Positions 1 through 64,000 of a stretch of DNA of 64,000 nucleotides are shown one piece after another. Both the position numbers and the translations under genes were made by a program. Under the pieces are notes generated by a model that was not told the DNA's origin, made no database searches, and saw nothing but the letters and a program-made list of their open reading frames with translations. The stretch's first letter is position 1. Every line of letters starts with the position of its first letter. The stretch spans positions 1-64,000 of the forward strand of contig CALYAY010000004.1 of NCBI GenBank assembly GCA_944393695.1, given 5' to 3'. This DNA is from an uncultured Alphaproteobacteria bacterium (GTDB lineage: Bacteria > Pseudomonadota > Alphaproteobacteria > RF32 > CAG-239).

Positions 1-1284
1 AAGGAAGAATGTTCGGGCATGTATTGCAAAAGCGGCTGTCAAAGCGGTTATGACTGGGATGCAGCGACGCAGAGCTGCACAGAACAGTGCGCTTATAAGT
101 GCACGTTGGACAGTTGTCCGTCAGGTTTTGTTTGTGAAAAGGAGGAATGCTCGGGCAAATATTGCAAGAGCGGATGTGCCGTCAGCAGCAATTGGTATTC
201 CGAAAGTACGGGAGAATGTTGTGCGAGTGCTTATCAATATGATGAATCCAATTGTCCTCTTTTAGGCAATTATCATTGTAGCATGAATACCTGCGGCGGG
301 AAGTATACGGATTGTAAGGAATTACCTTTTCCGCGGAGTGAGCAGAAACTTGTTATCGGAGGGATTACATTCGCCAGTTCGGAAGATTTGTGTCCCGGGG
401 TTAAAGGCTTTATTTATGTGAACCATTCTTATTTGGTGCGCCAGGATGTTATCAATTACGGTGATATAGATTTGGAACAATGTATTGACGCCGATGAAGC
501 CTGTGTTGAGTTGAGCGGTAAAATAGGAACAGCTAAATCCGGAGATGTTATCAGCGTAGATCAGGATATGTATTGCGGCAATATTCGATTTGATGTTGAT
601 GATGGCATTTCAATCAACGGTAACGGACATACTTTGACATTTAGAAAAATTGAAGGATCGGATTTTTTTATCCATCCTGCGATTTATAATGCCGAGTTTC
701 ATATCAATAATCTAAATATTGTCAGTGAGACTGTCGAACTGACAGAGGATGAAAAAAGATTGTTTTTATCTTGTGATTATACAACCTCGGCGAAATTTAA
801 ACACGAAATATTTGAAAATGGTGCCTTCTATCTGGAGGATTCAAAAGTGAGTGTGGGAAAAAATACCAGTGTTGGGACTGGCCCAAGGACAACTGGTGAA
901 AACACTTTTATTTTACAAAGAGATGCCAGCGGCAGTGCCAAGGTTTTGGACGGCGGAACTCTGAATGTGAAACTGGAAGGAGCTGAAAGTTTTAGCTATC
1001 ATTTACAGAATGATGTTACCGTCAATGTTATAAGAGACGGGGTAGCGAATAATTCTGAACAATATAGCTTTGATGGAAATAATATTACTGTAAACAAATG
1101 TTCGAAATCCGCTGGTCAGGATAATTCTTTATTAAACTGGAGGGATGGTGTTTGTCGGCAGGTGACTGTGAACGAAAATATGGGACGGTATTTTACTCCT
1201 CAAGAATCGAATTCTACCTGCGGGGTGGATACCTATCTTAATGATGTTTATGATTCTTCCGTTTGTGACAAGATGAATTTCTGA
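1..1284 (+). CDS. Cysteine-rich repeat surface protein, 5' end missing
   Basis: The reading frame is open from base 1, so the gene begins before the window and the ATG at 19 is internal. The first ~75 residues hold Cys-rich repeats of the type C-S-G-x-Y-C-K-S-G-C followed by Gly-Tyr-Asp-Trp and a C-P-S-G-F-x-C segment. The same unit occurs in the protein at 34297-36174. The rest (~residues 120-420) has alternating hydrophobic residues, including V-I-S-V-D-Q-D and I-S-I-N-G-N-G-H-T-L, suggesting a right-handed beta-helix of the pectate-lyase type. No membrane anchor is seen in the visible part. Paired cysteines imply an exported, disulfide-bonded protein; the DsbD-like gene next door fits this but does not prove a link. 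Function unknown; secretion is inferred because the signal peptide would lie outside the window. Confidence 0.75.
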   Translation, partial: KEECSGMYCKSGCQSGYDWDAATQSCTEQCAYKCTLDSCPSGFVCEKEECSGKYCKSGCAVSSNWYSESTGECCASAYQYDESNCPLLGNYHCSMNTCGGKYTDCKELPFPRSEQKLVIGGITFASSEDLCPGVKGFIYVNHSYLVRQDVINYGDIDLEQCIDADEACVELSGKIGTAKSGDVISVDQDMYCGNIRFDVDDGISINGNGHTLTFRKIEGSDFFIHPAIYNAEFHINNLNIVSETVELTEDEKRLFLSCDYTTSAKFKHEIFENGAFYLEDSKVSVGKNTSVGTGPRTTGENTFILQRDASGSAKVLDGGTLNVKLEGAESFSYHLQNDVTVNVIRDGVANNSEQYSFDGNNITVNKCSKSAGQDNSLLNWRDGVCRQVTVNENMGRYFTPQESNSTCGVDTYLNDVYDSSVCDKMNF

Positions 1285-1304
1285 TAAAGGTATCCAGATA
1301 TAAA

Positions 1305-1337
1305 ACAAGGGGCAGGAAACTGCCCCCTGTTTTTTAT
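1305..1337 (+). terminator. Rho-independent terminator of the Cys-rich gene
   Basis: An inverted repeat with GGGGCAG opposite CTGCCCC and a four-base GAAA loop is followed by a run of T. It starts about 20 bases after the stop codon. The stem extends outwards with one mismatch. It may also slow transcription arriving from the dsbD-like gene on the other strand, but the T-run there is poor. Confidence 0.85.
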
Positions 1338-1371
1338 GTAGAAAAAAATCCAACCAAGTAGGTAATTGTTT

Positions 1372-2982
1372 TTACTTCAGATAATTTCTCACGGTTTCCG
1401 GTGTCAGCAGTTGTGGCAAAATAACCGAATGTTTCCCGTCAAAATAAACATATAAGGGAATGCTGTTTCTTCCGTATGAAGCCAGAGCATCGGTAATCTC
1501 TTTGCTTCGTCTGGTCCAGTCGGCTTTAAACAATTTGATGTTTTTGTCTTTGACCAACTTGGCAAAACCGGCATCATTCAACGCCAGCTTTTCATTGGCC
1601 AGACAAGTCAGACACCACCTAGCCGTGAAATCGATAAATATCTTTTCTCCGGCATCGCTGAGCCGCCTGATTTCCGCTCCGTCATATTCATGCCAGACAA
1701 TATCACTGCGAACGAGAGGTTCCTGAGTCTGATTTAACTGATTGTGCAAAATCCAAACCAGCCATATGCAGGTAAACAAAATCGGAACAGCGCAGATTTT
1801 TTTCAAAACCGCCATCCATCGTCCCGGTTTGGGCAAAATCCTGGCTAACACCTGAGGATAAAAACCGGCCAGCGTAAAGGGCAGGGCATACCCGGCACCC
1901 AACGCCAGAAAAATCGGATAATACACATACAACGGCCCGGCCAGGGCATAAGCCACGGCCGCCCCCATAAAAGGCGCCGTACACGGACTGGCGATAACCA
2001 CTGAAAATATCCCGGTAAAAAAAGAGTTGAAGCGTTTGCTGTTCTGCAAGACTTTAGCCGTCTTCCCTGCAAACTGTCCCTTGACTTTTATCACATCCAG
2101 AAACAAGAGCAGAATAAAAACAAACACAACCAGCAGACACAAAACAAATCCCGGCGACTGCAGCTGAAAGCCCCAGCCCAGATTTTCGCCGCTCAGGCGG
2201 AGAAAAACCAACACCGTCGCCATTATGATAAAAGACAGCACAACTCCGGCAAAATAAAAAAGCGCATCGGTTCTGGCCCGCTTTTTGTCATCAATATGAT
2301 TCAGCAGCGAAATAACCTTGATGGACAATATCGGCAAAATACAGGGCATCAAGTTCAAAATAAGTCCGCCGGCAAACGCCATCAGCATAATCCAGACTAA
2401 ATTATAATCACTATCCGGCCCCGGCGCTGATGGTTGTTGAAATGTTGCGGCAGCTTCCGCAAATGTCTTTTCCCAAAGGGATGAGGGCAGGGTATCATAC
2501 CCTCCGGCCGGCAAACTGAGCGAAAGAACGGCTTCTTCCGGTACACATTCTTCCCGACAGGCCTGCCAGGAAAGATGAGCCTTCAGCCGGGCTTGCGGAA
2601 GCAAAGTCTCGGCCGGCCGGATAACAGCATAATAAAAAGCCTTTTCTTCATAGCCTTCCTGTTGAAACATTTCATTGTCAAAAACTTTTGCCCGGCTCCA
2701 TTGCTCCGAAACCAAAACATATCCATCCGGCAATGTCCATTCAACCTTTGTCGGCAGACCGATTTCTCCGGGTTTTGAAGAAAGGATATGCCACCCCGGA
2801 GCAATGTCAAACCGGATAACGACCTCAACATCTTTATGAGGATTAACCTGATTATCCCGGCTTACCAGCTGAAGCTGCACATGTTGTCCCGCACTCTCCT
2901 GAATAACAGCCGGCCCGGCAAAAGCCAGACCGGCCGCCATCACAAACAGAACAATCAGTGCAAAAATACTTTTCCGCCGCAT
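1372..2982 (-). CDS. DsbD/ScsB-like thiol:disulfide interchange protein
   Basis: Membrane reductase that carries electrons from cytoplasmic thioredoxin to periplasmic thiol proteins. Residues 1-23 form a signal peptide. Residues ~25-170 are the periplasmic DsbD N-terminal domain with a Cys pair in W-Q-A-C-R-E-E-C. The next ~230 residues are a multi-helix membrane core carrying the two family signatures L-M-P-C-I-L-P and S-P-C-T-A-P-F, whose cysteines relay electrons. The C-terminal domain is thioredoxin-like with the active site W-C-L-T-C. At 536 aa it is near E. coli DsbD in length. Its ATG shares one base with the TAA of the upstream phosphatidyltransferase gene, indicating translational coupling. 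The exact subfamily, DsbD or ScsB, is not settled. Confidence 0.9.
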   Translation of the reverse strand: MRRKSIFALIVLFVMAAGLAFAGPAVIQESAGQHVQLQLVSRDNQVNPHKDVEVVIRFDIAPGWHILSSKPGEIGLPTKVEWTLPDGYVLVSEQWSRAKVFDNEMFQQEGYEEKAFYYAVIRPAETLLPQARLKAHLSWQACREECVPEEAVLSLSLPAGGYDTLPSSLWEKTFAEAAATFQQPSAPGPDSDYNLVWIMLMAFAGGLILNLMPCILPILSIKVISLLNHIDDKKRARTDALFYFAGVVLSFIIMATVLVFLRLSGENLGWGFQLQSPGFVLCLLVVFVFILLLFLDVIKVKGQFAGKTAKVLQNSKRFNSFFTGIFSVVIASPCTAPFMGAAVAYALAGPLYVYYPIFLALGAGYALPFTLAGFYPQVLARILPKPGRWMAVLKKICAVPILFTCIWLVWILHNQLNQTQEPLVRSDIVWHEYDGAEIRRLSDAGEKIFIDFTARWCLTCLANEKLALNDAGFAKLVKDKNIKLFKADWTRRSKEITDALASYGRNSIPLYVYFDGKHSVILPQLLTPETVRNYLK

Positions 2983-3692
2983 TATTTTTTGTCTGCCGCC
3001 ACCACAAAGTTATAATAAGCCGTCACGATAATACTGAAAGCCTTAACCAGGCACAAAACGCCGAACAGCATGGCCAGCTGCATAAACCATGACGGAATCA
3101 GACACATAATGACAATAGCCACAAATATTTCCGCCCCCTGGGCAAAACCACCCAGATAAAAAGGCGACTTGTCAAGTTTTACTTTTGACAATGCTTTGTC
3201 TTTATAAGCCACCACGGCATAGGCCAGCATTGCACAGGCCGAAGCGGCAAAAGCAAACAGAAGAAAAGAAGCTGCCACCGCGTTTTGCCACGGATTGGCC
3301 AGGGCAAAACCGAAGATAACGCCGGTATAAAAAATATAGTCCAGAGCCGCATCCAGAAAAACCCCGAACTCCGTAACCTTTGAATGCCGTGCTATTTCAC
3401 CGTCTACGGCATCAAACAGACGGTTAAGGACAATGCACAACAACGCCCACCAATACATGTTTAAAGATAAAAAGTTAATTGCCAGCAAACCGATGGCAAA
3501 CCCGGTCATAGAAGTAATATTGGCCGAAATTCCGACTTTATCAATATGCTTTGCCGTCCAGACAATACATTGATGAAAACGTTTATACAACTGATTCATC
3601 GATTGATTAACATAAGCCGCACCGGATTTGATTTTGTATTTTTCAAGCCCGTAATTCAGTTTTTCCTTAATGGATTTCATTTTAGCGTTCAT
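2982..3692 (-). CDS. CDP-alcohol phosphatidyltransferase family protein
   Basis: Integral membrane enzyme of the family that transfers a phosphatidyl group from a CDP-activated lipid to an alcohol. The diagnostic motif D-x2-D-G-x2-A-R-x8-G-x3-D-x3-D is present as D-A-V-D-G-E-I-A-R followed by G-V-F-L-D-A-A-L-D near residue 95. Several hydrophobic segments flank it. The substrate alcohol cannot be read from the sequence. It is first in a two-gene operon with the DsbD-like gene and is divergent from the rnf operon across a 259-bp gap. Confidence 0.88.
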   Translation of the reverse strand: MNAKMKSIKEKLNYGLEKYKIKSGAAYVNQSMNQLYKRFHQCIVWTAKHIDKVGISANITSMTGFAIGLLAINFLSLNMYWWALLCIVLNRLFDAVDGEIARHSKVTEFGVFLDAALDYIFYTGVIFGFALANPWQNAVAASFLLFAFAASACAMLAYAVVAYKDKALSKVKLDKSPFYLGGFAQGAEIFVAIVIMCLIPSWFMQLAMLFGVLCLVKAFSIIVTAYYNFVVAADKK

Positions 3693-3860
3693 AAAAAATG
3701 CCTTTCTTTTTAATACTTAAACCCTGTAATAAAAATAAAGCACAAATTTATTAAAAAGTAAAAGTATGCCGCAAAGTTATTAAACGAAAAATAACCTGTT
3801 TCTGAATATGATAAAAATATTTTTTGTTTCAATACCGGCCGGGATGTTTTTTTTCTTATT

Positions 3861-3888
3861 TTGAAAATTCTGGGTGTAAGCATAAAAA
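3861..3888 (+). promoter_or_regulatory. Candidate promoter of the rnf operon
   Basis: TTGAAA at 3861 and TAAAAA at 3883, 16 bases apart, lie about 65 bases before rnfC in a very A/T-rich divergent intergenic region (3693-3951). The match is moderate and other A/T-rich pairs exist nearby. A GC-rich palindrome followed by a T-run at about 3836-3855 could be a weak terminator or attenuator. Nothing else is evident in the gap. Confidence 0.3.
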
Positions 3889-3951
3889 AAACATTTTATC
3901 GCCGCCGATAACATGCTATTGCTGTAAACAGGGTGATAAGGCAGGGAATTC

Positions 3952-5445
3952 ATGAATACAATACTGACCGGTGTTTTGTTTTTTTCGGGATTGGCACTAA
4001 CCGTAACCGTTATTTTGCATATTGCGGCACAAAAAACGGCTTCGGGCCAAAAGAATACCGGCCGGCCGGCCGGAACAAATAAAATCCGCCTGGATGATGA
4101 TTTTCCCGATTATCGTCCCCGGGTTCAGAACAAAACTCAGAAAAGAAAAAAATCCCCCTCCCGCAAACGTTTTTCGCTTTCAGGCAGCCTTCATTTCAAT
4201 TCCCTTGTTTCTGAGATTCCTCTTCTGGAGGCCGGTCTTCCCGAATATGTTTACATTCCGCTGAAACTCCCTCATATCAATGCCTTACCCCGGCTGACAG
4301 TCAAAAAAGGCGACAAAGTAAGGGCAGGGAGCCTTCTGGCCCAAAACAAAAAATACCCCGAGGCAGACATTTACGCTTCTGTTTCCGGAAAAATCACCGG
4401 CATCGAAAATATTTCCGATGCCTTTGGCGCGGAAATCCCCGCTGTCATTATAAAAGTTGAAAAAGATGACTTTGAACCCTCAATAGACCTTTCACCGGAC
4501 ATCATCCGGGAAATCCCTTACTCGGAAAAAGAAATCATCTCTAAAATCCGTCATTCCGGCATTTTTTCTCTTGCCGGTGCTGAAAGCATGGAAAACGTTT
4601 TTACCGGAGGGCAAAAAATTTCCCGCCTGATAATAAACGGAATTGATGCGGAACCATTTCCCGGCATCCGCGAAAATCTTCTGTGTAAAAAAGCCGAACA
4701 AATCATCATAGGTGCAAAAATTCTCAATAAAGCTTTCGGCATTCAAAACGCTCTTATTGCCATAAACCGAAAACGCCCGGACATCTTAAAACTTGTCTCC
4801 GGACTCACCCGTCGTTATGTCGGCGTCAATACCAGAAGTTGCCCGGCTTATTATCCCTCCGGACAAAAAAACTTATTAATCACCGCCATCACCGGCCGTG
4901 AAATTTCTGCCGGCCGCCGACCTGAAAATTACGGTTTTATGGTGCTGAATGCCGAGGTCGCTTTGGCTGTTTATGAAGCTGTCTTGAAAAACAAACCTCT
5001 CTGTGAACATTTTATCACCATTAATAAAAACGGTAAATCCACAAGCTTTTGCACTCGTTTGGGCACGCCGGTGGACTTTTTGCTTAAGAAACTATCTCTT
5101 TCGCCCGAAAACGGAAAAATCATTTTGGGAAATGTTTTAACCGGTCGAGAAGTTCTAAACTCCAAAGCCCCGCTGACCGGGCAGGATTCAAAAATCTTAT
5201 ATCTTGTACCTTCCGAACAAATTTCCGGCCCCTGCATCCGTTGCGGCAAATGCCTTGAAGCCTGCCCCCTGCATCTTCAGCCTTATGCCATAGCCTCTGC
5301 CCTCCAAAGCCATGATCAAGACCGGCTAAAACAGCTGCATGCTGCCGATTGCATTGAATGCGGCGCCTGCGCTTTTGTCTGTCCGGCCCGCATACCTTTG
5401 CTTTCCCTCTGTCGGCAAAGCAAAACGGAATTCAAAAACAACTGA
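3952..5445 (+). CDS. rnfC: RnfC-like electron transport subunit with an N-terminal membrane anchor
   Basis: RnfC normally oxidises or reduces NADH at the membrane surface in the Rnf ion-pumping complex. Seen here: a hydrophobic helix at residues 4-25, a basic linker to ~residue 75, the RnfC barrel/lipoyl-like domain, the central Rossmann-type region, and two intact 4Fe-4S motifs (C-I-R-C-G-K-C-x3-C-P and C-I-E-C-G-A-C-x3-C-P) near the C-terminus. Odd features: RnfC is usually not membrane-anchored, whereas RnfB has such an N-terminal helix. The family motif G-L-G-G-A-G-F-P-T is replaced by S-L-A-G-A-E-S-M-E-N, and the usual E-C-E-P-Y reads D-A-E-P-F. The NADH/FMN site is therefore probably altered. 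First gene of a tight rnfCDGEA operon. Confidence 0.88.
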   Translation: MNTILTGVLFFSGLALTVTVILHIAAQKTASGQKNTGRPAGTNKIRLDDDFPDYRPRVQNKTQKRKKSPSRKRFSLSGSLHFNSLVSEIPLLEAGLPEYVYIPLKLPHINALPRLTVKKGDKVRAGSLLAQNKKYPEADIYASVSGKITGIENISDAFGAEIPAVIIKVEKDDFEPSIDLSPDIIREIPYSEKEIISKIRHSGIFSLAGAESMENVFTGGQKISRLIINGIDAEPFPGIRENLLCKKAEQIIIGAKILNKAFGIQNALIAINRKRPDILKLVSGLTRRYVGVNTRSCPAYYPSGQKNLLITAITGREISAGRRPENYGFMVLNAEVALAVYEAVLKNKPLCEHFITINKNGKSTSFCTRLGTPVDFLLKKLSLSPENGKIILGNVLTGREVLNSKAPLTGQDSKILYLVPSEQISGPCIRCGKCLEACPLHLQPYAIASALQSHDQDRLKQLHAADCIECGACAFVCPARIPLLSLCRQSKTEFKNN

Positions 5446-5456
5446 GGAAACAAACC

Positions 5457-6443
5457 ATGCCGGGCGCTCCGTATATCTTTTCTCCTTTAACAACCAGACG
5501 CATCATGCTTCAGGTCATTATAGCTTTATTGCCTCTGGTTGCTGTTGCCCTGGCTGCTTTCGGACTGAGGGCGCTCGTCTTAGTCACAACTGCCGTCGCC
5601 GGCTGCGTAACCTTTGAATATCTGGGCGCTCGCTTTTTGCTTCACCGGCCGGCAGCTGCCTCGGATTTATCTGCCGTTGTCACCGGATTGCTTCTGGCCC
5701 TCTGGCTTCCTGCCGGCTTTCCTCTGTGGATGGTTCTTCTCGGCTGTTTCTTCGCCGTTATCGTGGTCAAAACAGCCTTTGGCGGCATTGGTTGCAATTT
5801 ATTCAATCCCGCACTTGCCGCCTTGGTTTTCCTGTTTCTTTCCTTTCCCGGAGAAACCTCGGCCTGCCTGCAGCCGCATTGGTTTGATTTCTTTTCCGAC
5901 AATGCACAAAAATGCACTCCTGTCCTTGAAAAACTAAAATATCTGTCATGGGAAAACCTTAATACCTCACCCGAAAGTTATAATCTCGCCGGCTTGCCTG
6001 ACTTTGGACAAATGTTAAAAGGAACAACTTGCGGAAACCTGGGCAACATAACCTTTCTCGCCGTTCTGCCGGGCTTAATCTGGCTGCTGGCCCAAAGGAT
6101 CATCTCTTGGCAAATTCCTTTTTATTATCTGATGACATTCTTCATCTTGGTTCTTGTTCATTGGCTGATAAACGGCACCCTTCAAAACGATATTTTCATT
6201 CATTTTTTCTCTGGCAGCCTATGGCTCGGAGCTGTTTTCATGGCCACGGACTACACCACGTCTCCCATGTCCGCACGGGGTAAAATCATCTTTGCCTCCG
6301 GTTGCGGAATTCTAACCGGTCTGATCAGACTTTACGGTATTTATCCTGACGGGGTTCCTTTTGCCATTTTACTGATGAACGCATTTGTTCCACTGTTGGA
6401 TAAAATCTGCACCCCGCGGATCTATGGAACTCCCCGGAGATAA
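5457..6443 (+). CDS. rnfD: RnfD-like membrane subunit lacking the usual flavinylation motif
   Basis: Multi-pass inner-membrane subunit of Rnf/RSX. Family features include N-L-F-N-P-A-L-A near residue 120, A-V-F-M-A-T-D-Y-T-T-S-P, and the C-terminal G-V-P-F-A-I-L-L-M-N-A followed by P-R-I-Y-G. The ATG at 5457 is preferred because GAGG sits 10 bases upstream and the frame then begins after rnfC; an earlier in-frame ATG at 5358 would overlap rnfC by 88 bases. In characterised RnfD a threonine in S-G-A-T carries covalent FMN, just before the loop that aligns with residues ~180-205 here. No such motif is found in this protein. Confidence 0.88.
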   Translation: MPGAPYIFSPLTTRRIMLQVIIALLPLVAVALAAFGLRALVLVTTAVAGCVTFEYLGARFLLHRPAAASDLSAVVTGLLLALWLPAGFPLWMVLLGCFFAVIVVKTAFGGIGCNLFNPALAALVFLFLSFPGETSACLQPHWFDFFSDNAQKCTPVLEKLKYLSWENLNTSPESYNLAGLPDFGQMLKGTTCGNLGNITFLAVLPGLIWLLAQRIISWQIPFYYLMTFFILVLVHWLINGTLQNDIFIHFFSGSLWLGAVFMATDYTTSPMSARGKIIFASGCGILTGLIRLYGIYPDGVPFAILLMNAFVPLLDKICTPRIYGTPRR

Positions 6444-6448
6444 AAAAC

Positions 6449-6940
6449 ATGAAGAAAACACCTTCGCTATTTTACCAAAGCCTCGTCGTTGCCCTCATTG
6501 CCGCAGTTTCTGCTCTGCTCATATCCGTCACTCACGACCTGACGGACGAAGCCCGCCGGCAAAGCACATATTCCGAAGAACAAAAAGCTCTTAAAGAACT
6601 TCTCGGAACAAACTTCGACAATAACCCGTGTGCCGAAAAAATACTCATATCCTCTCCCGACAGTGAGGAAAAACTTGAATTTTACCCCGCCCGGCGTGCC
6701 AAAACGATAAAATCTTTTGCCATAAAAAGTTATTCGGATTTTGCGCCCGGCGGACGAATGGAAATCATGGTTGGTTTCAACATCGACGGCAGCATCATCG
6801 GCAGCAAAATTCTGTCAGCCCCGCATAACATCATAAAACCGGCAGGCAATAAAGCCTCAATCAGCTCCCTGGCTGTTAATGATGCCGTCAACCGTGCTGT
6901 CGGCGCATATAAAAAACTCAATTCCGGAGGCTTACAATGA
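6449..6940 (+). CDS. rnfG: Short RnfG-like subunit with altered FMN attachment site
   Basis: One N-terminal membrane helix (~residues 10-27) followed by a periplasmic FMN-binding-type domain. At 163 aa it is shorter than the usual ~200. The family motif S-G-A-T-x-S-S, where Thr carries FMN, is represented by N-K-A-S-I-S-S at residues 134-140: the acceptor Thr is Ser137 and Ser-Gly are lost. The flanking S-S-x-A-V...A-V pattern keeps the register. The stop overlaps the ATG of rnfE. Identity as RnfG rests on operon position, topology and this motif remnant. Confidence 0.75.
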   Translation: MKKTPSLFYQSLVVALIAAVSALLISVTHDLTDEARRQSTYSEEQKALKELLGTNFDNNPCAEKILISSPDSEEKLEFYPARRAKTIKSFAIKSYSDFAPGGRMEIMVGFNIDGSIIGSKILSAPHNIIKPAGNKASISSLAVNDAVNRAVGAYKKLNSGGLQ

Positions 6941-7524
6941 AAGATAAAAACTTATCTTGCCTGACCAAAGGTATAATCCGGGAAAACCCCGTTTTGACAA
7001 TGCTGCTCGGTCTGTGCCCGGTCTTGGGCGTTTCGACAACGGCCGCCGGCAGCCTGAGCATGGGATTAACCACCCTGCTTGTTCTGGTCTGCTCGGCAGC
7101 CTCTGTATCTTTTCTGAAAAACATTATTCCTCCCCGGTTCCGGCTTTTGTGTTTTCTGATTATTATCTCCGCTTTTGTAAGCACTGCTGATATACTAATA
7201 TCCGCTTATCTGCCCCGATTGCACAAGACTTTGGGAATTTACCTTCCTTTGATTGTCGTTAACGGTATCATTCTTAACCGCACCGAACTTTTTGCCTCGC
7301 AAAACAATCTGAAATCGGCAATTCTTGATGCTCTGGGGATGGGAACGGGTTTTACCTTGATTATTACTGTTTTGGGCATATTCAGAGAAATCGTCGGGGC
7401 AGGGACGTTGCTTGGTTTTCGGCTTCTTCCCGATTCTGCATTAATTCTGCTGCTGCCTCCCGGAGCCTTCTTCGCTTTAGCCTGTTTATTTATCGTTTTC
7501 AACCGTTTACGGAAAGTTTGTTAA
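6937..7524 (+). CDS. rnfE: RnfE-like membrane subunit
   Basis: Six-helix membrane subunit homologous to NqrD. It starts with the family pattern N-P-V-L-x-M-L-L-G-L-C-P, so the first conserved cysteine is present as Cys27. The second conserved cysteine, in I-V-V-N-C-A-I-L-G of relatives, is Gly110 here (I-V-V-N-G-I-I-L-N). In Rnf/NQR the paired cysteines of this subunit and its RnfA/NqrE partner hold a [2Fe-2S] cluster in the membrane. The ATG overlaps the rnfG stop by four bases (ATGA). Confidence 0.87.
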   Translation: MKDKNLSCLTKGIIRENPVLTMLLGLCPVLGVSTTAAGSLSMGLTTLLVLVCSAASVSFLKNIIPPRFRLLCFLIIISAFVSTADILISAYLPRLHKTLGIYLPLIVVNGIILNRTELFASQNNLKSAILDALGMGTGFTLIITVLGIFREIVGAGTLLGFRLLPDSALILLLPPGAFFALACLFIVFNRLRKVC

Positions 7525-7525
7525 C

Positions 7526-8095
7526 ATGAGCTATCTGACAATATTCATAAGCGCCGTTTTTATTAATAACATTGTCTTATCGCAACTTCTCGGCATATCT
7601 CCCTTCATCCGGGCTTCGCAGAAGATATCTTCAGCCTGGGGCTTAAGCGGCACCCTGATTATCGTCATGCCGATTATTTCTATAATTACAAGTTTGATTT
7701 ATCACGATTTTTTGACAAGCTACCGGCTCGGGTTTTTGATAATGCCGGCCTTCATTCTGATTATTGCCGCCATTGTTCAGCTTTTTGAACTCGCCATAAA
7801 AAAAATATCACCGTCTTACAGCCGTACTTTAGAAAATTTCCGCCCGTTTCTGGTTGTTAATTGCGCCGTCTTGGGAACAGCTCTGCTTTCTGCACAAAAA
7901 GACTTTTCCCCGTTGCACTCAGCCTGTTTCGGACTGGCCAATGCCTTGGGCTTTATGTTGGCAATCACCTTATTCGCCTCTCTGCGCGAACGCCTGAATA
8001 ACGCCTCAGTTCCCCCGCTGCTGAAAGGAATACCCTTAAGCTTAATTACAGCCGGCCTGCTCTCAATGGCTTTTATGGGATTCGCCGGGATATGA
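7526..8095 (+). CDS. rnfA: RnfA-like membrane subunit
   Basis: 189-aa membrane subunit, close to the usual 193. The N-terminal pattern I-N-N-I-V-L-S-Q-L-L-G-I-S-P-F matches RnfA except that the conserved Cys25 is Ser25. The second conserved cysteine is kept as Cys113 in V-V-N-C-A-V-L-G. Together with Gly110 of RnfE, this leaves two of the four cysteines expected for the intramembrane [2Fe-2S] site. It is the last gene of the operon; the rnfB gene that follows rnfA in CDGEAB-type operons is absent, and the next gene is on the other strand. Confidence 0.88.
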   Translation: MSYLTIFISAVFINNIVLSQLLGISPFIRASQKISSAWGLSGTLIIVMPIISIITSLIYHDFLTSYRLGFLIMPAFILIIAAIVQLFELAIKKISPSYSRTLENFRPFLVVNCAVLGTALLSAQKDFSPLHSACFGLANALGFMLAITLFASLRERLNNASVPPLLKGIPLSLITAGLLSMAFMGFAGI

Positions 8096-8103
8096 GATTA
8101 AAT

Positions 8104-8754
8104 TTATTTGTTAACTTTGTTTAATAACTCTTTGATTTTTAATATGATATTATCAAACATCTCATAAGTCAGCACTCCGGTATTAATATTATAACGCGAA
8201 GTATGATAAGAATCCAACAACAGCAGATTATGCTTATCCAGGCAATGCAAGGCCCCGTGTTGAAACTTAAAAGCCGACTTTTTATACCCCAGAACACTCA
8301 AAACGGCATTATGCGAAATTCCGCCAAGCGATAAGATAATTTTAAGCTTTTTCATATCGTTAAGCTCATCAATTAAAAAATGACCGCAAGTTTTTATTTC
8401 ATCACCGGTAGGTTTGTTTTCCGGAGGAACACAACGCACGGAATTCGTAACCCGCACATTAATCAACTCAAATCCGTCATCCTTTCTTTTTTGATAATCA
8501 CCTTTGGCCAGCCCGTGTTTTTTTAATATCGGATAAAGAACATCCCCCGCATAGTCATTGGTAAAGGGGCGGGCGGTCTGATTAGCCCCGTTTAATCCCG
8601 GTGCCAACCCCACAATCAGCACTTCGGCCTCAATCGGTCCGAAAGACGGAACCGGCCCGTTAAAATAAGTCGGAAACTTAAGCCGGTTTTGCTCTCTGAA
8701 TTCAACCAACCGCGGACAATTTGGGCAATCTCTTCCCGGACATTCAAAACTCAT
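8104..8754 (-). CDS. Family 5 (UDGb-type) uracil-DNA glycosylase
   Basis: Removes uracil or related deaminated bases from DNA. Motif A reads G-L-A-P-G-L-N-G-A-N-Q-T-A-R-P-F-T-N-D, the UDGb form in which the catalytic Asp of other families is replaced by Ala. The C-terminal motif H-T-S-R-Y-N-I-N-T-G corresponds to H-P-S-x2-N-x2-T-G. Cysteines at the N-terminus (C-P-G-R-D-C-P-N-C) and in V-R-C-V-P-P-E-N-K-P with a later T-C would hold the family's 4Fe-4S cluster. Single gene, convergent with rnfA. Confidence 0.88.
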   Translation of the reverse strand: MSFECPGRDCPNCPRLVEFREQNRLKFPTYFNGPVPSFGPIEAEVLIVGLAPGLNGANQTARPFTNDYAGDVLYPILKKHGLAKGDYQKRKDDGFELINVRVTNSVRCVPPENKPTGDEIKTCGHFLIDELNDMKKLKIILSLGGISHNAVLSVLGYKKSAFKFQHGALHCLDKHNLLLLDSYHTSRYNINTGVLTYEMFDNIILKIKELLNKVNK

Positions 8755-8872
8755 TTTTATTCTCCTGTTAAAATTTTTCTTATTTTATTATAATTTTTTT
8801 TCACTTTCACCCTTTAAATCGCGTTTTTCAAGATTAACTACATTTGTGTAAAATATCATTCAAAGGAGTTTA

Positions 8873-8917
8873 ATGATATTGTTATTAATAAATTCTGTTT
8901 ATAAATGGAGTGTTTAA
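8873..8917 (+). CDS. Possible 14-aa leader peptide (uORF) ahead of the outer-membrane protein gene
   Basis: ATG at 8873 follows AAAGGAG (8863-8869) at ideal spacing and opens a 14-codon frame rich in Ile/Leu that ends at TAA 8915-8917, three bases before the next ATG. It runs across the GGAG that serves the downstream gene. A perfect 9-bp inverted repeat, AATATCATT (8852-8860) and AATGATATT (8872-8880), places this Shine-Dalgarno in a hairpin loop and the ATG in the stem. This is suggestive of translational control, but the frame is short and could be chance. Confidence 0.4.
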   Translation: MILLLINSVYKWSV

Positions 8918-8919
8918 AT

Positions 8920-9486
8920 ATGAAAAAAACATTACTTTTAGCAAGTGCAGCATGCTTATTATCTTTGAATGCCCAAGCCGCTGAATGTATGGATCCCAGA
9001 CCTTATGTCGGTTTGGATTATTCCTATGTTGATGCCGGCATGAAGAAAATAAACGGCACAAAATGGTTCGAAAGCAAATTCAATACCGGCAGTGCCAATG
9101 TTGGTTTGAATCTGAACCGTTACTTTGGTGTTGAAGCTTTTTACCAGCTTTCTCAAAACAAAACCAAAAGGGTAGGCGAGTCCAAAGGCAAAATGAAATT
9201 TGATGCTTATGGTCTTGATTTAATGGGATATATGCCGGTTTACGAAAAGCTTGACCTGGTCGGAACCCTTGGCTTGGCCGAATACAAATTCAAAGGCAAC
9301 AGAATGCACCCGGCCGGCCAGGACAAATATAAAAAAGACGGCATCGGCATCCGCATGGGTGGTGGTCTCCAATATAATTTCACCGACCACATTGCCCTCC
9401 GCGCCCTGGCGCGTTACAACTGGGTTGATGTCAGCAAAGTCAACCATATTGCTGAATTTTCTGCCGGTTTAAGATATACTTTCTAA
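8920..9486 (+). CDS. Outer-membrane beta-barrel protein, small porin/OmpA-like fold
   Basis: Start at 8920 is chosen because it gives a clean signal peptide (M-K-K-T-L-L-L-A-S-A-A then cleavage after A-Q-A) and GGAG lies 9 bases upstream; the ATG at 8905 overlaps that site. The mature part is ~168 residues of alternating Tyr/Phe/Gly-rich strands, consistent with an eight-stranded barrel. It ends in L-R-Y-T-F, the C-terminal aromatic signal recognised by the BAM complex. Function beyond an outer-membrane barrel is not evident. It stands alone between its own leader and a strong terminator. Confidence 0.82.
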   Translation: MKKTLLLASAACLLSLNAQAAECMDPRPYVGLDYSYVDAGMKKINGTKWFESKFNTGSANVGLNLNRYFGVEAFYQLSQNKTKRVGESKGKMKFDAYGLDLMGYMPVYEKLDLVGTLGLAEYKFKGNRMHPAGQDKYKKDGIGIRMGGGLQYNFTDHIALRALARYNWVDVSKVNHIAEFSAGLRYTF

Positions 9487-9510
9487 TCTTTCTGTTATCT
9501 CATTCCTTAT

Positions 9511-9550
9511 AAAAAAGAAACATCTGTCCTTTGCCGGATGTTTCTTTTTT
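9511..9550 (+). terminator. Rho-independent terminator after the outer-membrane protein
   Basis: A 12-bp stem AAAAGAAACATC / GATGTTTCTTTT with a 12-base loop is followed by T residues, 26 bases after the stop codon. Confidence 0.88.
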
Positions 9551-9652
9551 CTATTGAATAAAACAATATTAAAAGTTGCATGTAATTATAAAAAACTCTA
9601 AATTCAAAGCAGGTGATAAATGTGAAGAGGGTTAACAACTAAAGGAAAAAGA

Positions 9653-10000
9653 ATGAATTCTCGCAAGAAAAACTACCTTTATATCACAATTTTTGCCGCA
9701 TTTCTGATTTGTTTAAGCTTCATCTACAAAATCAGTATCATAACCAATCTTTATAATACAATATCCGAAACCATGATGAGCGGAAAAATTTTAGTTCCGG
9801 CAATTGTTTGTGCCTTCATTTTCACCAAAAGCGGCATTTACTGGGCGGCAATGCTTCTATGCGCTCTGGCTGATGCCGTCGGCATAATGCTGTACCAGGG
9901 CAGTCCGCTGACCGATTTCCAATCCATTGCCTTGATTATGATAAGCTTTTTGATAACCATATTTTTATTAAACCTGATAAAAGTCATTCTTACGGAATAA
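9653..10000 (+). CDS. Small multi-pass membrane protein of unknown function
   Basis: 115 aa starting after AAAGGAA at suitable spacing. After a basic N-terminus come about four hydrophobic segments (residues ~8-27, 45-58, 62-80, 90-112). No motif or family was recognised. It has its own terminator and no operon partner. Confidence 0.65.
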   Translation: MNSRKKNYLYITIFAAFLICLSFIYKISIITNLYNTISETMMSGKILVPAIVCAFIFTKSGIYWAAMLLCALADAVGIMLYQGSPLTDFQSIALIMISFLITIFLLNLIKVILTE

Positions 10001-10016
10001 AAAAAGACACAAAAAC

Positions 10017-10047
10017 AAAGGGCAGGGCGGCAAGCTGCCCTTTTTTA
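10017..10047 (+). terminator. Rho-independent terminator
   Basis: Stem AAAGGGCAG / CTGCCCTTT with a 9-base loop and a following T-run, 17 bases after the stop of the small membrane protein. Confidence 0.88.
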
Positions 10048-10048
10048 T

Positions 10049-10486
10049 TGCATTCCTTACAGAAGCCCCGGATTTACCGGGAATAAAATACAAAGGCATC
10101 ATTAGCCACCGTCTCCACGATAATTTACAAACAAAAACATGAGATTACACAGACACCGGTAAATAAATAAACACAATAGATCTGCGTCACAATTTACTTC
10201 TATTTGAGAACGCTTATCAAAGTAAAAGCATTAAAATATCCGGCCGCAATATTTTTTTCAATATCTGAACAAAACTCAGACAAACGCAAACCCCGTTTTC
10301 GCAATATTTCAAAAATATATTTTCCATTTTGTATAAACAATATTTTTATCATGAATATCAAAACGATAGCACTTAGAATAAATAAAATGATGTTTTAAAA
10401 TACCCCCAAATCATCCCCTTTTGCCCTCAATACTTTGTCGCATAATATATATTATGTATAGTTTACAATATTTTTCAGGGCCGGAC
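10049..10486. other. Intergenic stretch with no recognised gene
   Basis: About 440 A/T-rich bases between a terminator on the + strand and the end of yejF on the - strand. A 64-codon frame at 10204-10398 has no ribosome binding site and a composition that looks random. No RNA structure or repeat was found by eye. Confidence 0.5.
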
Positions 10487-12064
10487 CTAATACAAACCGG
10501 CTTCTATAAGTTTACGCGTATATAACGCTTTGGGATGCTCAAATATCTCAGAAACCAAACCGCTCTCAACACACTTGCCATTATTCATAACCATAACCCG
10601 GTCAGACATTGCTCTGATAATCTGCATATCATGCGAAATAAAAACATAACTCAGCTGCAAACGTTTCTTTAAATCTTTCAGTAGCTCAATAATCTGCAAT
10701 TGAATTGTCACATCCAAAGCCGATGTCGGTTCATCCAAAATAATAACTTCCGGCTGAACGGCCAAAGCCCTGGCAATTGCTATACGCTGCCGTTGCCCGC
10801 CGGAAAATTCATGAGGATATCGCTCCATAGCCCCCTGATCCAACCCGACATTATGTAAATTTTTCAAAATAAGATCTTTCTTTTCCTCTTTATTCATCTT
10901 TGGAAAATGAATATTCACGCCCTCACCTATAATTTGTTCAACATTCATCCTCGGATTCAACGAATTATAAGGATCCTGAAACACAATCTGCACTTTTTTA
11001 TGCAAAAACTTTCCGTTTAGTTCTCTGTAGGACGCATTTTCAAGCCTCATTTCCCCCTGGCTCTTGATTAAATCCGCCATCACCATTCCCAAAGTCGTCT
11101 TTCCCGATCCCGATTCTCCGACAACGCCCAGACATTCCCCCCTAAACAAATCCACATTAACCCGGTCAAGTGCCGCCGTCTCCGCCTCTGTCTTGCCCCA
11201 AAAATTTTTCTTAAGCGGATATTTCACCGTTAAATTTCTTCCGGAAAGAATAACATCTCCACATTTTTGCTCTTCATTTACCACAAGTACCGTCTTCATC
11301 AGCGTTTTGGTATAAGCCTGCTCCGGCTGTTCAAAAACCTTTTGTGTCATGCCCTGTTCAACAATTTTCCCGTCTTTCATAACACAAACATAATCTGCAA
11401 TTTTACGAATCAACCGTAAATCATGACTAATAAAAACAATCGCCATATCGAGCTTATTTTTAAGCTTTATCAACAGGTTGATTATCTGTTCCTGAACAGT
11501 GACATCAAGTGCCGTCGTCGGTTCATCAGCCACCAAAATCCGGGGATGATTGGCAATTGCCATGGCAATCATCACCCGCTGCCGTTGTCCGCCCGATAAT
11601 TCAAAAGGAAAAGCCCTGCTTTTCTCAGCCGCTGGTCTAATTCCCGTCATAACCAACAATCTGACAGCTTCCTTAAGTGCCTGCTTTCTGCTCATTCCCC
11701 GATGCAAAATCAAACTTTCGGCAATCTGATCACCGATACGGTGCAGCGGATTAAGCGAAGACATCGGTTCTTGAAAAATATAGGCAATATCCTTTCCTCT
11801 GATTTTTCTCAAATCATTTTCATCAGCATTTACAATCTCCTGTCCGAGAAACTTAATTGATGATTGCGAAGAATATTGCGCTGTTTTAGGCAAAAGTCCC
11901 ACCAAAGACAATGCCGTAACCGACTTTCCGGATCCTGATTCCCCGACGATTCCCAAAACTTCGCCTTGTTTTAAGTCAAATGAAATCTCCTTAACAACAT
12001 CCCTTTTTTCCCCGCCGTTAAAAAATGAGATACCGAGATTTTTGACTTCCAACAGATTACTCAT
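10487..12064 (-). CDS. yejF: YejF-like ABC importer ATPase with two fused nucleotide-binding domains
   Basis: Energises peptide uptake; in E. coli YejABEF imports microcin C and oligopeptides. Two complete ATPase domains are seen. The first has G-E-S-G-S-G-K-S near residue 40, L-S-G-G-Q-R-Q-R and A-D-E-P-T. The second has G-E-S-G-S-G-K-T near residue 310, F-S-G-G-Q-R-Q-R and L-D-E-P-T. At 525 aa it matches YejF. Its ATG overlaps the stop of yejE by four bases. The operon here holds only yejE-yejF; the permease partner YejB and binding protein YejA are not adjacent. Confidence 0.9.
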   Translation of the reverse strand: MSNLLEVKNLGISFFNGGEKRDVVKEISFDLKQGEVLGIVGESGSGKSVTALSLVGLLPKTAQYSSQSSIKFLGQEIVNADENDLRKIRGKDIAYIFQEPMSSLNPLHRIGDQIAESLILHRGMSRKQALKEAVRLLVMTGIRPAAEKSRAFPFELSGGQRQRVMIAMAIANHPRILVADEPTTALDVTVQEQIINLLIKLKNKLDMAIVFISHDLRLIRKIADYVCVMKDGKIVEQGMTQKVFEQPEQAYTKTLMKTVLVVNEEQKCGDVILSGRNLTVKYPLKKNFWGKTEAETAALDRVNVDLFRGECLGVVGESGSGKTTLGMVMADLIKSQGEMRLENASYRELNGKFLHKKVQIVFQDPYNSLNPRMNVEQIIGEGVNIHFPKMNKEEKKDLILKNLHNVGLDQGAMERYPHEFSGGQRQRIAIARALAVQPEVIILDEPTSALDVTIQLQIIELLKDLKKRLQLSYVFISHDMQIIRAMSDRVMVMNNGKCVESGLVSEIFEHPKALYTRKLIEAGLY

Positions 12065-13077
12065 TGATTTTTCCTCGCATCAAAAGCATCCCTCACCCCT
12101 TCACCGATAAAAATCAGCAGCGTAAGCAGCGTAGATAAAACAATGAATATCGTGATTCCGATCCAGGGAGCCTGCAGATTATCTTTTCCCTGCCGGACCA
12201 AATCTCCCAAAGAGGGATATTCCTGAGACAATCCTAATCCCAGAAAATCCAATGCCGCTAACGAAACAATCGCTTCCGCCAGCAAAAACGGCACAAAAGT
12301 TATTGTCGCCACAATGGCATTAGGCAGAATATGCCGCCGGATAATAGCCGCATTACTCGCCCCCAAAGCCTTTGCCGCCTTTACAAACTCAAAGTTTCTT
12401 GTTCTCAAGAACTCGGCTCTTACCACCGACACCAGCGACGGCCATGAAAAAAACAATAAAATAATCAGCAAAATCCCGAATGTCGGCATAAAAACACTGG
12501 AAACAATAATCAAAATAAAGAGTTGCGGCAATGATTCCCAGATTTCGATGAACCTTTGCATGAAAATATCTGTTTTTCCGCCAAAATATCCCTGAATTGC
12601 TCCAACTGTAATACCAATAACCGAAGAAAGAAAAGTCAGCAAAAGTGCAAAAAACACGGAAAGACGAATTCCGTACAAGATTCTGGCCAGAATATCCCTG
12701 CCCTCATCATCGGTCCCCAGCCAATGGCGGCTACTGGGCGGCGTTGGTGTGGGCTGGGTCAGATCATAATCAACCGTATTATAAGAATACGGAATAAGCG
12801 GCATAATCAGCCAGCCGTTCCGGTTAATTTCATCAATAATAAACTTGTCTTTATAATCTGCTTCCGTCGGAAAATCCCCTCCGAAAAACTCATCGCTGTA
12901 ATTTGTGGCCATTGGAAACAAAATAGAATTTTTATATTTTATTATCAATGGCTTGTCATTGGCAATTAACTCCGAAAACAAACTCAGTACAAAAATAACC
13001 AGAAACAAAATCAGCGCCAGATAAGCCCGCCGGTTCTGCCTGAAAGCCCAAAGTCTCCGCTGTGTTAATGATGCCAT
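12061..13077 (-). CDS. yejE: YejE-like peptide ABC transporter permease
   Basis: Inner-membrane permease subunit. Residues 20-40 form the first helix, followed by a long periplasmic insert and H-W-L-G-T-D-D-E-G-R-D, which is typical of DppC/YejE permeases. Five further helices follow. The ATPase-docking loop reads A-A-K-A-L-G-A-S-N-A. The length of 338 aa fits YejE. A functional importer needs a second permease, which must be encoded elsewhere. Confidence 0.92.
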   Translation of the reverse strand: MASLTQRRLWAFRQNRRAYLALILFLVIFVLSLFSELIANDKPLIIKYKNSILFPMATNYSDEFFGGDFPTEADYKDKFIIDEINRNGWLIMPLIPYSYNTVDYDLTQPTPTPPSSRHWLGTDDEGRDILARILYGIRLSVFFALLLTFLSSVIGITVGAIQGYFGGKTDIFMQRFIEIWESLPQLFILIIVSSVFMPTFGILLIILLFFSWPSLVSVVRAEFLRTRNFEFVKAAKALGASNAAIIRRHILPNAIVATITFVPFLLAEAIVSLAALDFLGLGLSQEYPSLGDLVRQGKDNLQAPWIGITIFIVLSTLLTLLIFIGEGVRDAFDARKNQ

Positions 13078-13105
13078 CTTCCTGCCCCTGCCTCACTCAC
13101 CTTCT

Positions 13106-15100
13106 TTACTTTTCGGCAGTTTCATTCTTTATTTCGGCCACAGGAGCTTCATGTATTACTTTAACTTCTTCGCTTTTATTTTTGTTATTATTTTGTTTTT
13201 CTGCTTTTTGTTTGCCGCTGCTATCCCTTTCTCCGTTATTGCTTTTCAGCCAATATTTATACCACATTCCGAAAAACTTTTTAGCTTCATTCACTTTTGC
13301 TTCATCGGACAAAGGAGCTCCCACTGCCTGTTTTAATTCGGCAAGTCGCTCGGAATTATAAGACAATCTACTGAATTCTCTGCATTTTTCAACACCAAAC
13401 AAATAGGACTTTATAACTTCGGCCACACTGCACTTATCTTCTTTCAACACAAACTTTTGCCTCAACGGATCTCTTATGGCCATATTCGTCTGATAACGGC
13501 TTCCGAACTGCAAAGCAACATTTTCCTTGGGAGAGAAAGCCCTGTCTTTCGGGCCGCCGATTCCGCTGAGCACCACAACCGTCTTATCATCAAGCTTTGC
13601 ATTCCTCAATTCATCCATAAAATTCTGCAGTTTTCCAAACAGGCAGGTATATTGTTCGGCATAAGCCTCCCGATAGGCCTGTTGATTCTTAGAATTATTT
13701 TCGTTTTTTGCCAGCCATTTGTTGACCGGCTTCAACATGCAAAATTCATTATAAACAAACATATCTGCCGGCAAATCCACATAAACGAAGTAAGCCCCGT
13801 TTCCCTTATCCTGTTTGATATCCTTCAAAGCCACATCCAGCGTCTGCAGCGAATCAATCACATACAACCGACTCAATGCGGCTCCGCCCGCCGGCATTTT
13901 ATCATCGGGAACGACCATACCGGCTATGGCATAAAATCTCTCGGGATTACTTGTTATTCCCGTACTTTCCAGCCATTGCAACAGCAACAAAACCGTATTC
14001 TGTGCGACTGAAAGCTTCATCTGTCCGAAATTACTGGGAATATTTAGCTTATTGACACAGCGGTCAGCCAGTTTTTCATATCCCGAAGAACAGATATTAA
14101 CGCCTCTTGACTGATAAACGCTAACCTTATATCCGGCTCTCTTAAATGTTTCCGCCAGCTGATTTTTTTTCAGATAATCTGTCTTGTCGTTCAGTCGGTC
14201 AAACTGCCAGCTGCGGATATAAGCGCCCTGTCCGTGTAAATTACTTGTTCCGCTCTTATCCTGAGGATTCAAAACCGCCGCCAATGCATCTTCTGTTTCC
14301 TCTTCCGGTGCATAAGCATACGGATACACCTCAAAACCGTTAACGGCATAAAACCCGAGCATAACATCCCGCAAAGCTTCAATTTTTTTATTTTTGTCCG
14401 TGTTTATCATCTCCGGATAAGCATAAGACGCCGCTTCCGGCAACAATATCTGGACATATTTCTTACCCGTTCCGTTCTGCGGCAAAGTGTCATTCCAGTC
14501 ATAGACAAACTCCCGCTGCCGACCCCGTTCATCATATGCGGCAAAAATAATATAACCGTTCACCAGCAGCAGCGTACCGATAAAATAAGTAAGGCTCATC
14601 CGGGAAGCCTGCCCCAGATAAATAAACACAATCACCGCCGCAATAAGCGCCGCCGCAACATCAGAAACCCCGTCCAGAAAATCAGCCGCCCCTTCATTAA
14701 AATAAATCCGTACGCTCTCACTCAAAAAAGTATGCTTGTCAAACAGGGCAAATTGATTAAGCAGCATAATCACCAGCCATCCGGCGGCCAAAGCAAGCAC
14801 CAGATTTTGCAGCCAGCGTGAAAACGACACCAGAAACATCAACACCAGCGAAACGACAAAGATTCCGCAGCTGATATATATGACTTCCGACGCCAGTTTC
14901 CCTTCAGCAGAAAACAAAGAATAATTTCCGGCTTTGGCAAACAAACAGAAATCAATATTCAACAGCAGACCCAGCAACAGGCTCTTGGCCAGCCAGTGAA
15001 ACAGATAATGCCAAAAACTTCTGCCGCTTATCACACTGACAGTCACATCTTTTTCCACAGCCACCGACACCGGCTGATTATCAATAATGACATCATCCAT
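13106..15100 (-). CDS. Membrane protein with a degenerate sulfatase/phosphoethanolamine-transferase-like domain
   Basis: Residues ~30-200 contain about five membrane helices. The periplasmic part follows the alkaline phosphatase/sulfatase pattern of LTA-synthase-like proteins: V-Q-I-L-L-P-E-A-A-S-Y at the position of the metal-binding and nucleophile strand, F-K-R-A-G-Y-K-V-S-V-Y-Q-S, and T-V-V-V-L-S-G-I-G-G where active enzymes have S-D-H-G. Both the Thr/Cys nucleophile region and the Asp-His metal ligands appear lost, so it is probably not catalytic. The last ~45 residues are a Lys/Glu/Asn-rich tail. It lies 28 bases upstream of yejE, with which it may be co-transcribed. Function unknown. 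Confidence 0.6.
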   Translation of the reverse strand: MDDVIIDNQPVSVAVEKDVTVSVISGRSFWHYLFHWLAKSLLLGLLLNIDFCLFAKAGNYSLFSAEGKLASEVIYISCGIFVVSLVLMFLVSFSRWLQNLVLALAAGWLVIMLLNQFALFDKHTFLSESVRIYFNEGAADFLDGVSDVAAALIAAVIVFIYLGQASRMSLTYFIGTLLLVNGYIIFAAYDERGRQREFVYDWNDTLPQNGTGKKYVQILLPEAASYAYPEMINTDKNKKIEALRDVMLGFYAVNGFEVYPYAYAPEEETEDALAAVLNPQDKSGTSNLHGQGAYIRSWQFDRLNDKTDYLKKNQLAETFKRAGYKVSVYQSRGVNICSSGYEKLADRCVNKLNIPSNFGQMKLSVAQNTVLLLLQWLESTGITSNPERFYAIAGMVVPDDKMPAGGAALSRLYVIDSLQTLDVALKDIKQDKGNGAYFVYVDLPADMFVYNEFCMLKPVNKWLAKNENNSKNQQAYREAYAEQYTCLFGKLQNFMDELRNAKLDDKTVVVLSGIGGPKDRAFSPKENVALQFGSRYQTNMAIRDPLRQKFVLKEDKCSVAEVIKSYLFGVEKCREFSRLSYNSERLAELKQAVGAPLSDEAKVNEAKKFFGMWYKYWLKSNNGERDSSGKQKAEKQNNNKNKSEEVKVIHEAPVAEIKNETAEK

Positions 15101-15171
15101 TATCTATACCTCTTTTCTTCATATTTTTTAACGCCTGAATTATCTAAGCATAGATTAAAAAATATTTAAAG

Positions 15172-15208
15172 AAAAAATCCCCGGGATTACACAACCCCGG
15201 AGATTTTC
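15172..15208 (-). terminator. Terminator of rpsD
   Basis: On the - strand a CCGGG-centred stem with one mismatch closes a ~9-base loop and is followed by a run of T (A-run at 15172-15177 on +). It lies ~25 bases past the rpsD stop. Confidence 0.75.
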
Positions 15209-15231
15209 CTTTTTCCGTAAAAAACGGCTTA

Positions 15232-15846
15232 TTATCTGGAGTAGTATTCGATAACCAAATTCGGTTCCATTTCGCAGGCATAAGGAACATCTGCAAATTT
15301 CGGAATAAACGTAAATTTGGCAGTCATTTTCTTGCTGTCAACTTCCAAATATCCCGGAAAATCACGGTTGGTAGATTCCAAAGCCGCGACAACCAGCGGA
15401 TTCTGCTTGGATTTTTCTTTAACTTCAATAACATCGCCAACCTTAACCATATAGGAAGGAATGTTAACTCTCTTACCGTTAACCAGGATATGATTATGGT
15501 TTACAAACTGACGGGCGGCAAACACCGTAGATGCAAATTTTGCTCTGTAAACCAGATTATCCAAACGAGATTCCAACAAACCGATAAGGTTCTCCGCCGC
15601 ATCGCCTTTTCTTCTGATAGCCTCGTCATAATATTTTGAAAACTGCTTTTCGGAAATATTACCGTAAGATGTCTTCAGCTTTTGCTTAGCATACAATTGC
15701 TGACCATAGTCGGTCATTTTCTTTTTTCTGGCACCATGCTGACCGGGAGCGGTTTCTCTCTTATTAAAAGAGGCATTGGCATCGCCCCAGATATTGGCAC
15801 CATAACGGCGGGTTGCTTTTTTCTTGGCGTTTACGATACTTTTCAT
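15232..15846 (-). CDS. rpsD: 30S ribosomal protein S4
   Basis: Primary 16S rRNA-binding protein of the small subunit. Features are the N-terminal [23 protein letters not shown][11 protein letters not shown], and the S4 RNA-binding domain with L-E-S-R-L-D-N and [14 protein letters not shown]. At 204 aa it has the standard length. It stands as a single gene, outside the S13-S11-S4-rpoA operon, as is common in alphaproteobacteria. No convincing S4 autoregulatory fold was recognised in the 274-bp upstream gap (15847-16120). Confidence 0.97.
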
Positions 15847-16120
15847 AAAACTTTTCCTTAATTTATTTCATTAACATTATTGTTCCGGTAGTTTTGGCCC
15901 TACCCTTCAATCCCCTTCCCGATTACAGCTTTTGCTGCTTTTGGGTAAAGAAATACTCTTTCAGGCACACCAAACGGGAAACATTCCATGAATCCTCATT
16001 CCCGGAAGTGAGCTCAACTTAACGTATTTTTTTTCATTTTTCAAGCAAAATCTTTACTTAAGGCTGGATTTTTTTCTTCTCCGGAATTAAGCTTAACACC
16101 GAAAGGATTTTCTTACACAG

Positions 16121-17863
16121 ATGAACTACGATATTTTATTTCAACAGGCACTCAAATTTCATGAAAACGGCCGTCTGAACGAAGCCGAAGCCATCTACCG
16201 CAGCATTCTTGAAACCGCCCCGGATAATCCCGATGTTATAAATCTTCTGGGGCTCATTGCTCAAAGCAAAGGCCTGCATGAAGATGCCGTCAGCCTGTTT
16301 TACCGGGCGGTCACTCTGTCACCGCGTCATGTTCCTTATCGGTTTAATCTTGCCTTTTCTCTCCAGGCACTCGGCCGTCTTCATGAAGCCGCCGACTTGT
16401 ATCAGCAGATAACCGTTCAGAATCCCGAACTGAAAGAAGCCTGGAACAATCTGGCACAAACTTTCTTTGATTTGGAAGAAAAAGAAAAATCCCTTACGGC
16501 CGCCGGACAAGCCGCCGCACTTGATGCCGGCTATGTTGAACCCCGGGTAACCATGGCCTTATGTTCATCCAATCCCGAAGATGAGCTGCAAAAGCTTTGC
16601 CGCCTTTTTCCTTCACACCCTCTCCCGCCTTACCGGCTGAGCCTCTTGTACCGCCGCAGCCAAAACTTTCCCGAAGCCCTTAATCAGGCATTAAAAGCCC
16701 TTGAGTTGGATACGCAATCCCCCGAAATCATCGTTAATGCCGCCGGATTATACAATCGCCGGCACGATGATGTAAATGCCGAAAAGCTTTACCGCCGCGC
16801 CTTAGAGCTTGATTCCCGTTCTGTTCCCGCGCTTGTCGGATTAGCCTCCGTTCTGTCCCGCAAAAAAGACTTTGCCTCGGCCGAACCTCTTTACAAACAG
16901 GCTCTTGATCTCTCGCCCAAAGACATTGACGCCCTTATCAATTACGCTGACATGCTTTATCATGCCGGCCGCCTGCTTGAAGCCCTTGAAACCTGCCGTC
17001 AGGCAGTTATCCTAGCTCCGCACAGACCTGAAATAAGCAACAACCTCGGCATCATTCAAAAAGACCTGAAAGAATACGATGAAGCGCTTGGCTTGTTTTT
17101 TAATGCGCTTGAAAAAGACCGCACCTGCGGAGAATACGCCGTAAACATTGCCGAAACCCTGGTTCTGATGCACCGGGACACCCCGGACAAAGCTCTCCAA
17201 ATTGCTCAAAACTGGGTGAAGAATTATCCCGAAAATCCTCTGGCGCACCACACCCTGGCTTCCTTTGGCGGCTCTTCCCCGGCTTATGACAGCGCTTACA
17301 GTCACATTTTTTTTGACAATTTTGCTTCCGGTTATGAAGAAACCCTGTCTCACCTGAACTATTGCCTTCCCCAAAAGATAAAACAACTTCTCGGAACAGT
17401 TAAAGGCACGGTTTTAGACCTCGGCTGCGGCACCGGACTGATTGCCGAAACGCTGGCTTCGGCAGACAATCATTTTATCGGCGTGGACATTTCCTCTCAA
17501 ATGCTGGAAATAGCCCGTTCCAAACAGCTGTACCAGGAACTGATAAATCAGGATATTCTGGCTTACCTCCAGTCCCGCCCCCTGCCCCGTCCGGATTTAA
17601 TCATTGCCACCGATGTTTTCTGTTACATGGCTGAATTAGGCCCCGTATTTAACCTTTGCGCCCCTTGCCCGCTTTGTTTTTCCATAGAAAAAGGAACCGC
17701 GAACAGCAGCTGCCTGATGCCTTCCGGCCGCTACACCCACCATCCCGACTATATTAAACATTTATTAACCTCGGCCGGATATTCTAAGATAAATCAGTAC
17801 GATATAATCTTGCGTCAGGAAAATCACCAGGATGTCCCCGGACTAATTTATATCGCCCGTTAA
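16121..17863 (+). CDS. TPR-repeat protein with C-terminal SAM methyltransferase domain
   Basis: Residues 1-~370 are about ten tetratricopeptide repeats (recurring A-x3-Y-x-A-L/ A-P-x-x-P patterns). The C-terminal ~200 residues are a class I methyltransferase with motif I D-L-G-C-G-T-G near residue 432 and a following acidic G-V-D-I-S. The TPR part is expected to bind a protein partner and the C-terminal part to methylate it or another substrate; the target is unknown. Upstream AAAGGA lies at a usable distance. A Nudix gene follows 24 bases later. Confidence 0.88.
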   Translation: MNYDILFQQALKFHENGRLNEAEAIYRSILETAPDNPDVINLLGLIAQSKGLHEDAVSLFYRAVTLSPRHVPYRFNLAFSLQALGRLHEAADLYQQITVQNPELKEAWNNLAQTFFDLEEKEKSLTAAGQAAALDAGYVEPRVTMALCSSNPEDELQKLCRLFPSHPLPPYRLSLLYRRSQNFPEALNQALKALELDTQSPEIIVNAAGLYNRRHDDVNAEKLYRRALELDSRSVPALVGLASVLSRKKDFASAEPLYKQALDLSPKDIDALINYADMLYHAGRLLEALETCRQAVILAPHRPEISNNLGIIQKDLKEYDEALGLFFNALEKDRTCGEYAVNIAETLVLMHRDTPDKALQIAQNWVKNYPENPLAHHTLASFGGSSPAYDSAYSHIFFDNFASGYEETLSHLNYCLPQKIKQLLGTVKGTVLDLGCGTGLIAETLASADNHFIGVDISSQMLEIARSKQLYQELINQDILAYLQSRPLPRPDLIIATDVFCYMAELGPVFNLCAPCPLCFSIEKGTANSSCLMPSGRYTHHPDYIKHLLTSAGYSKINQYDIILRQENHQDVPGLIYIAR

Positions 17864-17887
17864 ACACTTTGCAATAAGGAGGGTGCG

Positions 17888-18523
17888 ATGACTGAAAATG
17901 AATTGCTTGATGTCTATGATGAAGACATGAATCCTTTAGGAACGGCCGACAAAGCCCAGGTTCATCGCGAAGGATTATGGCACAAGGCTTTTCGTTGCTG
18001 GGTCATCCGCCGCACTCCTGACAAAAAATGCAAAGTCTGGCTCCAGCTGCGCAGCAAAGATAAACAACTTTACCCTAATCTCTTAGCCACTTCGGCCGCC
18101 GGACACCTTCGTCATGGCGAACAAAACCGCGACGGCATCCGCGAACTTGAAGAAGAACTGGGTCTCAAAACATCCAAAGACAAACTGGTCAAGCTTTTCA
18201 CATCCAAAAAATCTTATCGTGACGACCATATCATCGACAATGAATTTAACCCGACCTACCTTTGCGAAACCCAAACTGAATTTTCCGAACTGAAACTCCA
18301 ACCGCAGGAAGTCGACGGCATTTTCGAATTTGAACTGGAAGACCTGCAAAACATGTTCAACCGCAAAATCGACAAGATTTTCTCTTCCGGCCTGACCAAA
18401 GACGAAAACGGAAACATGGTTTACCAAACCGGCTATTTCCGCCATCATGATTTCGTCCCCCACGATGACGCTTACTACCAAAAAGTCTTCAATACCATCA
18501 AACGCTATTGCGACGAAAGCTAA
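17888..18523 (+). CDS. Nudix hydrolase, isopentenyl-diphosphate-isomerase-like subgroup
   Basis: Begins L-L-D-V-Y-D-E-D-M-N-P-L-G, the pattern of Idi/YfcD-type Nudix proteins, preceded by AAGGAGGG. The Nudix box is G-H-L-R-H-G-E then R-E-L-E-E-E-L-G-L. Only six residues separate the first Glu from Arg-Glu, while the consensus has seven, so the loop is one residue short; the metal-binding R-E-x2-E-E core is intact. 211 aa. Substrate unknown. Its stop overlaps the stop of the convergent DUF4236 gene. Confidence 0.82.
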   Translation: MTENELLDVYDEDMNPLGTADKAQVHREGLWHKAFRCWVIRRTPDKKCKVWLQLRSKDKQLYPNLLATSAAGHLRHGEQNRDGIRELEEELGLKTSKDKLVKLFTSKKSYRDDHIIDNEFNPTYLCETQTEFSELKLQPQEVDGIFEFELEDLQNMFNRKIDKIFSSGLTKDENGNMVYQTGYFRHHDFVPHDDAYYQKVFNTIKRYCDES

Positions 18524-18783
18524 ACATTAAGAGAAATAATCCCGCTTTTCCACAAAAAATACCCGGCCAATACCAATACGGCAAACAAAATCAGCCAGAA
18601 TGTCGCTGATTTTCCGATACTTTTGCGATAATAAAGACCTTTTCTCCCCAGGTGAACATAATTTCCTTTCGGCCCGCTGCCGATACGGGCACCTTTGGTT
18701 CCCAAGGAAAATCCCACGCCTGATTTTGAAAGGTTAATCCGCACCGGCCCGAGATTAAAACCTTTTTTAATATAAAACCCCAT
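18520..18783 (-). CDS. DUF4236-domain small membrane protein
   Basis: 87 aa if started at ATG 18783, which has AAGGATGG about 9 bases upstream; longer in-frame starts would run through the tRNA gene and its terminator. The N-terminal ~55 residues match DUF4236: G-F-Y-I-K-K-G, I-N-L-S-K-S-G-V-G-F-S-L-G and G-P-K-G-N-Y-V-H-L-G-R-K-G-L-Y-Y. One membrane helix lies near the C-terminus. The domain has no known function. Confidence 0.8.
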   Translation of the reverse strand: MGFYIKKGFNLGPVRINLSKSGVGFSLGTKGARIGSGPKGNYVHLGRKGLYYRKSIGKSATFWLILFAVLVLAGYFLWKSGIISLNV

Positions 18784-18803
18784 GTTTTCCATCCTTTTCA
18801 TAC

Positions 18804-18830
18804 AAAAAACCGCCTCCAAAGAGGCGGCTC
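18804..18830 (-). terminator. Terminator of tRNA-Ser(GCT)
   Basis: On the - strand, stem GCCGCCTC / GAGGCGGT with loop TTTG followed by a T-run, directly after the tRNA 3' end. Confidence 0.88.
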
Positions 18831-18835
18831 CATAA

Positions 18836-18923
18836 TGGCGGAGAGTACAGGACTCGAACCTGTGCATCCCTATTCGGGATGACGGATTAGCAATCCGCTG
18901 CATTACCACTCTGCCAACTCTCC
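18836..18923 (-). tRNA. tRNA-Ser (anticodon GCT)
   Basis: 88 nt including an encoded CCA end. The acceptor GGAGAG pairs with CTCTCC, the long variable arm ATCCCGAATAGGGAT marks a class II tRNA, the T loop reads GGTTCGAGTCC, and the anticodon loop is TTGCTAA. It decodes AGC/AGU serine codons. Confidence 0.95.
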
Positions 18924-19010
18924 GGCTTTTCTGTGGTACGCAGATATATTTATATGATGTTTCGCCCGCCGTCAACATAAAAATACAAAAAATCGCCAAC
19001 AATTTAAAAA

Positions 19011-19039
19011 TTGATTCTTAAAAAAATTGATTTTATAAT
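19011..19039 (+). promoter_or_regulatory. Strong sigma-70-type promoter of the small lipoprotein gene
   Basis: TTGATT at 19011-19016 and a perfect TATAAT at 19034-19039 with a 17-base spacer. The predicted transcript would start near 19046, about 30 bases before the ATG. Confidence 0.65.
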
Positions 19040-19074
19040 CAGAACAAGGTTTTATTATTAAAAAATTATACATT

Positions 19075-19260
19075 ATGAAAAAATTTTTACTTTGGGTTTT
19101 CTTTACAACCCTGCTTTTAAGCTTAACCTCTTGTGGCACATGGAACTTATGGCCGCCGCACTACAAAGGCCCCTACACACACCATTACTATCGTGAACCG
19201 CCTCCGCCGCCGCCAGATCATCGTCCCATGCCGCCTGCTCATCATCACCGTCATCGGTAA
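19075..19260 (+). CDS. Small His/Pro-rich lipoprotein
   Basis: 61 aa. The signal peptide ends in a lipobox L-T-S-C at residue 20, so the mature protein is ~42 residues attached to the outer or inner membrane. It contains a run of six prolines and ends in a cluster of histidines and arginines (H-H-H-R-H-R). The His-rich tail could bind divalent metal, and a ZIP metal transporter gene converges on it, but a shared role is only an inference. No family recognised. Confidence 0.65.
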   Translation: MKKFLLWVFFTTLLLSLTSCGTWNLWPPHYKGPYTHHYYREPPPPPPDHRPMPPAHHHRHR

Positions 19261-19267
19261 AATTCAC

Positions 19268-19308
19268 AAAACCCCGGTCCGAACTCCAAACTCCGACCGG
19301 AGTTTTTT
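19268..19308. terminator. Bidirectional terminator between convergent genes
   Basis: Stem ACCCCGGTC / GACCGGAGT with a ~13-base loop; T-run on the + side and A-run at the left side, so it can end both the lipoprotein and the ZIP transporter transcripts. Confidence 0.75.
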
Positions 19309-19314
19309 GTGCTC

Positions 19315-20094
19315 TTAATGCATCACGATTGTCAGATAAGTCATCACAATAAAGCCCGTAAACAAAGCAAATGCCGACTGATTTGTTTTCTTGACATTAT
19401 ACGTTTCCGGCAAAATTTCATTAACCACCACAAACAAAAGCGTCCCGCCGGCCATTGCCATTCCCAGAGGAACAATTTTATCGCTGAAATTCATCGTCAG
19501 CAACCCGATAAACGCCCCCAGCGGCTGCACCAGTCCGATAGCCGCAGCCGCCAATGCCGCTTTCAGCCGCGAACATTTGGCCGCCACCAGCGATATAGCA
19601 ATAATCAAACCTTCCGGAATATTATGCAGGGCGATTCCGATAACCAGACTTTGCGGATTCATCAGTTCTTCGGCACTGTAAGCCACTCCGACGGCCAGCC
19701 CTTCGGGAATCTTGTGCAGCGTAATGGCAATAATAAACAGCCAGGCTTTTTTCAGGCTGAACCCAAATCCGTGATGCCCCATATTGTTATGTTCATGCGG
19801 CAACACGGCATTTAATATCCAAACCAGAGCCACGCCGGAAAAAACCGCCAACGTATAAATAAACCCCGCCACATGGATATCCGGATCAAATTTAACAATT
19901 TGCCCCATCGACGGCACCAGAAGCGAAAAGAAAGAAGCCGCCAACATCACCCCGGCCGCCACATTCAGCATAAAGTCAATATTACCCTGCGAATATTTTT
20001 TCTTCAGAAATATCATAAAACCGCCGGCTCCGGTCACCAAACCGGCAACCAGCGCAGCCGTCAGTCCCTGCCAGAATATTTCCGTATCTGCCAT
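19315..20094 (-). CDS. ZIP-family divalent metal transporter (ZupT/GufA-like)
   Basis: Imports Zn2+ or related metals. About eight membrane helices are visible. The paired metal-site motifs H-K-I-P-E-G in helix IV and H-N-I-P-E-G in helix V are intact. A His-rich stretch (L-P-H-E-H-N-N-M-G-H-H) lies in the loop between helices III and IV. The ATG at 20094 is chosen over a GTG one codon earlier; AGGAG lies 8 bases upstream. The start shares one base with the stop of the Nudix gene before it. Confidence 0.9.
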   Translation of the reverse strand: MADTEIFWQGLTAALVAGLVTGAGGFMIFLKKKYSQGNIDFMLNVAAGVMLAASFFSLLVPSMGQIVKFDPDIHVAGFIYTLAVFSGVALVWILNAVLPHEHNNMGHHGFGFSLKKAWLFIIAITLHKIPEGLAVGVAYSAEELMNPQSLVIGIALHNIPEGLIIAISLVAAKCSRLKAALAAAAIGLVQPLGAFIGLLTMNFSDKIVPLGMAMAGGTLLFVVVNEILPETYNVKKTNQSAFALFTGFIVMTYLTIVMH

Positions 20095-20663
20095 CACAAA
20101 CTCCTTTCTTTAATTTTCTTCATAATCCGCTCATAACACCCAAAAGCCTGATCATTTTTGCAATATTCCCTGACTTTACCATTGTCAAGCCACATGACGC
20201 CTGAATTTTCATCTTCTTTTGGTTTTACCGGCTCGTTTTCATCCGCCTCCAACACATACACCACATTATAATGCAGATGCCCGGGAACAAATTTTCCTTT
20301 TTTCCAATGACTTTGCACAACCATGATATTCAAATCAAAAGGCTCTTCCGTCACAACCCTCACATGTTGCAGCGAAGTCTCCTCCGTTGTCTCTTTCAGC
20401 GCCACCCGCAGCAGATTACCTTCTCCGTCGGCATGCCCGCCCGGCCAGGACCAGCTTTTATACAGATTATGAAAAATCATCAAAACTTTATCCCGCTCCC
20501 TGTTGACCACCCAGGCCGAAGCCGTCAGATGTCCTGGCAGGTTCTCCCGCAACAGAACTTTTTCGCCAAAAGCCGCAATAAACTGTAAAAAAGAATTCTT
20601 TTCAGCGTTTTCGGCATCCGTCTCCGGCTGAAAATTCTTAATTTCTTCCTGCAGCTTCAGCAT
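20094..20663 (-). CDS. Nudix hydrolase
   Basis: Nudix domain from residue ~45, with the box G-G-H-A-D-G-E-G-N-L-L followed by K-E-T-T-E-E-T. The first acidic residue of the consensus box is Gly, or shifted by one position, while the catalytic E-x2-E-E is kept. 189 aa with a helical N-terminal extension. It sits between a PfkB kinase and a ZIP transporter gene with 1-2 base junctions, so all three are likely one transcript. Substrate unknown. Confidence 0.82.
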   Translation of the reverse strand: MLKLQEEIKNFQPETDAENAEKNSFLQFIAAFGEKVLLRENLPGHLTASAWVVNRERDKVLMIFHNLYKSWSWPGGHADGEGNLLRVALKETTEETSLQHVRVVTEEPFDLNIMVVQSHWKKGKFVPGHLHYNVVYVLEADENEPVKPKEDENSGVMWLDNGKVREYCKNDQAFGCYERIMKKIKERSL

Positions 20664-20664
20664 C

Positions 20665-21576
20665 TCACAAATGACTTTCCGCAGATTGCACCACTGCCGC
20701 GGCGCATTGCTGCCCGGTTTTCACGGCCCGGACAATTCCCCGGTGACGGATATATTCATACAAAAAACCGCCGGCAAAAGCGTCTCCCGCCCCGGTCGTA
20801 TTTACCGTCTTGCTCACCGCCTCGGCATCATAACGGCACACCTGCCCCCGATACACACTTTCCACGCCGTCTTTTCCCAGAGTCTTAAGCATAAGTCTCG
20901 GAGCTTTTCCGGCAGGAATCTCCATTACTTCATATTCCCGGCGATTTCCGAACAAAACCGACACATAAGGCAATATCCGCAGCAAACGCTCACGATACTC
21001 CTGCACGATTTTTAAATCGGCCAGGGTAAATGCCACCTTCAGCCCCGCAGCATAAGCCATACAGACCGTCTGCTCCACAATTGCGGCACTGCCGTCCAGC
21101 CAATAACCTTCGACAAACAACCAGCCGGCTCCTTGTTCCAAAGCCAGATTCACCGCATCGCTTCTAACAAAACGGGCTGCCCGCCGCTTGGCGCAGACCG
21201 TCTTTTCGCCGCTTTCGTCAATCCATGATATGGCACAGCCGCTCTCCTCGCCTTCAGCAACACTCAGACAATTCCCAATACCGTATTCTTCCAGTTCTCC
21301 GGCAAAAAATCTCCCGATATCGTCATCCCCGGTCCTCCCCGCAAAAGCACACTTTCCGCCAAGCTTGGCATAAGTTTTGAGTGAATTGGCCACCGACCCG
21401 CCGCACGACCTTACGGCTTCCGGCCCGACAAGCGCCAGCATTTGGGAAAACTCTTCCTGTGTTGTATGGGCAAAACCTCCCTTGTCTGACGCCAGCATGG
21501 CATAAAACGGATTATCAGGGCAAAGCGGCACCCCGAAATCGACAATTGCGTTTCCCAGCCCCAAAAGCTCCGGCAT
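20665..21576 (-). CDS. PfkB-family sugar/nucleoside kinase (adenosine-kinase-like)
   Basis: Ribokinase-fold kinase. The first signature is G-G-S-V-A-N-S-L near residue 60 and the second is N-T-T-G-A-G-D-A-F-A-G-G-F near residue 258, which holds the catalytic Asp and anion hole. 303 aa is slightly short of the usual 310-330. The overall pattern resembles bacterial adenosine kinase-like proteins, but the substrate cannot be fixed. It lies downstream of gatB on the same strand with a 6-base gap. Confidence 0.85.
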   Translation of the reverse strand: MPELLGLGNAIVDFGVPLCPDNPFYAMLASDKGGFAHTTQEEFSQMLALVGPEAVRSCGGSVANSLKTYAKLGGKCAFAGRTGDDDIGRFFAGELEEYGIGNCLSVAEGEESGCAISWIDESGEKTVCAKRRAARFVRSDAVNLALEQGAGWLFVEGYWLDGSAAIVEQTVCMAYAAGLKVAFTLADLKIVQEYRERLLRILPYVSVLFGNRREYEVMEIPAGKAPRLMLKTLGKDGVESVYRGQVCRYDAEAVSKTVNTTGAGDAFAGGFLYEYIRHRGIVRAVKTGQQCAAAVVQSAESHL

Positions 21577-21582
21577 GTTTGT

Positions 21583-23040
21583 TTACCCCAGCTTTTTCTT
21601 CAGCAGTTCGTTAACCAGCCCCGGATTGGCCTTTCCTTTACTGGCCTTCATTACCTGTCCCACAAACCAGCCGAAAAGCCCCTGCTTACCGTTACGATAC
21701 GCCGCCGCATTATCCGGATTTGCCGCCAGAACTTCATCAATAACCGCCTCTATGGCCGAGGTATCCGTCACCTGCTTCAATCCCTTTTCCTCAACGATTT
21801 TTTCAGGATTTTCTCCCGTTTCCGCCATAATGGCAAAAACATCCTTAGCCGTTTTGCCGTTAATAACGTTTTGCGAAACCAGCTCCACCAGACGCCCCAG
21901 GTTTTCCGCCGAAACCGGTGAATCTTTCAACTCCAGTTTTTTTTCGTTCAACATGGCAAAGAAATCACCCATCAGCCAGTTGGCCACTTTCTTGGCATCA
22001 TGCCCGGCCGCCGCTTTTTCAAAGAAATCAGCCGTTTCTTTATTTTCGCAAATAACAATGGCATCATAAGGCGTCAGCCCCAGTTTACTGACAAAGCGCT
22101 CTTTTTTCTCATCCGGCAGTTCCGGCAGCTCTCTCTTAACCTTTTCAATATACTCATCATCCAACACCAGCGGCGCCAAATCCGGTTCGGGAAAATAACG
22201 ATAGTCATGGGCAAATTCCTTTTTGCGCATAACTTTTGTCTGCCCGCTGACCGGATCAAAATGACGCGTTTCCTGAATGACCACCCCACCGTTCTCATAA
22301 ACCTCAATCTGTCGGCGGGCTTCGTTTTCAATGGCCTGCATAACAAATTTGATACTGTTGACATTTTTCATTTCGCAGCGGGTACGCAGCTCGTCCGTCC
22401 CCTGCGGCCGCACCGACACATTAACGTCACAGCGCATGGAACCCTCATCCATATTGCCGTCGCAGGTGCCGATATAGCGCAAAATCGAACGCAGCTTCTT
22501 CAAAAAAGCCCCTGCTTCCGCCGGCGCGCTAAAATCCGGCTTGGTCACAATTTCCATTAATCCCACGCCGGCCCGGTTCAGGTCAATAAATGTCTTTTTC
22601 GGGTCAATATCATGAATCGATTTACCGGCATCCTGCTCAATATGCATTCTTTCTATACCGATAGCCTTAACGCTTCCGTCCGGCAAGTCGATATCCACAC
22701 GCCCCTCGCCGACAATCGGATACTTAAACTGGGTAATCTGATACCCCTGCGGCAAATCGGCATAAAAATAATTTTTTCGGGCAAAATTTGAATATTTATT
22801 AATTTTTGCCCGCAGTCCCAAACCGGTTTTAACTGCCTGATGCACGCAATATTTGTTCAGCGTTGGTAACATACCGGGCATCCCTGCATCGACAAACGAC
22901 ACATGCTCATTAACTTCCGCTCCGAATTCCGTAGAAGCTCCGCTATAAATTTTTGACTTGGAAATAATCTGGCAGTGAATTTCCAAACCACAGACAATTT
23001 CCCATTTGCCTTTCGGCGTTTCGATAACAAAATCTGCCAT
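21583..23040 (-). CDS. gatB: Asp/Glu-tRNA amidotransferase subunit B
   Basis: Part of GatCAB, which converts Glu-tRNA(Gln) and/or Asp-tRNA(Asn) to the amide form. N-terminal [12 protein letters not shown], later [10 protein letters not shown] and [16 protein letters not shown] are family signatures. The tail (from ~residue 330) is the YqeY-like tRNA-binding domain ending in [13 protein letters not shown]. 485 aa is standard. Follows gatA by 4 bases. Confidence 0.97.
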
Positions 23041-23044
23041 AATC

Positions 23045-24508
23045 TTACTTCCTCACAAAATGAACATCTTTTTCCAGGGCATAAGCCGTTTTCAAAACCG
23101 TTTCCTCATCAAAGGCCCGGCCGATAAGCTGCAGGCCCAGAGGCAGCCCCTGCCCTGACACCCCTGCCGGAAGACTGATGGCCGGCAACCCTGCCAGATT
23201 GACCGACACCGTAAACACATCATTCAGCCACATATTAATCGGATTATCCTTCATCGACTTGTCACCCAGGGCAAAAGCACCGGTCGGAGCCGTCGGCGTC
23301 AAAATAATGTCACATTTCTTAAAAGCCTCAAGAAAATCATTGCGGATAAGCCGCCGCACTTTCTGTGCCTTTAGATAATACGCATCATAATACCCGGCTG
23401 ACAACACATAAGTACCGATCATAATCCGGCGTTTGACCTCTGCGCCAAAACCCTCCGAACGGGTATTGATATACAAATCATCCAGATGCTCGCCGGGAAC
23501 TCTCAAGCCGTAACGAATACCGTCATAACGCGCCAGATTTGACGAAGCTTCCGCCGGCGCGATAATATAATAAACCGCCAGTGCATATTTCGTATGCGGC
23601 AGCGAAATGTCGACAATCTCGGCCCCTCTGTCCCGCAACATGGCTATTCCCTTATCCCAGCAGGCGGCAATTTCCTCATTTAACCCCTCCGGCCGATATT
23701 CCCGGGGAATACCGATTTTCAATCCCCGGATATCCTGTCCCAGCACAGCTTCAAAATCAGGAACATTAACTTTGGCCGAGGTTGAATCTTTGGCATCATA
23801 CCCGGACATAACTTTAAGCAGCGCCGCACAATCACGCACATCCTTGGCAATCGGCCCTGCCTGATCCAATGACGAAGCAAACGCGATAATTCCGTAGCGT
23901 GAGCAGCGCCCATAAGTCGGCTTAATCCCGGTAACACCGCAAAAAGCCGCCGGCTGACGAATAGACCCTCCGGTATCCGTTCCGGTCGCCGCCGCACACA
24001 TTTCCGCCGCCACTGCCGCCGCTGAGCCGCCCGAAGATCCGCCGGGAACCAAATCGGCATCGCTGCCCTTTGCTTTCCACGGATTTATCGCCGGCCCGAA
24101 ACAACTGGTTTCATTACTGCCCCCCATGGCAAATTCATCCATATTCAGCTTGCCGAGCACCGTAACCCCGGCCTGCAAAAGCTTGGATGTCACCGTTGAT
24201 TCATAAGGCGGAACAAAATTATCCAGAATATGCGAACAAGCCGTTGTGCGGATTCCTTTGGTACAAAACAGATCCTTAATCCCCATCGGAATACCTTCCA
24301 GCTCTCCGGCTATTCCGTTGCGATATTTCTCATCTGCAACCGCCGCCTGTTCCAAAGCATGCTCCGGCGTTTCCGTTACATAAGCATTCAGCCTGCGGCT
24401 CTCCTCCATTTTGGAAATATATGCCTTTGTCAGCTCAACCGACGAAAATTCTCTTTTCCGCAATCCGTCCCGGGCTTCCGCCACCGTCAACTTTGTCAAA
24501 TCACTCAT
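23045..24508 (-). CDS. gatA: Asp/Glu-tRNA amidotransferase subunit A
   Basis: Glutaminase subunit that releases ammonia for GatB. The amidase signature [12 protein letters not shown] lies near residue 150 and [10 protein letters not shown] holds the nucleophile; the catalytic Lys is in I-K-D-L-F near residue 74. 487 aa. Second in gatC-gatA-gatB. Confidence 0.97.
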
Positions 24509-24525
24509 CTTATCGTTACCCCCGC

Positions 24526-24813
24526 TTATTCAACAACTTTCGGAACCACAAAATAGCCATACTCGGCATCCGGCGCATTGGCCAGCACCTCATCCCGGCA
24601 GTTCCCGTCCGTCACCTCATCGTCTCTCAACGTCAGATTAAAATCATTAACCGATTCCAAAGGGGCGACATTATCCGTATTAACTTCGTTCAGCTGCTCA
24701 ATCCAGTTAAAAATATTGTTAAATTCCTGTTCCGTATCTTTAATCTTGTCATCATTCACTTTCAGTCGCGACAAAAAAGCAATTCGCTTAACCGTTTCCG
24801 TATCAACAGCCAT
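24526..24813 (-). CDS. gatC: Asp/Glu-tRNA amidotransferase subunit C
   Basis: 95-aa subunit that clamps GatA to GatB. Start M-A-V-D-T-E-T-V at 24813 is the family's usual N-terminus and has AGAGGA upstream; an earlier in-frame ATG at 24870 would overlap sppA. Typical R-I-A-F-L-S-R-L and the C-terminal F-V-V-P-K-V-V-E are present. Opens the gatCAB operon. Confidence 0.95.
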
Positions 24814-24832
24814 TTTTTTTATCCTCTCACTT

Positions 24833-26668
24833 CTACATATTAACCCTGAACGGCGGCAGTGCGGTTTCATACTGCATTCTCAGCAGCATATTAACCTCTT
24901 CTCCGTCAAATCCAAAATCTTTCACCGCCTTATTAACAAAAATACGCGGTCTTCCGCTCAACAGTTCGCTGATTTTCTCCTGCAGCGACTTTTCCCCCGG
25001 ATAATACACCACATGCACCGGCTTTTTGCCTTCTGCGATACCGGATAATTCTGCCGCCTTGCAAACAGCCTCTTTAATACCGCCCAAAGCATCGACCAGT
25101 TTCAGTTTAACGGCCTCTTTCCCGATCCATACCCGTCCTCGGGCGGCTTTATCCGTTTCTTCAGCCGAAAGCCCGCGGGCCTCTGCCGTTTTTTGCGTAA
25201 AATCATGATAAATATTATCCAGCGACCGGTTGAATACCTTCTTCTCCTGAGCCGAAAACTTACGATTCGGGCTCAAAATTCCGGCATTTTTACCAAAACT
25301 CACCGTCCCGAACGAAACACCCAGCTTCTGCCACAAACCATCCAACACCAGTTTGCCGCCCAACACGCCGATAGAACCGGTCACCGTTGCCGGTTCAGCT
25401 ATAATATAATCCCCCGCCAGAGCAATAAAATAACCTCCTGATGCGGCATAATCCCCCATAGACACAACCACCGGAATTTTTCTGTTCTCCTTCAGTTGCT
25501 TCAGGGCAAACCAGATTTCCTTAGCCGCGGTATAACTGCCGCCCGGAGAATTAATCCGCAAGATTAAAGCATCAACATCGTCATCCTGATTAATTTCGTC
25601 CAGCTGAGCCACCATGGTTTCAGCACCGGCATTAATGGTTCCGTCAACCGGGTTTATCGAACTTTCACCCTCAACAATGTCGCCTTCAATAACCATATAG
25701 GCAATCTTCGGCGCTTTTTTGGCACTTTTATCAGACACCGCCATCCGATAACTTTCAATATCAAACAATTCACCGTCATATTCTTTGACAACCGCCTCAA
25801 TCAATTCCGGCTTATAACCTTCTTTGGTAATAAGATTGTTTTCCAGTCCCTCGTTTGAAGTCAGGGGAGCCGCATCCACCAGCTTTTTCACCCTGGATTC
25901 GTCCAATCCCCTGCTGCCGGCGATTTCAGACACAATCTGCCGATAGATATTTCCGCCCAGGCGGCTCATTTCCTGCCGATAAGTCTTTGAAAAACCTCTG
26001 TCTGTCAAAAAAGCCATAGCTGATTTATATTCTTTGCGGGCATAAAACTCCGGTTCAATACCGACTCTGTCCAGCAGCCGGCGCAAAAACGGCACCTCAA
26101 TATTTACCCCGGTAATACCGATCTCGGATCCCGACATTAAAACAATCTCGTCAAAAACCGACGCCAGATAATACTCTGCCGTACCGCCGCCCATCTCGCC
26201 GAACCCCGAAGAATAAAGATAAGTCTTTTTACCTGCCTGACGGAATTCATTGATTAACCGGCGCAGGTTTTGAATTTGCGCCAGCCCCAAATCGGTTGAG
26301 CCCAGGTTAACCGCCAAAGCCTTAACCCGTTCGTCTCCGATGGCCGTATCCAGGGCCGCCGTCAGATCATAAAAAGACATCGGCCGGCTGCCGCTCAACT
26401 CCGCCCATAAATCATAACTGCGTTGTTCTGAAAAAGACATATTGTCAAAATCAACGGTCAGCACCGCCTTTTCGGGAACTTCCGGCACCATTGTCCGCCA
26501 GCTGTCCTGCTTCAACGCTCCGGCCAAAGTCAAAACAACGATAAAAGCCATCACTCCGAACAAAGCCAGAGCATAGACCACAATTTTAAACATCACATAA
26601 ACTTTTCCGGTCTTTTCTTTATTTCCGGAAAGTCTGGGAAAAGGCGTTTCTATTTTACTGCTCATCAT
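24833..26668 (-). CDS. sppA: Signal peptide peptidase SppA, 67-kDa type
   Basis: Membrane-bound serine protease that degrades cleaved signal peptides. One N-terminal membrane helix (~residues 25-50) is followed by two tandem ClpP-fold domains. The general-base Lys is in Y-A-R-K-E-Y-K-S-A near residue 200 and the nucleophile Ser is in D-Y-A-A-S-G-G-Y near residue 400. ATG 26668 has AGGA 7 bases upstream; a longer frame begins at 26704 without one. Length ~611 aa fits the long type. Confidence 0.93.
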   Translation of the reverse strand: MMSSKIETPFPRLSGNKEKTGKVYVMFKIVVYALALFGVMAFIVVLTLAGALKQDSWRTMVPEVPEKAVLTVDFDNMSFSEQRSYDLWAELSGSRPMSFYDLTAALDTAIGDERVKALAVNLGSTDLGLAQIQNLRRLINEFRQAGKKTYLYSSGFGEMGGGTAEYYLASVFDEIVLMSGSEIGITGVNIEVPFLRRLLDRVGIEPEFYARKEYKSAMAFLTDRGFSKTYRQEMSRLGGNIYRQIVSEIAGSRGLDESRVKKLVDAAPLTSNEGLENNLITKEGYKPELIEAVVKEYDGELFDIESYRMAVSDKSAKKAPKIAYMVIEGDIVEGESSINPVDGTINAGAETMVAQLDEINQDDDVDALILRINSPGGSYTAAKEIWFALKQLKENRKIPVVVSMGDYAASGGYFIALAGDYIIAEPATVTGSIGVLGGKLVLDGLWQKLGVSFGTVSFGKNAGILSPNRKFSAQEKKVFNRSLDNIYHDFTQKTAEARGLSAEETDKAARGRVWIGKEAVKLKLVDALGGIKEAVCKAAELSGIAEGKKPVHVVYYPGEKSLQEKISELLSGRPRIFVNKAVKDFGFDGEEVNMLLRMQYETALPPFRVNM

Positions 26669-26751
26669 CAAAATCCTGAAAAACCGCCGGCGATATGATT
26701 TCACGCGGCGGCTTCACTATAACCAAATATTGCTCTGAATTCAAGTCCCGA

Positions 26752-27585
26752 TTAAAAATCCATCAAAACCTGACCGGATTCATGAGCATTGTCAATAGCA
26801 ACCATTCCGATGGAATGATATCCGGCATCCACATGCAAAACTTCGCCCGTAATCGCCGAACCCCAGGGCGAAAGCAATGCCAGAGCCGCATGCCCGACTT
26901 CATCCTGGGTCACATTGCGCTTCAACGGCGCATTCAGCTCATTCCAACGCAAAATCTTGCGAAAATCACCGATACCCGATGCCGCCAGCGTCTTAATCGG
27001 ACCGGCAGAAATCGCATTCACGCGCACTCCCTGTCTGCCCATATCAACGGCTGCATAACGAACGGCCGCATCCAGAGCCGCCTTGGCCACACCCATAATA
27101 TTGTAATTAGGCAGGGTACGTTCACCGCCCAGATACGTCAGGGTAACGATAGAACCGCCCTCATTCATAATCGGAGCCGCACATCTGCAGGTTTCCAAAA
27201 AGGAATAGCAGGAAATATGCATCGTATTCAAAAAGTTTTGCAACGATGTGTCGATTGTCCGCCCCTTAAGCTCGTTTTTATCGGAAAAAGCAATGGCATG
27301 AACCACAAAATCAATTTTTCCCCATTTCTCGCCGAGTTCTTTAAAGCAGGCTTCAACGCTGGCACTGTCCGTCACGTCGCATTTAATCAGCATCGGAGGA
27401 AAAGCAAGTTGCTCGGCCAGAGGTTTAACTCTTTTTTCCAAAGCTTCGCCCTGATACGAAATTGCAATCTGGGCACCCTGCTCGTTCAAAGCCTGGGCAA
27501 TACCCCATGCAATTGACTTATCGTTGGCCAGACCCATAATCAGACCTTTTTTTCCTGCCATTAAAGGAGCGGTTGTCGTCATCAT
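26752..27585 (-). CDS. fabI: Enoyl-[acyl-carrier-protein] reductase (NADH)
   Basis: Last step of fatty-acid elongation. The N-terminal G-L-A-N-D-K-S-I-A-W-G-I-A cofactor motif and the catalytic Tyr/Lys pair in Y-N-I-M-G-V-A-K (Tyr, six residues, Lys) with L-T-Y-L-G-G-E before it are intact. 277 aa. Two consecutive ATGs (27585, 27582) can serve, both after AAAGGA. Monocistronic or read with sppA, which starts 83 bases further on. Confidence 0.96.
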   Translation of the reverse strand: MMTTTAPLMAGKKGLIMGLANDKSIAWGIAQALNEQGAQIAISYQGEALEKRVKPLAEQLAFPPMLIKCDVTDSASVEACFKELGEKWGKIDFVVHAIAFSDKNELKGRTIDTSLQNFLNTMHISCYSFLETCRCAAPIMNEGGSIVTLTYLGGERTLPNYNIMGVAKAALDAAVRYAAVDMGRQGVRVNAISAGPIKTLAASGIGDFRKILRWNELNAPLKRNVTQDEVGHAALALLSPWGSAITGEVLHVDAGYHSIGMVAIDNAHESGQVLMDF

Positions 27586-27694
27586 TATTTCCTTTGCATT
27601 AAAAAAAAATTACATTAAATTAACCTCTAAGAGTTATTTTAATTCTATATAAAATTTCCTGACTGTTGTAAACATTTTTTTTAAAGGATTGCGT

Positions 27695-28624
27695 ATGTAT
27701 TGGAAAAACAGCTTATTTCAAATACTTAGTTCTTGCAAAAAATTCATTTTCTTTCTCACCCGGCGGGCCAGAAACGACACCATTTTCCGTGTTGCCGCTT
27801 CGCTCAGCTACACTTCCCTGATTGCCATTGTCCCGCTTTTTTCCATCGGCCTGGCCATTTTTTCAGCCTTTCCGGCCTTTGAAGGCATCCGCACCCAAAT
27901 TCAGGACATGCTGCTCCGCAACCTGACACTTTCGATGGGGCAGGACATCAACGAATATTTCAACAGCTTTCTGAAAGCCTCTGCCGGTCTCACGGCCTTT
28001 GGCGTGGTCAGTATTGCCGTCACCTCAATTTTAATGCTCTCCACCATTGAGAACAGCCTAAACTTCATTTTTAGGGTTTCCCGCCCGCGCCGTATAGCCA
28101 CCAAGATTACACTTTACTGGACGGTCATAACCCTTGGCCCTCTGTTGTTGGGCGCAGCCTTTTCCATTCGCAGCTATTTCTTTGCCCTGCCTGATTTTAA
28201 CCTCGAACACAATATTATTATCAGTTCCATGCTTCCGGCTTTTATGACAATGATACTGCTAATAATTGTTTACGTCTTGGTTCCCAACAAAAAAATACGT
28301 ATTGTCAACGCGGCGGCCGGTGCTTTCATTGCCGTAATCTTATTCGGCATCCTGCGCAAGGCTTTCGGCGTCGCCGTTCTGACCAGCACTACCTATCAGA
28401 CACTCTACGGGGCATTGGCCGTTATTCCCATCTTTTTAATCTGGATGTACCTGGCCTGGGCCGTTGTCATTTTCGGTGCCGTTATCACCGCAGCCCTGGA
28501 AGATTTTCAGCAGCTGGACGAACGAGGTCTGAAGAAAAGCCTCATTCTGAACGCCCCTGAAAAACGCGATTTCACAAAAAATCATCAACACCGGAAAAAA
28601 CTCTTGCCAAAAGAACAAAAATAG
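27695..28624 (+). CDS. YihY/BrkB-family inner-membrane protein
   Basis: 309 aa with six predicted membrane helices. Family hallmarks are A-A-S-L-S-Y-T-S-L near residue 30, the P-L-F-S-I-G-L-A-I segment and the late I-P-I-F-L-I-W-M-Y-L-A-W. ATG 27695 is preferred over the TTG at 27689 because AAAGGA lies six bases before it. The biochemical function of the family is not established. Divergent from fabI. Confidence 0.88.
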   Translation: MYWKNSLFQILSSCKKFIFFLTRRARNDTIFRVAASLSYTSLIAIVPLFSIGLAIFSAFPAFEGIRTQIQDMLLRNLTLSMGQDINEYFNSFLKASAGLTAFGVVSIAVTSILMLSTIENSLNFIFRVSRPRRIATKITLYWTVITLGPLLLGAAFSIRSYFFALPDFNLEHNIIISSMLPAFMTMILLIIVYVLVPNKKIRIVNAAAGAFIAVILFGILRKAFGVAVLTSTTYQTLYGALAVIPIFLIWMYLAWAVVIFGAVITAALEDFQQLDERGLKKSLILNAPEKRDFTKNHQHRKKLLPKEQK

Positions 28625-28733
28625 TACATGATGCTTTCATCGGGATAACTCCGATACTCTGATTGAATTTTCATTCAGAAAGTATCAAAACAAACAATGT
28701 GATATAAACCTAAACTAACAAGAAAGAACGACT

Positions 28734-29756
28734 ATGGAAAAAGATAAAGCTCTGGACGCCGCTCTCAGTCAGATTGAACGGGCCTTCGGCAAAGGCTCCA
28801 TCATGAGACTCGGTCAGCAGTCAAATATTGACATCGAAGCGATTTCCACCGGTTCTCTCGGCATAGACATTGCCCTGGGAATTGGCGGACTGCCCAAAGG
28901 CCGCATTATAGAAATCTTCGGCCCGGAAAGCTCGGGTAAAACCACTCTGGCTTTAAGCGTCATTGCCCAGGCCCAGAAAAAAGGCGGAACCTGCGCTTTC
29001 ATCGATGCGGAACATGCTCTTGATCCCTCTTATGCCAAGAAAATTGGGGTTGATATTGACAATCTGCTGATTTCTCAGCCCGACGCCGGTGAACAGGCTC
29101 TCGAAATTGCCGACACGCTGGTTCGTTCCGGAGCCATAGATGTTCTGGTTGTCGACTCCGTGGCCGCTCTGGTCCCCAAAGCCGAGTTGGAAGGAGAAAT
29201 GGGCGATTCGCACATGGGACTGCAGGCCCGGTTGATGAGCCAGGCCCTGCGTAAACTGACGTCCACGGTCTCCCGCTCCAACACTCTGATTATTTTTATC
29301 AATCAGATTCGCATGAAAATCGGCGTCATGTTCGGCAACCCCGAAACCACCACCGGCGGTAACGCGCTTAAATTTTACGCTTCCGTCCGCATTGACATCC
29401 GCCGCACCGGCTCCATCAAGGATAAAGATGATGTTATCGGCAGCCAGACAAGGGTAAAAATTGTTAAAAACAAAGTTGCACCTCCGTTCAAGGTCGTTGA
29501 TTTTGACATCATGTACGGCGAAGGCATTTCCAAAACCGGCGAACTGATTGACCTGGGTGTCAAAGCCGGCATCATAGAAAAAGCCGGAGCATGGTTCTCT
29601 TACAAAGGCGACAAAATCGGCCAGGGACGTGAAAATGCAAAAATTTTCTTAAAAGAACATCCCGATATCGCCGATGAAATAGAAAACAAAATCCGCGCCG
29701 ACGCCGGCCACCTCACCACCGAAATGATTGGTGACAACGAACCTGCCGCCGAATAA
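28734..29756 (+). CDS. recA: Recombinase RecA
   Basis: Strand-exchange ATPase and LexA co-protease of the SOS response. Walker [10 protein letters not shown] near residue 64, Walker [10 protein letters not shown], the L1 loop [11 protein letters not shown] and the L2 segment with [20 protein letters not shown] are all standard. 340 aa, with a short acidic tail. No clear pair of alphaproteobacterial LexA half-sites was found in the 109-bp upstream gap. Confidence 0.98.
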
Positions 29757-29760
29757 ACAA

Positions 29761-29793
29761 AAAAACCGGAGAAAAACATTCTCCGTTTTTTTT
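29761..29793 (+). terminator. Terminator of recA
   Basis: Stem CGGAGAA / TTCTCCG with a five-base A-rich loop and an eight-base T-run, five bases after the recA stop. Confidence 0.85.
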
Positions 29794-29805
29794 CATCTTC
29801 ACTTC

Positions 29806-31251
29806 TTAATTCTTAGACCAGAAACTCTTGGTCAACACAGTCAAAACCGTCACCACTTCCAAACGTCCGACCAACATCGTAACCGCCAAAACATATTTGG
29901 CATATTCGGACAAAGAACTATAATTGCCGGCCGGCCCGATAACCTTTCCCAATCCCGGCCCTGAATTTGTGATACAAGCCACTACCGAACTGAAAGCTAT
30001 CTCAAAATCATATCCTCCGGCCGCCACCAGACACGAAAACAAACCAATACTGAATATAAAGCCGCAAAACAGCATAAACACCGAAGACACTACTGAATTA
30101 TCCGTCGTCACCCCTCCCACTTTTAACGGCAGCACCCGGTTCGGATCCGTTGACAAAATAAGTGCCCTCCGGATAAACGCAATAATAACCTGCCACCTCA
30201 AAATCTTGATGGATCCTGAAGTTGACCCCGTACACCCTCCGGTCAAAGCAAAAATAACAAAAAAAGCTCCGACCCAGCTGCCCCATTGCATGTAATCCGT
30301 CGAAACAAACCCTGTTGTCGTAACAATCGAAACAATATTAAAACTGGAATAACGCAAAGCATTAAGCAGATCATATTTTCCCGAAACCACCAGATATATC
30401 GAAACAAAAGCAATATATACCGCCAAAATCTTAAGGAAAGTAACAATCTGCGATGTTCCGTAATTTTTAATATCTTTTCCCTGCAGCACCACAATGTAAA
30501 AAGTCATGGGAAGTGAGCCCAAAATCATAAACAACATGACCGCCATTTCGATTTCCGCACTGTTAAAAGCCCCTATCGAACTGTTTTTTGTTGAAAAACC
30601 GCTTGTGGAAATTGCCGCCATGGCATGATTAACCGCATCAAACCACCCCATTCCCAAAACAAAAAGACACAACATGCACAACACAGTCAAACCGACATAA
30701 ACAAAAACGATGCGTTTGGCAATATAGCTGAACTTGGGCATAAATTTTTCGTTTGTGTCCGAGTTTTCCCGTTGAAAAATCTGCATTCCGCCAATTCCCA
30801 AAAAAGGCAGCATTGCCGCGGCAAAAATAACAATCCCGATACCGCCGATTGCCGTAACAATAGAACGCCACAGCAAAATAGATTTCGGCAGCCGCTCCAG
30901 ATCGGCAAAAATCGTCGCTCCGGTTGTACTGAGGCCGGAAGAAACCTCAAATAAAGCATCGGCAAAACTCGGCACGACACCCGCCACCATAAACGGCAGC
31001 GTAGCCAGAAAAGTCAGCGCAAACCACCCCAGAACCGTCAGCAAATACCCCTGTTGCAAAGATATTTTGTTAATTTTCATCTTATTGGCCAAAAACAACG
31101 CCAATCCGATAAACAACGTAACTGCTGCCGAAAAAACAAAAGGAGAATTTTCCTGCCGGTAAACATACAAATCCATCCCGGCCGGAACAAGCATGGCCAC
31201 CCCCAGAATGCTAATCAGAAAACCGTTAACCATCAATATCGGCTGCCACAT
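29806..31251 (-). CDS. trkH: TrkH-family potassium uptake channel subunit
   Basis: K+-translocating membrane subunit. Four pore-helix/selectivity repeats of the SKT superfamily are visible, such as S-S-G-L-S-T-T-G-A-T, A-I-S-T-S-G-F-S-T, V-T-T-T-G-F-V-S-T-D and I-T-N-S-G-P-G-L-G. 481 aa is normal for TrkH. The regulatory TrkA partner is not in the window. It is downstream of metG and a small membrane protein on the same strand. Confidence 0.92.
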   Translation of the reverse strand: MWQPILMVNGFLISILGVAMLVPAGMDLYVYRQENSPFVFSAAVTLFIGLALFLANKMKINKISLQQGYLLTVLGWFALTFLATLPFMVAGVVPSFADALFEVSSGLSTTGATIFADLERLPKSILLWRSIVTAIGGIGIVIFAAAMLPFLGIGGMQIFQRENSDTNEKFMPKFSYIAKRIVFVYVGLTVLCMLCLFVLGMGWFDAVNHAMAAISTSGFSTKNSSIGAFNSAEIEMAVMLFMILGSLPMTFYIVVLQGKDIKNYGTSQIVTFLKILAVYIAFVSIYLVVSGKYDLLNALRYSSFNIVSIVTTTGFVSTDYMQWGSWVGAFFVIFALTGGCTGSTSGSIKILRWQVIIAFIRRALILSTDPNRVLPLKVGGVTTDNSVVSSVFMLFCGFIFSIGLFSCLVAAGGYDFEIAFSSVVACITNSGPGLGKVIGPAGNYSSLSEYAKYVLAVTMLVGRLEVVTVLTVLTKSFWSKN

Positions 31252-31277
31252 CAGACCATTCTCCGCAAAAAATATTT

Positions 31278-32168
31278 CTACAAGGCTATATTATCCGATA
31301 ACCCTTTGATAACAAGCAATTTATTTATATTAACCCCATTAATGTAACAAATCACCGTCGGCACCTGTTCTTTGGTATAAGCGACAATATCACAGTCAAC
31401 CTCCCGGTTTTCAATCAGCTTTTCCAAAAACTGCGAAGCCAGCTGCCCGCGTTCCTCCGCCGGATTGCTGTAAATTCCGAACATAAACATATATGTTCCG
31501 TCCACATCTATGGCATTGGCATTATAGACAAACGCCTGCCCTTTTATTGGTATCGGCTTCTCGGGATAATCAAGCATCGGCATATCCCGGCGATAATCAC
31601 TATCCGCTTTTTCAATCAGCTGTTTGGCCTCACCGGCATCAACATTTTCCGGATTAATCTCTTCCGCCAGTTTCACCGCTTCCGCATTTTCTCTTTGTTG
31701 CTTTTCAGGCTCTAACACGGGCACAAGAACACCATTGGCATTAATATCATGTTTCATAATATCCACTCCGGCCGGCACTATTTCAGCTTTGCCAAAAGCC
31801 TTTCTGCGGATATTTTGCCCACGGATGTCTGATGTCTCGACCAGCTTGTCGATTCCTCTGTCAGCAAAAGGGCTCTCCTTCATAAAAGACAAATCCGCTT
31901 TTCCCATAATATTTTTTGCATTATGACTAACCAGACTATACAAACTTTCCGCCCCATTTTTAAGCTTCTGCCAATACCAGAGATGAACCTCGGCCGGCTT
32001 TATACCGTTAAACGTCGGCGCAAAAAAAGCGAACAAAAGCACCAAAACATAGGTTGTCTTTTGCTTAAACGGCCAAACAACCGCCCTGCCCGCCTGCCGC
32101 AACCGGAGTTTCCATTTTCTTTCTTCCGGCTGCGAACTGAAATATCTGGGTGTCTTTCGCATTTTCAT
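31278..32168 (-). CDS. Membrane-anchored protein with degenerate SNase-like domain
   Basis: 296 aa. A basic N-terminus is followed by one membrane helix at residues ~37-53, a long linker, and a C-terminal ~85 residues that follow the staphylococcal nuclease pattern: A-I-D-V-D-G-T-Y, F-G-I, E-E-R-G-Q-L-A-S-Q-F-L-E-K-L-I, V-I-C-Y-I-N-G-V-N-I-N-K-L-L-V. The catalytic arginines of active SNases (in R-L-x-G-I and Y-G-R) are absent, so it is probably a binding domain. It abuts the stop of metG. Confidence 0.6.
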   Translation of the reverse strand: MKMRKTPRYFSSQPEERKWKLRLRQAGRAVVWPFKQKTTYVLVLLFAFFAPTFNGIKPAEVHLWYWQKLKNGAESLYSLVSHNAKNIMGKADLSFMKESPFADRGIDKLVETSDIRGQNIRRKAFGKAEIVPAGVDIMKHDINANGVLVPVLEPEKQQRENAEAVKLAEEINPENVDAGEAKQLIEKADSDYRRDMPMLDYPEKPIPIKGQAFVYNANAIDVDGTYMFMFGIYSNPAEERGQLASQFLEKLIENREVDCDIVAYTKEQVPTVICYINGVNINKLLVIKGLSDNIAL

Positions 32169-33866
32169 TTATTTTTTACTTCCGTATTTTTCTTTAAGTT
32201 CTTCGGCTCTTTCCGGAGAAATACGCTCAAACAGCGGCTCTCCGGTTTCAAACTTGTGCCCCGGTTTCAAAGCTTCAATTTCTTTTGCTGCGTCAAAATC
32301 CTTCAACCCCGGAACATCTTTCATACTCAATCCGAGCTTGGCCAGCATTTTTTCGGCGGTTTCCGGCATAATCGGCGCCGACAATATGGCATAAATCCGG
32401 ATAAGATTAATGCAATAGCGCAGAATTGCCGCCGCCCGTTCCGGATTTTCCTTAATCACCGTCCACGGCTCTGTCGATGAAATATAATTATTGCCGTCCA
32501 CCCAGATAGCCCGCAGCTCGTTCAGCGCCTTGCGAAATTCCATATCCTCCATATATCTGAGATAATTGCGCACTTTTTCTTGCAAGCTCTTAACCAGTTC
32601 CTCTTCAGCCACGGTTGCCTCACCGCCGGCCGGAACCTCCGCCCCGATTTTAGAAGCCGTCATTTTCAACACCCGGGAAACAAAATTTCCCAACACACCA
32701 TTAAGATCTTTATTCACCGTTCCCACAAAACTGTCAAAAGTAAAACTGGAATCAGAAGCTTCCGGAGCATTAGCCATCAACCAATAGCGCCAATAATCAG
32801 CCGGAAATTCCTCAATCGCCTTATCGGCAAAAACCCCGCGCTGTTCGGATTTTGAAAACTTTCCGCCCTCAAAGGTCAGATAACTCATCCCTTTCAGATA
32901 ATCAACGAATGTCCATTTTTCACCGGTTCCGAGCAACATCGCCGGAAAGAATATGGCATGAAACGGCACGTTATCCTTGCCCATAAACTCCACATAACGG
33001 ACATCCTCGGCGTTTAACCACCACTTTTTCCAGTCTCTCTCCTCCGGATTTTCATCCGCCCATTGCTTGGTGATGCCGATATACCCGATAGGTGCGTCAA
33101 ACCACACATAAAACACCTTATCTTCATAACCGGGTTTGTTAACCGGAAATCCCCATTTCAAATCCCTGGTAATGCAACGCTCCTGCAAACCTTCCTTCAA
33201 CCATTTTTGAGCAATTGAATAAGCCACATCTGGCCAGTAAGGTTCTTTTTCTGCTACCCAGGCCGCTAGCCGCTTTTCAATTTTCGGCAGATTCAGAAAC
33301 AAATGCTTCGTTTCCCTCACTTCCAGATTGGTTGACCCCGAAATCGTACTGCGGGGATTAATCAGCTCTGTCGGCTCCAAAACCTTGGTACAGTTCTCAC
33401 ACTGATCGCCGCGCGCCTTATCATAGCCGCAATAAGGGCAAGTCCCCGTAATATACCGGTCAGCCAGAAACCTGCCGTCATCCACCGAATAAACCTGCTT
33501 AATCACACGTTCCTCAATAAAGCCGTTTTTATCCAGCATTTCAAAAATATGATAAGTAATCTCTTTATTTTGTTCGCTCGAAGTCCGTCCGAAACAGTCA
33601 AAAGACAAATTAAATGCCTTATAAGTATTGCGATGCTGCTGATAATATTTATCACAATATTCCTCAACCGAAATTCCTTCTTTCAGCGCCCCCACTTCAG
33701 AGGTTGTCCCGTGCTCATCCGTTCCCGCAATATACAAAACCTCATGCCCCATCATTCGCATAAACCGCGCATAAACGTCTGAGGGCAGCAGACACCCCAC
33801 CATATGCCCCAGATGAGGAACCCCGTTAATATACGGCAATGCGGAAGTAATTAAAATTTTTGACAT
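32169..33866 (-). CDS. metG: Methionyl-tRNA synthetase
   Basis: Charges tRNA-Met. Class I signatures are H-L-G-H at residues ~18-21 and K-F-S-K-S near residue 330. The zinc knuckle C-P-Y-C-G-Y followed by C-E-N-C is intact. 565 aa, so it lacks the C-terminal tRNA-binding dimerisation domain of the E. coli enzyme. In many alphaproteobacteria metG lies between holB and tatD; here it is ~4 kb away from that operon. Confidence 0.96.
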   Translation of the reverse strand: MSKILITSALPYINGVPHLGHMVGCLLPSDVYARFMRMMGHEVLYIAGTDEHGTTSEVGALKEGISVEEYCDKYYQQHRNTYKAFNLSFDCFGRTSSEQNKEITYHIFEMLDKNGFIEERVIKQVYSVDDGRFLADRYITGTCPYCGYDKARGDQCENCTKVLEPTELINPRSTISGSTNLEVRETKHLFLNLPKIEKRLAAWVAEKEPYWPDVAYSIAQKWLKEGLQERCITRDLKWGFPVNKPGYEDKVFYVWFDAPIGYIGITKQWADENPEERDWKKWWLNAEDVRYVEFMGKDNVPFHAIFFPAMLLGTGEKWTFVDYLKGMSYLTFEGGKFSKSEQRGVFADKAIEEFPADYWRYWLMANAPEASDSSFTFDSFVGTVNKDLNGVLGNFVSRVLKMTASKIGAEVPAGGEATVAEEELVKSLQEKVRNYLRYMEDMEFRKALNELRAIWVDGNNYISSTEPWTVIKENPERAAAILRYCINLIRIYAILSAPIMPETAEKMLAKLGLSMKDVPGLKDFDAAKEIEALKPGHKFETGEPLFERISPERAEELKEKYGSKK

Positions 33867-34035
33867 GAAGTTTAACTCCTTTTTTGGTTATTATTAATTT
33901 CCGCTTTATTTTATAACCTTTTCCCAATTTCTCAAGCAAAATTTACCATCACGCACAAAGAGTTGACTTTTCCCTCAGCTCTTTCCTTTATGTCATACTC
34001 CGGTTTAACCATCCTGGTAACAAATCATCCTAATA

Positions 34036-34160
34036 TCCTCCCCCTATAGTCATAGGGGAAGCTAGAGGGGGTATGACAATGTCATCCCTCGTTCAGCGCC
34101 AGCCTGAACGTCAAGGGATCTTCCTTATTGCCCTCTCCCCTTTCAAAAGGGGAGCCGGAG
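34036..34160. repeat. Cluster of hairpins upstream of the Cys-rich protein gene
   Basis: Within ~125 bases there are three good inverted repeats: CCCCTAT/ATAGGGG (34041-34058), GTTCAG/CTGAAC with outer TCCCT/AGGGA (about 34085-34117), and CTCCCCTTT/AAAGGGGAG (about 34134-34153). A looser pairing of GAGGG...ATGAC with GTCATCCCTC links the first two. This resembles REP-type extragenic palindromes. It lies in the 430-bp divergent gap between metG and the Cys-rich gene, where no other gene is seen. Confidence 0.6.
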
Positions 34161-34296
34161 GGGTCAAATGTCAGCCTTATTTTCTTCTAGTCAGATTTTC
34201 CGTCATATAGCCAAATTATCTATTTACAACCATTTTAAAATCTGTTATCATGAGATTCGTGAAGACAAATGTAATTTAAGATTAAGAGGTGTTATT

Positions 34297-36174
34297 ATGA
34301 TGAATAAGACTATTCTCATGTTGTCGGCTTCCTGCATGTCCATTATTGCCGGAGCTGATTGGTGTTGCGCTGACTTTAATCATTTTGACACTTCCCCGTC
34401 TTTTATTCCCGCCGGAGTTAAATCACACGTTTCCACACACACTTCACACCTCACGGCCGGACATTTGTCTTCACCTGAAGATTTTAATAAGGGTGATAAT
34501 AAAAATATCCAACTCGCAGCCGCCTGCTTCGTTACTGACACAACCAACTGTTCCGGCAATGAATTCGCCAACGCCGACAGTGATGATAATGACGGCGGCG
34601 TACCTCCCAGAGGCGATGACTACGACCTCGACAATGCCGAACGCTGCCGCCAGGAAGGCTACACCCAAACCTCCTGTCCCGAAGGACAGGAACCTTCCAA
34701 CTTCTGCCCCTACGACAGCAATTATTTCGAAAAATGTGTTTCCTCCTGTCCGAGTAATTACGTCACCTGTGAAGTCCCCTACTATGGCGTCGGCGAAGAC
34801 TGTGACGGAAAATATGCTTCCTGCGAAAAAGACACCGAACGTGCCTGCAAAGAGGAAAACCCAAATTACACAAACTCTTGTGATTACGGCCAACAATTAA
34901 GCGACGACCGTTGCTCATACGATAGCTCTTACGGCACCTGCTGCAACACCTGTGCCGGATATCCCTATACGAAAGACAACATCCCCGAGGGCTATGTCCA
35001 GGATGGACAATCCTGCATCGGCTGCGACGGCCAGGAACATTACAAGATTAAGCCCAACCCCTGTGACGGGTTTATGGACTGCGGTTCCATGGGACCCGAA
35101 ATCGGGGCAAAATCCTGCCAATCAGGAAATCAGATAAAATACGATAACTGCAAACCTTGTCCAAACCTCGGCAGCCTCACCTACTGTCCCGCACCTTTCA
35201 CCTGCTCCTACGAGGATTGTTCCGGCCTTTATTATAAAACCGGTTGCCAACCAGGATATGACTGGAACCAAAGCTCCCAAACTTGCACAAAGCAATGTGC
35301 CTATGAATGTACTTACAGCAACTGCCCCTCACCCTTCACCTGCCGCTATGAGGACTGCTCCGGTAAATACTGCAAAACCGGCTGCCAATCCGGCTACGAC
35401 TGGAACTCAAGCTCCCAAACCTGTACCAAACAATGCTCAGCCGACTACCAATACACCTGCACCGGCACCGGTTACGCCGGCGGCTCTGGTACATCCTGCA
35501 ACGGAAAATACCAAAGCTGCATTTGTTCTTCAAACTATCAGTGGAACGGAAACGGTTGTTCGGAAGTGCCAGAATATCAAAATGAATGCATGAAAGGAAC
35601 AGAAATTGGTTATATCCTCTATAGTGATATGACACGTTCAAAAAATTTAACCAGTGGTAAAACACCTATTGGTATTGTTGTTTGTTCTTATGAAAACAAT
35701 ACTGGAGGACAGGCCATGGCTCTGAAAACAATTGGAAATCTCAGCTGGGAAAAAACATCTATATGGAATTCGGGCAAAGATATTCCCGAATTAGAAAATT
35801 TAAAATCAACAGGAGCCGCTGTAATGGATATAAAAAGCTGTAACAACACAAATATTATAACTAACGCAGGAAATAGTAGTCAATATCCTGCAGCCTGGGC
35901 TACAAAAGATTATAGTACAGCAGGAACATCTGCCGGAGATTGGTGTCTTCCTGCAGCAGGGATATTTAGAAGCATAGATTATTTTCTGGATCTGGTAAAT
36001 AGTGGTTTTTCCCTTGTTGGAGGAGAAAAATTAGGCAGAGCTTCATACCTTTGGTCTTCAACTGAAATGGAATATGATAATTCCAATCGTTCAATGTTTG
36101 ATTCCAATCTTTATGGCCTATATCCGGGGACTAAAGGAAGCAGCTACGAGGTCCGGCCTGTCATCGAATTCTAG
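34297..36174 (+). CDS. Secreted cysteine-rich repeat protein with a C-terminal DUF1566/Lcl-like domain
   Basis: ATG 34297 (AGAGGT upstream) opens with a signal peptide ending near A-D-W-C-C-A; an ATG at 34168 in the same frame would add 43 residues with no export signal. Residues ~80-430 hold many Cys-rich modules with C-S-G-K-Y-C-K-T-G-C, G-Y-D-W-N and C-P-S-P-F-T-C. The C-terminal ~190 residues contain G-D-W-C-L-P-A-A, Y-L-W-S-S-T-E and V-R-P-V-I-E-F, the pattern of DUF1566/Lcl_C domains. It is paralogous in its repeats to the partial protein at 1-1284 but has a different C-terminal domain. Likely a surface or secreted protein; ligand unknown. Confidence 0.8.
   Translation: MMNKTILMLSASCMSIIAGADWCCADFNHFDTSPSFIPAGVKSHVSTHTSHLTAGHLSSPEDFNKGDNKNIQLAAACFVTDTTNCSGNEFANADSDDNDGGVPPRGDDYDLDNAERCRQEGYTQTSCPEGQEPSNFCPYDSNYFEKCVSSCPSNYVTCEVPYYGVGEDCDGKYASCEKDTERACKEENPNYTNSCDYGQQLSDDRCSYDSSYGTCCNTCAGYPYTKDNIPEGYVQDGQSCIGCDGQEHYKIKPNPCDGFMDCGSMGPEIGAKSCQSGNQIKYDNCKPCPNLGSLTYCPAPFTCSYEDCSGLYYKTGCQPGYDWNQSSQTCTKQCAYECTYSNCPSPFTCRYEDCSGKYCKTGCQSGYDWNSSSQTCTKQCSADYQYTCTGTGYAGGSGTSCNGKYQSCICSSNYQWNGNGCSEVPEYQNECMKGTEIGYILYSDMTRSKNLTSGKTPIGIVVCSYENNTGGQAMALKTIGNLSWEKTSIWNSGKDIPELENLKSTGAAVMDIKSCNNTNIITNAGNSSQYPAAWATKDYSTAGTSAGDWCLPAAGIFRSIDYFLDLVNSGFSLVGGEKLGRASYLWSSTEMEYDNSNRSMFDSNLYGLYPGTKGSSYEVRPVIEF
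35180..35434 (+). repeat. Two tandem coding repeats of the Cys-rich module
   Basis: Two adjacent copies of ~126-129 bases encode the same ~42-residue module (C-P-x-P-F-T-C, E-D-C-S-G, K-T-G-C-Q, G-Y-D-W-N, S-S-Q-T-C-T-K-Q-C). Nucleotide identity is high, suggesting recent duplication or gene conversion. Confidence 0.8.
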
Positions 36175-36201
36175 CCCCTGCTCCTCCGCCTCATCACACA
36201 C

Positions 36202-36236
36202 AAAACCCGCCTTCTTTCGAAAGCGGGTTTTCTTTT
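36202..36236. terminator. Terminator, probably bidirectional
   Basis: Stem AAAACCCGC / GCGGGTTTT with a 12-base loop and T-rich tail on the + strand; the A-run at the left gives a short T-run on the - strand for the convergent DHH gene. Confidence 0.82.
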
Positions 36237-37106
36237 CTAAGCATTTTTATATTGTCCGTTTTTCAAAAACTCCGGCAACTCTTCCAGCGAAGAAGCCCCG
36301 GCAGCTCTCTGATGACCGCCGCCGCCGAACTCTGCCGCAATCTTGGAAACATCAACATTATCCTTTGTCGTGTAAAAAGACAAATTCCAGCGATTTTTCT
36401 TATTCATAAAGAAATTCACCATAAAATCAAAGGTATTGATATGCGGAATTGAATCAAAAAATGAAGATTTTCCCTGCGGCATATTGGCGCAAATACACTT
36501 CATTCCCTTATAATGGCTGGTAAACGACATTCCCCGAACCAAACGGTAATCACGGATCTTAATCCAAGACAATATCGCCTCCCCTTTGGCAACGGTTTCG
36601 GCAATATCCAACTCGCTGTTTAAAATCTTGTCCCAGATTTCATCATCCGGCCGGTTAACCCCGAAGGATTGACAGGCATACTCAAACGGCATAACCCGGG
36701 GATCGCTCAAGTCAAAAATATCTTGTTTGGCCAGCAACATAACCCCTTCCGGCACCGGCTCATCCGGATGAAAATACTTCCAGGTCAGCTCTATTGCCGC
36801 CGTTCCCGAACATCTGAGCCCTTTAATCTCATCATGTTCGCCGTTGGCAATAACCTCGTCATAAGCCTTAATCACCGAAATATGATGATCAATCCAGGTC
36901 AAATCCTTTGTTTCGTTCAGTTTAAACATATAATCCAGAGGCAGAGATATATCACAAATTATGATTTTATCATGCTTCTCAATTTCCTCATAAGGAACTT
37001 CCATATCATGATTCAGCCCCAGAAGCTCAATCTCCGGAAACATTCTTTTGACAATCGCCGCCGATCCCTTACCGTCATGATCGGCCACATGATAAATACA
37101 TAACAT
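36237..37106 (-). CDS. DHH-family phosphoesterase
   Basis: Start ATG 37106 (GAGG eight bases upstream) gives 289 aa beginning just before the first motif; a longer frame to 37181 overlaps the upstream gene. Motifs: A-D-H-D-G-K-G-S-A, I-I-C-D-I-S-L, the namesake D-H-H-I-S, and the DHHA1 signature G-G-G-G-H-Q-R-A-A-G at the C-terminus. Relatives include oligoribonucleases and cyclic-dinucleotide phosphodiesterases; the substrate here is unknown. Last gene of the long envelope/replication operon. Confidence 0.85.
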   Translation of the reverse strand: MLCIYHVADHDGKGSAAIVKRMFPEIELLGLNHDMEVPYEEIEKHDKIIICDISLPLDYMFKLNETKDLTWIDHHISVIKAYDEVIANGEHDEIKGLRCSGTAAIELTWKYFHPDEPVPEGVMLLAKQDIFDLSDPRVMPFEYACQSFGVNRPDDEIWDKILNSELDIAETVAKGEAILSWIKIRDYRLVRGMSFTSHYKGMKCICANMPQGKSSFFDSIPHINTFDFMVNFFMNKKNRWNLSFYTTKDNVDVSKIAAEFGGGGHQRAAGASSLEELPEFLKNGQYKNA

Positions 37107-37122
37107 ATCATTCACCTCAAAA

Positions 37123-37911
37123 CTAAAAATTAACAACCATTCCGTCATACGCCGGAAGCACAAACTCCGGTGTTGCAGCATTTATCTCATCATAATCACA
37201 CTCTGAAGCCATATGATTGATAACCGCCTGCCTGGGATTAAAACGCCCCAGATAACCCATCACCTCATCAAGCCCCGCATGCTGTATCTGTCCGAAAGGC
37301 GTCGTCAGCGGCATAACCACAAGCCTCGGTCTTTTGGTCACCATCTTAAACGCACTTTCCGCAATCCGCTTAAAATCGGCCACATGCACATATTCCCCGT
37401 CATTAAACACATACCCCAGACACTCCGGACAATGCTGCAAAAGTTTAATCGGCGTAACCTTAACACCTTTAACATAAAAAGGATGATTTCCCTTCACCTG
37501 ATTGGGAACCAGACTCGGAACCCGCACCACATTTTTCACCCGGTCCGGTCGGCTGATAAGATAAGAAAAATTATGTTTGATATAACGCAGTGTCTTGCCC
37601 CCGCCGTAAATATTCAGATTACTTCGGGATATCCGGTTAATCTCGCGCAAATCGTCAATTCCGTGCACATGATCGGCATGCGCGTGAGTATACAACACCG
37701 CATCCAACCCCCGGATTTGATGCCGTATAAGCTGTTCCCGGATATTGGGACAGGTATCAATCAAAAAACGCACCCCGCCGATTTCAACATAAGTCGAGGT
37801 TCTGGTCCGCTGATTTTTAGGATTTTCCGGATTACAGTTTCCCCAGCCCAGACACAGCGACGGCACACCAGGTGCTGCCCCGGCTCCGAGAATAATAACC
37901 TTTCCGCTCAT
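37123..37911 (-). CDS. MBL-fold metallohydrolase (PhnP-like)
   Basis: Zinc hydrolase with the canonical T-H-A-H-A-D-H-V-H-G motif near residue 75, an N-terminal L-G-A-G-A-A-P-G-V-P and further conserved His/Asp ligands (H-V-A-D-F, N-H-M). The start overlaps the stop of tatD by one base. This tatD-MBL pair is conserved in alphaproteobacteria. The substrate is not established. Confidence 0.88.
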   Translation of the reverse strand: MSGKVIILGAGAAPGVPSLCLGWGNCNPENPKNQRTRTSTYVEIGGVRFLIDTCPNIREQLIRHQIRGLDAVLYTHAHADHVHGIDDLREINRISRSNLNIYGGGKTLRYIKHNFSYLISRPDRVKNVVRVPSLVPNQVKGNHPFYVKGVKVTPIKLLQHCPECLGYVFNDGEYVHVADFKRIAESAFKMVTKRPRLVVMPLTTPFGQIQHAGLDEVMGYLGRFNPRQAVINHMASECDYDEINAATPEFVLPAYDGMVVNF

Positions 37912-38705
37912 CAGAAGTCATATCTCCCTTTATCACTGGCCTTACGAAACAATTTATAAAAATTATCCGAGGTAATCTGCGCCAGCTTTTCAAACGGAAT
38001 ATTCTTAATCTGCGCCAATTTTTCGGCCGTGTGAACAATAAAAGACGATTCATTGCGCCGCCCGCGCACCGGAACCGGAGCCAGATATGGAGCATCCGTT
38101 TCCACCAGCAGCCTGTCTTCCGGAACTTTTTCAAACACGCTGCGAATATCATTGGATTTGTTAAACGTAATAATCCCCGAAGCCGAAATATAAAAACCGA
38201 TAGACAAGGCAAAGTCAGCCATTTTCTGCGAAGACGAAAAACAGTGAATAACCCCGCCGAAAGGTTTTTTGGCATATTCCTCCCCCAGAACATTCATCAT
38301 ATCCTCATCAGAATCCCTGTTATGAATAATCAGCGGCAGTCCTGTTTCCTGTGCGGCTTTAATTTGTTCTTTCAAAATTTTAATCTGCGCATCTCGAGGG
38401 CTGTAATCATAATAATAATCAAGCCCGCACTCACCGATAGCCACGATTTTTTTATGCCCGGCCTGCCGGATAAAATCCTCCGCCGTAACACTTTCATACT
38501 CCGAAGCATTATGAGGATGAACCCCGACAGCCGTATAGATAAAAGGATATTTTTCAGAAATTACCAGCTGATGCTCAAGTTCGCCGATATTATTTCCGGC
38601 ATTCAGCATCGCCGTCACTCCGTTCTCACGGGCTCTCGCCAGCATATCCTCAAAATCGTCTTCAAAATCATTAAAATCCAAATGACAATGACTGTCTACT
38701 AACAT
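37911..38705 (-). CDS. tatD: TatD-family metal-dependent deoxyribonuclease
   Basis: Amidohydrolase-fold nuclease. It begins L-V-D-S-H-C-H-L-D and contains A-I-G-E-C-G-L-D-Y, I-H-N-R-D-S-D-E, H-C-F-S-S and L-V-E-T-D-A-P-Y-L-A-P, which supply the metal ligands. 264 aa is standard. Lies between holB and the MBL gene. Confidence 0.93.
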   Translation of the reverse strand: MLVDSHCHLDFNDFEDDFEDMLARARENGVTAMLNAGNNIGELEHQLVISEKYPFIYTAVGVHPHNASEYESVTAEDFIRQAGHKKIVAIGECGLDYYYDYSPRDAQIKILKEQIKAAQETGLPLIIHNRDSDEDMMNVLGEEYAKKPFGGVIHCFSSSQKMADFALSIGFYISASGIITFNKSNDIRSVFEKVPEDRLLVETDAPYLAPVPVRGRRNESSFIVHTAEKLAQIKNIPFEKLAQITSDNFYKLFRKASDKGRYDF

Positions 38706-38721
38706 AACTTTCCTTTATTCT

Positions 38722-39786
38722 TTATTTCACTTTACAAATGCCGTATATCACATTAAGCAGTGTCTGTTTTTTATCCATATTCAGCCGTTCGGCTTCATCA
38801 AACATTTTGATTGCTTTTTCCCAGACACCGGTCATTTTCTCAATATCGGCACAATTTTTAACATTCCCGGCCACATATTTCAACACCAATTCCTGAACCA
38901 GATAAAACCGATCCTCATCCTTCACCGCATCCTCACAAAAAGCCAGCAGATCCGCCGTCTTAAACATCCGGCCCGCCTGAATGATTTTATCCAGCTTTTC
39001 ATAACTGTCAAGCGCCCGGTTGTCGGCATAGACAATTGCCTTGCCGATACTTCCCGAACAAATACCTGCTATTCCCTTCACCGTCTTTTCGTTAAGGTTC
39101 GGACGATACCGGCGCAGCAGGCTGGCCGTATCAGTCTCGCTCAGTGGCGGCAGATAAAGCTTGGAACAGCGCGACTTTATCGTTGGCAGCAAACGCCCCG
39201 GATTATGGCTGATAAGAATCATAATTGTCTTGTGCGGTGGTTCTTCCAAAATCTTTAAGATGGCATTGGCGCTGGCCGTATTCATATCGTCAATACTGTC
39301 GACAATCACCGCCCGCCAACCGTCGTTTGACGACTTCATGGCCAAAAACTCGTTAATCGTCCGCACGTCATCCACCCGGATAAACGCCGATTTTTTCAAA
39401 CTCTTAAGTTCTTCGTTTCCCAGAGCCTCGCCGTCTTTAATGGCTTTTAAAATTTTCTTGCGGTCGGTTTCGGTATAATTCCTCTCCAATACCTTGACAT
39501 CCGGATGCGAACCATTAGCTATCAGCCTGAAAACCGGATTATCCTCCGCCACATTCAGACTGTTATAACTGTCCCGCTTATTTTCATCTGCTGACAATAA
39601 AAAGCGCACAAAACGATAAGCCAGCGTCGCCTTGCCGATACCCTCCGGCCCGGCAAACAGCCAAGAACTGTGCAGTGTATTGCTTTTCCAGGCCTCCAGC
39701 AAACGCTTCTCCGCTTCTTCATGTCCGATAAGCAGCGGATTGTTGCAAGGGACGACCTCTCCCTGAAAAGGAACTTCCTCTTCCAT
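38722..39786 (-). CDS. holB: DNA polymerase III delta-prime subunit
   Basis: Clamp-loader subunit. The N-terminal AAA+ domain has H-S-S-W-L-F-A-G-P-E-G-I-G-K-A-T near residue 45 and an S-R-C motif in K-S-R-C-S-K-L near residue 210. 354 aa. It begins immediately after the tmk stop, giving the conserved tmk-holB pair. Confidence 0.88.
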   Translation of the reverse strand: MEEEVPFQGEVVPCNNPLLIGHEEAEKRLLEAWKSNTLHSSWLFAGPEGIGKATLAYRFVRFLLSADENKRDSYNSLNVAEDNPVFRLIANGSHPDVKVLERNYTETDRKKILKAIKDGEALGNEELKSLKKSAFIRVDDVRTINEFLAMKSSNDGWRAVIVDSIDDMNTASANAILKILEEPPHKTIMILISHNPGRLLPTIKSRCSKLYLPPLSETDTASLLRRYRPNLNEKTVKGIAGICSGSIGKAIVYADNRALDSYEKLDKIIQAGRMFKTADLLAFCEDAVKDEDRFYLVQELVLKYVAGNVKNCADIEKMTGVWEKAIKMFDEAERLNMDKKQTLLNVIYGICKVK

Positions 39787-40533
39787 TTACAGCTTCAACC
39801 TTTCTTTCACCGCCTGCACCACATCTATATGCAAATGCTCAATCGTCTTATCGGCATCCAAAACCACAAAACGTTTCGGCTCCCGGGCGGCAAGCTCCAG
39901 ATATCCCCGGCGCAGATTTTCATGAAAGGCCAGTCCCCGGCTTTCATGCCTGGTTTCTTTAACCTCCATGTTCAAAGATTTCTTAAATGAGCGCTCCAAG
40001 CCGATTTTCGGCTCCATATCCAGCAAAATCGTCAAATCCGGGGCAAAATCACCCACTGCGATTTTATACAAATCATCCAGCAGCTCTTTATCCACCCGTT
40101 TGTCATACCCATAATACTGATAAGCCAGGGTCGAGTCGGCAAATCTGTCGCTCAAAACCCACACACCCTCGTTCAAAGCCGGCCAGATTTTATTGGTCAG
40201 ATGAATCCGCCGGTCGGCATAATAGAGCAAAGCCTCGGCCACGGCATCAAACTTATCCTTATCCCCGGTCACCAGCAGACGGCGCAACTCCTGCCCGATT
40301 TCCGTTCCTCCGGGCTCTTTGGTCACGATATTGTTAATCCCCAGAGAACGTAAATACTCCGACAACAAGGACAACTGAGTTGACTTTCCTGTTCCCTCCC
40401 CGCCTTCAAAAGTAATAAATCGCCCTTTTTTACCGGGCTGCCGGCATTCGGGAAACAGCTCCAGCTGAAACTCTGTTTCTTCCGCCGGCTGCAATCCTTC
40501 AGGTGTCGCCACTTTACCTTTCAGCGAAACCAT
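39787..40533 (-). CDS. tmk: Thymidylate kinase with an N-terminal extension
   Basis: Phosphorylates dTMP to dTDP. P-loop F-E-G-G-E-G-T-G-K-S-T, then T-K-E-P-G-G-T and L-S-D-R-F-A-D-S-T-L-A-Y-Q are diagnostic. About 36 residues precede the usual start of the kinase, rich in Glu/Pro (T-P-E-G-L-Q-P-A-E-E-T-E). No methionine lies nearer the P-loop, so the extension seems real. It follows the dac gene by two bases. Confidence 0.94.
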   Translation of the reverse strand: MVSLKGKVATPEGLQPAEETEFQLELFPECRQPGKKGRFITFEGGEGTGKSTQLSLLSEYLRSLGINNIVTKEPGGTEIGQELRRLLVTGDKDKFDAVAEALLYYADRRIHLTNKIWPALNEGVWVLSDRFADSTLAYQYYGYDKRVDKELLDDLYKIAVGDFAPDLTILLDMEPKIGLERSFKKSLNMEVKETRHESRGLAFHENLRRGYLELAAREPKRFVVLDADKTIEHLHIDVVQAVKERLKL

Positions 40534-40535
40534 CT

Positions 40536-41681
40536 CTATTCCCCGAACAACAAATACTTAAGGTTTTCTTTCATCCTGCCGAAGAACCCCAAGGCTTCCA
40601 CATTATCCATGGCCACCAGCGGCACTTCGGTTGTTTCCATTCCCGGAACTTCTATTCTGACGCTTCCCAGCTTCTGACCCTTAGTGACCGGACTTTTCAC
40701 CGGCTTGTCATAAACCGCCGTCAGCTTGGTATCCAGAACTTTTCCCTTGGCAATGGTTCTGACTACATCCTCATCCACCATTACGCCGACTTCTTTGGCT
40801 GTTCCGAACCACACCGGAATATCTGTAATCTTCTGCCCCTTTTCAAATATTTTATAATTGTCAAATTCTCTGAAACCCCAGCTCATTAAACGCTCAGCCT
40901 CTTCCGAACGTTCTTTGTTGCTCTTCATTCCGACCATAACCTCAATCAACCGGCGATCGCCTTTCTTAGCCGTTGCCGTCAGACTGAAACCGGCTTCTTC
41001 CGTATGCCCGGTTTTCATCCCGTCGGCATAAGGCATAGAATAAAGCAGCGGATTCCGGTTTCCCTGCCGGATGCCGTTAAAAGTAAAATACTTTTCGGAA
41101 AACAAATGGAAAAACTCGGGAAATTCTTTGATAATCGCTCTTGAAAGCAAGGCCAAATCTTCCATCGACATCCTCTGATCCGGATCGGGCAGCCCGGTCG
41201 AATTGACAAAAGAACTGTTGTTCAGCCCCATTCTCTTTGCCTTAATGTTCATCATATGGGCAAAATCTTCTTCCGAACCGGCAATATTCTCGGCCGCCAC
41301 AATACAGGCGTCATTTCCCGACTGAATTAAAATTCCTTTTATCAAATCCTCAACACTGACTTTCTGTCCTATCTTCAAAAACATGGTTGAACCGCCGCTG
41401 GCAGCTCCGCCTTTCCGCCAGGCATTTTCGCTGACGGTAAAGGTATCATCCAGAGAAAGCGATCCGTCTTTCAGCTTGTCAAAAATAATATAAATGGTCA
41501 TCAGCTTGCTCATGGAAGCCGGCGGCACCATTTTTTTATGATCTTTGGTATACAGATACTGACCGGTATCATAATCCATCAAAATGGCATTCCGTGCTTT
41601 TGTTTCTATTGCCGAAGCGTTAAAAGCACTCATCAGGCAACACACCGCTGCCGCCCCGCATAACTTATTTTTCAAACTCAT
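40536..41681 (-). CDS. D-alanyl-D-alanine carboxypeptidase (PBP5/6 family)
   Basis: Trims the terminal D-Ala from peptidoglycan stem peptides. Signal peptide at residues 1-24. Active-site motifs are S-M-S-K, S-G-N and K-T-G. The C-terminal ~90 residues form the PBP5 stalk domain and end in an amphipathic segment for membrane association. 381 aa. Between rlpA and tmk, the usual alphaproteobacterial position. Confidence 0.93.
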   Translation of the reverse strand: MSLKNKLCGAAAVCCLMSAFNASAIETKARNAILMDYDTGQYLYTKDHKKMVPPASMSKLMTIYIIFDKLKDGSLSLDDTFTVSENAWRKGGAASGGSTMFLKIGQKVSVEDLIKGILIQSGNDACIVAAENIAGSEEDFAHMMNIKAKRMGLNNSSFVNSTGLPDPDQRMSMEDLALLSRAIIKEFPEFFHLFSEKYFTFNGIRQGNRNPLLYSMPYADGMKTGHTEEAGFSLTATAKKGDRRLIEVMVGMKSNKERSEEAERLMSWGFREFDNYKIFEKGQKITDIPVWFGTAKEVGVMVDEDVVRTIAKGKVLDTKLTAVYDKPVKSPVTKGQKLGSVRIEVPGMETTEVPLVAMDNVEALGFFGRMKENLKYLLFGE

Positions 41682-41698
41682 CTTATCCCCGTTTCTTA

Positions 41699-42664
41699 TT
41701 AATCTTTAACAATCCTGGCATCATTAATACCATAATCGGCAAGCCTTCCCGACACATATTCTGCATCCGCCTGAGCGTTATACGGCCCCAACCGGACTCT
41801 GTAAAAAGAATTTCCGTTAACCTCAACCTGCGAAACCGTAACCGTCCCTTCTCTTTTCAACTGAGCCGACAACCGGTAAGCCAGTTCCTGTTTTGAAAAA
41901 GCGCCGGCCTGCACAAAAAACTTTTTGCCTCCGCTGCTTGACGGTGCAACGACGGCAACGGAAGCCGGCTGCGTTTTTTGTTCAACCACCACCGTGGCCG
42001 GCTTAGGCTGCGAAGCTTGCACTCCGGAAGCCCCCGCCCCCACCAGATAATTCCGGTCAACCGGCTGCAGCGAAGCCGGCAGCGGAACTTCCCCGCTGTA
42101 AGCTTCATCTTTCGCATTATACAAAGCATAATTCGGCTCAAAATCCTGTTCCACCAACGCCTGTTTCAGCGCCAGACTTTCCTTGGGCAAAATCTCCACC
42201 CTGACCTTCGCCGTCCCCTTAGACTTAAATCCCAGCAACTCGGCAGCCCGCTTAGACACGTCAATAATCCGGTTTTTAACATACGGCCCGCGGTCATTAA
42301 CCCGCAACACCAGCGAACGTCCGTTTTCCATATTCGTAACCCGGACGATTGACGGCAGCGGCAATGTTCTGTGCGCCGCGGTCAGCGAATTCATGTCATA
42401 ATCCTCACCGTTGGCCGTTTTCTTGGCATGGAAATCTTCCCCGTACCACGAAGCCATTCCCTCTTCCGAATAATCGTAATCTTCCTGCGGATAATACCAC
42501 TGCCCCATAATCTGATACGGACTGCCCACCTTATAGCTTCCGCCCATATCTTTAATAACGTCCGCCTGCGAATAAGGCGAAGAATTCAAATCCACTTCTT
42601 TGGAAGAACAGCCGGCCAGAAAAGCCGCCAGACCGAAAACCAGATAAAACTTATGCAACTTCAT
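41699..42664 (-). CDS. rlpA: RlpA-family lipoprotein with SPOR domain
   Basis: Septal peptidoglycan hydrolase family. Lipobox L-A-G-C at residues ~16-19. The double-psi beta-barrel contains G-M-A-S-W-Y-G-E-D-F-H, A-A-H-R-T-L-P and V-N-D-R-G-P-Y with the catalytic Asp. The C-terminal ~75 residues are a SPOR domain (F-F-V-Q-A-G-A-F and Y-R-V-R-L-G-P-Y) that binds denuded glycan at the division site. 321 aa. Confidence 0.93.
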   Translation of the reverse strand: MKLHKFYLVFGLAAFLAGCSSKEVDLNSSPYSQADVIKDMGGSYKVGSPYQIMGQWYYPQEDYDYSEEGMASWYGEDFHAKKTANGEDYDMNSLTAAHRTLPLPSIVRVTNMENGRSLVLRVNDRGPYVKNRIIDVSKRAAELLGFKSKGTAKVRVEILPKESLALKQALVEQDFEPNYALYNAKDEAYSGEVPLPASLQPVDRNYLVGAGASGVQASQPKPATVVVEQKTQPASVAVVAPSSSGGKKFFVQAGAFSKQELAYRLSAQLKREGTVTVSQVEVNGNSFYRVRLGPYNAQADAEYVSGRLADYGINDARIVKD

Positions 42665-42700
42665 TTATAAAACACTCTTGCTTCAAGATTAACTTCACCA

Positions 42701-44053
42701 TCAATGTATCTGTTTTTTCTCGGTTCGTAAAGTCTGTTTTTCATTTTTTAACACTGACTTTTCCGACTTCCGAACCGGCACCGGAATGGCGAAACCGATT
42801 TCCGGATTATACTTGTTTATCTTTTGCAACAGCTGATAATCCGGATACCCGTCCTGCGGCAGCTTGGCTTTTCGCTGCACCCCTTTAATCGCCTCTCTGG
42901 TTTTCGAACCGAGCTTTCCGTCTTCGTCCAGCTTAAACCACCCCTGACGGTTAATAAAACTCTGAATTTTCAGCACATCATCCGTTTTCAGCCGCAATCC
43001 CGGTCTTTGCTTCAGTTTTTGCCATTTCTGGCCGCTTTTGACATAATCCGCCAGCAAACCGACACCCAGGGCATAATTTTCGGAGCGGTTCCAAATCATA
43101 ATTTTGAAAAAATTATCCAACACCAGATAAGCCCGGCCTTTTTTTCCTTCCGGCACAATCACGGCACCTTTCAACTCAGGATTAAGTCTTATCTTTTTGT
43201 TATCCCGGGTTTTCACTCCCAGCTTCTGCCATTCCCTTACGGTCTTAACATATTGGCGTCCGGTTTGTGCATAATCAAAATTCCACGGCAGGCTGACTTC
43301 CATTCCCCAGGGCACATCCTTCTTCCAGCCGATTTTTGACAGATAATTGGCCGCCGAAGCCGCCGCGTCTTCAAACGAATGCCAGATATCTATTTTTCCG
43401 TCTCCGTTATAATCAACGGCATAAGCGTTAAACGTCGACGGCATAAACTGAAAATGCCCCATGGCTCCGGCCCAGGAACCTTCCATCTTCTTATAATCGA
43501 CATCCCATTTGTCGACAATTTTCAGCGCCTCAAACAATTCTTTCCGGAAAAACGACGACCGCCTTTTATCATAGCTCAGCATCGTCAGTGCCGCAATCAC
43601 CTGAAATTTTCCGAATTGCTTGCCGTAATTGCTTTCCATTCCCCAAAACGCCACAATATATTCAAACGGCACCCCGTATTTCCGTTCCATATCACGAAAC
43701 AGCGGATACAACGCCTTATATTCACGCTGACCGTTTTCCACTTTGGTTTTGTTCACCGTCCGGTTCAGATAATCCGTAGAAGTCAGGATAAACTCAATTT
43801 GCTTCCGGTCTATATCTACCACTTCCGGCGCTGCCTGATAATAATTGTCGGCAAACACCTCATCAACCGTTTTCTGCGAAATCCCTTTCTGCACCATCTC
43901 CTGCTTGAGCTCATCCAGCCACTGCACATATTCCGCAGGCACTTCCGTCTTTACTTTTTCACCGGCAGCAACCGCCGCCCGAACTGCCGGACACTCTCCC
44001 CCGGAAAAGAGCAACATTCCTCCGCACAGCAGCGCTATTTTAAACAACTTCAT
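42701..44053 (-). CDS. Lytic murein transglycosylase (MltB type) with peptidoglycan-binding domain
   Basis: Start ATG 44053 gives a signal peptide beginning M-K-L-F-K-I-A-L-L; an earlier ATG at 44083 is less likely. The catalytic domain has F-W-G-M-E-S-N-Y-G with the catalytic Glu, then A-L-T-M-L-S-Y-D-K-R-R and G-A-M-G-H-F-Q-F-M-P-S-T-F. The C-terminal ~65 residues match PG_binding_1 (I-Q-S-F-I-N-R-Q-G, D-G-K-L-G-S-K-T-R). 450 aa. It cleaves glycan strands to anhydro-MurNAc ends and heads the rlpA-dac operon. Confidence 0.92.
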   Translation of the reverse strand: MKLFKIALLCGGMLLFSGGECPAVRAAVAAGEKVKTEVPAEYVQWLDELKQEMVQKGISQKTVDEVFADNYYQAAPEVVDIDRKQIEFILTSTDYLNRTVNKTKVENGQREYKALYPLFRDMERKYGVPFEYIVAFWGMESNYGKQFGKFQVIAALTMLSYDKRRSSFFRKELFEALKIVDKWDVDYKKMEGSWAGAMGHFQFMPSTFNAYAVDYNGDGKIDIWHSFEDAAASAANYLSKIGWKKDVPWGMEVSLPWNFDYAQTGRQYVKTVREWQKLGVKTRDNKKIRLNPELKGAVIVPEGKKGRAYLVLDNFFKIMIWNRSENYALGVGLLADYVKSGQKWQKLKQRPGLRLKTDDVLKIQSFINRQGWFKLDEDGKLGSKTREAIKGVQRKAKLPQDGYPDYQLLQKINKYNPEIGFAIPVPVRKSEKSVLKNEKQTLRTEKKQIH

Positions 44054-44129
44054 GATCAACCCCTGAACAATAACCTTATACAAACTACGGCAGAGAGCTT
44101 TTAAAAAGAGTTAATAACCTCAAAATTCA

Positions 44130-44157
44130 TTGTTAAATAAATTTATATGATTATATT
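44130..44157 (+). promoter_or_regulatory. Candidate promoter of the sugar porter gene
   Basis: TTGTTA at 44130 and TATATT at 44152 with a 16-base spacer, in an A/T-rich gap upstream of the transporter. Overlapping TATA-like hexamers make the exact -10 uncertain. Confidence 0.4.
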
Positions 44158-44191
44158 AAACATATATGTTATCAGCTAAGGAGTTCGACAC

Positions 44192-45577
44192 ATGCACGCT
44201 TCAACCGCCAAACATCAAACAAGACATCTGTGGCTTTATGTCATTGCCGGCGTAGCCTCCCTCGGCGGACTGCTGTCCGGTTTCGACACCGGAGTTATCT
44301 CCGGCGCCCTTCTGTTCATCAACGATACCTGGCCTTTATCAACCCTGGAACAGGGATGGGTCGTTTCATCGGCTCTGGTCGGAGCGGTTCTCGGCGCTGC
44401 CGGCAACGGTGTCCTGGCTGATGTCTATGGCCGCAAAAAAGTCATCATTGCCACCGGCACGATTTTTGCCGTTGGTTCGCTTTTGTGCGCCTTTTCACCC
44501 AGTGTTTTCTGGCTCATTACCGGCCGTATGATACTTGGCCTGGCCATCGGCATGGTCAATTTTGTCATTCCGCTTTACTTATCCGAACTTTCGCCGCAAA
44601 AAGTCCGCGGCATGCTGGTCTCGCTTTACCAGCTGGCCATCACTGCCGGCATTTTGTTCTCTTACCTGATTAACCGCATTTTTGCCCTTTCCGAGCACAA
44701 CTGGCGCTGGATGCTCGGTGCCGGTCTCATCCCCGCGCTCATTCTGCTTATCGGCATTGCTTTTCTGGGCGATACGCCCCGCTGGCTTATCAGCAAAAAG
44801 CGCGAAGACGAAGCCCGCAAAATCTTTCAGAAAATCGAACCGGAAGCCGACGTTGAACAGCATATTGCCGAAATCCGCTCAACCCTGCTCTCCCCGGCCA
44901 AAAGCAAAAAGAAAAAAGTTTTTGAACGCTGGATGCTGGCTCCTGTCATGGTCGGTGTCATCATTATGTTTATTCAGATATGCACCGGCATAAACACCAT
45001 CATCTATTACACCGCCACCATCTTCAAAGCCGCCGGCTTCACCGACACCATCGGCGCTCTTTACGCCACCATCGGCGTCGGCGTGGTCAACTTTGCCATG
45101 ACCTTTGTTGCCATTTTCTTCACTGACAAAATCGGCCGCAAACCCTTGCTTTATACCGGTTTAAGCGGCATAACCGTCAGCTTGTTTGCCCTCGGGGCAT
45201 CTTTTTACTTCAAATCCGTCCTGGGAATTGATCTCAAATGGCTTTCCGTCGGCAGCATTGTAGCCTTCATCGCCTGCTTTGCCTTTTCTCTCGGGCCGAT
45301 TGCCTGGATTCTCATTTCCGAAATCATGCCGCTCAAGATTCGCGGAACAGCCATGAGCATTGCCACCATGTCCAATTTTGTTTTCAACTTCATCGTCGCC
45401 CTGATTTTCCCGACCTTGCTGAAAACCATCGGCGAAGCTTACACTTTCTGGATATTCGGCCTTGTCGGCATTTTCAGCCTGTTTTATACCTATTACTACA
45501 TTCCCGAAACTAAAGGCCGCTCGCTTGAACAAATTGAAAACAACTGGAAAAAAGGCATCTCCGCCCGCCGTTTCTGA
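44192..45577 (+). CDS. Sugar porter family MFS transporter
   Basis: Proton-coupled monosaccharide importer of the XylE/GalP/GLUT family. Twelve membrane helices. Signatures include G-F-D-T-G-V-I-S-G-A in helix 1, D-V-Y-G-R-K-K between helices 2 and 3, D-K-I-G-R-K-P between 8 and 9, and the C-terminal P-E-T-K-G-R-S-L-E-Q-I-E. 461 aa. The sugar is not determinable. AAGGAG is upstream at good spacing. Single gene with its own terminator. Confidence 0.93.
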   Translation: MHASTAKHQTRHLWLYVIAGVASLGGLLSGFDTGVISGALLFINDTWPLSTLEQGWVVSSALVGAVLGAAGNGVLADVYGRKKVIIATGTIFAVGSLLCAFSPSVFWLITGRMILGLAIGMVNFVIPLYLSELSPQKVRGMLVSLYQLAITAGILFSYLINRIFALSEHNWRWMLGAGLIPALILLIGIAFLGDTPRWLISKKREDEARKIFQKIEPEADVEQHIAEIRSTLLSPAKSKKKKVFERWMLAPVMVGVIIMFIQICTGINTIIYYTATIFKAAGFTDTIGALYATIGVGVVNFAMTFVAIFFTDKIGRKPLLYTGLSGITVSLFALGASFYFKSVLGIDLKWLSVGSIVAFIACFAFSLGPIAWILISEIMPLKIRGTAMSIATMSNFVFNFIVALIFPTLLKTIGEAYTFWIFGLVGIFSLFYTYYYIPETKGRSLEQIENNWKKGISARRF

Positions 45578-45599
45578 ACCAAACAACACTTAACAAGCC

Positions 45600-45632
45600 A
45601 AAAGGCTCTGATTTTTTCAGAGCCTTTTATTT
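45600..45632 (+). terminator. Terminator of the sugar porter
   Basis: Perfect 11-bp stem AAAGGCTCTGA / TCAGAGCCTTT with a T5 loop and T-rich tail. Confidence 0.88.
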
Positions 45633-45655
45633 TAAATCACTGCCAAAACCTGTTG

Positions 45656-45823
45656 TCACCAACAATTATCTTCATCTACCTCACAAAACCAGGCAACAAT
45701 TAAGCCTATTACAACCAGACCGGCAAAACCTTTCCATGAAAAAATAACTGAAGTAACATCTTCGCTGCAACTGGACAACAAAAGTCCTGACAAAACTAAA
45801 ATAACAAAATTTTTAAACTTCAT
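45656..45823 (-). CDS. Small lipoprotein with a membrane segment
   Basis: 55 codons from ATG 45823. The signal peptide ends in the lipobox L-S-S-C; a second hydrophobic segment follows (residues ~30-43) and the tail is acidic with C-E-V-D-E-D-N-C-W. No clear ribosome binding site and no recognised family; an in-frame ATG at 45856 is possible but lacks a signal peptide. Confidence 0.5.
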   Translation of the reverse strand: MKFKNFVILVLSGLLLSSCSEDVTSVIFSWKGFAGLVVIGLIVAWFCEVDEDNCW

Positions 45824-45904
45824 AATAACATCATAATTAATTTTGTCATTTATCATAAATATTTTTCCAAAAAAGTCAATTATATTTTAGCAAATAAATG
45901 GCAC

Positions 45905-45931
45905 AAAAAAAAGCCGCTTCTCAGCGACTTT
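45905..45931 (-). terminator. Terminator of tRNA-Ser(TGA)
   Basis: On the - strand AGTCGCT GAGA AGCGGCT (one G-U pair) is followed by eight T residues, nine bases past the tRNA. Confidence 0.85.
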
Positions 45932-45939
45932 ACCTAAAA

Positions 45940-46029
45940 TGGCGGAGAGGAAGAGATTCGAACTCTTGGAGGACTTGCGCCCTCGACGGTTTTCAAGACC
46001 GCTGCATTAAACCGCTCTGCCACCTCTCC
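45940..46029 (-). tRNA. tRNA-Ser (anticodon TGA)
   Basis: 90 nt with encoded CCA. Acceptor GGAGAGG/CCTCTCC, long variable arm, T loop with GTTCGAATC, anticodon loop CTTGAAA. Decodes UCN (mainly UCA) serine codons. Confidence 0.95.
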
Positions 46030-46159
46030 GGAGATCCCCGCGCTTAAAATGTTTTTTATCCAAATCTGCTCCAAAGGTCAAGAACTTTTTTACGCCGCCG
46101 GCAATTTTTTCCCCACAAAAAAAGGAACAAGTTTCAAACCTGTTCCCCTCTTTCGTTTT

Positions 46160-46795
46160 TCAGGCATTCAGCATAAAATCAAGCAGATATAAAAAGCTGC
46201 CCTGCCAGGAATATGAAACAAGCGCTTTTTCTCTCAGCTCGTTAATCCGCTCAAATTCGGCTTTATTTTCATATTCATATTGACCAATCGTTTCATCATA
46301 AGTTTTAGCAAAATCATGCCCCATTTCGGCAGAACTCAAGACCCGCCGCGGATTTTTCAGCTCAAACCGGTGTTTCTTAACCTCATCCCAGCTTTTCGCC
46401 GTTAAAGTCAGCCAGTTTCCCATCGGCACCGGCTCGGCTCCCGGACATAAAACGTCAATCACCCTCTGCCCGACAATAATATGCACATGCTTCCAGTTCT
46501 TTTCCTCTGCTCGTTGCAAAATCTCCTGAAACCTGTGCTTAATGAGCTGAGGCTGACTCCATTCCTCCCAAAACTCTTCCAGCAAAAAACGCGGCTCATC
46601 CCGCATAACTTTCCGCCGGATTTTAGCCGTAAGCTGACACTTACCGGCAAACGACGAACAAATAATGTCCGGTTTCGGATAATGCCTCAACATATACTCT
46701 GTCTGCCAAATAACATCCGCCACACCAAAAGCGCTCAAAGGATAAAAACTACCCACATCATAAACGGCATGCCGCCCGATTGTTAATATAACCAT
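46160..46795 (-). CDS. Histidine-phosphatase-like protein, probably inactive
   Basis: The N-terminus I-L-T-I-G-R-H-A resembles the R-H-G motif of phosphoglycerate-mutase-like phosphatases, and I-I-C-S-S-F-A-G-K-C-Q-L-T-A-K-I resembles the S-S-P-L-x-R-x-x-Q-T-A segment, but the second catalytic Arg is not in place. A later V-H-I-I-V-G-Q-R-V-I lacks the second catalytic His (usually V-S-H-G). So the fold is suggested but activity is doubtful. Start 46795 places the motif at the usual position; 46822 is an alternative. Neither has a good ribosome binding site. Confidence 0.5.
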   Translation of the reverse strand: MVILTIGRHAVYDVGSFYPLSAFGVADVIWQTEYMLRHYPKPDIICSSFAGKCQLTAKIRRKVMRDEPRFLLEEFWEEWSQPQLIKHRFQEILQRAEEKNWKHVHIIVGQRVIDVLCPGAEPVPMGNWLTLTAKSWDEVKKHRFELKNPRRVLSSAEMGHDFAKTYDETIGQYEYENKAEFERINELREKALVSYSWQGSFLYLLDFMLNA

Positions 46796-46872
46796 AATGA
46801 TAAAATTTGATAAGTAAGACATAAAAATAAATAAACAAACTTCATTATGCGGACAAAAGCCTTATTGTCAAA

Positions 46873-47466
46873 TTATTTTTTGCTGAGAAACGCCGACCCC
46901 TTCAGACAATAACGCCATGGCTTGTCTTTATAATCCTCCGCATAATCAATTCCCACCCGGGCTCTCGTTTCAAAAGCGCAGTTTTCTTTTCTGGGCGAAA
47001 TCCACAATTCATTTCCCCTCAGATCCATGCCGTTGCAGCTTCGGTCAATTCCCAAAGCCTGGCAAATTTTTCCGGGCCCCGTCGTCAGATTACGCAACTC
47101 ATGACAATTCCGCCGCTTTTCCATCACCTCAATTCCGGCCGCCGGTTCCAGCCCGCGGATAAGAATGGCATTGGCCACACCCGTCTCATTCACCACCACA
47201 TTAAATTGATTATGCATTCCGTAAACAAAAAACACATAAGCCGTTCCGCCCGACCCGAACATCGGCGCATTACGGGCGGTTTTCCGATTCTGATAAGCGT
47301 GACAGGCCTTATCTTCCGCCCCGATATAAACTTCCAGCTCCGTAATTTTTCCTGCCGTAAACTCACCGCCGAGATTAGAACACAAATAAGCCCCGAGCAA
47401 AACTTCCCCGGCAATTTCAAACGGATCTCGCAAATAATCTTCCGGACGCAGTCTCTCTTCAAACAT
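46873..47466 (-). CDS. DNA-3-methyladenine glycosylase (AAG/MPG family)
   Basis: Excises alkylated purines. Family motifs: A-G-E-V-L-L-G-A-Y-L, I-T-E-L-E-V-Y-I-G-x-x-D-K-A-C-H-A (catalytic Glu), M-F-G-S-G-G-T-A-Y-V-F-F-V-Y-G-M-H and A-I-L-I-R-G-L-E-P. The C-terminal half has L-T-T-G-P-G-K-I-C-Q-A-L-G-I. ATG 47466 gives 197 aa, the family length; the frame extends to 47508 across a hairpin. Confidence 0.92.
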   Translation of the reverse strand: MFEERLRPEDYLRDPFEIAGEVLLGAYLCSNLGGEFTAGKITELEVYIGAEDKACHAYQNRKTARNAPMFGSGGTAYVFFVYGMHNQFNVVVNETGVANAILIRGLEPAAGIEVMEKRRNCHELRNLTTGPGKICQALGIDRSCNGMDLRGNELWISPRKENCAFETRARVGIDYAEDYKDKPWRYCLKGSAFLSKK

Positions 47467-47487
47467 CCCTTTCTCACCACCAAACAC

Positions 47488-47518
47488 AAGAAGCACCCTG
47501 ATATTCAAGGTGCTTCTT
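47488..47518. terminator. Inverted repeat between the cold-shock gene and the glycosylase gene
   Basis: Perfect 10-bp stem AAGAAGCACC / GGTGCTTCTT with an 11-base loop. The strong T-run is on the + strand side, although both flanking genes are on the - strand; on the - strand the stem is followed by GTGTTTGG, which is a weak terminator. It may act as an attenuator between the two genes. Confidence 0.5.
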
Positions 47519-47534
47519 TTTTTAGCCTTTCAAA

Positions 47535-47738
47535 CTACGCTTTCTGCAGATTTCCTGCCGAAGCCCTGCCTTTCTCATCAATCAGCTCATAAGCAATGCG
47601 GTCATTCTCATGCAATGTCTTCAAACCGGCTTTGGTTACGGCCGAAATATGCACAAACACATCGGCACCACCGTTATCCGGTTGAATAAATCCATAACCT
47701 TTTTTGTTGTTAAACCATTTAACTGTTCCTGTTGTCAT
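47535..47738 (-). CDS. Cold-shock protein (CspA family)
   Basis: 67-aa single OB-fold RNA chaperone. RNP1 is K-G-Y-G-F-I and RNP2 is V-F-V-H-I. Begins T-G-T-V-K-W-F-N-N-K-K-G. The 197-bp upstream gap (47739-47935) probably includes a long 5' leader as in other csp genes; no specific thermosensor fold was worked out. Confidence 0.95.
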   Translation of the reverse strand: MTTGTVKWFNNKKGYGFIQPDNGGADVFVHISAVTKAGLKTLHENDRIAYELIDEKGRASAGNLQKA

Positions 47739-47935
47739 ATTTTTAATCCTTTAAAAACAGGGTTTCGCGACATCTTGTTAAAGCAAAACCTTAACCGATG
47801 TAATAACTTTTCTCTAGGTGGGGTGTCTTAAAATTTTAGAAATACAAAACAATTAAGTCTTAAACCACAGAGCTTGGCTATTCACTTTTCATAATACTCC
47901 GCCGCTCCCAAATAGCAAGTAAATAAAAATTTTTA

Positions 47936-49774
47936 TCAGCGTTCAAAAAGCTTTTCGATATTTTTCAGCTTCAATTCCACATAAGTCGGCCGTCCGTGGT
48001 TGCATTGTCCCGAATGTTCGGTTCGCTCCATTTCCCGCAACAAATGGTTCATCTCTTCAATATTCAGCCGTCTTCCCGCCCTCACGGATCCGTGGCAGGC
48101 CATCGTCGCACAAATCAGGTGCAGCTTTTTGCTCAGAGAATATTCCTTGCCCCATTCCGCCATTTCTTCTGCCAGATTATGAACCAGCGCCTTCACGTCA
48201 ATATCCCCCAACAGGGCCGGAATCTCCCGCACGATTACTGCCGTTGAGCCGAATTCTTCCACAACCAGCCCCAGCTGTTTCAGATTTTCCGCAGCCTCCA
48301 GAATACGCAGCTTATCTCCCGCCGGCAAATCCACCACTTCCGGAATCAGCAGCATCTGCGTTGCCACATGCTGCTCGTTCATCAGGATTTTTTTCAGCTT
48401 CTCCATCACAATCCGCTCATGCGCCGCATGCTGGTCGACAATAACAATGCTGTCCTCATTCTGGGCAATGATATAAGTATCATGAAATTGCGCCTTGGCC
48501 AGCCCCAGATACCCGACATTTTCAACATCGTCATTCATTTCCTGAGGCAAATCCTCCGCGGGCACAACTTCGGTTTTAACCGAATAAACCCGCTCCAATT
48601 CCGGCAAAACCGCCTGCCGGTGCGGCCTCGGCATAATACTCTGAAAGAAAGGACGAACCGGATTTTGCACATGTTCCTGCAAAATTGCAACATCATCCAC
48701 ATTCCCGGCCGCTTCATTTCCGACGGCTGCCGCATTCAGCAAATCCGCAACATCAACCGTTTCCGCCGATCGAGACGACCCCAGGCTCAAAACATGTCTG
48801 ATAGCACTCACCAGCAGCCCGCGTACCAGCGAATTGTCATAAAAACGAACCTCTGCCTTTGTCGGATGCACATTCACATCCACATACGCCGGATTAATAT
48901 CAAAAAACAAGGCACACAAAGGATACCTGTTGGAAGCCAGAACATCCTGATAAGCTCCCCGAATAGCACCCAGCAAAAGTTTGTCTCGCACCGGACGATT
49001 GTTCACAAACAAATACTGCGACAAAGAATTAGCTTTATTCAATGTCGGCAACGAAACAAAACCGCTGATCCGTAAACCGTCCTTTTCGGCATTAACCGGC
49101 AGCGAATTTTCGCCAAACTCACGTCCCATCACTTCCGACAGCCGCTTAAGCCGGGCATCAAATAATTCCCCCTGACAGGCATTAAGCGCGATTTTTTTCT
49201 TATTATCCACCGTCAGATAAAAAGAAATATGCGGATTAGCCATTGCAATACGGTTCAGCATATCCGCGCATTGGTTAGCTTCTGATAAATTAGACTTCAA
49301 AAACTTCAGCCGCGCCGGTGTGGCATAAAACAAATCCCGGACTTCGATTCTTGTCCCGCAGGGATAAGCTGTCGGCTCAACCTCGCTTTTAACCCCGCCG
49401 TCCACCTCTATTTTCCAGGCATTTTCCGCACCTTTTTCCCGTGAAATGACACACATTCTCGCCACTGAGGCAATAGAAGGCAGCGCTTCCCCGCGAAATC
49501 CCAAAAAATTGATATTAAACAAATCATCATCCGGCAGTTTGGAAGTCGCATGCCTCTCCACGGCCAGCGACAATTCTTCCCGGCTCATGCCTTTTCCGTT
49601 ATCTGCCACCGCAATCAGACTTTTTCCGCCGTCAACCAGCGTCACTTCCACCGACGTCGCTCCCGCATCAATGGAATTTTCCACCAGTTCCTTAACCACG
49701 GAGGCCGCCCGTTCAATAACCTCGCCGGCGGCAATCTGATTAACCAATGTCGATGGCAGAATACGGATGGACAT
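47936..49774 (-). CDS. mutL: DNA mismatch repair protein MutL (endonuclease type)
   Basis: GHKL ATPase domain with E-L-V-E-N-S-I-D-A-G, D-N-G-K-G-M and G-F-R-G-E-A-L-P-S-I. The C-terminal domain holds D-Q-H-A-A-H-E-R-I-V-M-E, the metal-binding nuclease motif of MutL proteins from bacteria without MutH, plus A-C-H-G-S-V-R-A-G and C-N-H-G-R-P. 612 aa. Four bases separate it from pgi on the same strand. Confidence 0.96.
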   Translation of the reverse strand: MSIRILPSTLVNQIAAGEVIERAASVVKELVENSIDAGATSVEVTLVDGGKSLIAVADNGKGMSREELSLAVERHATSKLPDDDLFNINFLGFRGEALPSIASVARMCVISREKGAENAWKIEVDGGVKSEVEPTAYPCGTRIEVRDLFYATPARLKFLKSNLSEANQCADMLNRIAMANPHISFYLTVDNKKKIALNACQGELFDARLKRLSEVMGREFGENSLPVNAEKDGLRISGFVSLPTLNKANSLSQYLFVNNRPVRDKLLLGAIRGAYQDVLASNRYPLCALFFDINPAYVDVNVHPTKAEVRFYDNSLVRGLLVSAIRHVLSLGSSRSAETVDVADLLNAAAVGNEAAGNVDDVAILQEHVQNPVRPFFQSIMPRPHRQAVLPELERVYSVKTEVVPAEDLPQEMNDDVENVGYLGLAKAQFHDTYIIAQNEDSIVIVDQHAAHERIVMEKLKKILMNEQHVATQMLLIPEVVDLPAGDKLRILEAAENLKQLGLVVEEFGSTAVIVREIPALLGDIDVKALVHNLAEEMAEWGKEYSLSKKLHLICATMACHGSVRAGRRLNIEEMNHLLREMERTEHSGQCNHGRPTYVELKLKNIEKLFER

Positions 49775-49778
49775 CAGC

Positions 49779-51428
49779 TCACCTTCTGAAATTCTGCACC
49801 GCTTTAATCAGGGCGTTGGTCGAAGAATCATGATGCAGTTCATACACATTATTCTGCAACTCGGGCAAAATATTCAGTGCCAGTTTCTTACCCAGCTCAA
49901 CCCCCATCTGGTCAAAAGAATCAATATTCCATATAATTCCCTGAACAAAAACCTTGTGCTCATACATCGCAATCAATGCCCCCAGCGTATAGGGATCAAC
50001 CTTTTTCAGCAAAATGGTATTGGACGGCCGGTTGCCGCTGAAACTCTTGAACTTTTTCAAAAACTCAATTTCTTCTTTGCTTTTTCCGGCCTTTTTCAAT
50101 TCTTCGGCCGCTTCTTTAACCGTCTTTCCCTTCATCAGCGCTTCCCCCTGAGCCAAAACATTGGCCAGCAGAATTTCGTGATGATCGCCAATTTCATTAT
50201 GCGAAATTGCCGGCACAATAAAATCGCAGGGCACAATTTCCGTTCCCTGATGAATCAGCTGGAAAAAGGAATGCTGCACATTAGTCCCCGCTCCGCCGAA
50301 CAAAACCGGACCGGTATCATATTTCACTATTTCGCCGTTAATATCCACAAACTTTCCGTTTGATTCCATATCCAGCTGCTGCAGATAAGACGGCAGATAT
50401 TGCAAATACTGATCATAAGGAATAACCGCATAACGATGAATTCCCATAAAATTATTATACCAGATACCCAACATCGCCAAAATCACCGGAATATTATGTT
50501 CCAACGGTGCTGTCCGAAAATGCTCGTCCATGGCATAAGCCCCGTCCAGCATCTTGTCAAAATTATCCATACCCACCGCAATGGCCACTGACAACCCGAT
50601 AGCCGACCACACCGAATAACGCCCGCCGACAAAATCCCAGAATTCAAACATATTTTCGGGATTAATACCAAATTTCTTAACTTCTTCCTCATTTGTCGAC
50701 AAAGCCACAAAATGCTTGGCCACCGCCGGCTCACCCAAAGCATCCACCAGCCACTTGCGACAAGTCCGGGCATTTGTCAGCGTCTCAATTGTGGTAAAAG
50801 TCTTGGATGCCACGATAAACAGCGTCGTCTCGGGATCAAGCTTGTTCAAAACCTCGGCGCAGGCTGTTCCGTCAACATTGGAGATAAAATAACAGTTAAT
50901 CCCCTTCATCCAATATTTCTTCAGTGCTTCCGTCACCATAAACGGCCCCAGGTCAGACCCGCCGATACCGATATTAACGATATTAACCAGTTTCTTGCCC
51001 GTATGCCCCTTAAACCGGCCAAAACGAACATCCTCCGAAAAACGACGCATTTTGGCATACACCGCCTCTATCTCGGGCATAATATCCCTGCCGTTCACCA
51101 ACACCGGCTTTCCGCTGCGGTTGCGCAAAGCCGTGTGCAACACCGCCCGGTTCTCGGTAATATTGATCTTGTCACCACGGAACATAGACTTTATTTTATC
51201 TTCCAGCCGGCGCTCTCTGGCCAGATTCATCAAATACTCCATTGTCTTGGCATTAATCCTGTTTTTGGAATAATCCACAATCATCGTATCCCCGAATTTT
51301 TCCGTAAACCGAGCCGCCCGTTCGGAATCTCTGGCAAACAAATCGCGCATTTCCACTTTGCGAAAAGACTTATAATGGCTCTTCAGCTTATGCCATGCTT
51401 TTGACTTGTTTACCAATCTGCTGAACAT
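49779..51428 (-). CDS. pgi: Glucose-6-phosphate isomerase
   Basis: Interconverts glucose-6-P and fructose-6-P. Signatures: N-I-G-I-G-G-S-D-L-G-P, V-A-S-K-T-F-T-T-I-E-T, G-G-R-Y-S-V-W-S-A-I-G-L and the C-terminal F-D-Q-M-G-V-E-L-G-K. 549 aa is the standard length of the E. coli-type enzyme. Confidence 0.97.
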   Translation of the reverse strand: MFSRLVNKSKAWHKLKSHYKSFRKVEMRDLFARDSERAARFTEKFGDTMIVDYSKNRINAKTMEYLMNLARERRLEDKIKSMFRGDKINITENRAVLHTALRNRSGKPVLVNGRDIMPEIEAVYAKMRRFSEDVRFGRFKGHTGKKLVNIVNIGIGGSDLGPFMVTEALKKYWMKGINCYFISNVDGTACAEVLNKLDPETTLFIVASKTFTTIETLTNARTCRKWLVDALGEPAVAKHFVALSTNEEEVKKFGINPENMFEFWDFVGGRYSVWSAIGLSVAIAVGMDNFDKMLDGAYAMDEHFRTAPLEHNIPVILAMLGIWYNNFMGIHRYAVIPYDQYLQYLPSYLQQLDMESNGKFVDINGEIVKYDTGPVLFGGAGTNVQHSFFQLIHQGTEIVPCDFIVPAISHNEIGDHHEILLANVLAQGEALMKGKTVKEAAEELKKAGKSKEEIEFLKKFKSFSGNRPSNTILLKKVDPYTLGALIAMYEHKVFVQGIIWNIDSFDQMGVELGKKLALNILPELQNNVYELHHDSSTNALIKAVQNFRR

Positions 51429-51468
51429 ATTTCCTCCTTGTTACATTTCACTTTCTAAAACCGTTAAC

Positions 51469-52869
51469 TTATTTTCCCAGACTGACCCACACCGGTTGTC
51501 CGGCTCCGAAATATTTCTTTGCCGCCTCATTAACCTGTTCGGTCGTTACTGCCTCCACATAACTGTTGCGTTTTTGCAGAAAATCAATACCGAGTTTTTC
51601 CCGCTGCATAGCGGCCAAAATGGCAGAAATATTCGCAATTGAAGCAAAACGAAGGTTATAAGATGCCGTCAGGTATTTCTTCGCCGCTTCAACTTCCTCG
51701 TCACTGACACCTTCCTCGGCCATCCTCTGCCACTCTCTGCCCACAATTTCTTTCACCCGCGCAAACTTGTCAGGCGTTGCGGAGAAACCGCCGCGGATAA
51801 GTGCCGCATCGTCTTTCAGGCTCAGATAAGAATATATGCCGTAAGTCAAAGCCTCATCCTCCCGGGCCGCCAGAGATAAACGCGATGTCAGTCCCTGCCC
51901 GCCGAAAATCTGATTGGCAATATACAGCGGATAAAAATCCGGATTATTCCGGGCCGTCCCCTCCGCGGCAAAAATGGCAATATCCTGAGCCAAGTCACGG
52001 GGAATAACTTTCTCCCGTCCGTCAAAATGAGCTTTCGCATCCTCATTTGCCGTTTTTTTGCCTTTTTCGGGCAGAGCCCCGAAAACTCTATCCAGCATTT
52101 TCAAAGCCTCCTGCTTTGAAATATCACCGGCAATTCCCACAATCAGACGGTCTTTGGTCAAACTTTCCCGCACCCTGCGTTGCAAAACATCCCGATTAAT
52201 CCTGACAATATCTTCAGCCCGTCCCAAACTGTTTCGTCCGTAAGGATGCGCCCCGAATATCTCTTGACGCCACAACTGTTCCAAAACACTGTCGGGATAT
52301 TCTTTCTGTCTTTCCAACACGGCCAGCATCTGTTGTTTAACCAATTCGGTTTTCTTCGAATCAAACCTCGGTTCCGTCAACACCGTTCTTAAAAGTTCAA
52401 AAGCCTCTTTCTGATTTTCTTTAAGGGTCAGCAGACTCCCTGACACATCGTCATCATCCGCGGCAAAAGAAATACTTATTGCCTTATCTTCAAGAATTTC
52501 CTTAAATTCCCGACTGTCCAAATCCCCGGCACCTTCCGTCATCAGCGCCGCTGTCACATGAGCCAGCCCCTCTTTACCTCTTTGGTCGAAAGAAGCCCCT
52601 GCTTTCTGAAAAAGGAAATAAACGCTGATAATCGGATTGGTTCTTTCTTCCATATAATAAGCTTTTATCCCTTTCCGTGAAACCAACTCCTCAACATTTG
52701 TCTCAAACCCCGCTCTCTTCAGACGGGAATTTTCCACCAGATAATCTGCGTCAAATCCCGAATTGAACAATCCTCTGTACCATGTCCCGAAAGTAACCGC
52801 GGCAGCAATCAGCAGCAAGATAATAATCCGCCCGGCATTGCTTTTCTTATAATACGAACGTCTGCGCAT
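51469..52869 (-). CDS. M16-family peptidase-like protein without the zinc motif
   Basis: One N-terminal membrane helix (residues ~13-30), then two M16 domains. At the position of H-x2-E-H the sequence reads A-H-V-T-A-A-L-M, so the zinc ligands are missing and it should be inactive alone. 466 aa. It follows an active M16 peptidase by two bases; in such active/inactive pairs the two proteins form one enzyme. Confidence 0.87.
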   Translation of the reverse strand: MRRRSYYKKSNAGRIIILLLIAAAVTFGTWYRGLFNSGFDADYLVENSRLKRAGFETNVEELVSRKGIKAYYMEERTNPIISVYFLFQKAGASFDQRGKEGLAHVTAALMTEGAGDLDSREFKEILEDKAISISFAADDDDVSGSLLTLKENQKEAFELLRTVLTEPRFDSKKTELVKQQMLAVLERQKEYPDSVLEQLWRQEIFGAHPYGRNSLGRAEDIVRINRDVLQRRVRESLTKDRLIVGIAGDISKQEALKMLDRVFGALPEKGKKTANEDAKAHFDGREKVIPRDLAQDIAIFAAEGTARNNPDFYPLYIANQIFGGQGLTSRLSLAAREDEALTYGIYSYLSLKDDAALIRGGFSATPDKFARVKEIVGREWQRMAEEGVSDEEVEAAKKYLTASYNLRFASIANISAILAAMQREKLGIDFLQKRNSYVEAVTTEQVNEAAKKYFGAGQPVWVSLGK

Positions 52870-52871
52870 TA

Positions 52872-54185
52872 TTAATCCTTATCCTCCGGCAGCAAAAATC
52901 CCTGAACATATCCGCCATTCAAAAGCTGGGCCGCCGCTTTCCTCACATCCGTCAGCGAAACCGCCTCAATGGCTTTGTCATAATTTTTTACATCTTCCAG
53001 ACTCATGCCTCCGCTCAGCAGACTTCCGGCAATCTCCGCCGCATCGGCAGGATTGTCCTTCAGATAAATAATTCCGGCCAACATCTGTTTTTTCGCCTTT
53101 TGCAAAGCTTCTGCATCAAAAGCCGCTATTGCCTCCCGCAAAGCCTCATCCAGATCCTTTTCAAAAACCTCCGGATGATCAGTCAGGGCCGAAAGGACAA
53201 ACACTGCATAACTCCTTGACGCCAAATCATACCCGGCCGCAACCGAAACCGCACTTTTTTCGTCTTCAACCAACCGGCGGTACAATTGCGAAGTATCTCC
53301 GTCTCCCAGATATTTTGCCAACACCGTCAAAGCCAGAGCCTGATTCTTATCCTGGGCATAAGACGGCACCACATAATACCGAACCATCCGGGACACATTA
53401 ATCTGCGGCATTTTCATTAAAGTTTTACTTGAACGGAAGCCTTTAAATTCAGGAAATTCAATTCTTTTTCCTGTTTCTTTCCTTTCCGCACCGCCAAAAT
53501 ACTTTTCGGCCAGATCCTTGGCCTCCGCCGTAGTAATATCCCCGGAAAGAATCAAAATCGCATTGTTCGGAGCATAATAACGTCCGTAAAAATCCTCTGC
53601 ATCCTTTTGACTTAACTGCAAAATCTCCTCCGGCGTTCCCGTAATCGGACGGGCATAAGGATGTTCTTGCCACAAGTTGCGCTGCATAACCTCACTGAAA
53701 TAAGCCGTCGGATTGTTTTCCACCACCTGCATTCTCTCCTGAAACACAATATCGCGTTCTTTTTCAAAAGTTTCCGGTGTAATCTTCAAACCCGACATCC
53801 GATCAGCTTCCAGAAACATGGCCAACTCCAGCCGGCTGACATCCATAAACTCATGATAAACCGTCACATCGCGGGAAGTAAAAGCATTCATGGAACCGCC
53901 GTTTTCCGTAATCAGGCGGTTAAACTCCCCGTCCTTAACCTCTTCGGTACCGCGAAACATCAAATGTTCCAGCAAATGAGCCACACCGCCCTTTCCCGGC
54001 GCCTCATCAACACTTCCGACATTATACCAGACCATCTGCTGCACAATCGGCGCCTTATGATTGGGAATCACAACCACCCGCAAACCGTTATCCAGAAAAA
54101 ACTCTTCCGCCTCAAACAACCTGGCTTCGGCAGCTCCCGTCCCGGCCAGCCACAAGAAAGCCAGCAGCCGTAAAAACTTGCCCAT
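52872..54185 (-). CDS. M16-family zinc peptidase (active partner)
   Basis: Signal peptide at residues 1-21. Inverted zinc motif H-L-L-E-H at residues 70-74, followed by N-G-G-S-M-N-A-F-T-S-R-D-V-T and a downstream Glu ligand. 437 aa; two M16 domains. Predicted periplasmic metallopeptidase acting with the next gene product. Confidence 0.9.
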   Translation of the reverse strand: MGKFLRLLAFLWLAGTGAAEARLFEAEEFFLDNGLRVVVIPNHKAPIVQQMVWYNVGSVDEAPGKGGVAHLLEHLMFRGTEEVKDGEFNRLITENGGSMNAFTSRDVTVYHEFMDVSRLELAMFLEADRMSGLKITPETFEKERDIVFQERMQVVENNPTAYFSEVMQRNLWQEHPYARPITGTPEEILQLSQKDAEDFYGRYYAPNNAILILSGDITTAEAKDLAEKYFGGAERKETGKRIEFPEFKGFRSSKTLMKMPQINVSRMVRYYVVPSYAQDKNQALALTVLAKYLGDGDTSQLYRRLVEDEKSAVSVAAGYDLASRSYAVFVLSALTDHPEVFEKDLDEALREAIAAFDAEALQKAKKQMLAGIIYLKDNPADAAEIAGSLLSGGMSLEDVKNYDKAIEAVSLTDVRKAAAQLLNGGYVQGFLLPEDKD

Positions 54186-54195
54186 TATCAGTTCC

Positions 54196-54468
54196 TTATC
54201 TTGCCTTCACCGCTGTTTCCGCATTTTTCAAAAAACGGCGTTCGCCCTCGCTCAGATTCTTAACCCATTGCTTATTTTCCGCCTCCTGAGCCTTAGCCTG
54301 GCGGCTCACCGCCTTAACCCCGTATTCGGGAGGCAGCGACAAAGGCGCCCGCGACATAACCATAAATTCGTCGGGCGATTCCTTGGCCAGTCCCATCTTG
54401 GTTTTAGACAGTGAACAACCGCAGAGAACCCCGGCCGCAACTCCGACCAAAACTAAAGCTTTAAGCAT
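54196..54468 (-). CDS. DUF3035 lipoprotein (BamF-like)
   Basis: 90 aa from ATG 54468, which follows AAGGAAGG and overlaps the end of lspA by eight bases. Lipobox L-C-G-C, then A-K-E-S-P-D-E-F-M-V-M-S-R-A-P-L-S-L-P-P, the signature of the alphaproteobacterial DUF3035 family. The family is linked to the outer-membrane assembly complex in some alphaproteobacteria. Conserved order lspA-DUF3035-M16-M16. Confidence 0.87.
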   Translation of the reverse strand: MLKALVLVGVAAGVLCGCSLSKTKMGLAKESPDEFMVMSRAPLSLPPEYGVKAVSRQAKAQEAENKQWVKNLSEGERRFLKNAETAVKAR

Positions 54469-54940
54469 CTTTACCTTCCTTTTTTTCATATTTGTGAAAC
54501 AAACTTTCCGCAATAATCATGACCGCCCCGATGCAAATAAAACTGTCCGCAATATTAAACGCCGGCCAATGACCGCTGCCGATATGAAAATCCAAAAAAT
54601 CAAACACCGCCCCGAAACACATCCGGTCAATAACATTTCCCAAAGCGCCGCCGACAACAAACCCCAGCGCCACCTGCAGAAAAACATTCTTTTCCCGGCT
54701 CATCCAATACAGCAGATAAGCCACAATCATTATCGACAACGCCGACAGAAGCACTATTCCCAAAATACCGTGATTGTCAAACATCGAAAAACTCACCCCT
54801 GTATTCCATGCCGTAACCACGTTAAAAAAATCGTTAACCACGACAATACTCTGCCCGTCAAGCAAAACATCCCTAACCAGAAACTTGCTCAGCTGATCGG
54901 CAACAAAAATAACAACGGCAGCAATAAGTCCTTTTCGCAC
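54461..54940 (-). CDS. lspA: Lipoprotein signal peptidase (signal peptidase II)
   Basis: Aspartic protease that removes prolipoprotein signal peptides. Four membrane helices; catalytic Asp pair in G-N-V-I-D-R (residue ~105) and N-I-A-D-S-F (residue ~132), with conserved D-Q and W-N-T-G-V-S-F upstream. 159 aa. Opens the operon with the DUF3035 lipoprotein it would process. Confidence 0.95.
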   Translation of the reverse strand: MRKGLIAAVVIFVADQLSKFLVRDVLLDGQSIVVVNDFFNVVTAWNTGVSFSMFDNHGILGIVLLSALSIMIVAYLLYWMSREKNVFLQVALGFVVGGALGNVIDRMCFGAVFDFLDFHIGSGHWPAFNIADSFICIGAVMIIAESLFHKYEKKEGKDA

Positions 54941-55026
54941 AGGCTTCCTCCCAAAAAATTATGAGGCAATTATAACGCTTTTTTGAACGATATAAAGCGA
55001 GAAATAATAAATATGCAGATGATTTT

Positions 55027-56454
55027 CTAAAAAAGCATCAGTTTCGCCAGCCCGAGAAAAAGAAAATAACCGCCGGAATCCGTCAACGCAATCAGGAATA
55101 CTCCGGAAGACACCGCCGGATCAACTTTAAACTTGCTGAGAACCAGCGGAATCAATATTCCCGCCAGACTGGCAATACACAAATTACACAACATAGCTGC
55201 CGCAATCACCAGACTGAGCTCATGAAACGCCGGAAACATCAGCCAGGTTATTCCCGCAATCAGCCCGGCAAACAACAAACCGTTCATCAACCCGACCATA
55301 AATTCCTTAAATATCATCTTAACCGTATTGCGCGACGTCAGCTCACGGGTCGCCAGCGCCCGGATAACCACGGCCAGGGTCTGATTTCCCGTAGTTCCGC
55401 CCATTGACGCCACAATCGGCATCAATACCGCCAGAACCGAAATCTGGGCAATAATCCCCTCAAACTCCCGCACCACCGAAGCCGCCAGAAGAGTGGCAAA
55501 CAAGTTGGTAATCAGCCACGGCACCCGCGATTTGAAAATATTGCCCACGGATTTATACACATCACCTTCTTCGGTTCCGGACAAATGCATAATATCTTCC
55601 GAAACTTCCTCATGGACAATATCCACCACATCGTCAATATTAATCACCCCGACCAGATGCCCCTTGTTGTCCACCACCATTGCCGACATCCAGCCATATT
55701 CGCGAAACATATGCGCCACTTCTTCCTGATCGGTATAAGCGCTGACCGGAACCACCTCTCCGTCCATAATGGCGCTCAGCTTTTCCGTTCCTTTCGCCCG
55801 CAACAACTTGTCCAGAGTAATTTCTCCCGTCGGGCGCAACCGCTCGTCCGTCAGAAAAACCGTATAAAACTCATCAGGCAAATCCTCACTTTTCAACAAA
55901 AAATTCCGGGCATCTCTCACACTCCAGCTTTCCGGCATGCTGACAAACTCGCGCGACATAATACGCCCGGCAGAGTCTTCCGGATAATGCAGCGATGATT
56001 TAACCTGATGTTTCAACTCTGGCGACAACCGGCTGATAATCTGGCTCTGCTCCTCATCATCCATATGCTCCAGAATTTCCACCGCATCATCGGAGTCTAA
56101 TTCGTTAACGATGTTGACAATCTGATTCTCGTCCAGGCTCTCGATAACCTGCTCCTGAACCACCTCGTTCAATTCGGGAAATACGCCCGGATCGATATGA
56201 TCACCCAAAATCTCAATCAGTTGTTTGCGTTCGTCAACATCCAAAACCTCAATAAGTTTGGCCAGATCATATTCATCCAGTCCTTCGACTATTTTTCTGA
56301 CATGAGATTTATCGTTTTCATTCAGGCCGATTAAGATAGAATTGACGATTTTCGGCCCCAGCCCCAAAATCTGAGGCTCCGCCTGCTTCTTTTTGGAATG
56401 TTTTTTATACTTTGATTTAAGAACGGGCTTATGTGCTTTAATACCTTTTTTCAT
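55027..56454 (-). CDS. mgtE: MgtE-family magnesium transporter
   Basis: Mg2+ channel gated by internal Mg2+. A basic N-terminus (~30 residues) precedes the MgtE N domain, two CBS domains (~residues 165-285) and a five-helix C-terminal channel with M-G-G-T-T-G-N-Q-T-L-A and the late P-A-V-S-S-G-V-F-L-I-A-L-T-D-S-G-G-Y. 475 aa. AGGAGGG precedes the ATG. Confidence 0.94.
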   Translation of the reverse strand: MKKGIKAHKPVLKSKYKKHSKKKQAEPQILGLGPKIVNSILIGLNENDKSHVRKIVEGLDEYDLAKLIEVLDVDERKQLIEILGDHIDPGVFPELNEVVQEQVIESLDENQIVNIVNELDSDDAVEILEHMDDEEQSQIISRLSPELKHQVKSSLHYPEDSAGRIMSREFVSMPESWSVRDARNFLLKSEDLPDEFYTVFLTDERLRPTGEITLDKLLRAKGTEKLSAIMDGEVVPVSAYTDQEEVAHMFREYGWMSAMVVDNKGHLVGVINIDDVVDIVHEEVSEDIMHLSGTEEGDVYKSVGNIFKSRVPWLITNLFATLLAASVVREFEGIIAQISVLAVLMPIVASMGGTTGNQTLAVVIRALATRELTSRNTVKMIFKEFMVGLMNGLLFAGLIAGITWLMFPAFHELSLVIAAAMLCNLCIASLAGILIPLVLSKFKVDPAVSSGVFLIALTDSGGYFLFLGLAKLMLF

Positions 56455-56543
56455 AATCCCTCCTTACATCGTTAAAAAATTTCTTCTTCCTTTTACTATG
56501 TTTATTTTCACATCAAAAGCCGAAAATAAACATATGCACAAAA

Positions 56544-56570
56544 ACAAAAAAACATCCCCGACAAGGATGC
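56544..56570 (-). terminator. Probable terminator after the glycosyltransferase gene
   Basis: On the - strand CATCC, a seven-base loop, GGATG and a seven-base T-run follow the stop codon by ~20 bases. The stem is short. Confidence 0.55.
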
Positions 56571-56587
56571 ACTTCCGATGCGTGATT

Positions 56588-57361
56588 TTAACGCCGGCTG
56601 TCCCTGCTGTTTTTAACCAGCATTTGCAAATTCAGCGAAACCGGATTATAAGATTGTGCTGAAGCGTTAAGAACTGACAACACCACATCTTCAGGATAAT
56701 ATTGAAGTAACATAGCCTTTTTTTCTCGTTTCAGACTTTCAGATTTAATTTGAGATATTCCATTCATCCGAAATTGAGAACACACAAAAGGCAAATGCCG
56801 AAACACAACATGATTTTCCATAAAACAGAGCCATTTTTCCTTATCGCTTACGATTTTAAAATCTTCTCTGTAACCGCCATACTTTTCAAACAATTCTCGG
56901 CGGATAAATGAAGATTGATGACCTAATGTATTGGTCAGAAAAAAAGATTTATCCAAAGTATCCGGATATGTCTTAATAAAACATTTATCCTTCTCTTCAA
57001 ACAAACGATAAGAATCTCCATAAAACACATCGGCACGCTTTTCTTTCAGATAAGGAATAACTCTTGCAACAGTATCCTTATTATAAAGCAAATCTCCCCC
57101 ATTTAAAAACAAGCAATAATCACCCTTTGCATGTTTTATTCCCTTGTTCATTGCCTCATAAATGCCATTATCCGGCTCAGAAATAAATACATTAGCACGA
57201 TTTTTATAAGGTTCTGCTTTAGCTAAAGTATCATCGTCAGAAGCACCGTCAACAATAATCCATTCAAAATTCTGACAAGACTGCTCACAAACACTTATGC
57301 ATGTGCTTTCAATAAACGGCTCATTTTTACAAACGGTAATTATTGATAAGAAATTATCCAA
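56588..57361 (-). CDS. Family 2 glycosyltransferase
   Basis: Transfers a sugar from a nucleotide donor, likely for surface polysaccharide. GT-A fold: S-I-I-T-V-C-K-N-E, W-I-I-V-D-G-A-S-D-D-D-T, S-E-P-D-N-G-I-Y-E-A-M-N-K-G and F-L-N-G-G-D-L in place of the D-x-D metal motif. 257 aa resembles WcaA-type colanic acid transferases. It stands alone, without other polysaccharide genes nearby. Confidence 0.88.
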   Translation of the reverse strand: MDNFLSIITVCKNEPFIESTCISVCEQSCQNFEWIIVDGASDDDTLAKAEPYKNRANVFISEPDNGIYEAMNKGIKHAKGDYCLFLNGGDLLYNKDTVARVIPYLKEKRADVFYGDSYRLFEEKDKCFIKTYPDTLDKSFFLTNTLGHQSSFIRRELFEKYGGYREDFKIVSDKEKWLCFMENHVVFRHLPFVCSQFRMNGISQIKSESLKREKKAMLLQYYPEDVVLSVLNASAQSYNPVSLNLQMLVKNSRDSRR

Positions 57362-57473
57362 GACTTTGAACCTTTCAAAACTTATTGCAGCAAAACTTCA
57401 GCTTAGTTGAAAACAGAAAATCCAATAACCTGCGCAAAATCAAACCATAAAAAACAAAAGCGCATAAAAAAAA

Positions 57474-57561
57474 TGGTGCGGCCAAGAAGACTTGAACTTC
57501 CACGGGCTTAGCCCATAACGACCTCAACGTTACGCGTCTACCAGTTCCGCCATGGCCGCAC
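57474..57561 (-). tRNA. tRNA-Leu (anticodon GAG)
   Basis: 88 nt with encoded CCA. Acceptor GTGCGGCC/GGCCGCAC, D-arm with TGGTAGACGCG, anticodon loop TTGAGGT, long variable arm and T loop GTTCAAGTC. Decodes CUC/CUU leucine codons. Confidence 0.95.
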
Positions 57562-57619
57562 AAACAAAAATGTTAATAACCCAGTTTCAAAAATAAATCA
57601 AGCATTTTTTTACACGACA

Positions 57620-57860
57620 CACTAATCACCCACACCGCTTTCTGGAAACTCGGAGTTTGCGGCAAATAACAAGATTTAAGGGAGATAAAAGCACAGCGTA
57701 CAAAGAGGTACGTGAGCATTTTATCTTCCCGAAAAATCTGTATTAGTTGCCCACCACTCACCAAAAACTCGATATGTGAGGCGAGTAGTAGGCGTCAAGG
57801 GCGAGAAAAATTTTAGCGTACAAAAAGGGTACGTGAATTTTTCGAGACCCGCAGACAACG
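57620..57860. repeat. Tandem noncoding repeat, unit 1 (241 bp)
   Basis: Unit 1 begins CACTAATCAC and is nearly identical to the following unit. Inside, nested inverted repeats form one long hairpin at ~57661-57752: outer arms GGCAAATAACAAGATTT versus AAATCTGTATTAGTTGCC, middle arms GGGAGATAAAA versus TTTTATCTTCCC, core GCGTAC-AAAGAG-GTACGT. A second hairpin at ~57802-57844 has arms AAAAATT/AATTTTT and the same GCGTAC...GTACGT core. No credible gene lies here. Confidence 0.88.
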
Positions 57861-58100
57861 CACTAATCACCCCACTGCTTTATGAAAACTCGGAGTTTGT
57901 GGCAAATAACAAGATTTAAGGGAGATAAAAGCGCAGCGTACAAAGAGGTACGTGAGCATTTTATCTTCCCGCAAAATCTGTATTAGTTGCCCACCGCTCA
58001 CCAAAAACTCGATATGTGAGGTGAGTAGTAGGCGTCAAGGGCGAGAAAAATTTTAGCGTACAAAAAGGGTACGTGAATTTTTCGAGACCCGCCGTCGACG
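57861..58100. repeat. Tandem noncoding repeat, unit 2 (240 bp)
   Basis: Copy of unit 1 at a 240-base offset, with only scattered substitutions and a one-base length difference. Both hairpins are retained (about 57901-57992 and 58042-58084). A third copy begins at 58101 (CACTAATCGCCCAC) but stops after ~14 bases, just before the end of fliE. The array lies between tRNA-Leu and flgB-flgC-fliE, downstream of the flagellar genes on the - strand. Confidence 0.88.
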
Positions 58101-58124
58101 CACTAATCGCCCACAGAGCGAGTT

Positions 58125-58448
58125 TTATATGGTCATTTGAATAATCTCCCGATAAGCCTTAATCGCACTGTCGCGGAAAGCAACGACCGTCTCCAGCGTG
58201 TGCTCGGCGTTGGATATAGCCATGACCACATCCTGAACATCGGCTTTGCCGGCTATTCCGAGCATTGACAGGGTTTCGGCCTGCTTAACGGTTGAAGTGG
58301 CTTCTTCAACGGCCGTTTTCACCATATCGCCAAAAGTCTCTTTGGGCTGAGACTCGGCCTTATCGGCTTTATCCATCTGCGGCAATCCGCTGATTCGTCC
58401 CAAAGCCTGCTGATAGGCTGTCAATGCGCTGGAAACATCATTAATCAC
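58125..58448 (-). CDS. fliE: Flagellar hook-basal body protein FliE
   Basis: Joins the MS ring to the rod. The C-terminal pattern A-F-R-D-S-A-I-K-A-Y-R-E-I-I-Q-M-T-I is diagnostic, as is V-Q-D-V-V-M-A-I-S-N-A-E. 107 aa. Last of flgB-flgC-fliE. Confidence 0.95.
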   Translation of the reverse strand: MINDVSSALTAYQQALGRISGLPQMDKADKAESQPKETFGDMVKTAVEEATSTVKQAETLSMLGIAGKADVQDVVMAISNAEHTLETVVAFRDSAIKAYREIIQMTI

Positions 58449-58463
58449 TTTTGTTCTCCCCTG

Positions 58464-58877
58464 TTACTTCAAAACATCCAAAACTTTGCTGTTCAGCTCA
58501 CGCGACGTCCGCATAACACTCAGATTGGCCTCATAGGTGCGTTGAGCTTCTTTCAGGTCCATCATCTCAATCAGCGGATTAACATTCGGCATCGCCACAT
58601 AGCCGTTGGCATCGGCTGCCGGATGATTCGGATCATATTTCATAATAAAATCGGATTTGTCTTTGATAATCTTGTCAACCTTCACCATATCGGCACCGGT
58701 CTCCTGATCAACATATTGCTTAAAGGTCACCACCTGCCGGCGATAGGGCTCTCCCCCCCGGGTTGGCGAAACCGAGTCGACATTGGCCATATTCTCGGAA
58801 ATCACCCGCAGACGCTGAGCCTGAGCCTTCATCCCCGAAACTGCAATATCCGCACTGACCGACAAATCTCCGTTCAT
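58464..58877 (-). CDS. flgC: Flagellar proximal rod protein FlgC
   Basis: N-terminal I-A-V-S-G-M-K-A-Q-A-Q-R-L-R-V-I-S-E-N-M-A-N and C-terminal M-M-D-L-K-E-A-Q-R-T-Y-E-A-N-L are the rod-protein helices. 137 aa, standard. Between flgB and fliE. Confidence 0.96.
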   Translation of the reverse strand: MNGDLSVSADIAVSGMKAQAQRLRVISENMANVDSVSPTRGGEPYRRQVVTFKQYVDQETGADMVKVDKIIKDKSDFIMKYDPNHPAADANGYVAMPNVNPLIEMMDLKEAQRTYEANLSVMRTSRELNSKVLDVLK

Positions 58878-58889
58878 TTTTCCGCCTCA

Positions 58890-59315
58890 CTAACTGTTAA
58901 TCTTGGTATTAGCCGTCTGCAACATACCCTTAAACGAAGAATAAATAGTAATCATCCGGTTATAATCACCTTTATTTTTGCTCACTTCGTTCAGCTGATC
59001 TTCCAAAACCACACCGTTGCCGTCAATACTCAGCGGATTCGTCGGCTTGGGTGTATAAACAAGCCCGCCCTGCCCGTTATCCTTTTCGGGCAGACCGCTC
59101 AGATGATGTTCGTCGGTCATGGTCAGCTTCAGCTTTTGCTTATTTGCGGTCAATTTCTCGATTTCCCGGGAAAAATCAGGTTTCGTAACATCCTTTGGCA
59201 GAAAACCGGGCGTATTGGCATTAGCCACGTTAGCGGCCAGCACCTTTTGACGCTCGCTCAAATAAGAGCGTTCCACATCCACCATTTTAAAAAGTGTCAG
59301 TTTATTCAAATCCAT
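58890..59315 (-). CDS. flgB: Flagellar proximal rod protein FlgB
   Basis: Start ATG 59315 (GGGGAAAA upstream) gives M-D-L-N-K-L-T-L-F and 141 aa; an in-frame ATG at 59369 adds 18 unrelated residues. Rod motif V-L-A-A-N-V-A-N-A-N-T-P-G-F is present. First gene of the rod cluster and divergent from the FlhB-tail gene; the 136-bp gap should hold both promoters. Confidence 0.94.
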   Translation of the reverse strand: MDLNKLTLFKMVDVERSYLSERQKVLAANVANANTPGFLPKDVTKPDFSREIEKLTANKQKLKLTMTDEHHLSGLPEKDNGQGGLVYTPKPTNPLSIDGNGVVLEDQLNEVSKNKGDYNRMITIYSSFKGMLQTANTKINS

Positions 59316-59451
59316 ATATTTTCCCCGTTTATAAAGGTTACATTCCCCAATATAACCTTTCACATGCAATTTCCGTGCCGTTTAAATCTTATTGCCAAAC
59401 CTCTGACTTTGGCTTAGAATATAATGAAAATCCACAACCGGAATATCTGCC

Positions 59452-59775
59452 ATGTCTGATTCTGATAATAGCGAACTCTCTTCCAAAAACAACGGCAAAG
59501 ACAAGTTGTCCCCAGCTTATGCCGTTGCCCTTGGTTATGATCAAAAAAAAGACAATGCTCCCCGGGTTTTGGCCAAAGGGCAAGGCGAAATTGCCGAAAA
59601 GATTATTCAGATAGCTCTTGACGAAGGCATTGAAATCCGTCAGGACGCCGATTTGATAGAAATTCTGAAAGCCGTTGACATCGAACAGGAAATCCCGGTA
59701 GAAGCTTTTGCCGCCGTTGCCGAAATTATCTCTTACGTTTACAAAGCCAACAACCGCCTTTTGTCTGAAAAATAA
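59452..59775 (+). CDS. FlhB C-terminal-domain homologue (YlqH/FhlB-like)
   Basis: 107 aa. The core resembles the cytoplasmic tail of the export gate protein FlhB/EscU: S-P-A-Y-A-V-A-L-G-Y-D, A-P-R-V-L-A-K-G-Q-G-E-I-A and I-A-L-D-E-G-I-E-I-R. It lacks the membrane part and the autocleavage N-P-T-H site. In other bacteria such proteins can stand in for the cleaved FlhB tail during substrate switching. The location opposite flgBC-fliE supports a flagellar role. Confidence 0.85.
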   Translation: MSDSDNSELSSKNNGKDKLSPAYAVALGYDQKKDNAPRVLAKGQGEIAEKIIQIALDEGIEIRQDADLIEILKAVDIEQEIPVEAFAAVAEIISYVYKANNRLLSEK

Positions 59776-59948
59776 AGCTTGCGCTAAAATATTTTATCTT
59801 CCGCCAAAGCCTTTGTTTTCCGCCTTACACAGACTTACCATATTTTTTTTAACTAAAACTTATTGCTATACCTTGAAGCTGCCGACAAAGATATTACTTA
59901 AAAAAGTACTATTTAAGCCTCTAATTTACCCAAAAAAAGGATACCGTT

Positions 59949-61205
59949 ATGAAATATCAGCCTAATAAACTGCCTGCCGTAGAAAAATTTGACAAACTGA
60001 AATCCGGAGTCATTTTCATGAAATCCGGACTGGAAAAAATCCGCCTGGCCTTCGAGCTCATCCGCGCCCAGCTGAATCAGGTTGACTACATCATCTGGAT
60101 AGCCCCGCGTCTGAAACTGAATTCCAAACATTACAAAAAATGTCTTGAAGAATATTCGGCAGGAATTCGCAGCAAGTTTTACTTTTTTCAAATAGAACAG
60201 CTTTCTTATTCCGACATCTGCTATCTGGAACTTTACAACCTGACCGACCGGTACAAAACATTTTGTGTGGTAGACAACGGCCTCACCATAAAAAACACCA
60301 AATCCGGCCGGACCAAAAAGCTGCTGGCCATTGCCGAAAAATTCAAATACAAGCTCATTCTCAGCAGCCTGCCCCTCACTCAGGGACTGGTTGACTTATA
60401 TTCCCAGCTTCAGTTCATGAATTCCCGCCTGCTCAACATGACGGAGACCCAGTTTGCCCACAATTTTCTGCCCTTTATCGAAAACGAATTCAACCACCTC
60501 AAACGCTGGTCTTTTCCCCCTCAGGAAGAATCCCTCATCCGGCGCATCAGTCCGTTTATTTTTGACTGTGACTTTGATTTTAACGACAACATAAAAAATT
60601 ACGAAATTTTTTTTGACCTGACCGAAAAAGAAACTTCCAGCTATTTCGAAGAAAAATGCGACTTTTTACAAAAGCGCAATCATGTCCCGTTCATGCAGAT
60701 TGTCCATAAATTCCAGCGCATTTACACCATCTGTAAAACAAAAGTCGAAGCTCTCTTCGAAATCATCAGCGAAATCCGCCTCCGGCACGAAAAAGTCATT
60801 ATCTTCGTAAAATTTCTGGATGAAATAAAATTTTTCCGTGACTGCGGCTGGTTTCAATCCGAAAATTTTGTCGTTTTAACCGGCAAGACCAACAAAAAGA
60901 AAGCCATCAACCTGTTCCAAAACAACGTTGACATCATGTTCAGCTCATATGGTGTGGATAATTCAGGCTTAGATATGCAAATTTGTAATAATGTGATATT
61001 CTTTTCTCAAACTTTTGATTACAAACTGAAGATTCAACTGCTCAGGAGTATGTATAGTGTTGATAAAACAAGAAAAATTAACATCTATAACTTTTGGGTC
61101 AGAACAGGACTGGATGAAATGATTCGGAAAAATCTTCTGATGAAACATGATGTACTGACAAACGTCTGCAACATCATTTCCCGGGAGGAGGCACTTAAAC
61201 TATGA
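59949..61205 (+). CDS. SNF2-type helicase-like protein with lost ATPase motifs
   Basis: 418 aa, intact frame, with the layout of small phage-type SNF2/DEAD helicases. Motif I reads M-K-S-G-L-E-K-I-R at residues 24-32 where relatives have M-x-T-G-T-G-K-T-R: the Lys is kept but the second Gly and the Thr are lost. Motif II is V-V-D-N (Asp109-Asn110) instead of D-E, motif III S-S-L-P instead of G-T-P. The C-terminal RecA domain keeps S-S-Y-G-V-D-N-S-G-L-D and Q-L-L-R-S-M-Y, but one arginine of motif VI is Ser. ATP hydrolysis is therefore unlikely. It overlaps the next gene by four bases, so the three genes to 63064 form one operon. Confidence 0.75.
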   Translation: MKYQPNKLPAVEKFDKLKSGVIFMKSGLEKIRLAFELIRAQLNQVDYIIWIAPRLKLNSKHYKKCLEEYSAGIRSKFYFFQIEQLSYSDICYLELYNLTDRYKTFCVVDNGLTIKNTKSGRTKKLLAIAEKFKYKLILSSLPLTQGLVDLYSQLQFMNSRLLNMTETQFAHNFLPFIENEFNHLKRWSFPPQEESLIRRISPFIFDCDFDFNDNIKNYEIFFDLTEKETSSYFEEKCDFLQKRNHVPFMQIVHKFQRIYTICKTKVEALFEIISEIRLRHEKVIIFVKFLDEIKFFRDCGWFQSENFVVLTGKTNKKKAINLFQNNVDIMFSSYGVDNSGLDMQICNNVIFFSQTFDYKLKIQLLRSMYSVDKTRKINIYNFWVRTGLDEMIRKNLLMKHDVLTNVCNIISREEALKL

Positions 61206-62503
61206 AAAAATACCTCGACAAAAATGTATATGAGGCAACCAACGAACGAATTAAATACATATTCGACAACTTCGACAATATCTATGTATCTTTTTCTGGC
61301 GGAAAAGACAGCGGCCTGCTGCTGAATTTGGTATTGGACTACAAACGCAAACATAATATAAAGAAAAAAATCGGTGTTTTTCACCAGGACTTTGAAGCCC
61401 AATACAAACAGACCACTGAGTTTGTCACCCGCATGTTTGAAAACAACCTGGCCGACATTGATCCTTACTGGGTCTGCCTGCCCATGGGCTCACGCTGCGC
61501 CGTCAGCAACTATCAAATGTACTGGTACACCTGGGATCCGGATGAAAAAGAAAAATGGGTAAGAGAGATGCCCACCATGCCATACATCATCAATCTCGAC
61601 AACAATCCCTTTGATTTCTACCGCTACAAAATGGTTCAGGAAGACCTCTATGCCGAATTCGGCGACTGGTTCTCCCGTCAGCATGAAGGAAAATCCATTT
61701 GTCTGCTGGGAATTCGCGCCGACGAGTCCCTCAACCGATACCGCGCCTATGCCAACATCCGCAAAGAACTGGTTGACAACAAGCAGTGGACATCCAAAAT
61801 GGGCGAAAAATGGTATAATGCCTACCCTCTGTATGACTGGACCACAAAAGACGTCTGGATTGCCAACGGCAAATTTAACTTTGATTACAACAAAATTTAC
61901 GATTTGTTTTACAAAGCCGGCCTCTCCATTCATCAAATGCGCGTTGCCAGCCCTTATCACGAAGCGGCCAAAGAAAGCCTCAACCTCTACCGCGTCCTGG
62001 AGCCTGACACCTGGGTCAGAGTCGTCGGCCGCGTTCAGGGAGCAAACTTCGGTGCCATGTACGGCAATACCAAACTTCTGGGAAGTCGCCGCATTACCCT
62101 GCCCAAAGGACACACCTGGCGTTCATATGTAAAATTCCTGCTGGCCACCCTGCCCGATGAAATGCGCCGGAATTATATTGAAAAATTCAAAACATCAATC
62201 AAATTCTGGTGGCGCAAAGGCGGCGTCGTCAGTGAAGAAGCCATCAAAGAACTTGAAGCCTGCAACTACAATATCCGACGCAACGGTAAAAGCCCGTATC
62301 GCAGTGTCAAAGAACAAGTACGTTTTCTGGGTACGCCGGATGATACGGATGACATCCGCTCCACCATTGACATTCCTTCCTGGAAAAGAATGGCCGTCTG
62401 CATCCTGAAAAATGACCACCTGTGTAAATACATGGGATTCGCTCAAACCAAAAAACAGGCCGAGCGGGAAAAAGAACTCTTACACAAATATCGCAACTTA
62501 TAG
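61202..62503 (+). CDS. IbrA-like PP-loop (PAPS-reductase family) protein, DUF3440
   Basis: Adenine-nucleotide alpha-hydrolase fold. PP-loop S-G-G-K-D-S at residues 32-37; C-L-P-M-G-S-R-C-A-V-S-N-Y-Q, W-V-R-E-M-P, L-L-G-I-R-A-D-E-S-L-N-R and Y-P-L-Y-D-W-T-T-K-D-V-W are typical of the DUF3440/IbrA family. 433 aa. IbrA and IbrB are known from E. coli as a co-encoded pair that affects expression of Eib surface proteins; related PP-loop proteins such as DndC act in DNA phosphorothioation. What this one does is not established. Start overlaps the helicase-like stop (ATGA). Confidence 0.9.
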   Translation: MKKYLDKNVYEATNERIKYIFDNFDNIYVSFSGGKDSGLLLNLVLDYKRKHNIKKKIGVFHQDFEAQYKQTTEFVTRMFENNLADIDPYWVCLPMGSRCAVSNYQMYWYTWDPDEKEKWVREMPTMPYIINLDNNPFDFYRYKMVQEDLYAEFGDWFSRQHEGKSICLLGIRADESLNRYRAYANIRKELVDNKQWTSKMGEKWYNAYPLYDWTTKDVWIANGKFNFDYNKIYDLFYKAGLSIHQMRVASPYHEAAKESLNLYRVLEPDTWVRVVGRVQGANFGAMYGNTKLLGSRRITLPKGHTWRSYVKFLLATLPDEMRRNYIEKFKTSIKFWWRKGGVVSEEAIKELEACNYNIRRNGKSPYRSVKEQVRFLGTPDDTDDIRSTIDIPSWKRMAVCILKNDHLCKYMGFAQTKKQAEREKELLHKYRNL

Positions 62504-62512
62504 AGAGAAATC

Positions 62513-63064
62513 ATGGTAAAGGAAACTCAAACAACAGAAAAAAAACAACCTGCGGGAAAGTTCAAAAGCCCGGTATACAACGTCATTGCCGTACCCTTGG
62601 AAAAAGTAAAGGCCAATGATTACAACCCCAACCGCGTTGCCCCGCCGGAAATGAAACTTTTGGAAACCTCCATCTGGGAAGACGGCTTTACCCAGCCGAT
62701 TGTCTGCTATCACGACAAAGAAAAAGATGAATATATCATCGTTGACGGCTTCCACCGTTATACCACGATGATGATTTCCGACCGCATCCGCGAACGCGAA
62801 GAAGGAAAAATTCCGGTGGTCGTCATTGACAAAGACCTGGGTGAACGCATTGCTTCAACGATTCGTCACAACCGCGCCCGCGGCAGCCACAATGTTGACC
62901 TTATGAGCAATATTGTCAAAGAATTGCTTGAACTCGAAAAAAGCGACGCCTGGATTGCCCGCAACATCGGCATGTCCGCTGATGAAATTCTCCGCCTCAA
63001 ACAAATCACCGGCCTGGCCGCCTTGTTTAAGGACGAAGAATTTTCCCGCAGTTGGGAACTCTGA
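62513..63064 (+). CDS. IbrB-like ParB/Srx-fold protein
   Basis: 183 aa. ParB N-terminal domain with V-P-L-E-K-V-K-A-N-D-Y-N-P-N, D-G-F-T-Q-P-I-V, I-I-V-D-G-F-H-R-Y and the IbrB-type N-R-A-R-G-S-H. A short HTH-like tail follows (A-R-N-I-G-M-S-A-D-E-I-L-R-L). It follows the IbrA-like gene by nine bases with AGAGAAA as a weak ribosome site. ParB-fold domains can bind or hydrolyse nucleotides; the DNA target is unknown. Confidence 0.9.
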   Translation: MVKETQTTEKKQPAGKFKSPVYNVIAVPLEKVKANDYNPNRVAPPEMKLLETSIWEDGFTQPIVCYHDKEKDEYIIVDGFHRYTTMMISDRIREREEGKIPVVVIDKDLGERIASTIRHNRARGSHNVDLMSNIVKELLELEKSDAWIARNIGMSADEILRLKQITGLAALFKDEEFSRSWEL

Positions 63065-63070
63065 GCCACA

Positions 63071-63104
63071 AAAAAGCGGGAAATCATTTCCCGCTTTTTT
63101 TCTA
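63071..63104 (+). terminator. Terminator of the helicase-like/IbrA/IbrB operon
   Basis: Perfect 13-bp stem AAAAAGCGGGAAA / TTTCCCGCTTTTT with a three-base loop and further T residues, seven bases after the stop. Confidence 0.9.
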
Positions 63105-63123
63105 TCTAATTCTGCAGCCTGAA

Positions 63124-63720
63124 TTAATTCAACCTGAAACGCAGCCAAGTAAACAAAACATTTCCGTCATTTTTAATTCCGGGCACATAAGCCGCCTGCA
63201 GAGCCAAACGCCCGTATTCAATTCCCGCCATCGGCAAAGGCAGCGGCACCGGAATGTAATTATACTCATGGCGCTGCGTCAGACCGACGGTAAAACCGAG
63301 CCCCACCCGAAAATCCCGGTTACAATTGACAAACCAGTTTTTCTGATAAGCATAACCGAACATTGTCTCCAGATAAAAATTGGAATCCTTAAAAGCAATG
63401 GCATACAACCCGTGCCAATCCCCGTCTTCATCATAACGGTATTTACCAAACCCAAGCCCCCAGGCTTCCTCGTTATATTTTTTGATATGTTCGCTGTCAT
63501 ATGCCAACCGGTTATGCCAGGCATAAAAAGGGATATACAGGTCATAACTGTCCGAATTCCATGTTTCCGAAAAATTATATTTGGCTCTGCCCCAGACATA
63601 ATCCCGTCCCTCTTCGGTAAAAATATTCCAGTTCGGCACTTCTTTTTTAGCTTCCGCCGCCTCGACAGAAACCGCACACACAACCAGTCCTGAAAATAAA
63701 ACAACAAAAAACCTGAACAT
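63124..63720 (-). CDS. pagP: Lipid A palmitoyltransferase PagP
   Basis: Outer-membrane barrel enzyme that moves palmitate from a phospholipid to lipid A, lowering sensitivity to cationic peptides. Signal peptide residues 1-22. Family features: P-F-Y-A-W-H-N-R-L-A-Y-D with the catalytic His, W-G-L-G-F-G-K-Y-R, and F-K-D-S-N with the catalytic Asp-Ser pair. The C-terminus W-L-R-F-R-L-N suits a barrel. 198 aa. Single gene on the - strand. Confidence 0.93.
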   Translation of the reverse strand: MFRFFVVLFSGLVVCAVSVEAAEAKKEVPNWNIFTEEGRDYVWGRAKYNFSETWNSDSYDLYIPFYAWHNRLAYDSEHIKKYNEEAWGLGFGKYRYDEDGDWHGLYAIAFKDSNFYLETMFGYAYQKNWFVNCNRDFRVGLGFTVGLTQRHEYNYIPVPLPLPMAGIEYGRLALQAAYVPGIKNDGNVLFTWLRFRLN

Positions 63721-63811
63721 ATAATTATGCCTTTAAACAATCTAAAAAATCTAACCAAATTTATATAACAAACATATGATATAATTTCAATCACTTTAAG
63801 TTTATATACAA

Positions 63812-63850
63812 CAAAATACCCGGACGTCCGGAACCGGGTATCTTTTTTTT
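63812..63850. terminator. Bidirectional terminator between pyrG and pagP
   Basis: Stem ATACCCGG / CCGGGTAT with T-runs on both strands. It ends pyrG on the - strand, 14 bases past its stop. Confidence 0.78.
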
Positions 63851-63863
63851 GTTTTTTTCCAAA

Positions 63864-64000
63864 CTAAAGCAACCGGCTGTTTTCAATCGCCGCTTTCACA
63901 AAAGAAACAAAAAGCGGATGCGGCGCAAACGGTTTTGACTTCAGCTCCGGATGAAACTGTACGCCCACAAACCAGGGATGCTCCGCAATCTCGACAATTT
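63864..64000 (-). CDS. pyrG: CTP synthase, C-terminal end only
   Basis: The last 45 codons are in the window; the stop is TAG at 63864-63866. The visible sequence has [18 protein letters not shown], the end of the class I glutamine amidotransferase domain of CTP synthase, including the catalytic His and Glu. The rest lies beyond the window edge. Confidence 0.92.

Follow-up and report, generated by a model that had tools for sequence, protein, structure and literature searches.

An rnf operon without RnfB, with open reading frames and altered redox sites, in an uncultured alphaproteobacterium

Introduction

The Rnf complex is a ferredoxin:NAD+ oxidoreductase that pumps Na+ or H+, and the present locus raises the question of what five rnf genes can still encode once RnfB and residues of several redox sites are gone. 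The window analyzed here is the whole stretch of 64,000 nucleotides from an uncultured Alphaproteobacteria bacterium, a gut-type organism. It carries the genes in the order C-D-G-E-A at 3952-8095, and the genes, their frames, and all residues named below were verified. The original prediction described rnfCDGEA as intact and suggested that the altered complex may do something other than ferredoxin-NAD+ electron transfer.

Results

Deletion upstream of rnfC

The features of the 5' part of the operon are as follows.

3693..3951, no strand: deletion site, a 259 bp interval separating the PIPS-like gene from the fused rnfC
3952..4035, + strand: RnfB remnant, an N-terminal membrane helix of 28 aa at the start of the RnfC protein
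4036..4203, + strand: basic linker (aa 29-84) from the RnfB helix to the RnfC body, Lys/Arg-rich and predicted to be disordered
4204..5445, + strand: rnfC body, with a broken FMN/NAD loop and both [4Fe-4S] motifs intact
4558..4605, + strand: RnfC loop (aa 203-218), G-M-G-G-A-G-Y-P-T replaced
5233..5382, + strand: RnfC cluster cysteines C428, C431, C434, C438, C467, C470, C473, and C477

Relatives share a conserved synteny in which a PIPS gene on the minus strand is followed by apbE, rseC, rnfB, and rnfC, and rnfCDGEA continues the operon. The gene rnfB had been expected after rnfA; its absence was confirmed, but the position was not, as rnfB normally precedes rnfC in this lineage. The interval that spans about 2.4 kb in the relatives, with apbE followed by an rseC-like gene and the greater part of rnfB, is the 259 bp stretch here, and no match to apbE, rseC, or rnfB was found within the window. 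The soluble part of rnfB was lost together with apbE and rseC through one or more deletions; RnfC carries the remaining membrane helix of RnfB as an in-frame fusion. RnfC residues 1-28 reached a best local score of 76 against RnfB of a species of the same genus (G010), compared with a maximum of 49 in 500 shuffles, and the 25 best matches among the 5680 M-starting 45-mers in the loci, self excluded, were RnfB. One transmembrane segment was predicted in this N-terminus. The AlphaFold model, whose input alignment for RnfC lacked the fused helix, gave pLDDT values under 50 for residues 1-86 and does not give the position of the helix. A promoter and terminator scan returned no signal far enough above shuffled sequences to be used.

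Redox sites of the five subunits

The remaining features are as follows.

5457..6443, + strand: rnfD, 328 aa, TIGR01946, the least changed subunit
5898..5921, + strand: lost RnfD flavinylation site, D-N-A-Q-K-C-T-P instead of the D-x-x-T-[GSA]-A-T of relatives
6449..6940, + strand: rnfG, 163 aa, FMN-binding domain truncated
6851..6859, + strand: RnfG K-A-S at the site of the covalent FMN attachment Thr, where relatives have [ASG]-A-T
6937..7524, + strand: rnfE, retaining C27, with G110 (7264-7266) in place of the second [2Fe-2S] ligand
7526..8095, + strand: rnfA, with S25 (7598-7600) in place of the first [2Fe-2S] ligand and C113 (7862-7864) retained

RnfC scored 277.6 bits with TIGR01945 (cut-off 245.95), and its fold is retained in the AlphaFold model (Z 36.8 against 8ahx_C). 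The loop reads S-L-A-G-A-(three residues deleted)-E-S-M-E-N, and a second segment of the site, ECEA..TADDRLM, is also changed, leaving no recognizable FMN/NAD site. The cysteines of both [4Fe-4S] motifs are all kept (8/8), so that the predicted alteration of G-L-G-G-A-G-F-P-T beside intact cluster motifs was found as described. Because Desulfovibrio-type RnfC also lacks this loop, its absence does not by itself demonstrate lost function.

RnfD, with its start best placed at 5457, scored 278.9 bits with TIGR01946 (cut-off 207.05) and contains PF03116 alone, with no fused PF00175. The riboflavin-site residues N114, N117, and D265, whose roles are taken from PMC11889175, are kept. The S-G-A-T motif is lacking, as had been noted, and a Thr (T154) can be matched to the flavinylation site only by tolerating a shift of one residue. 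A scan of a collection of genome contigs with this RnfD matched only Desulfovibrio-type Rnf. RnfG scored 47.2 with the rnfG TIGR model, under its cut-off of 102, and gave no FMN_bind match. About 37 residues, E-T-P-G-L-G among them, are missing from its FMN domain through an in-frame deletion. Most of the RnfG fold is kept in the AlphaFold model, and the flavin-attachment loop is disordered. The predicted N-K-A-S stands where the relatives' [ASG]-A-T mostly follows an acidic residue in this alignment.

Each of the four [2Fe-2S] ligand positions of RnfA and RnfE is Cys in 34/34 functional relatives; here S25 and G110 leave two of four ligands, exactly the substitutions first reported. RnfA fell below its TIGR cut-off (185.7 vs 229.3), as did RnfE (191.5 vs 213.4), which reached the RsxE model (195.2 vs 184). 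All seven gate and Na+-path residues of RnfE are kept, together with L22, Q85, E88, P107, and N112 of RnfA; T110/T111 of RnfA are lost and its gate residue L108 is changed. Selective conservation of the Na+ path is unsupported, since the 12/16 ion-path residues kept equal the background of 70-74% of all invariant A/E columns.

Alignment to relatives and to Rnf chains of solved structure showed that the cofactor residues are not shifted: those that hold the [2Fe-2S] cluster in RnfA/E, the flavins attached covalently to RnfD and RnfG, and the RnfC FMN are lost. The claim that redox sites are changed across the membrane subunits was thereby borne out. The loss of RnfB and of cofactor-binding residues likewise holds, although saying "most" of these residues was slightly too strong because the RnfC clusters and N114/N117/D265 of RnfD are kept.

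Missing parts in the whole genome

The assembly is a draft in 38 contigs with a completeness of 100% and a contamination of 0.6%. A search of the whole genome found no RnfB, the subunit that binds ferredoxin, beyond the helix on RnfC, no ApbE, which attaches the flavins of the complex, no FMN_bind domain, and no second rnf or nqr operon, so that the predicted absence stands. No PF00175 match, as expected of an NqrF/FNR-type reductase, occurred in the genome, whereas control genomes matched in 10/14 cases. ApbE occurs in every other one of the 80 family genomes that have RnfD. An 83-residue stretch at G000:C2:33435 was rejected as RnfB (E 7e-4, within another 450-aa frame). Pyruvate:ferredoxin oxidoreductase (PFOR) is encoded in this genome and in nearly all of the family, whether or not Rnf is present, so that an inability to reduce ferredoxin was rejected as the cause.

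Descent and selection

The operon is the lineage's own and was vertically inherited. In the Rnf tree the window falls inside its own genus (92/80); horizontal gain of a divergent operon is disfavored by this position, by the synteny, and by the RnfB remnant, which is closest to same-genus RnfB. The Rnf branch measures 1.84 compared with about 0.1-0.2 in genus mates, which is roughly tenfold faster, while the species-tree branch is normal (0.13) and the neighboring genes GatB, PIPS, and UDG are not accelerated. Among columns invariant in 33-34 relatives, 19-48% are changed here compared with a leave-one-out maximum of 2-12%, and the residue losses are therefore not due to chance. These losses are broad, reaching all five subunits and extending beyond the cofactor sites.

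All five reading frames were held open by selection. In a comparison using one genome per species, no stop was seen, compared with about 19 expected under neutral change (minimum 11 in 40 runs), and no frameshift, compared with some 20 expected. The value omega = 1 on the branch was rejected for each gene (2dlnL 8.8-49.6), although omega is qualitative only and unusable as a number because synonymous sites are saturated. RnfA and RnfE have changed more conservatively than neutrality predicts (p about 0.001); for RnfC, RnfD, and RnfG the difference is not significant. The frames are thus undecayed, as originally proposed, and pseudogene-like noise is rejected by these results. Rnf is dispensable in the genus: the whole operon was lost in G005 and G009, in the latter at the same spot, and none was found in the incomplete genome of G008.

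Discussion

The operon fits neither an ordinary Rnf nor a simple pseudogene, since stripped redox sites are combined with frames free of the stops expected for neutral decay. It is best read as an Rnf derivative that is being maintained, that can no longer serve as a ferredoxin:NAD+ pump, and whose actual job we infer, a view in keeping with the proposal of another activity and supported by the alignments, the genome search, and the stop and frameshift results.

RnfA, RnfE, RnfD, and the truncated RnfG would still assemble in the membrane, and RnfC would be tied to it by the RnfB helix; in the Rnf of A. woodii, this helix is packed against that of RnfG. The U-shaped pathway from ferredoxin through RnfB, RnfA/E, RnfG, RnfD, and RnfC to NAD+, and the coupled Na+ pump, would no longer be possible. 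Least certain is the step that may replace it: a cytosolic donor might feed the two RnfC [4Fe-4S] clusters, with ferredoxin still being reduced by PFOR, and electrons might pass to non-covalent riboflavin in RnfD and on to a putative membrane or periplasmic acceptor without ion pumping. We lean slightly towards this account as a whole, namely the lineage's own operon, stripped by deletion, with frames under selection and an assembled, non-pumping complex with a short electron chain. That the complex is a selected descendant with a new function, having a helix-anchored RnfC and lacking ferredoxin input, flavinylation, and a transmembrane Fe-S relay, is a tentative proposal.

A relic in decay, useless after the loss of rnfB and apbE and with frames open by chance or because truncated membrane proteins are harmful, is rather unlikely but deserves serious weight. 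The outright loss of Rnf in other genus members, the breadth of the invariant-residue losses, and the truncated RnfG would all fit it; the missing stops and frameshifts, the rejection of omega = 1, the conservative RnfA/E changes, and the full set of RnfC cluster cysteines do not. The conservative changes would also suit a reuse outside redox chemistry, in which the RnfA/E/D core serves as an ion-conducting or scaffold complex and redox loss is tolerated, as would the path residues kept beside the two lost [2Fe-2S] cysteines. In Bacteroides, the membrane subunits have an activity even when RnfB or RnfC is lacking (PMC12718326), which also favors the account of a maintained, assembled complex. 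Such a reuse is nevertheless improbable: path residues are kept no better than background, T110 and L108 of RnfA are changed, an uncoupled pore would dissipate gradients, and the RnfC clusters would be kept for no reason. An ordinary Rnf with parts elsewhere, or an assembly or contamination artefact, is suggested by the draft state of the genome and is largely refuted, with hardly any probability left. Completeness and contamination values, the lack of RnfB, ApbE, and FMN_bind throughout the genome, and own-lineage synteny and tree position speak against it, and assembly error is excluded because cysteines and flavin motifs were lost in several subunits at once.

Compared with Rnf of A. woodii (9eri), C. 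tetanomorphum (7zc6), and A. vinelandii (8ahx), the maintained derivative shares five homologous subunits in the order CDGEA, the RnfC fold and clusters, the RnfD riboflavin residues, and RnfC and RnfD scores above the NCBIfam cut-offs. It differs in having no RnfB beyond the helix and no ApbE, in lacking two of four [2Fe-2S] cysteines, the flavinylation motifs, and the RnfC FMN loop, in its truncated RnfG FMN domain, and in RnfA, RnfE, and RnfG scores under their TIGR cut-offs; the covalent FMN on RnfG and RnfD with ApbE that marks Rnf is not found. Desulfovibrio-type Rnf (L069-L082) also has an RnfC with both cluster motifs and no GxGGAGxPT loop, but its RnfG carries the FMN domain and SGAT motif and its redox groups are not stripped. 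The single-pathway flavinylation systems of NQR/RNF type (Meheust et al. 2021, PMC8238504) resemble the window in having a partial Rnf/Nqr and a partial electron path, whereas they need an RnfD-like protein fused to PF00175 and flavinylation, neither of which is present; genus g13 is a better fit.

The proposed origin of Na+-NQR involves loss of rnfB, loss of the RnfC NAD/FMN site, and reuse of the RnfB membrane helix by gene fusion (Reyes-Prieto et al. 2014, PMC4014512). The window shows these three steps in one genome of a different lineage, and no living intermediate was described in the literature searched. It differs from Na+-NQR in having no NqrF and no duplicate operon, in RnfC keeping the cluster cysteines that NqrA lacks, and in its lost flavins, being a separate event in another lineage. 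In genus g13 (G022, G035), rnfB is absent everywhere, lost independently of the window; three of four [2Fe-2S] ligands are gone and the frames are intact in two species. Unlike the window, g13 keeps ApbE, the flavin motifs, and the RnfC FMN loop, with RnfC, RnfD, and RnfG at normal constraint and RnfA and RnfE diverging fastest. It thus represents an earlier stage, in which the RnfB-RnfA/E limb alone was given up while RnfC-D-G and ApbE remained normally constrained, a natural experiment that sets the two limbs of the U-shaped electron path apart from each other. With these two cases, what an Rnf can do without RnfB becomes directly testable. If the selected-descendant proposal holds, the window and g13 together would indicate that Rnf has repeatedly given rise to stable complexes lacking RnfB, the step that the model of NQR origin proposes.

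Operon Structure and Origin

The rnf genes and neighboring features of the window are as follows:

3952–8095, + strand: rnfC, rnfD, rnfG, rnfE and rnfA, five tightly coupled genes
8104–8754, − strand: family-4-like uracil-DNA glycosylase (UDG), marking where the rnf region ends downstream in most relatives
1372–2982, − strand: DsbD-like protein (DsbD_N, membrane domain, thioredoxin with CLTC), adjoining the rnf region
19–1284 and 34168–36174, + strand: Cys-rich repeat proteins with units of the CPSGFxC..CSGKYCKSGC type

The two Cys-rich sites apparently represent a secreted or surface family. A DsbD–PIPS pair lies beside rnf in most relatives fetched, and the UDG is strongly conserved within the family. 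In profile searches, RnfC and RnfD exceed the curated cut-offs, and RnfA, RnfE and RnfG score under their own TIGR models.

The gene order in relatives is PIPS-like (divergent), apbE, rseC-like, rnfB, C, D, G, E, A and UDG (divergent). The window retains the outer genes; the absence of rnfB, noted in the original prediction, was confirmed by this synteny and extends to apbE and rseC. The genome has 1.75 Mb (completeness 100%, contamination 0.6%; the window lies on a 102-kb contig). Its nearest neighbors, all of one family and about 1.3–1.9 Mb, are probably similar to RF32-type Alphaproteobacteria of the gut. No further RnfB, and no ApbE, FMN_bind domain or FNR-type reductase fit to serve as NqrF, was found in the whole genome, which is the only one without ApbE among the 80 of 152 family genomes carrying RnfD.

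Residues 1–28 of the window RnfC correspond to the RnfB membrane helix: the top match was RnfB of a genome of the same genus (score 76 vs a shuffle maximum of 49), and among 5680 comparable N-termini the 25 highest-scoring, self excluded, were all RnfB. A deletion has therefore joined RnfC to the membrane anchor of RnfB. The C-terminal side of the RnfB helix and RnfC are both cytoplasmic, so the topology of the fusion is consistent; the linker following the helix is strongly basic.

Loss of Cofactor Sites

Residues were compared with 33–34 relatives carrying a complete operon and, by position, with A. woodii Rnf, using ligand and flavin sites defined from PMC11889175. The predicted substitutions of RnfA Cys25 by Ser and of the second RnfE Cys by G110 were found in both comparisons, leaving one [2Fe-2S] cysteine in each subunit. 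The altered flavin sites were likewise borne out: D-x-x-T-[GSA]-A-T is gone from RnfD, and RnfG has K-A-S and a deletion of about 37 residues including E-T-P-G-L-G. As predicted, the G-M-G-G-A-G-Y-P-T FMN loop of RnfC is broken, with all eight 4Fe-4S cysteines kept. Most gate residues are retained as well, as are N114, N117 and D265 of RnfD, which surround riboflavin. Change is not confined to the cofactor sites: invariant columns were altered in 34% (RnfC), 19% (RnfD), 48% (RnfG), 26% (RnfE) and 30% (RnfA) of cases, vs a maximum of 6–12% (2% for RnfA) for any other genome in a leave-one-out control.

Decay or Maintenance

In the Rnf tree the window falls within its own genus (92/80) on a terminal branch of 1.84 vs about 0.1–0.2; its branch in the species tree is ordinary (0.13), and no acceleration is seen in PIPS and UDG on either side or in GatB, which lies far from the operon. 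Neutral simulation to equal protein divergence (40 runs) gave a mean of 19 stop codons (minimum 11) and about 23 frameshifts, assuming one indel per 20 substitutions. The window rnf genes contain no stops or frameshifts, all indels being in frame. The codon model rejected omega = 1 on the window branch in all five genes, although saturation means that the estimates of omega cannot be used. Where columns are otherwise invariant, the substitutions in RnfA and RnfE were more conservative than neutral (p about 0.001); those in RnfC, RnfD and RnfG were not significantly so. From the simulation, the codon model and the conservative RnfA/RnfE changes, we conclude that selection held the frames open through most of the accelerated phase. 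Counting against this conclusion, two genomes of the same genus, G005 and G009, have lost the operon, so Rnf is dispensable here and a slow end-phase is possible. In G009 the operon was cut out cleanly from the corresponding position (locus L102, 2058–3563), where the PIPS-like gene adjoins UDG and the entire operon is gone.

Possible Function

As ferredoxin entry via RnfB, covalent flavins, a complete [2Fe-2S] site and a normal RnfC FMN site are all missing, the complex is no canonical ferredoxin:NAD+ pump. In Bacteroides the membrane subunits are active when RnfB or RnfC is missing (PMC12718326), and the membrane core may similarly assemble here, with RnfC tethered by the salvaged helix; the remaining Fe-S clusters and riboflavin would form a short chain to a putative acceptor. 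With PFOR encoded in the genome, reduced ferredoxin is available as a potential donor. In AlphaFold models the RnfC fold is kept (Z 36.8 to 8ahx_C, rmsd 8.5 over 411 residues), and RnfG retains its stalk and sheet, its attachment loop being disordered.

A Second RnfB-Less Lineage

In two species of a second genus, g13 (G022 and G035), the operon is apbE-rnfCDGEA (L066 3539–7570 and L068 2533–6558, respectively), with apbE immediately before rnfC and rseC absent; RnfB was not found anywhere in either genome. Three of the four [2Fe-2S] cysteines are lost (both in RnfA, one in RnfE). The flavin motifs and riboflavin residues remain, as does the FMN loop of RnfC. RnfA and RnfE diverge fastest, with 30% and 38% identity between the two species vs 76–80% and 69–78% for pairs at similar GatB distance; RnfC, RnfD and RnfG are normal (60, 62 and 60% vs 68–71, 63–70 and 48–58%). 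These sequences fit a candidate one-limb Rnf, NADH -> RnfC -> RnfD -> RnfG, in which the ferredoxin–RnfB–RnfA/E limb would have been given up; we infer the direction and acceptor of this path.

Comparison with Known Systems

In Desulfovibrio-type RnfC (L069–L082), the GxGGAGxPT FMN loop is absent (about 11 residues) and both 4Fe-4S motifs are kept; its NAD+ reactivity may be misassigned. No description of an RnfB-less, ApbE-less Rnf operon was found in the freely accessible literature searched.

In the origin proposed for NQR (PMC4014512), the first steps are that rnfB disappears, RnfC loses its NAD/FMN site and the RnfB helix is put to new use in a fusion. The window repeats rnfB loss, RnfC site loss and helix fusion in another lineage, with neither NqrF nor a second copy of the operon, and takes the process a step beyond in that flavinylation is lost. 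The complex is not an NQR and, by the tested features, would not be a functional Rnf; the operon is a new variant within the Rnf/NQR group.
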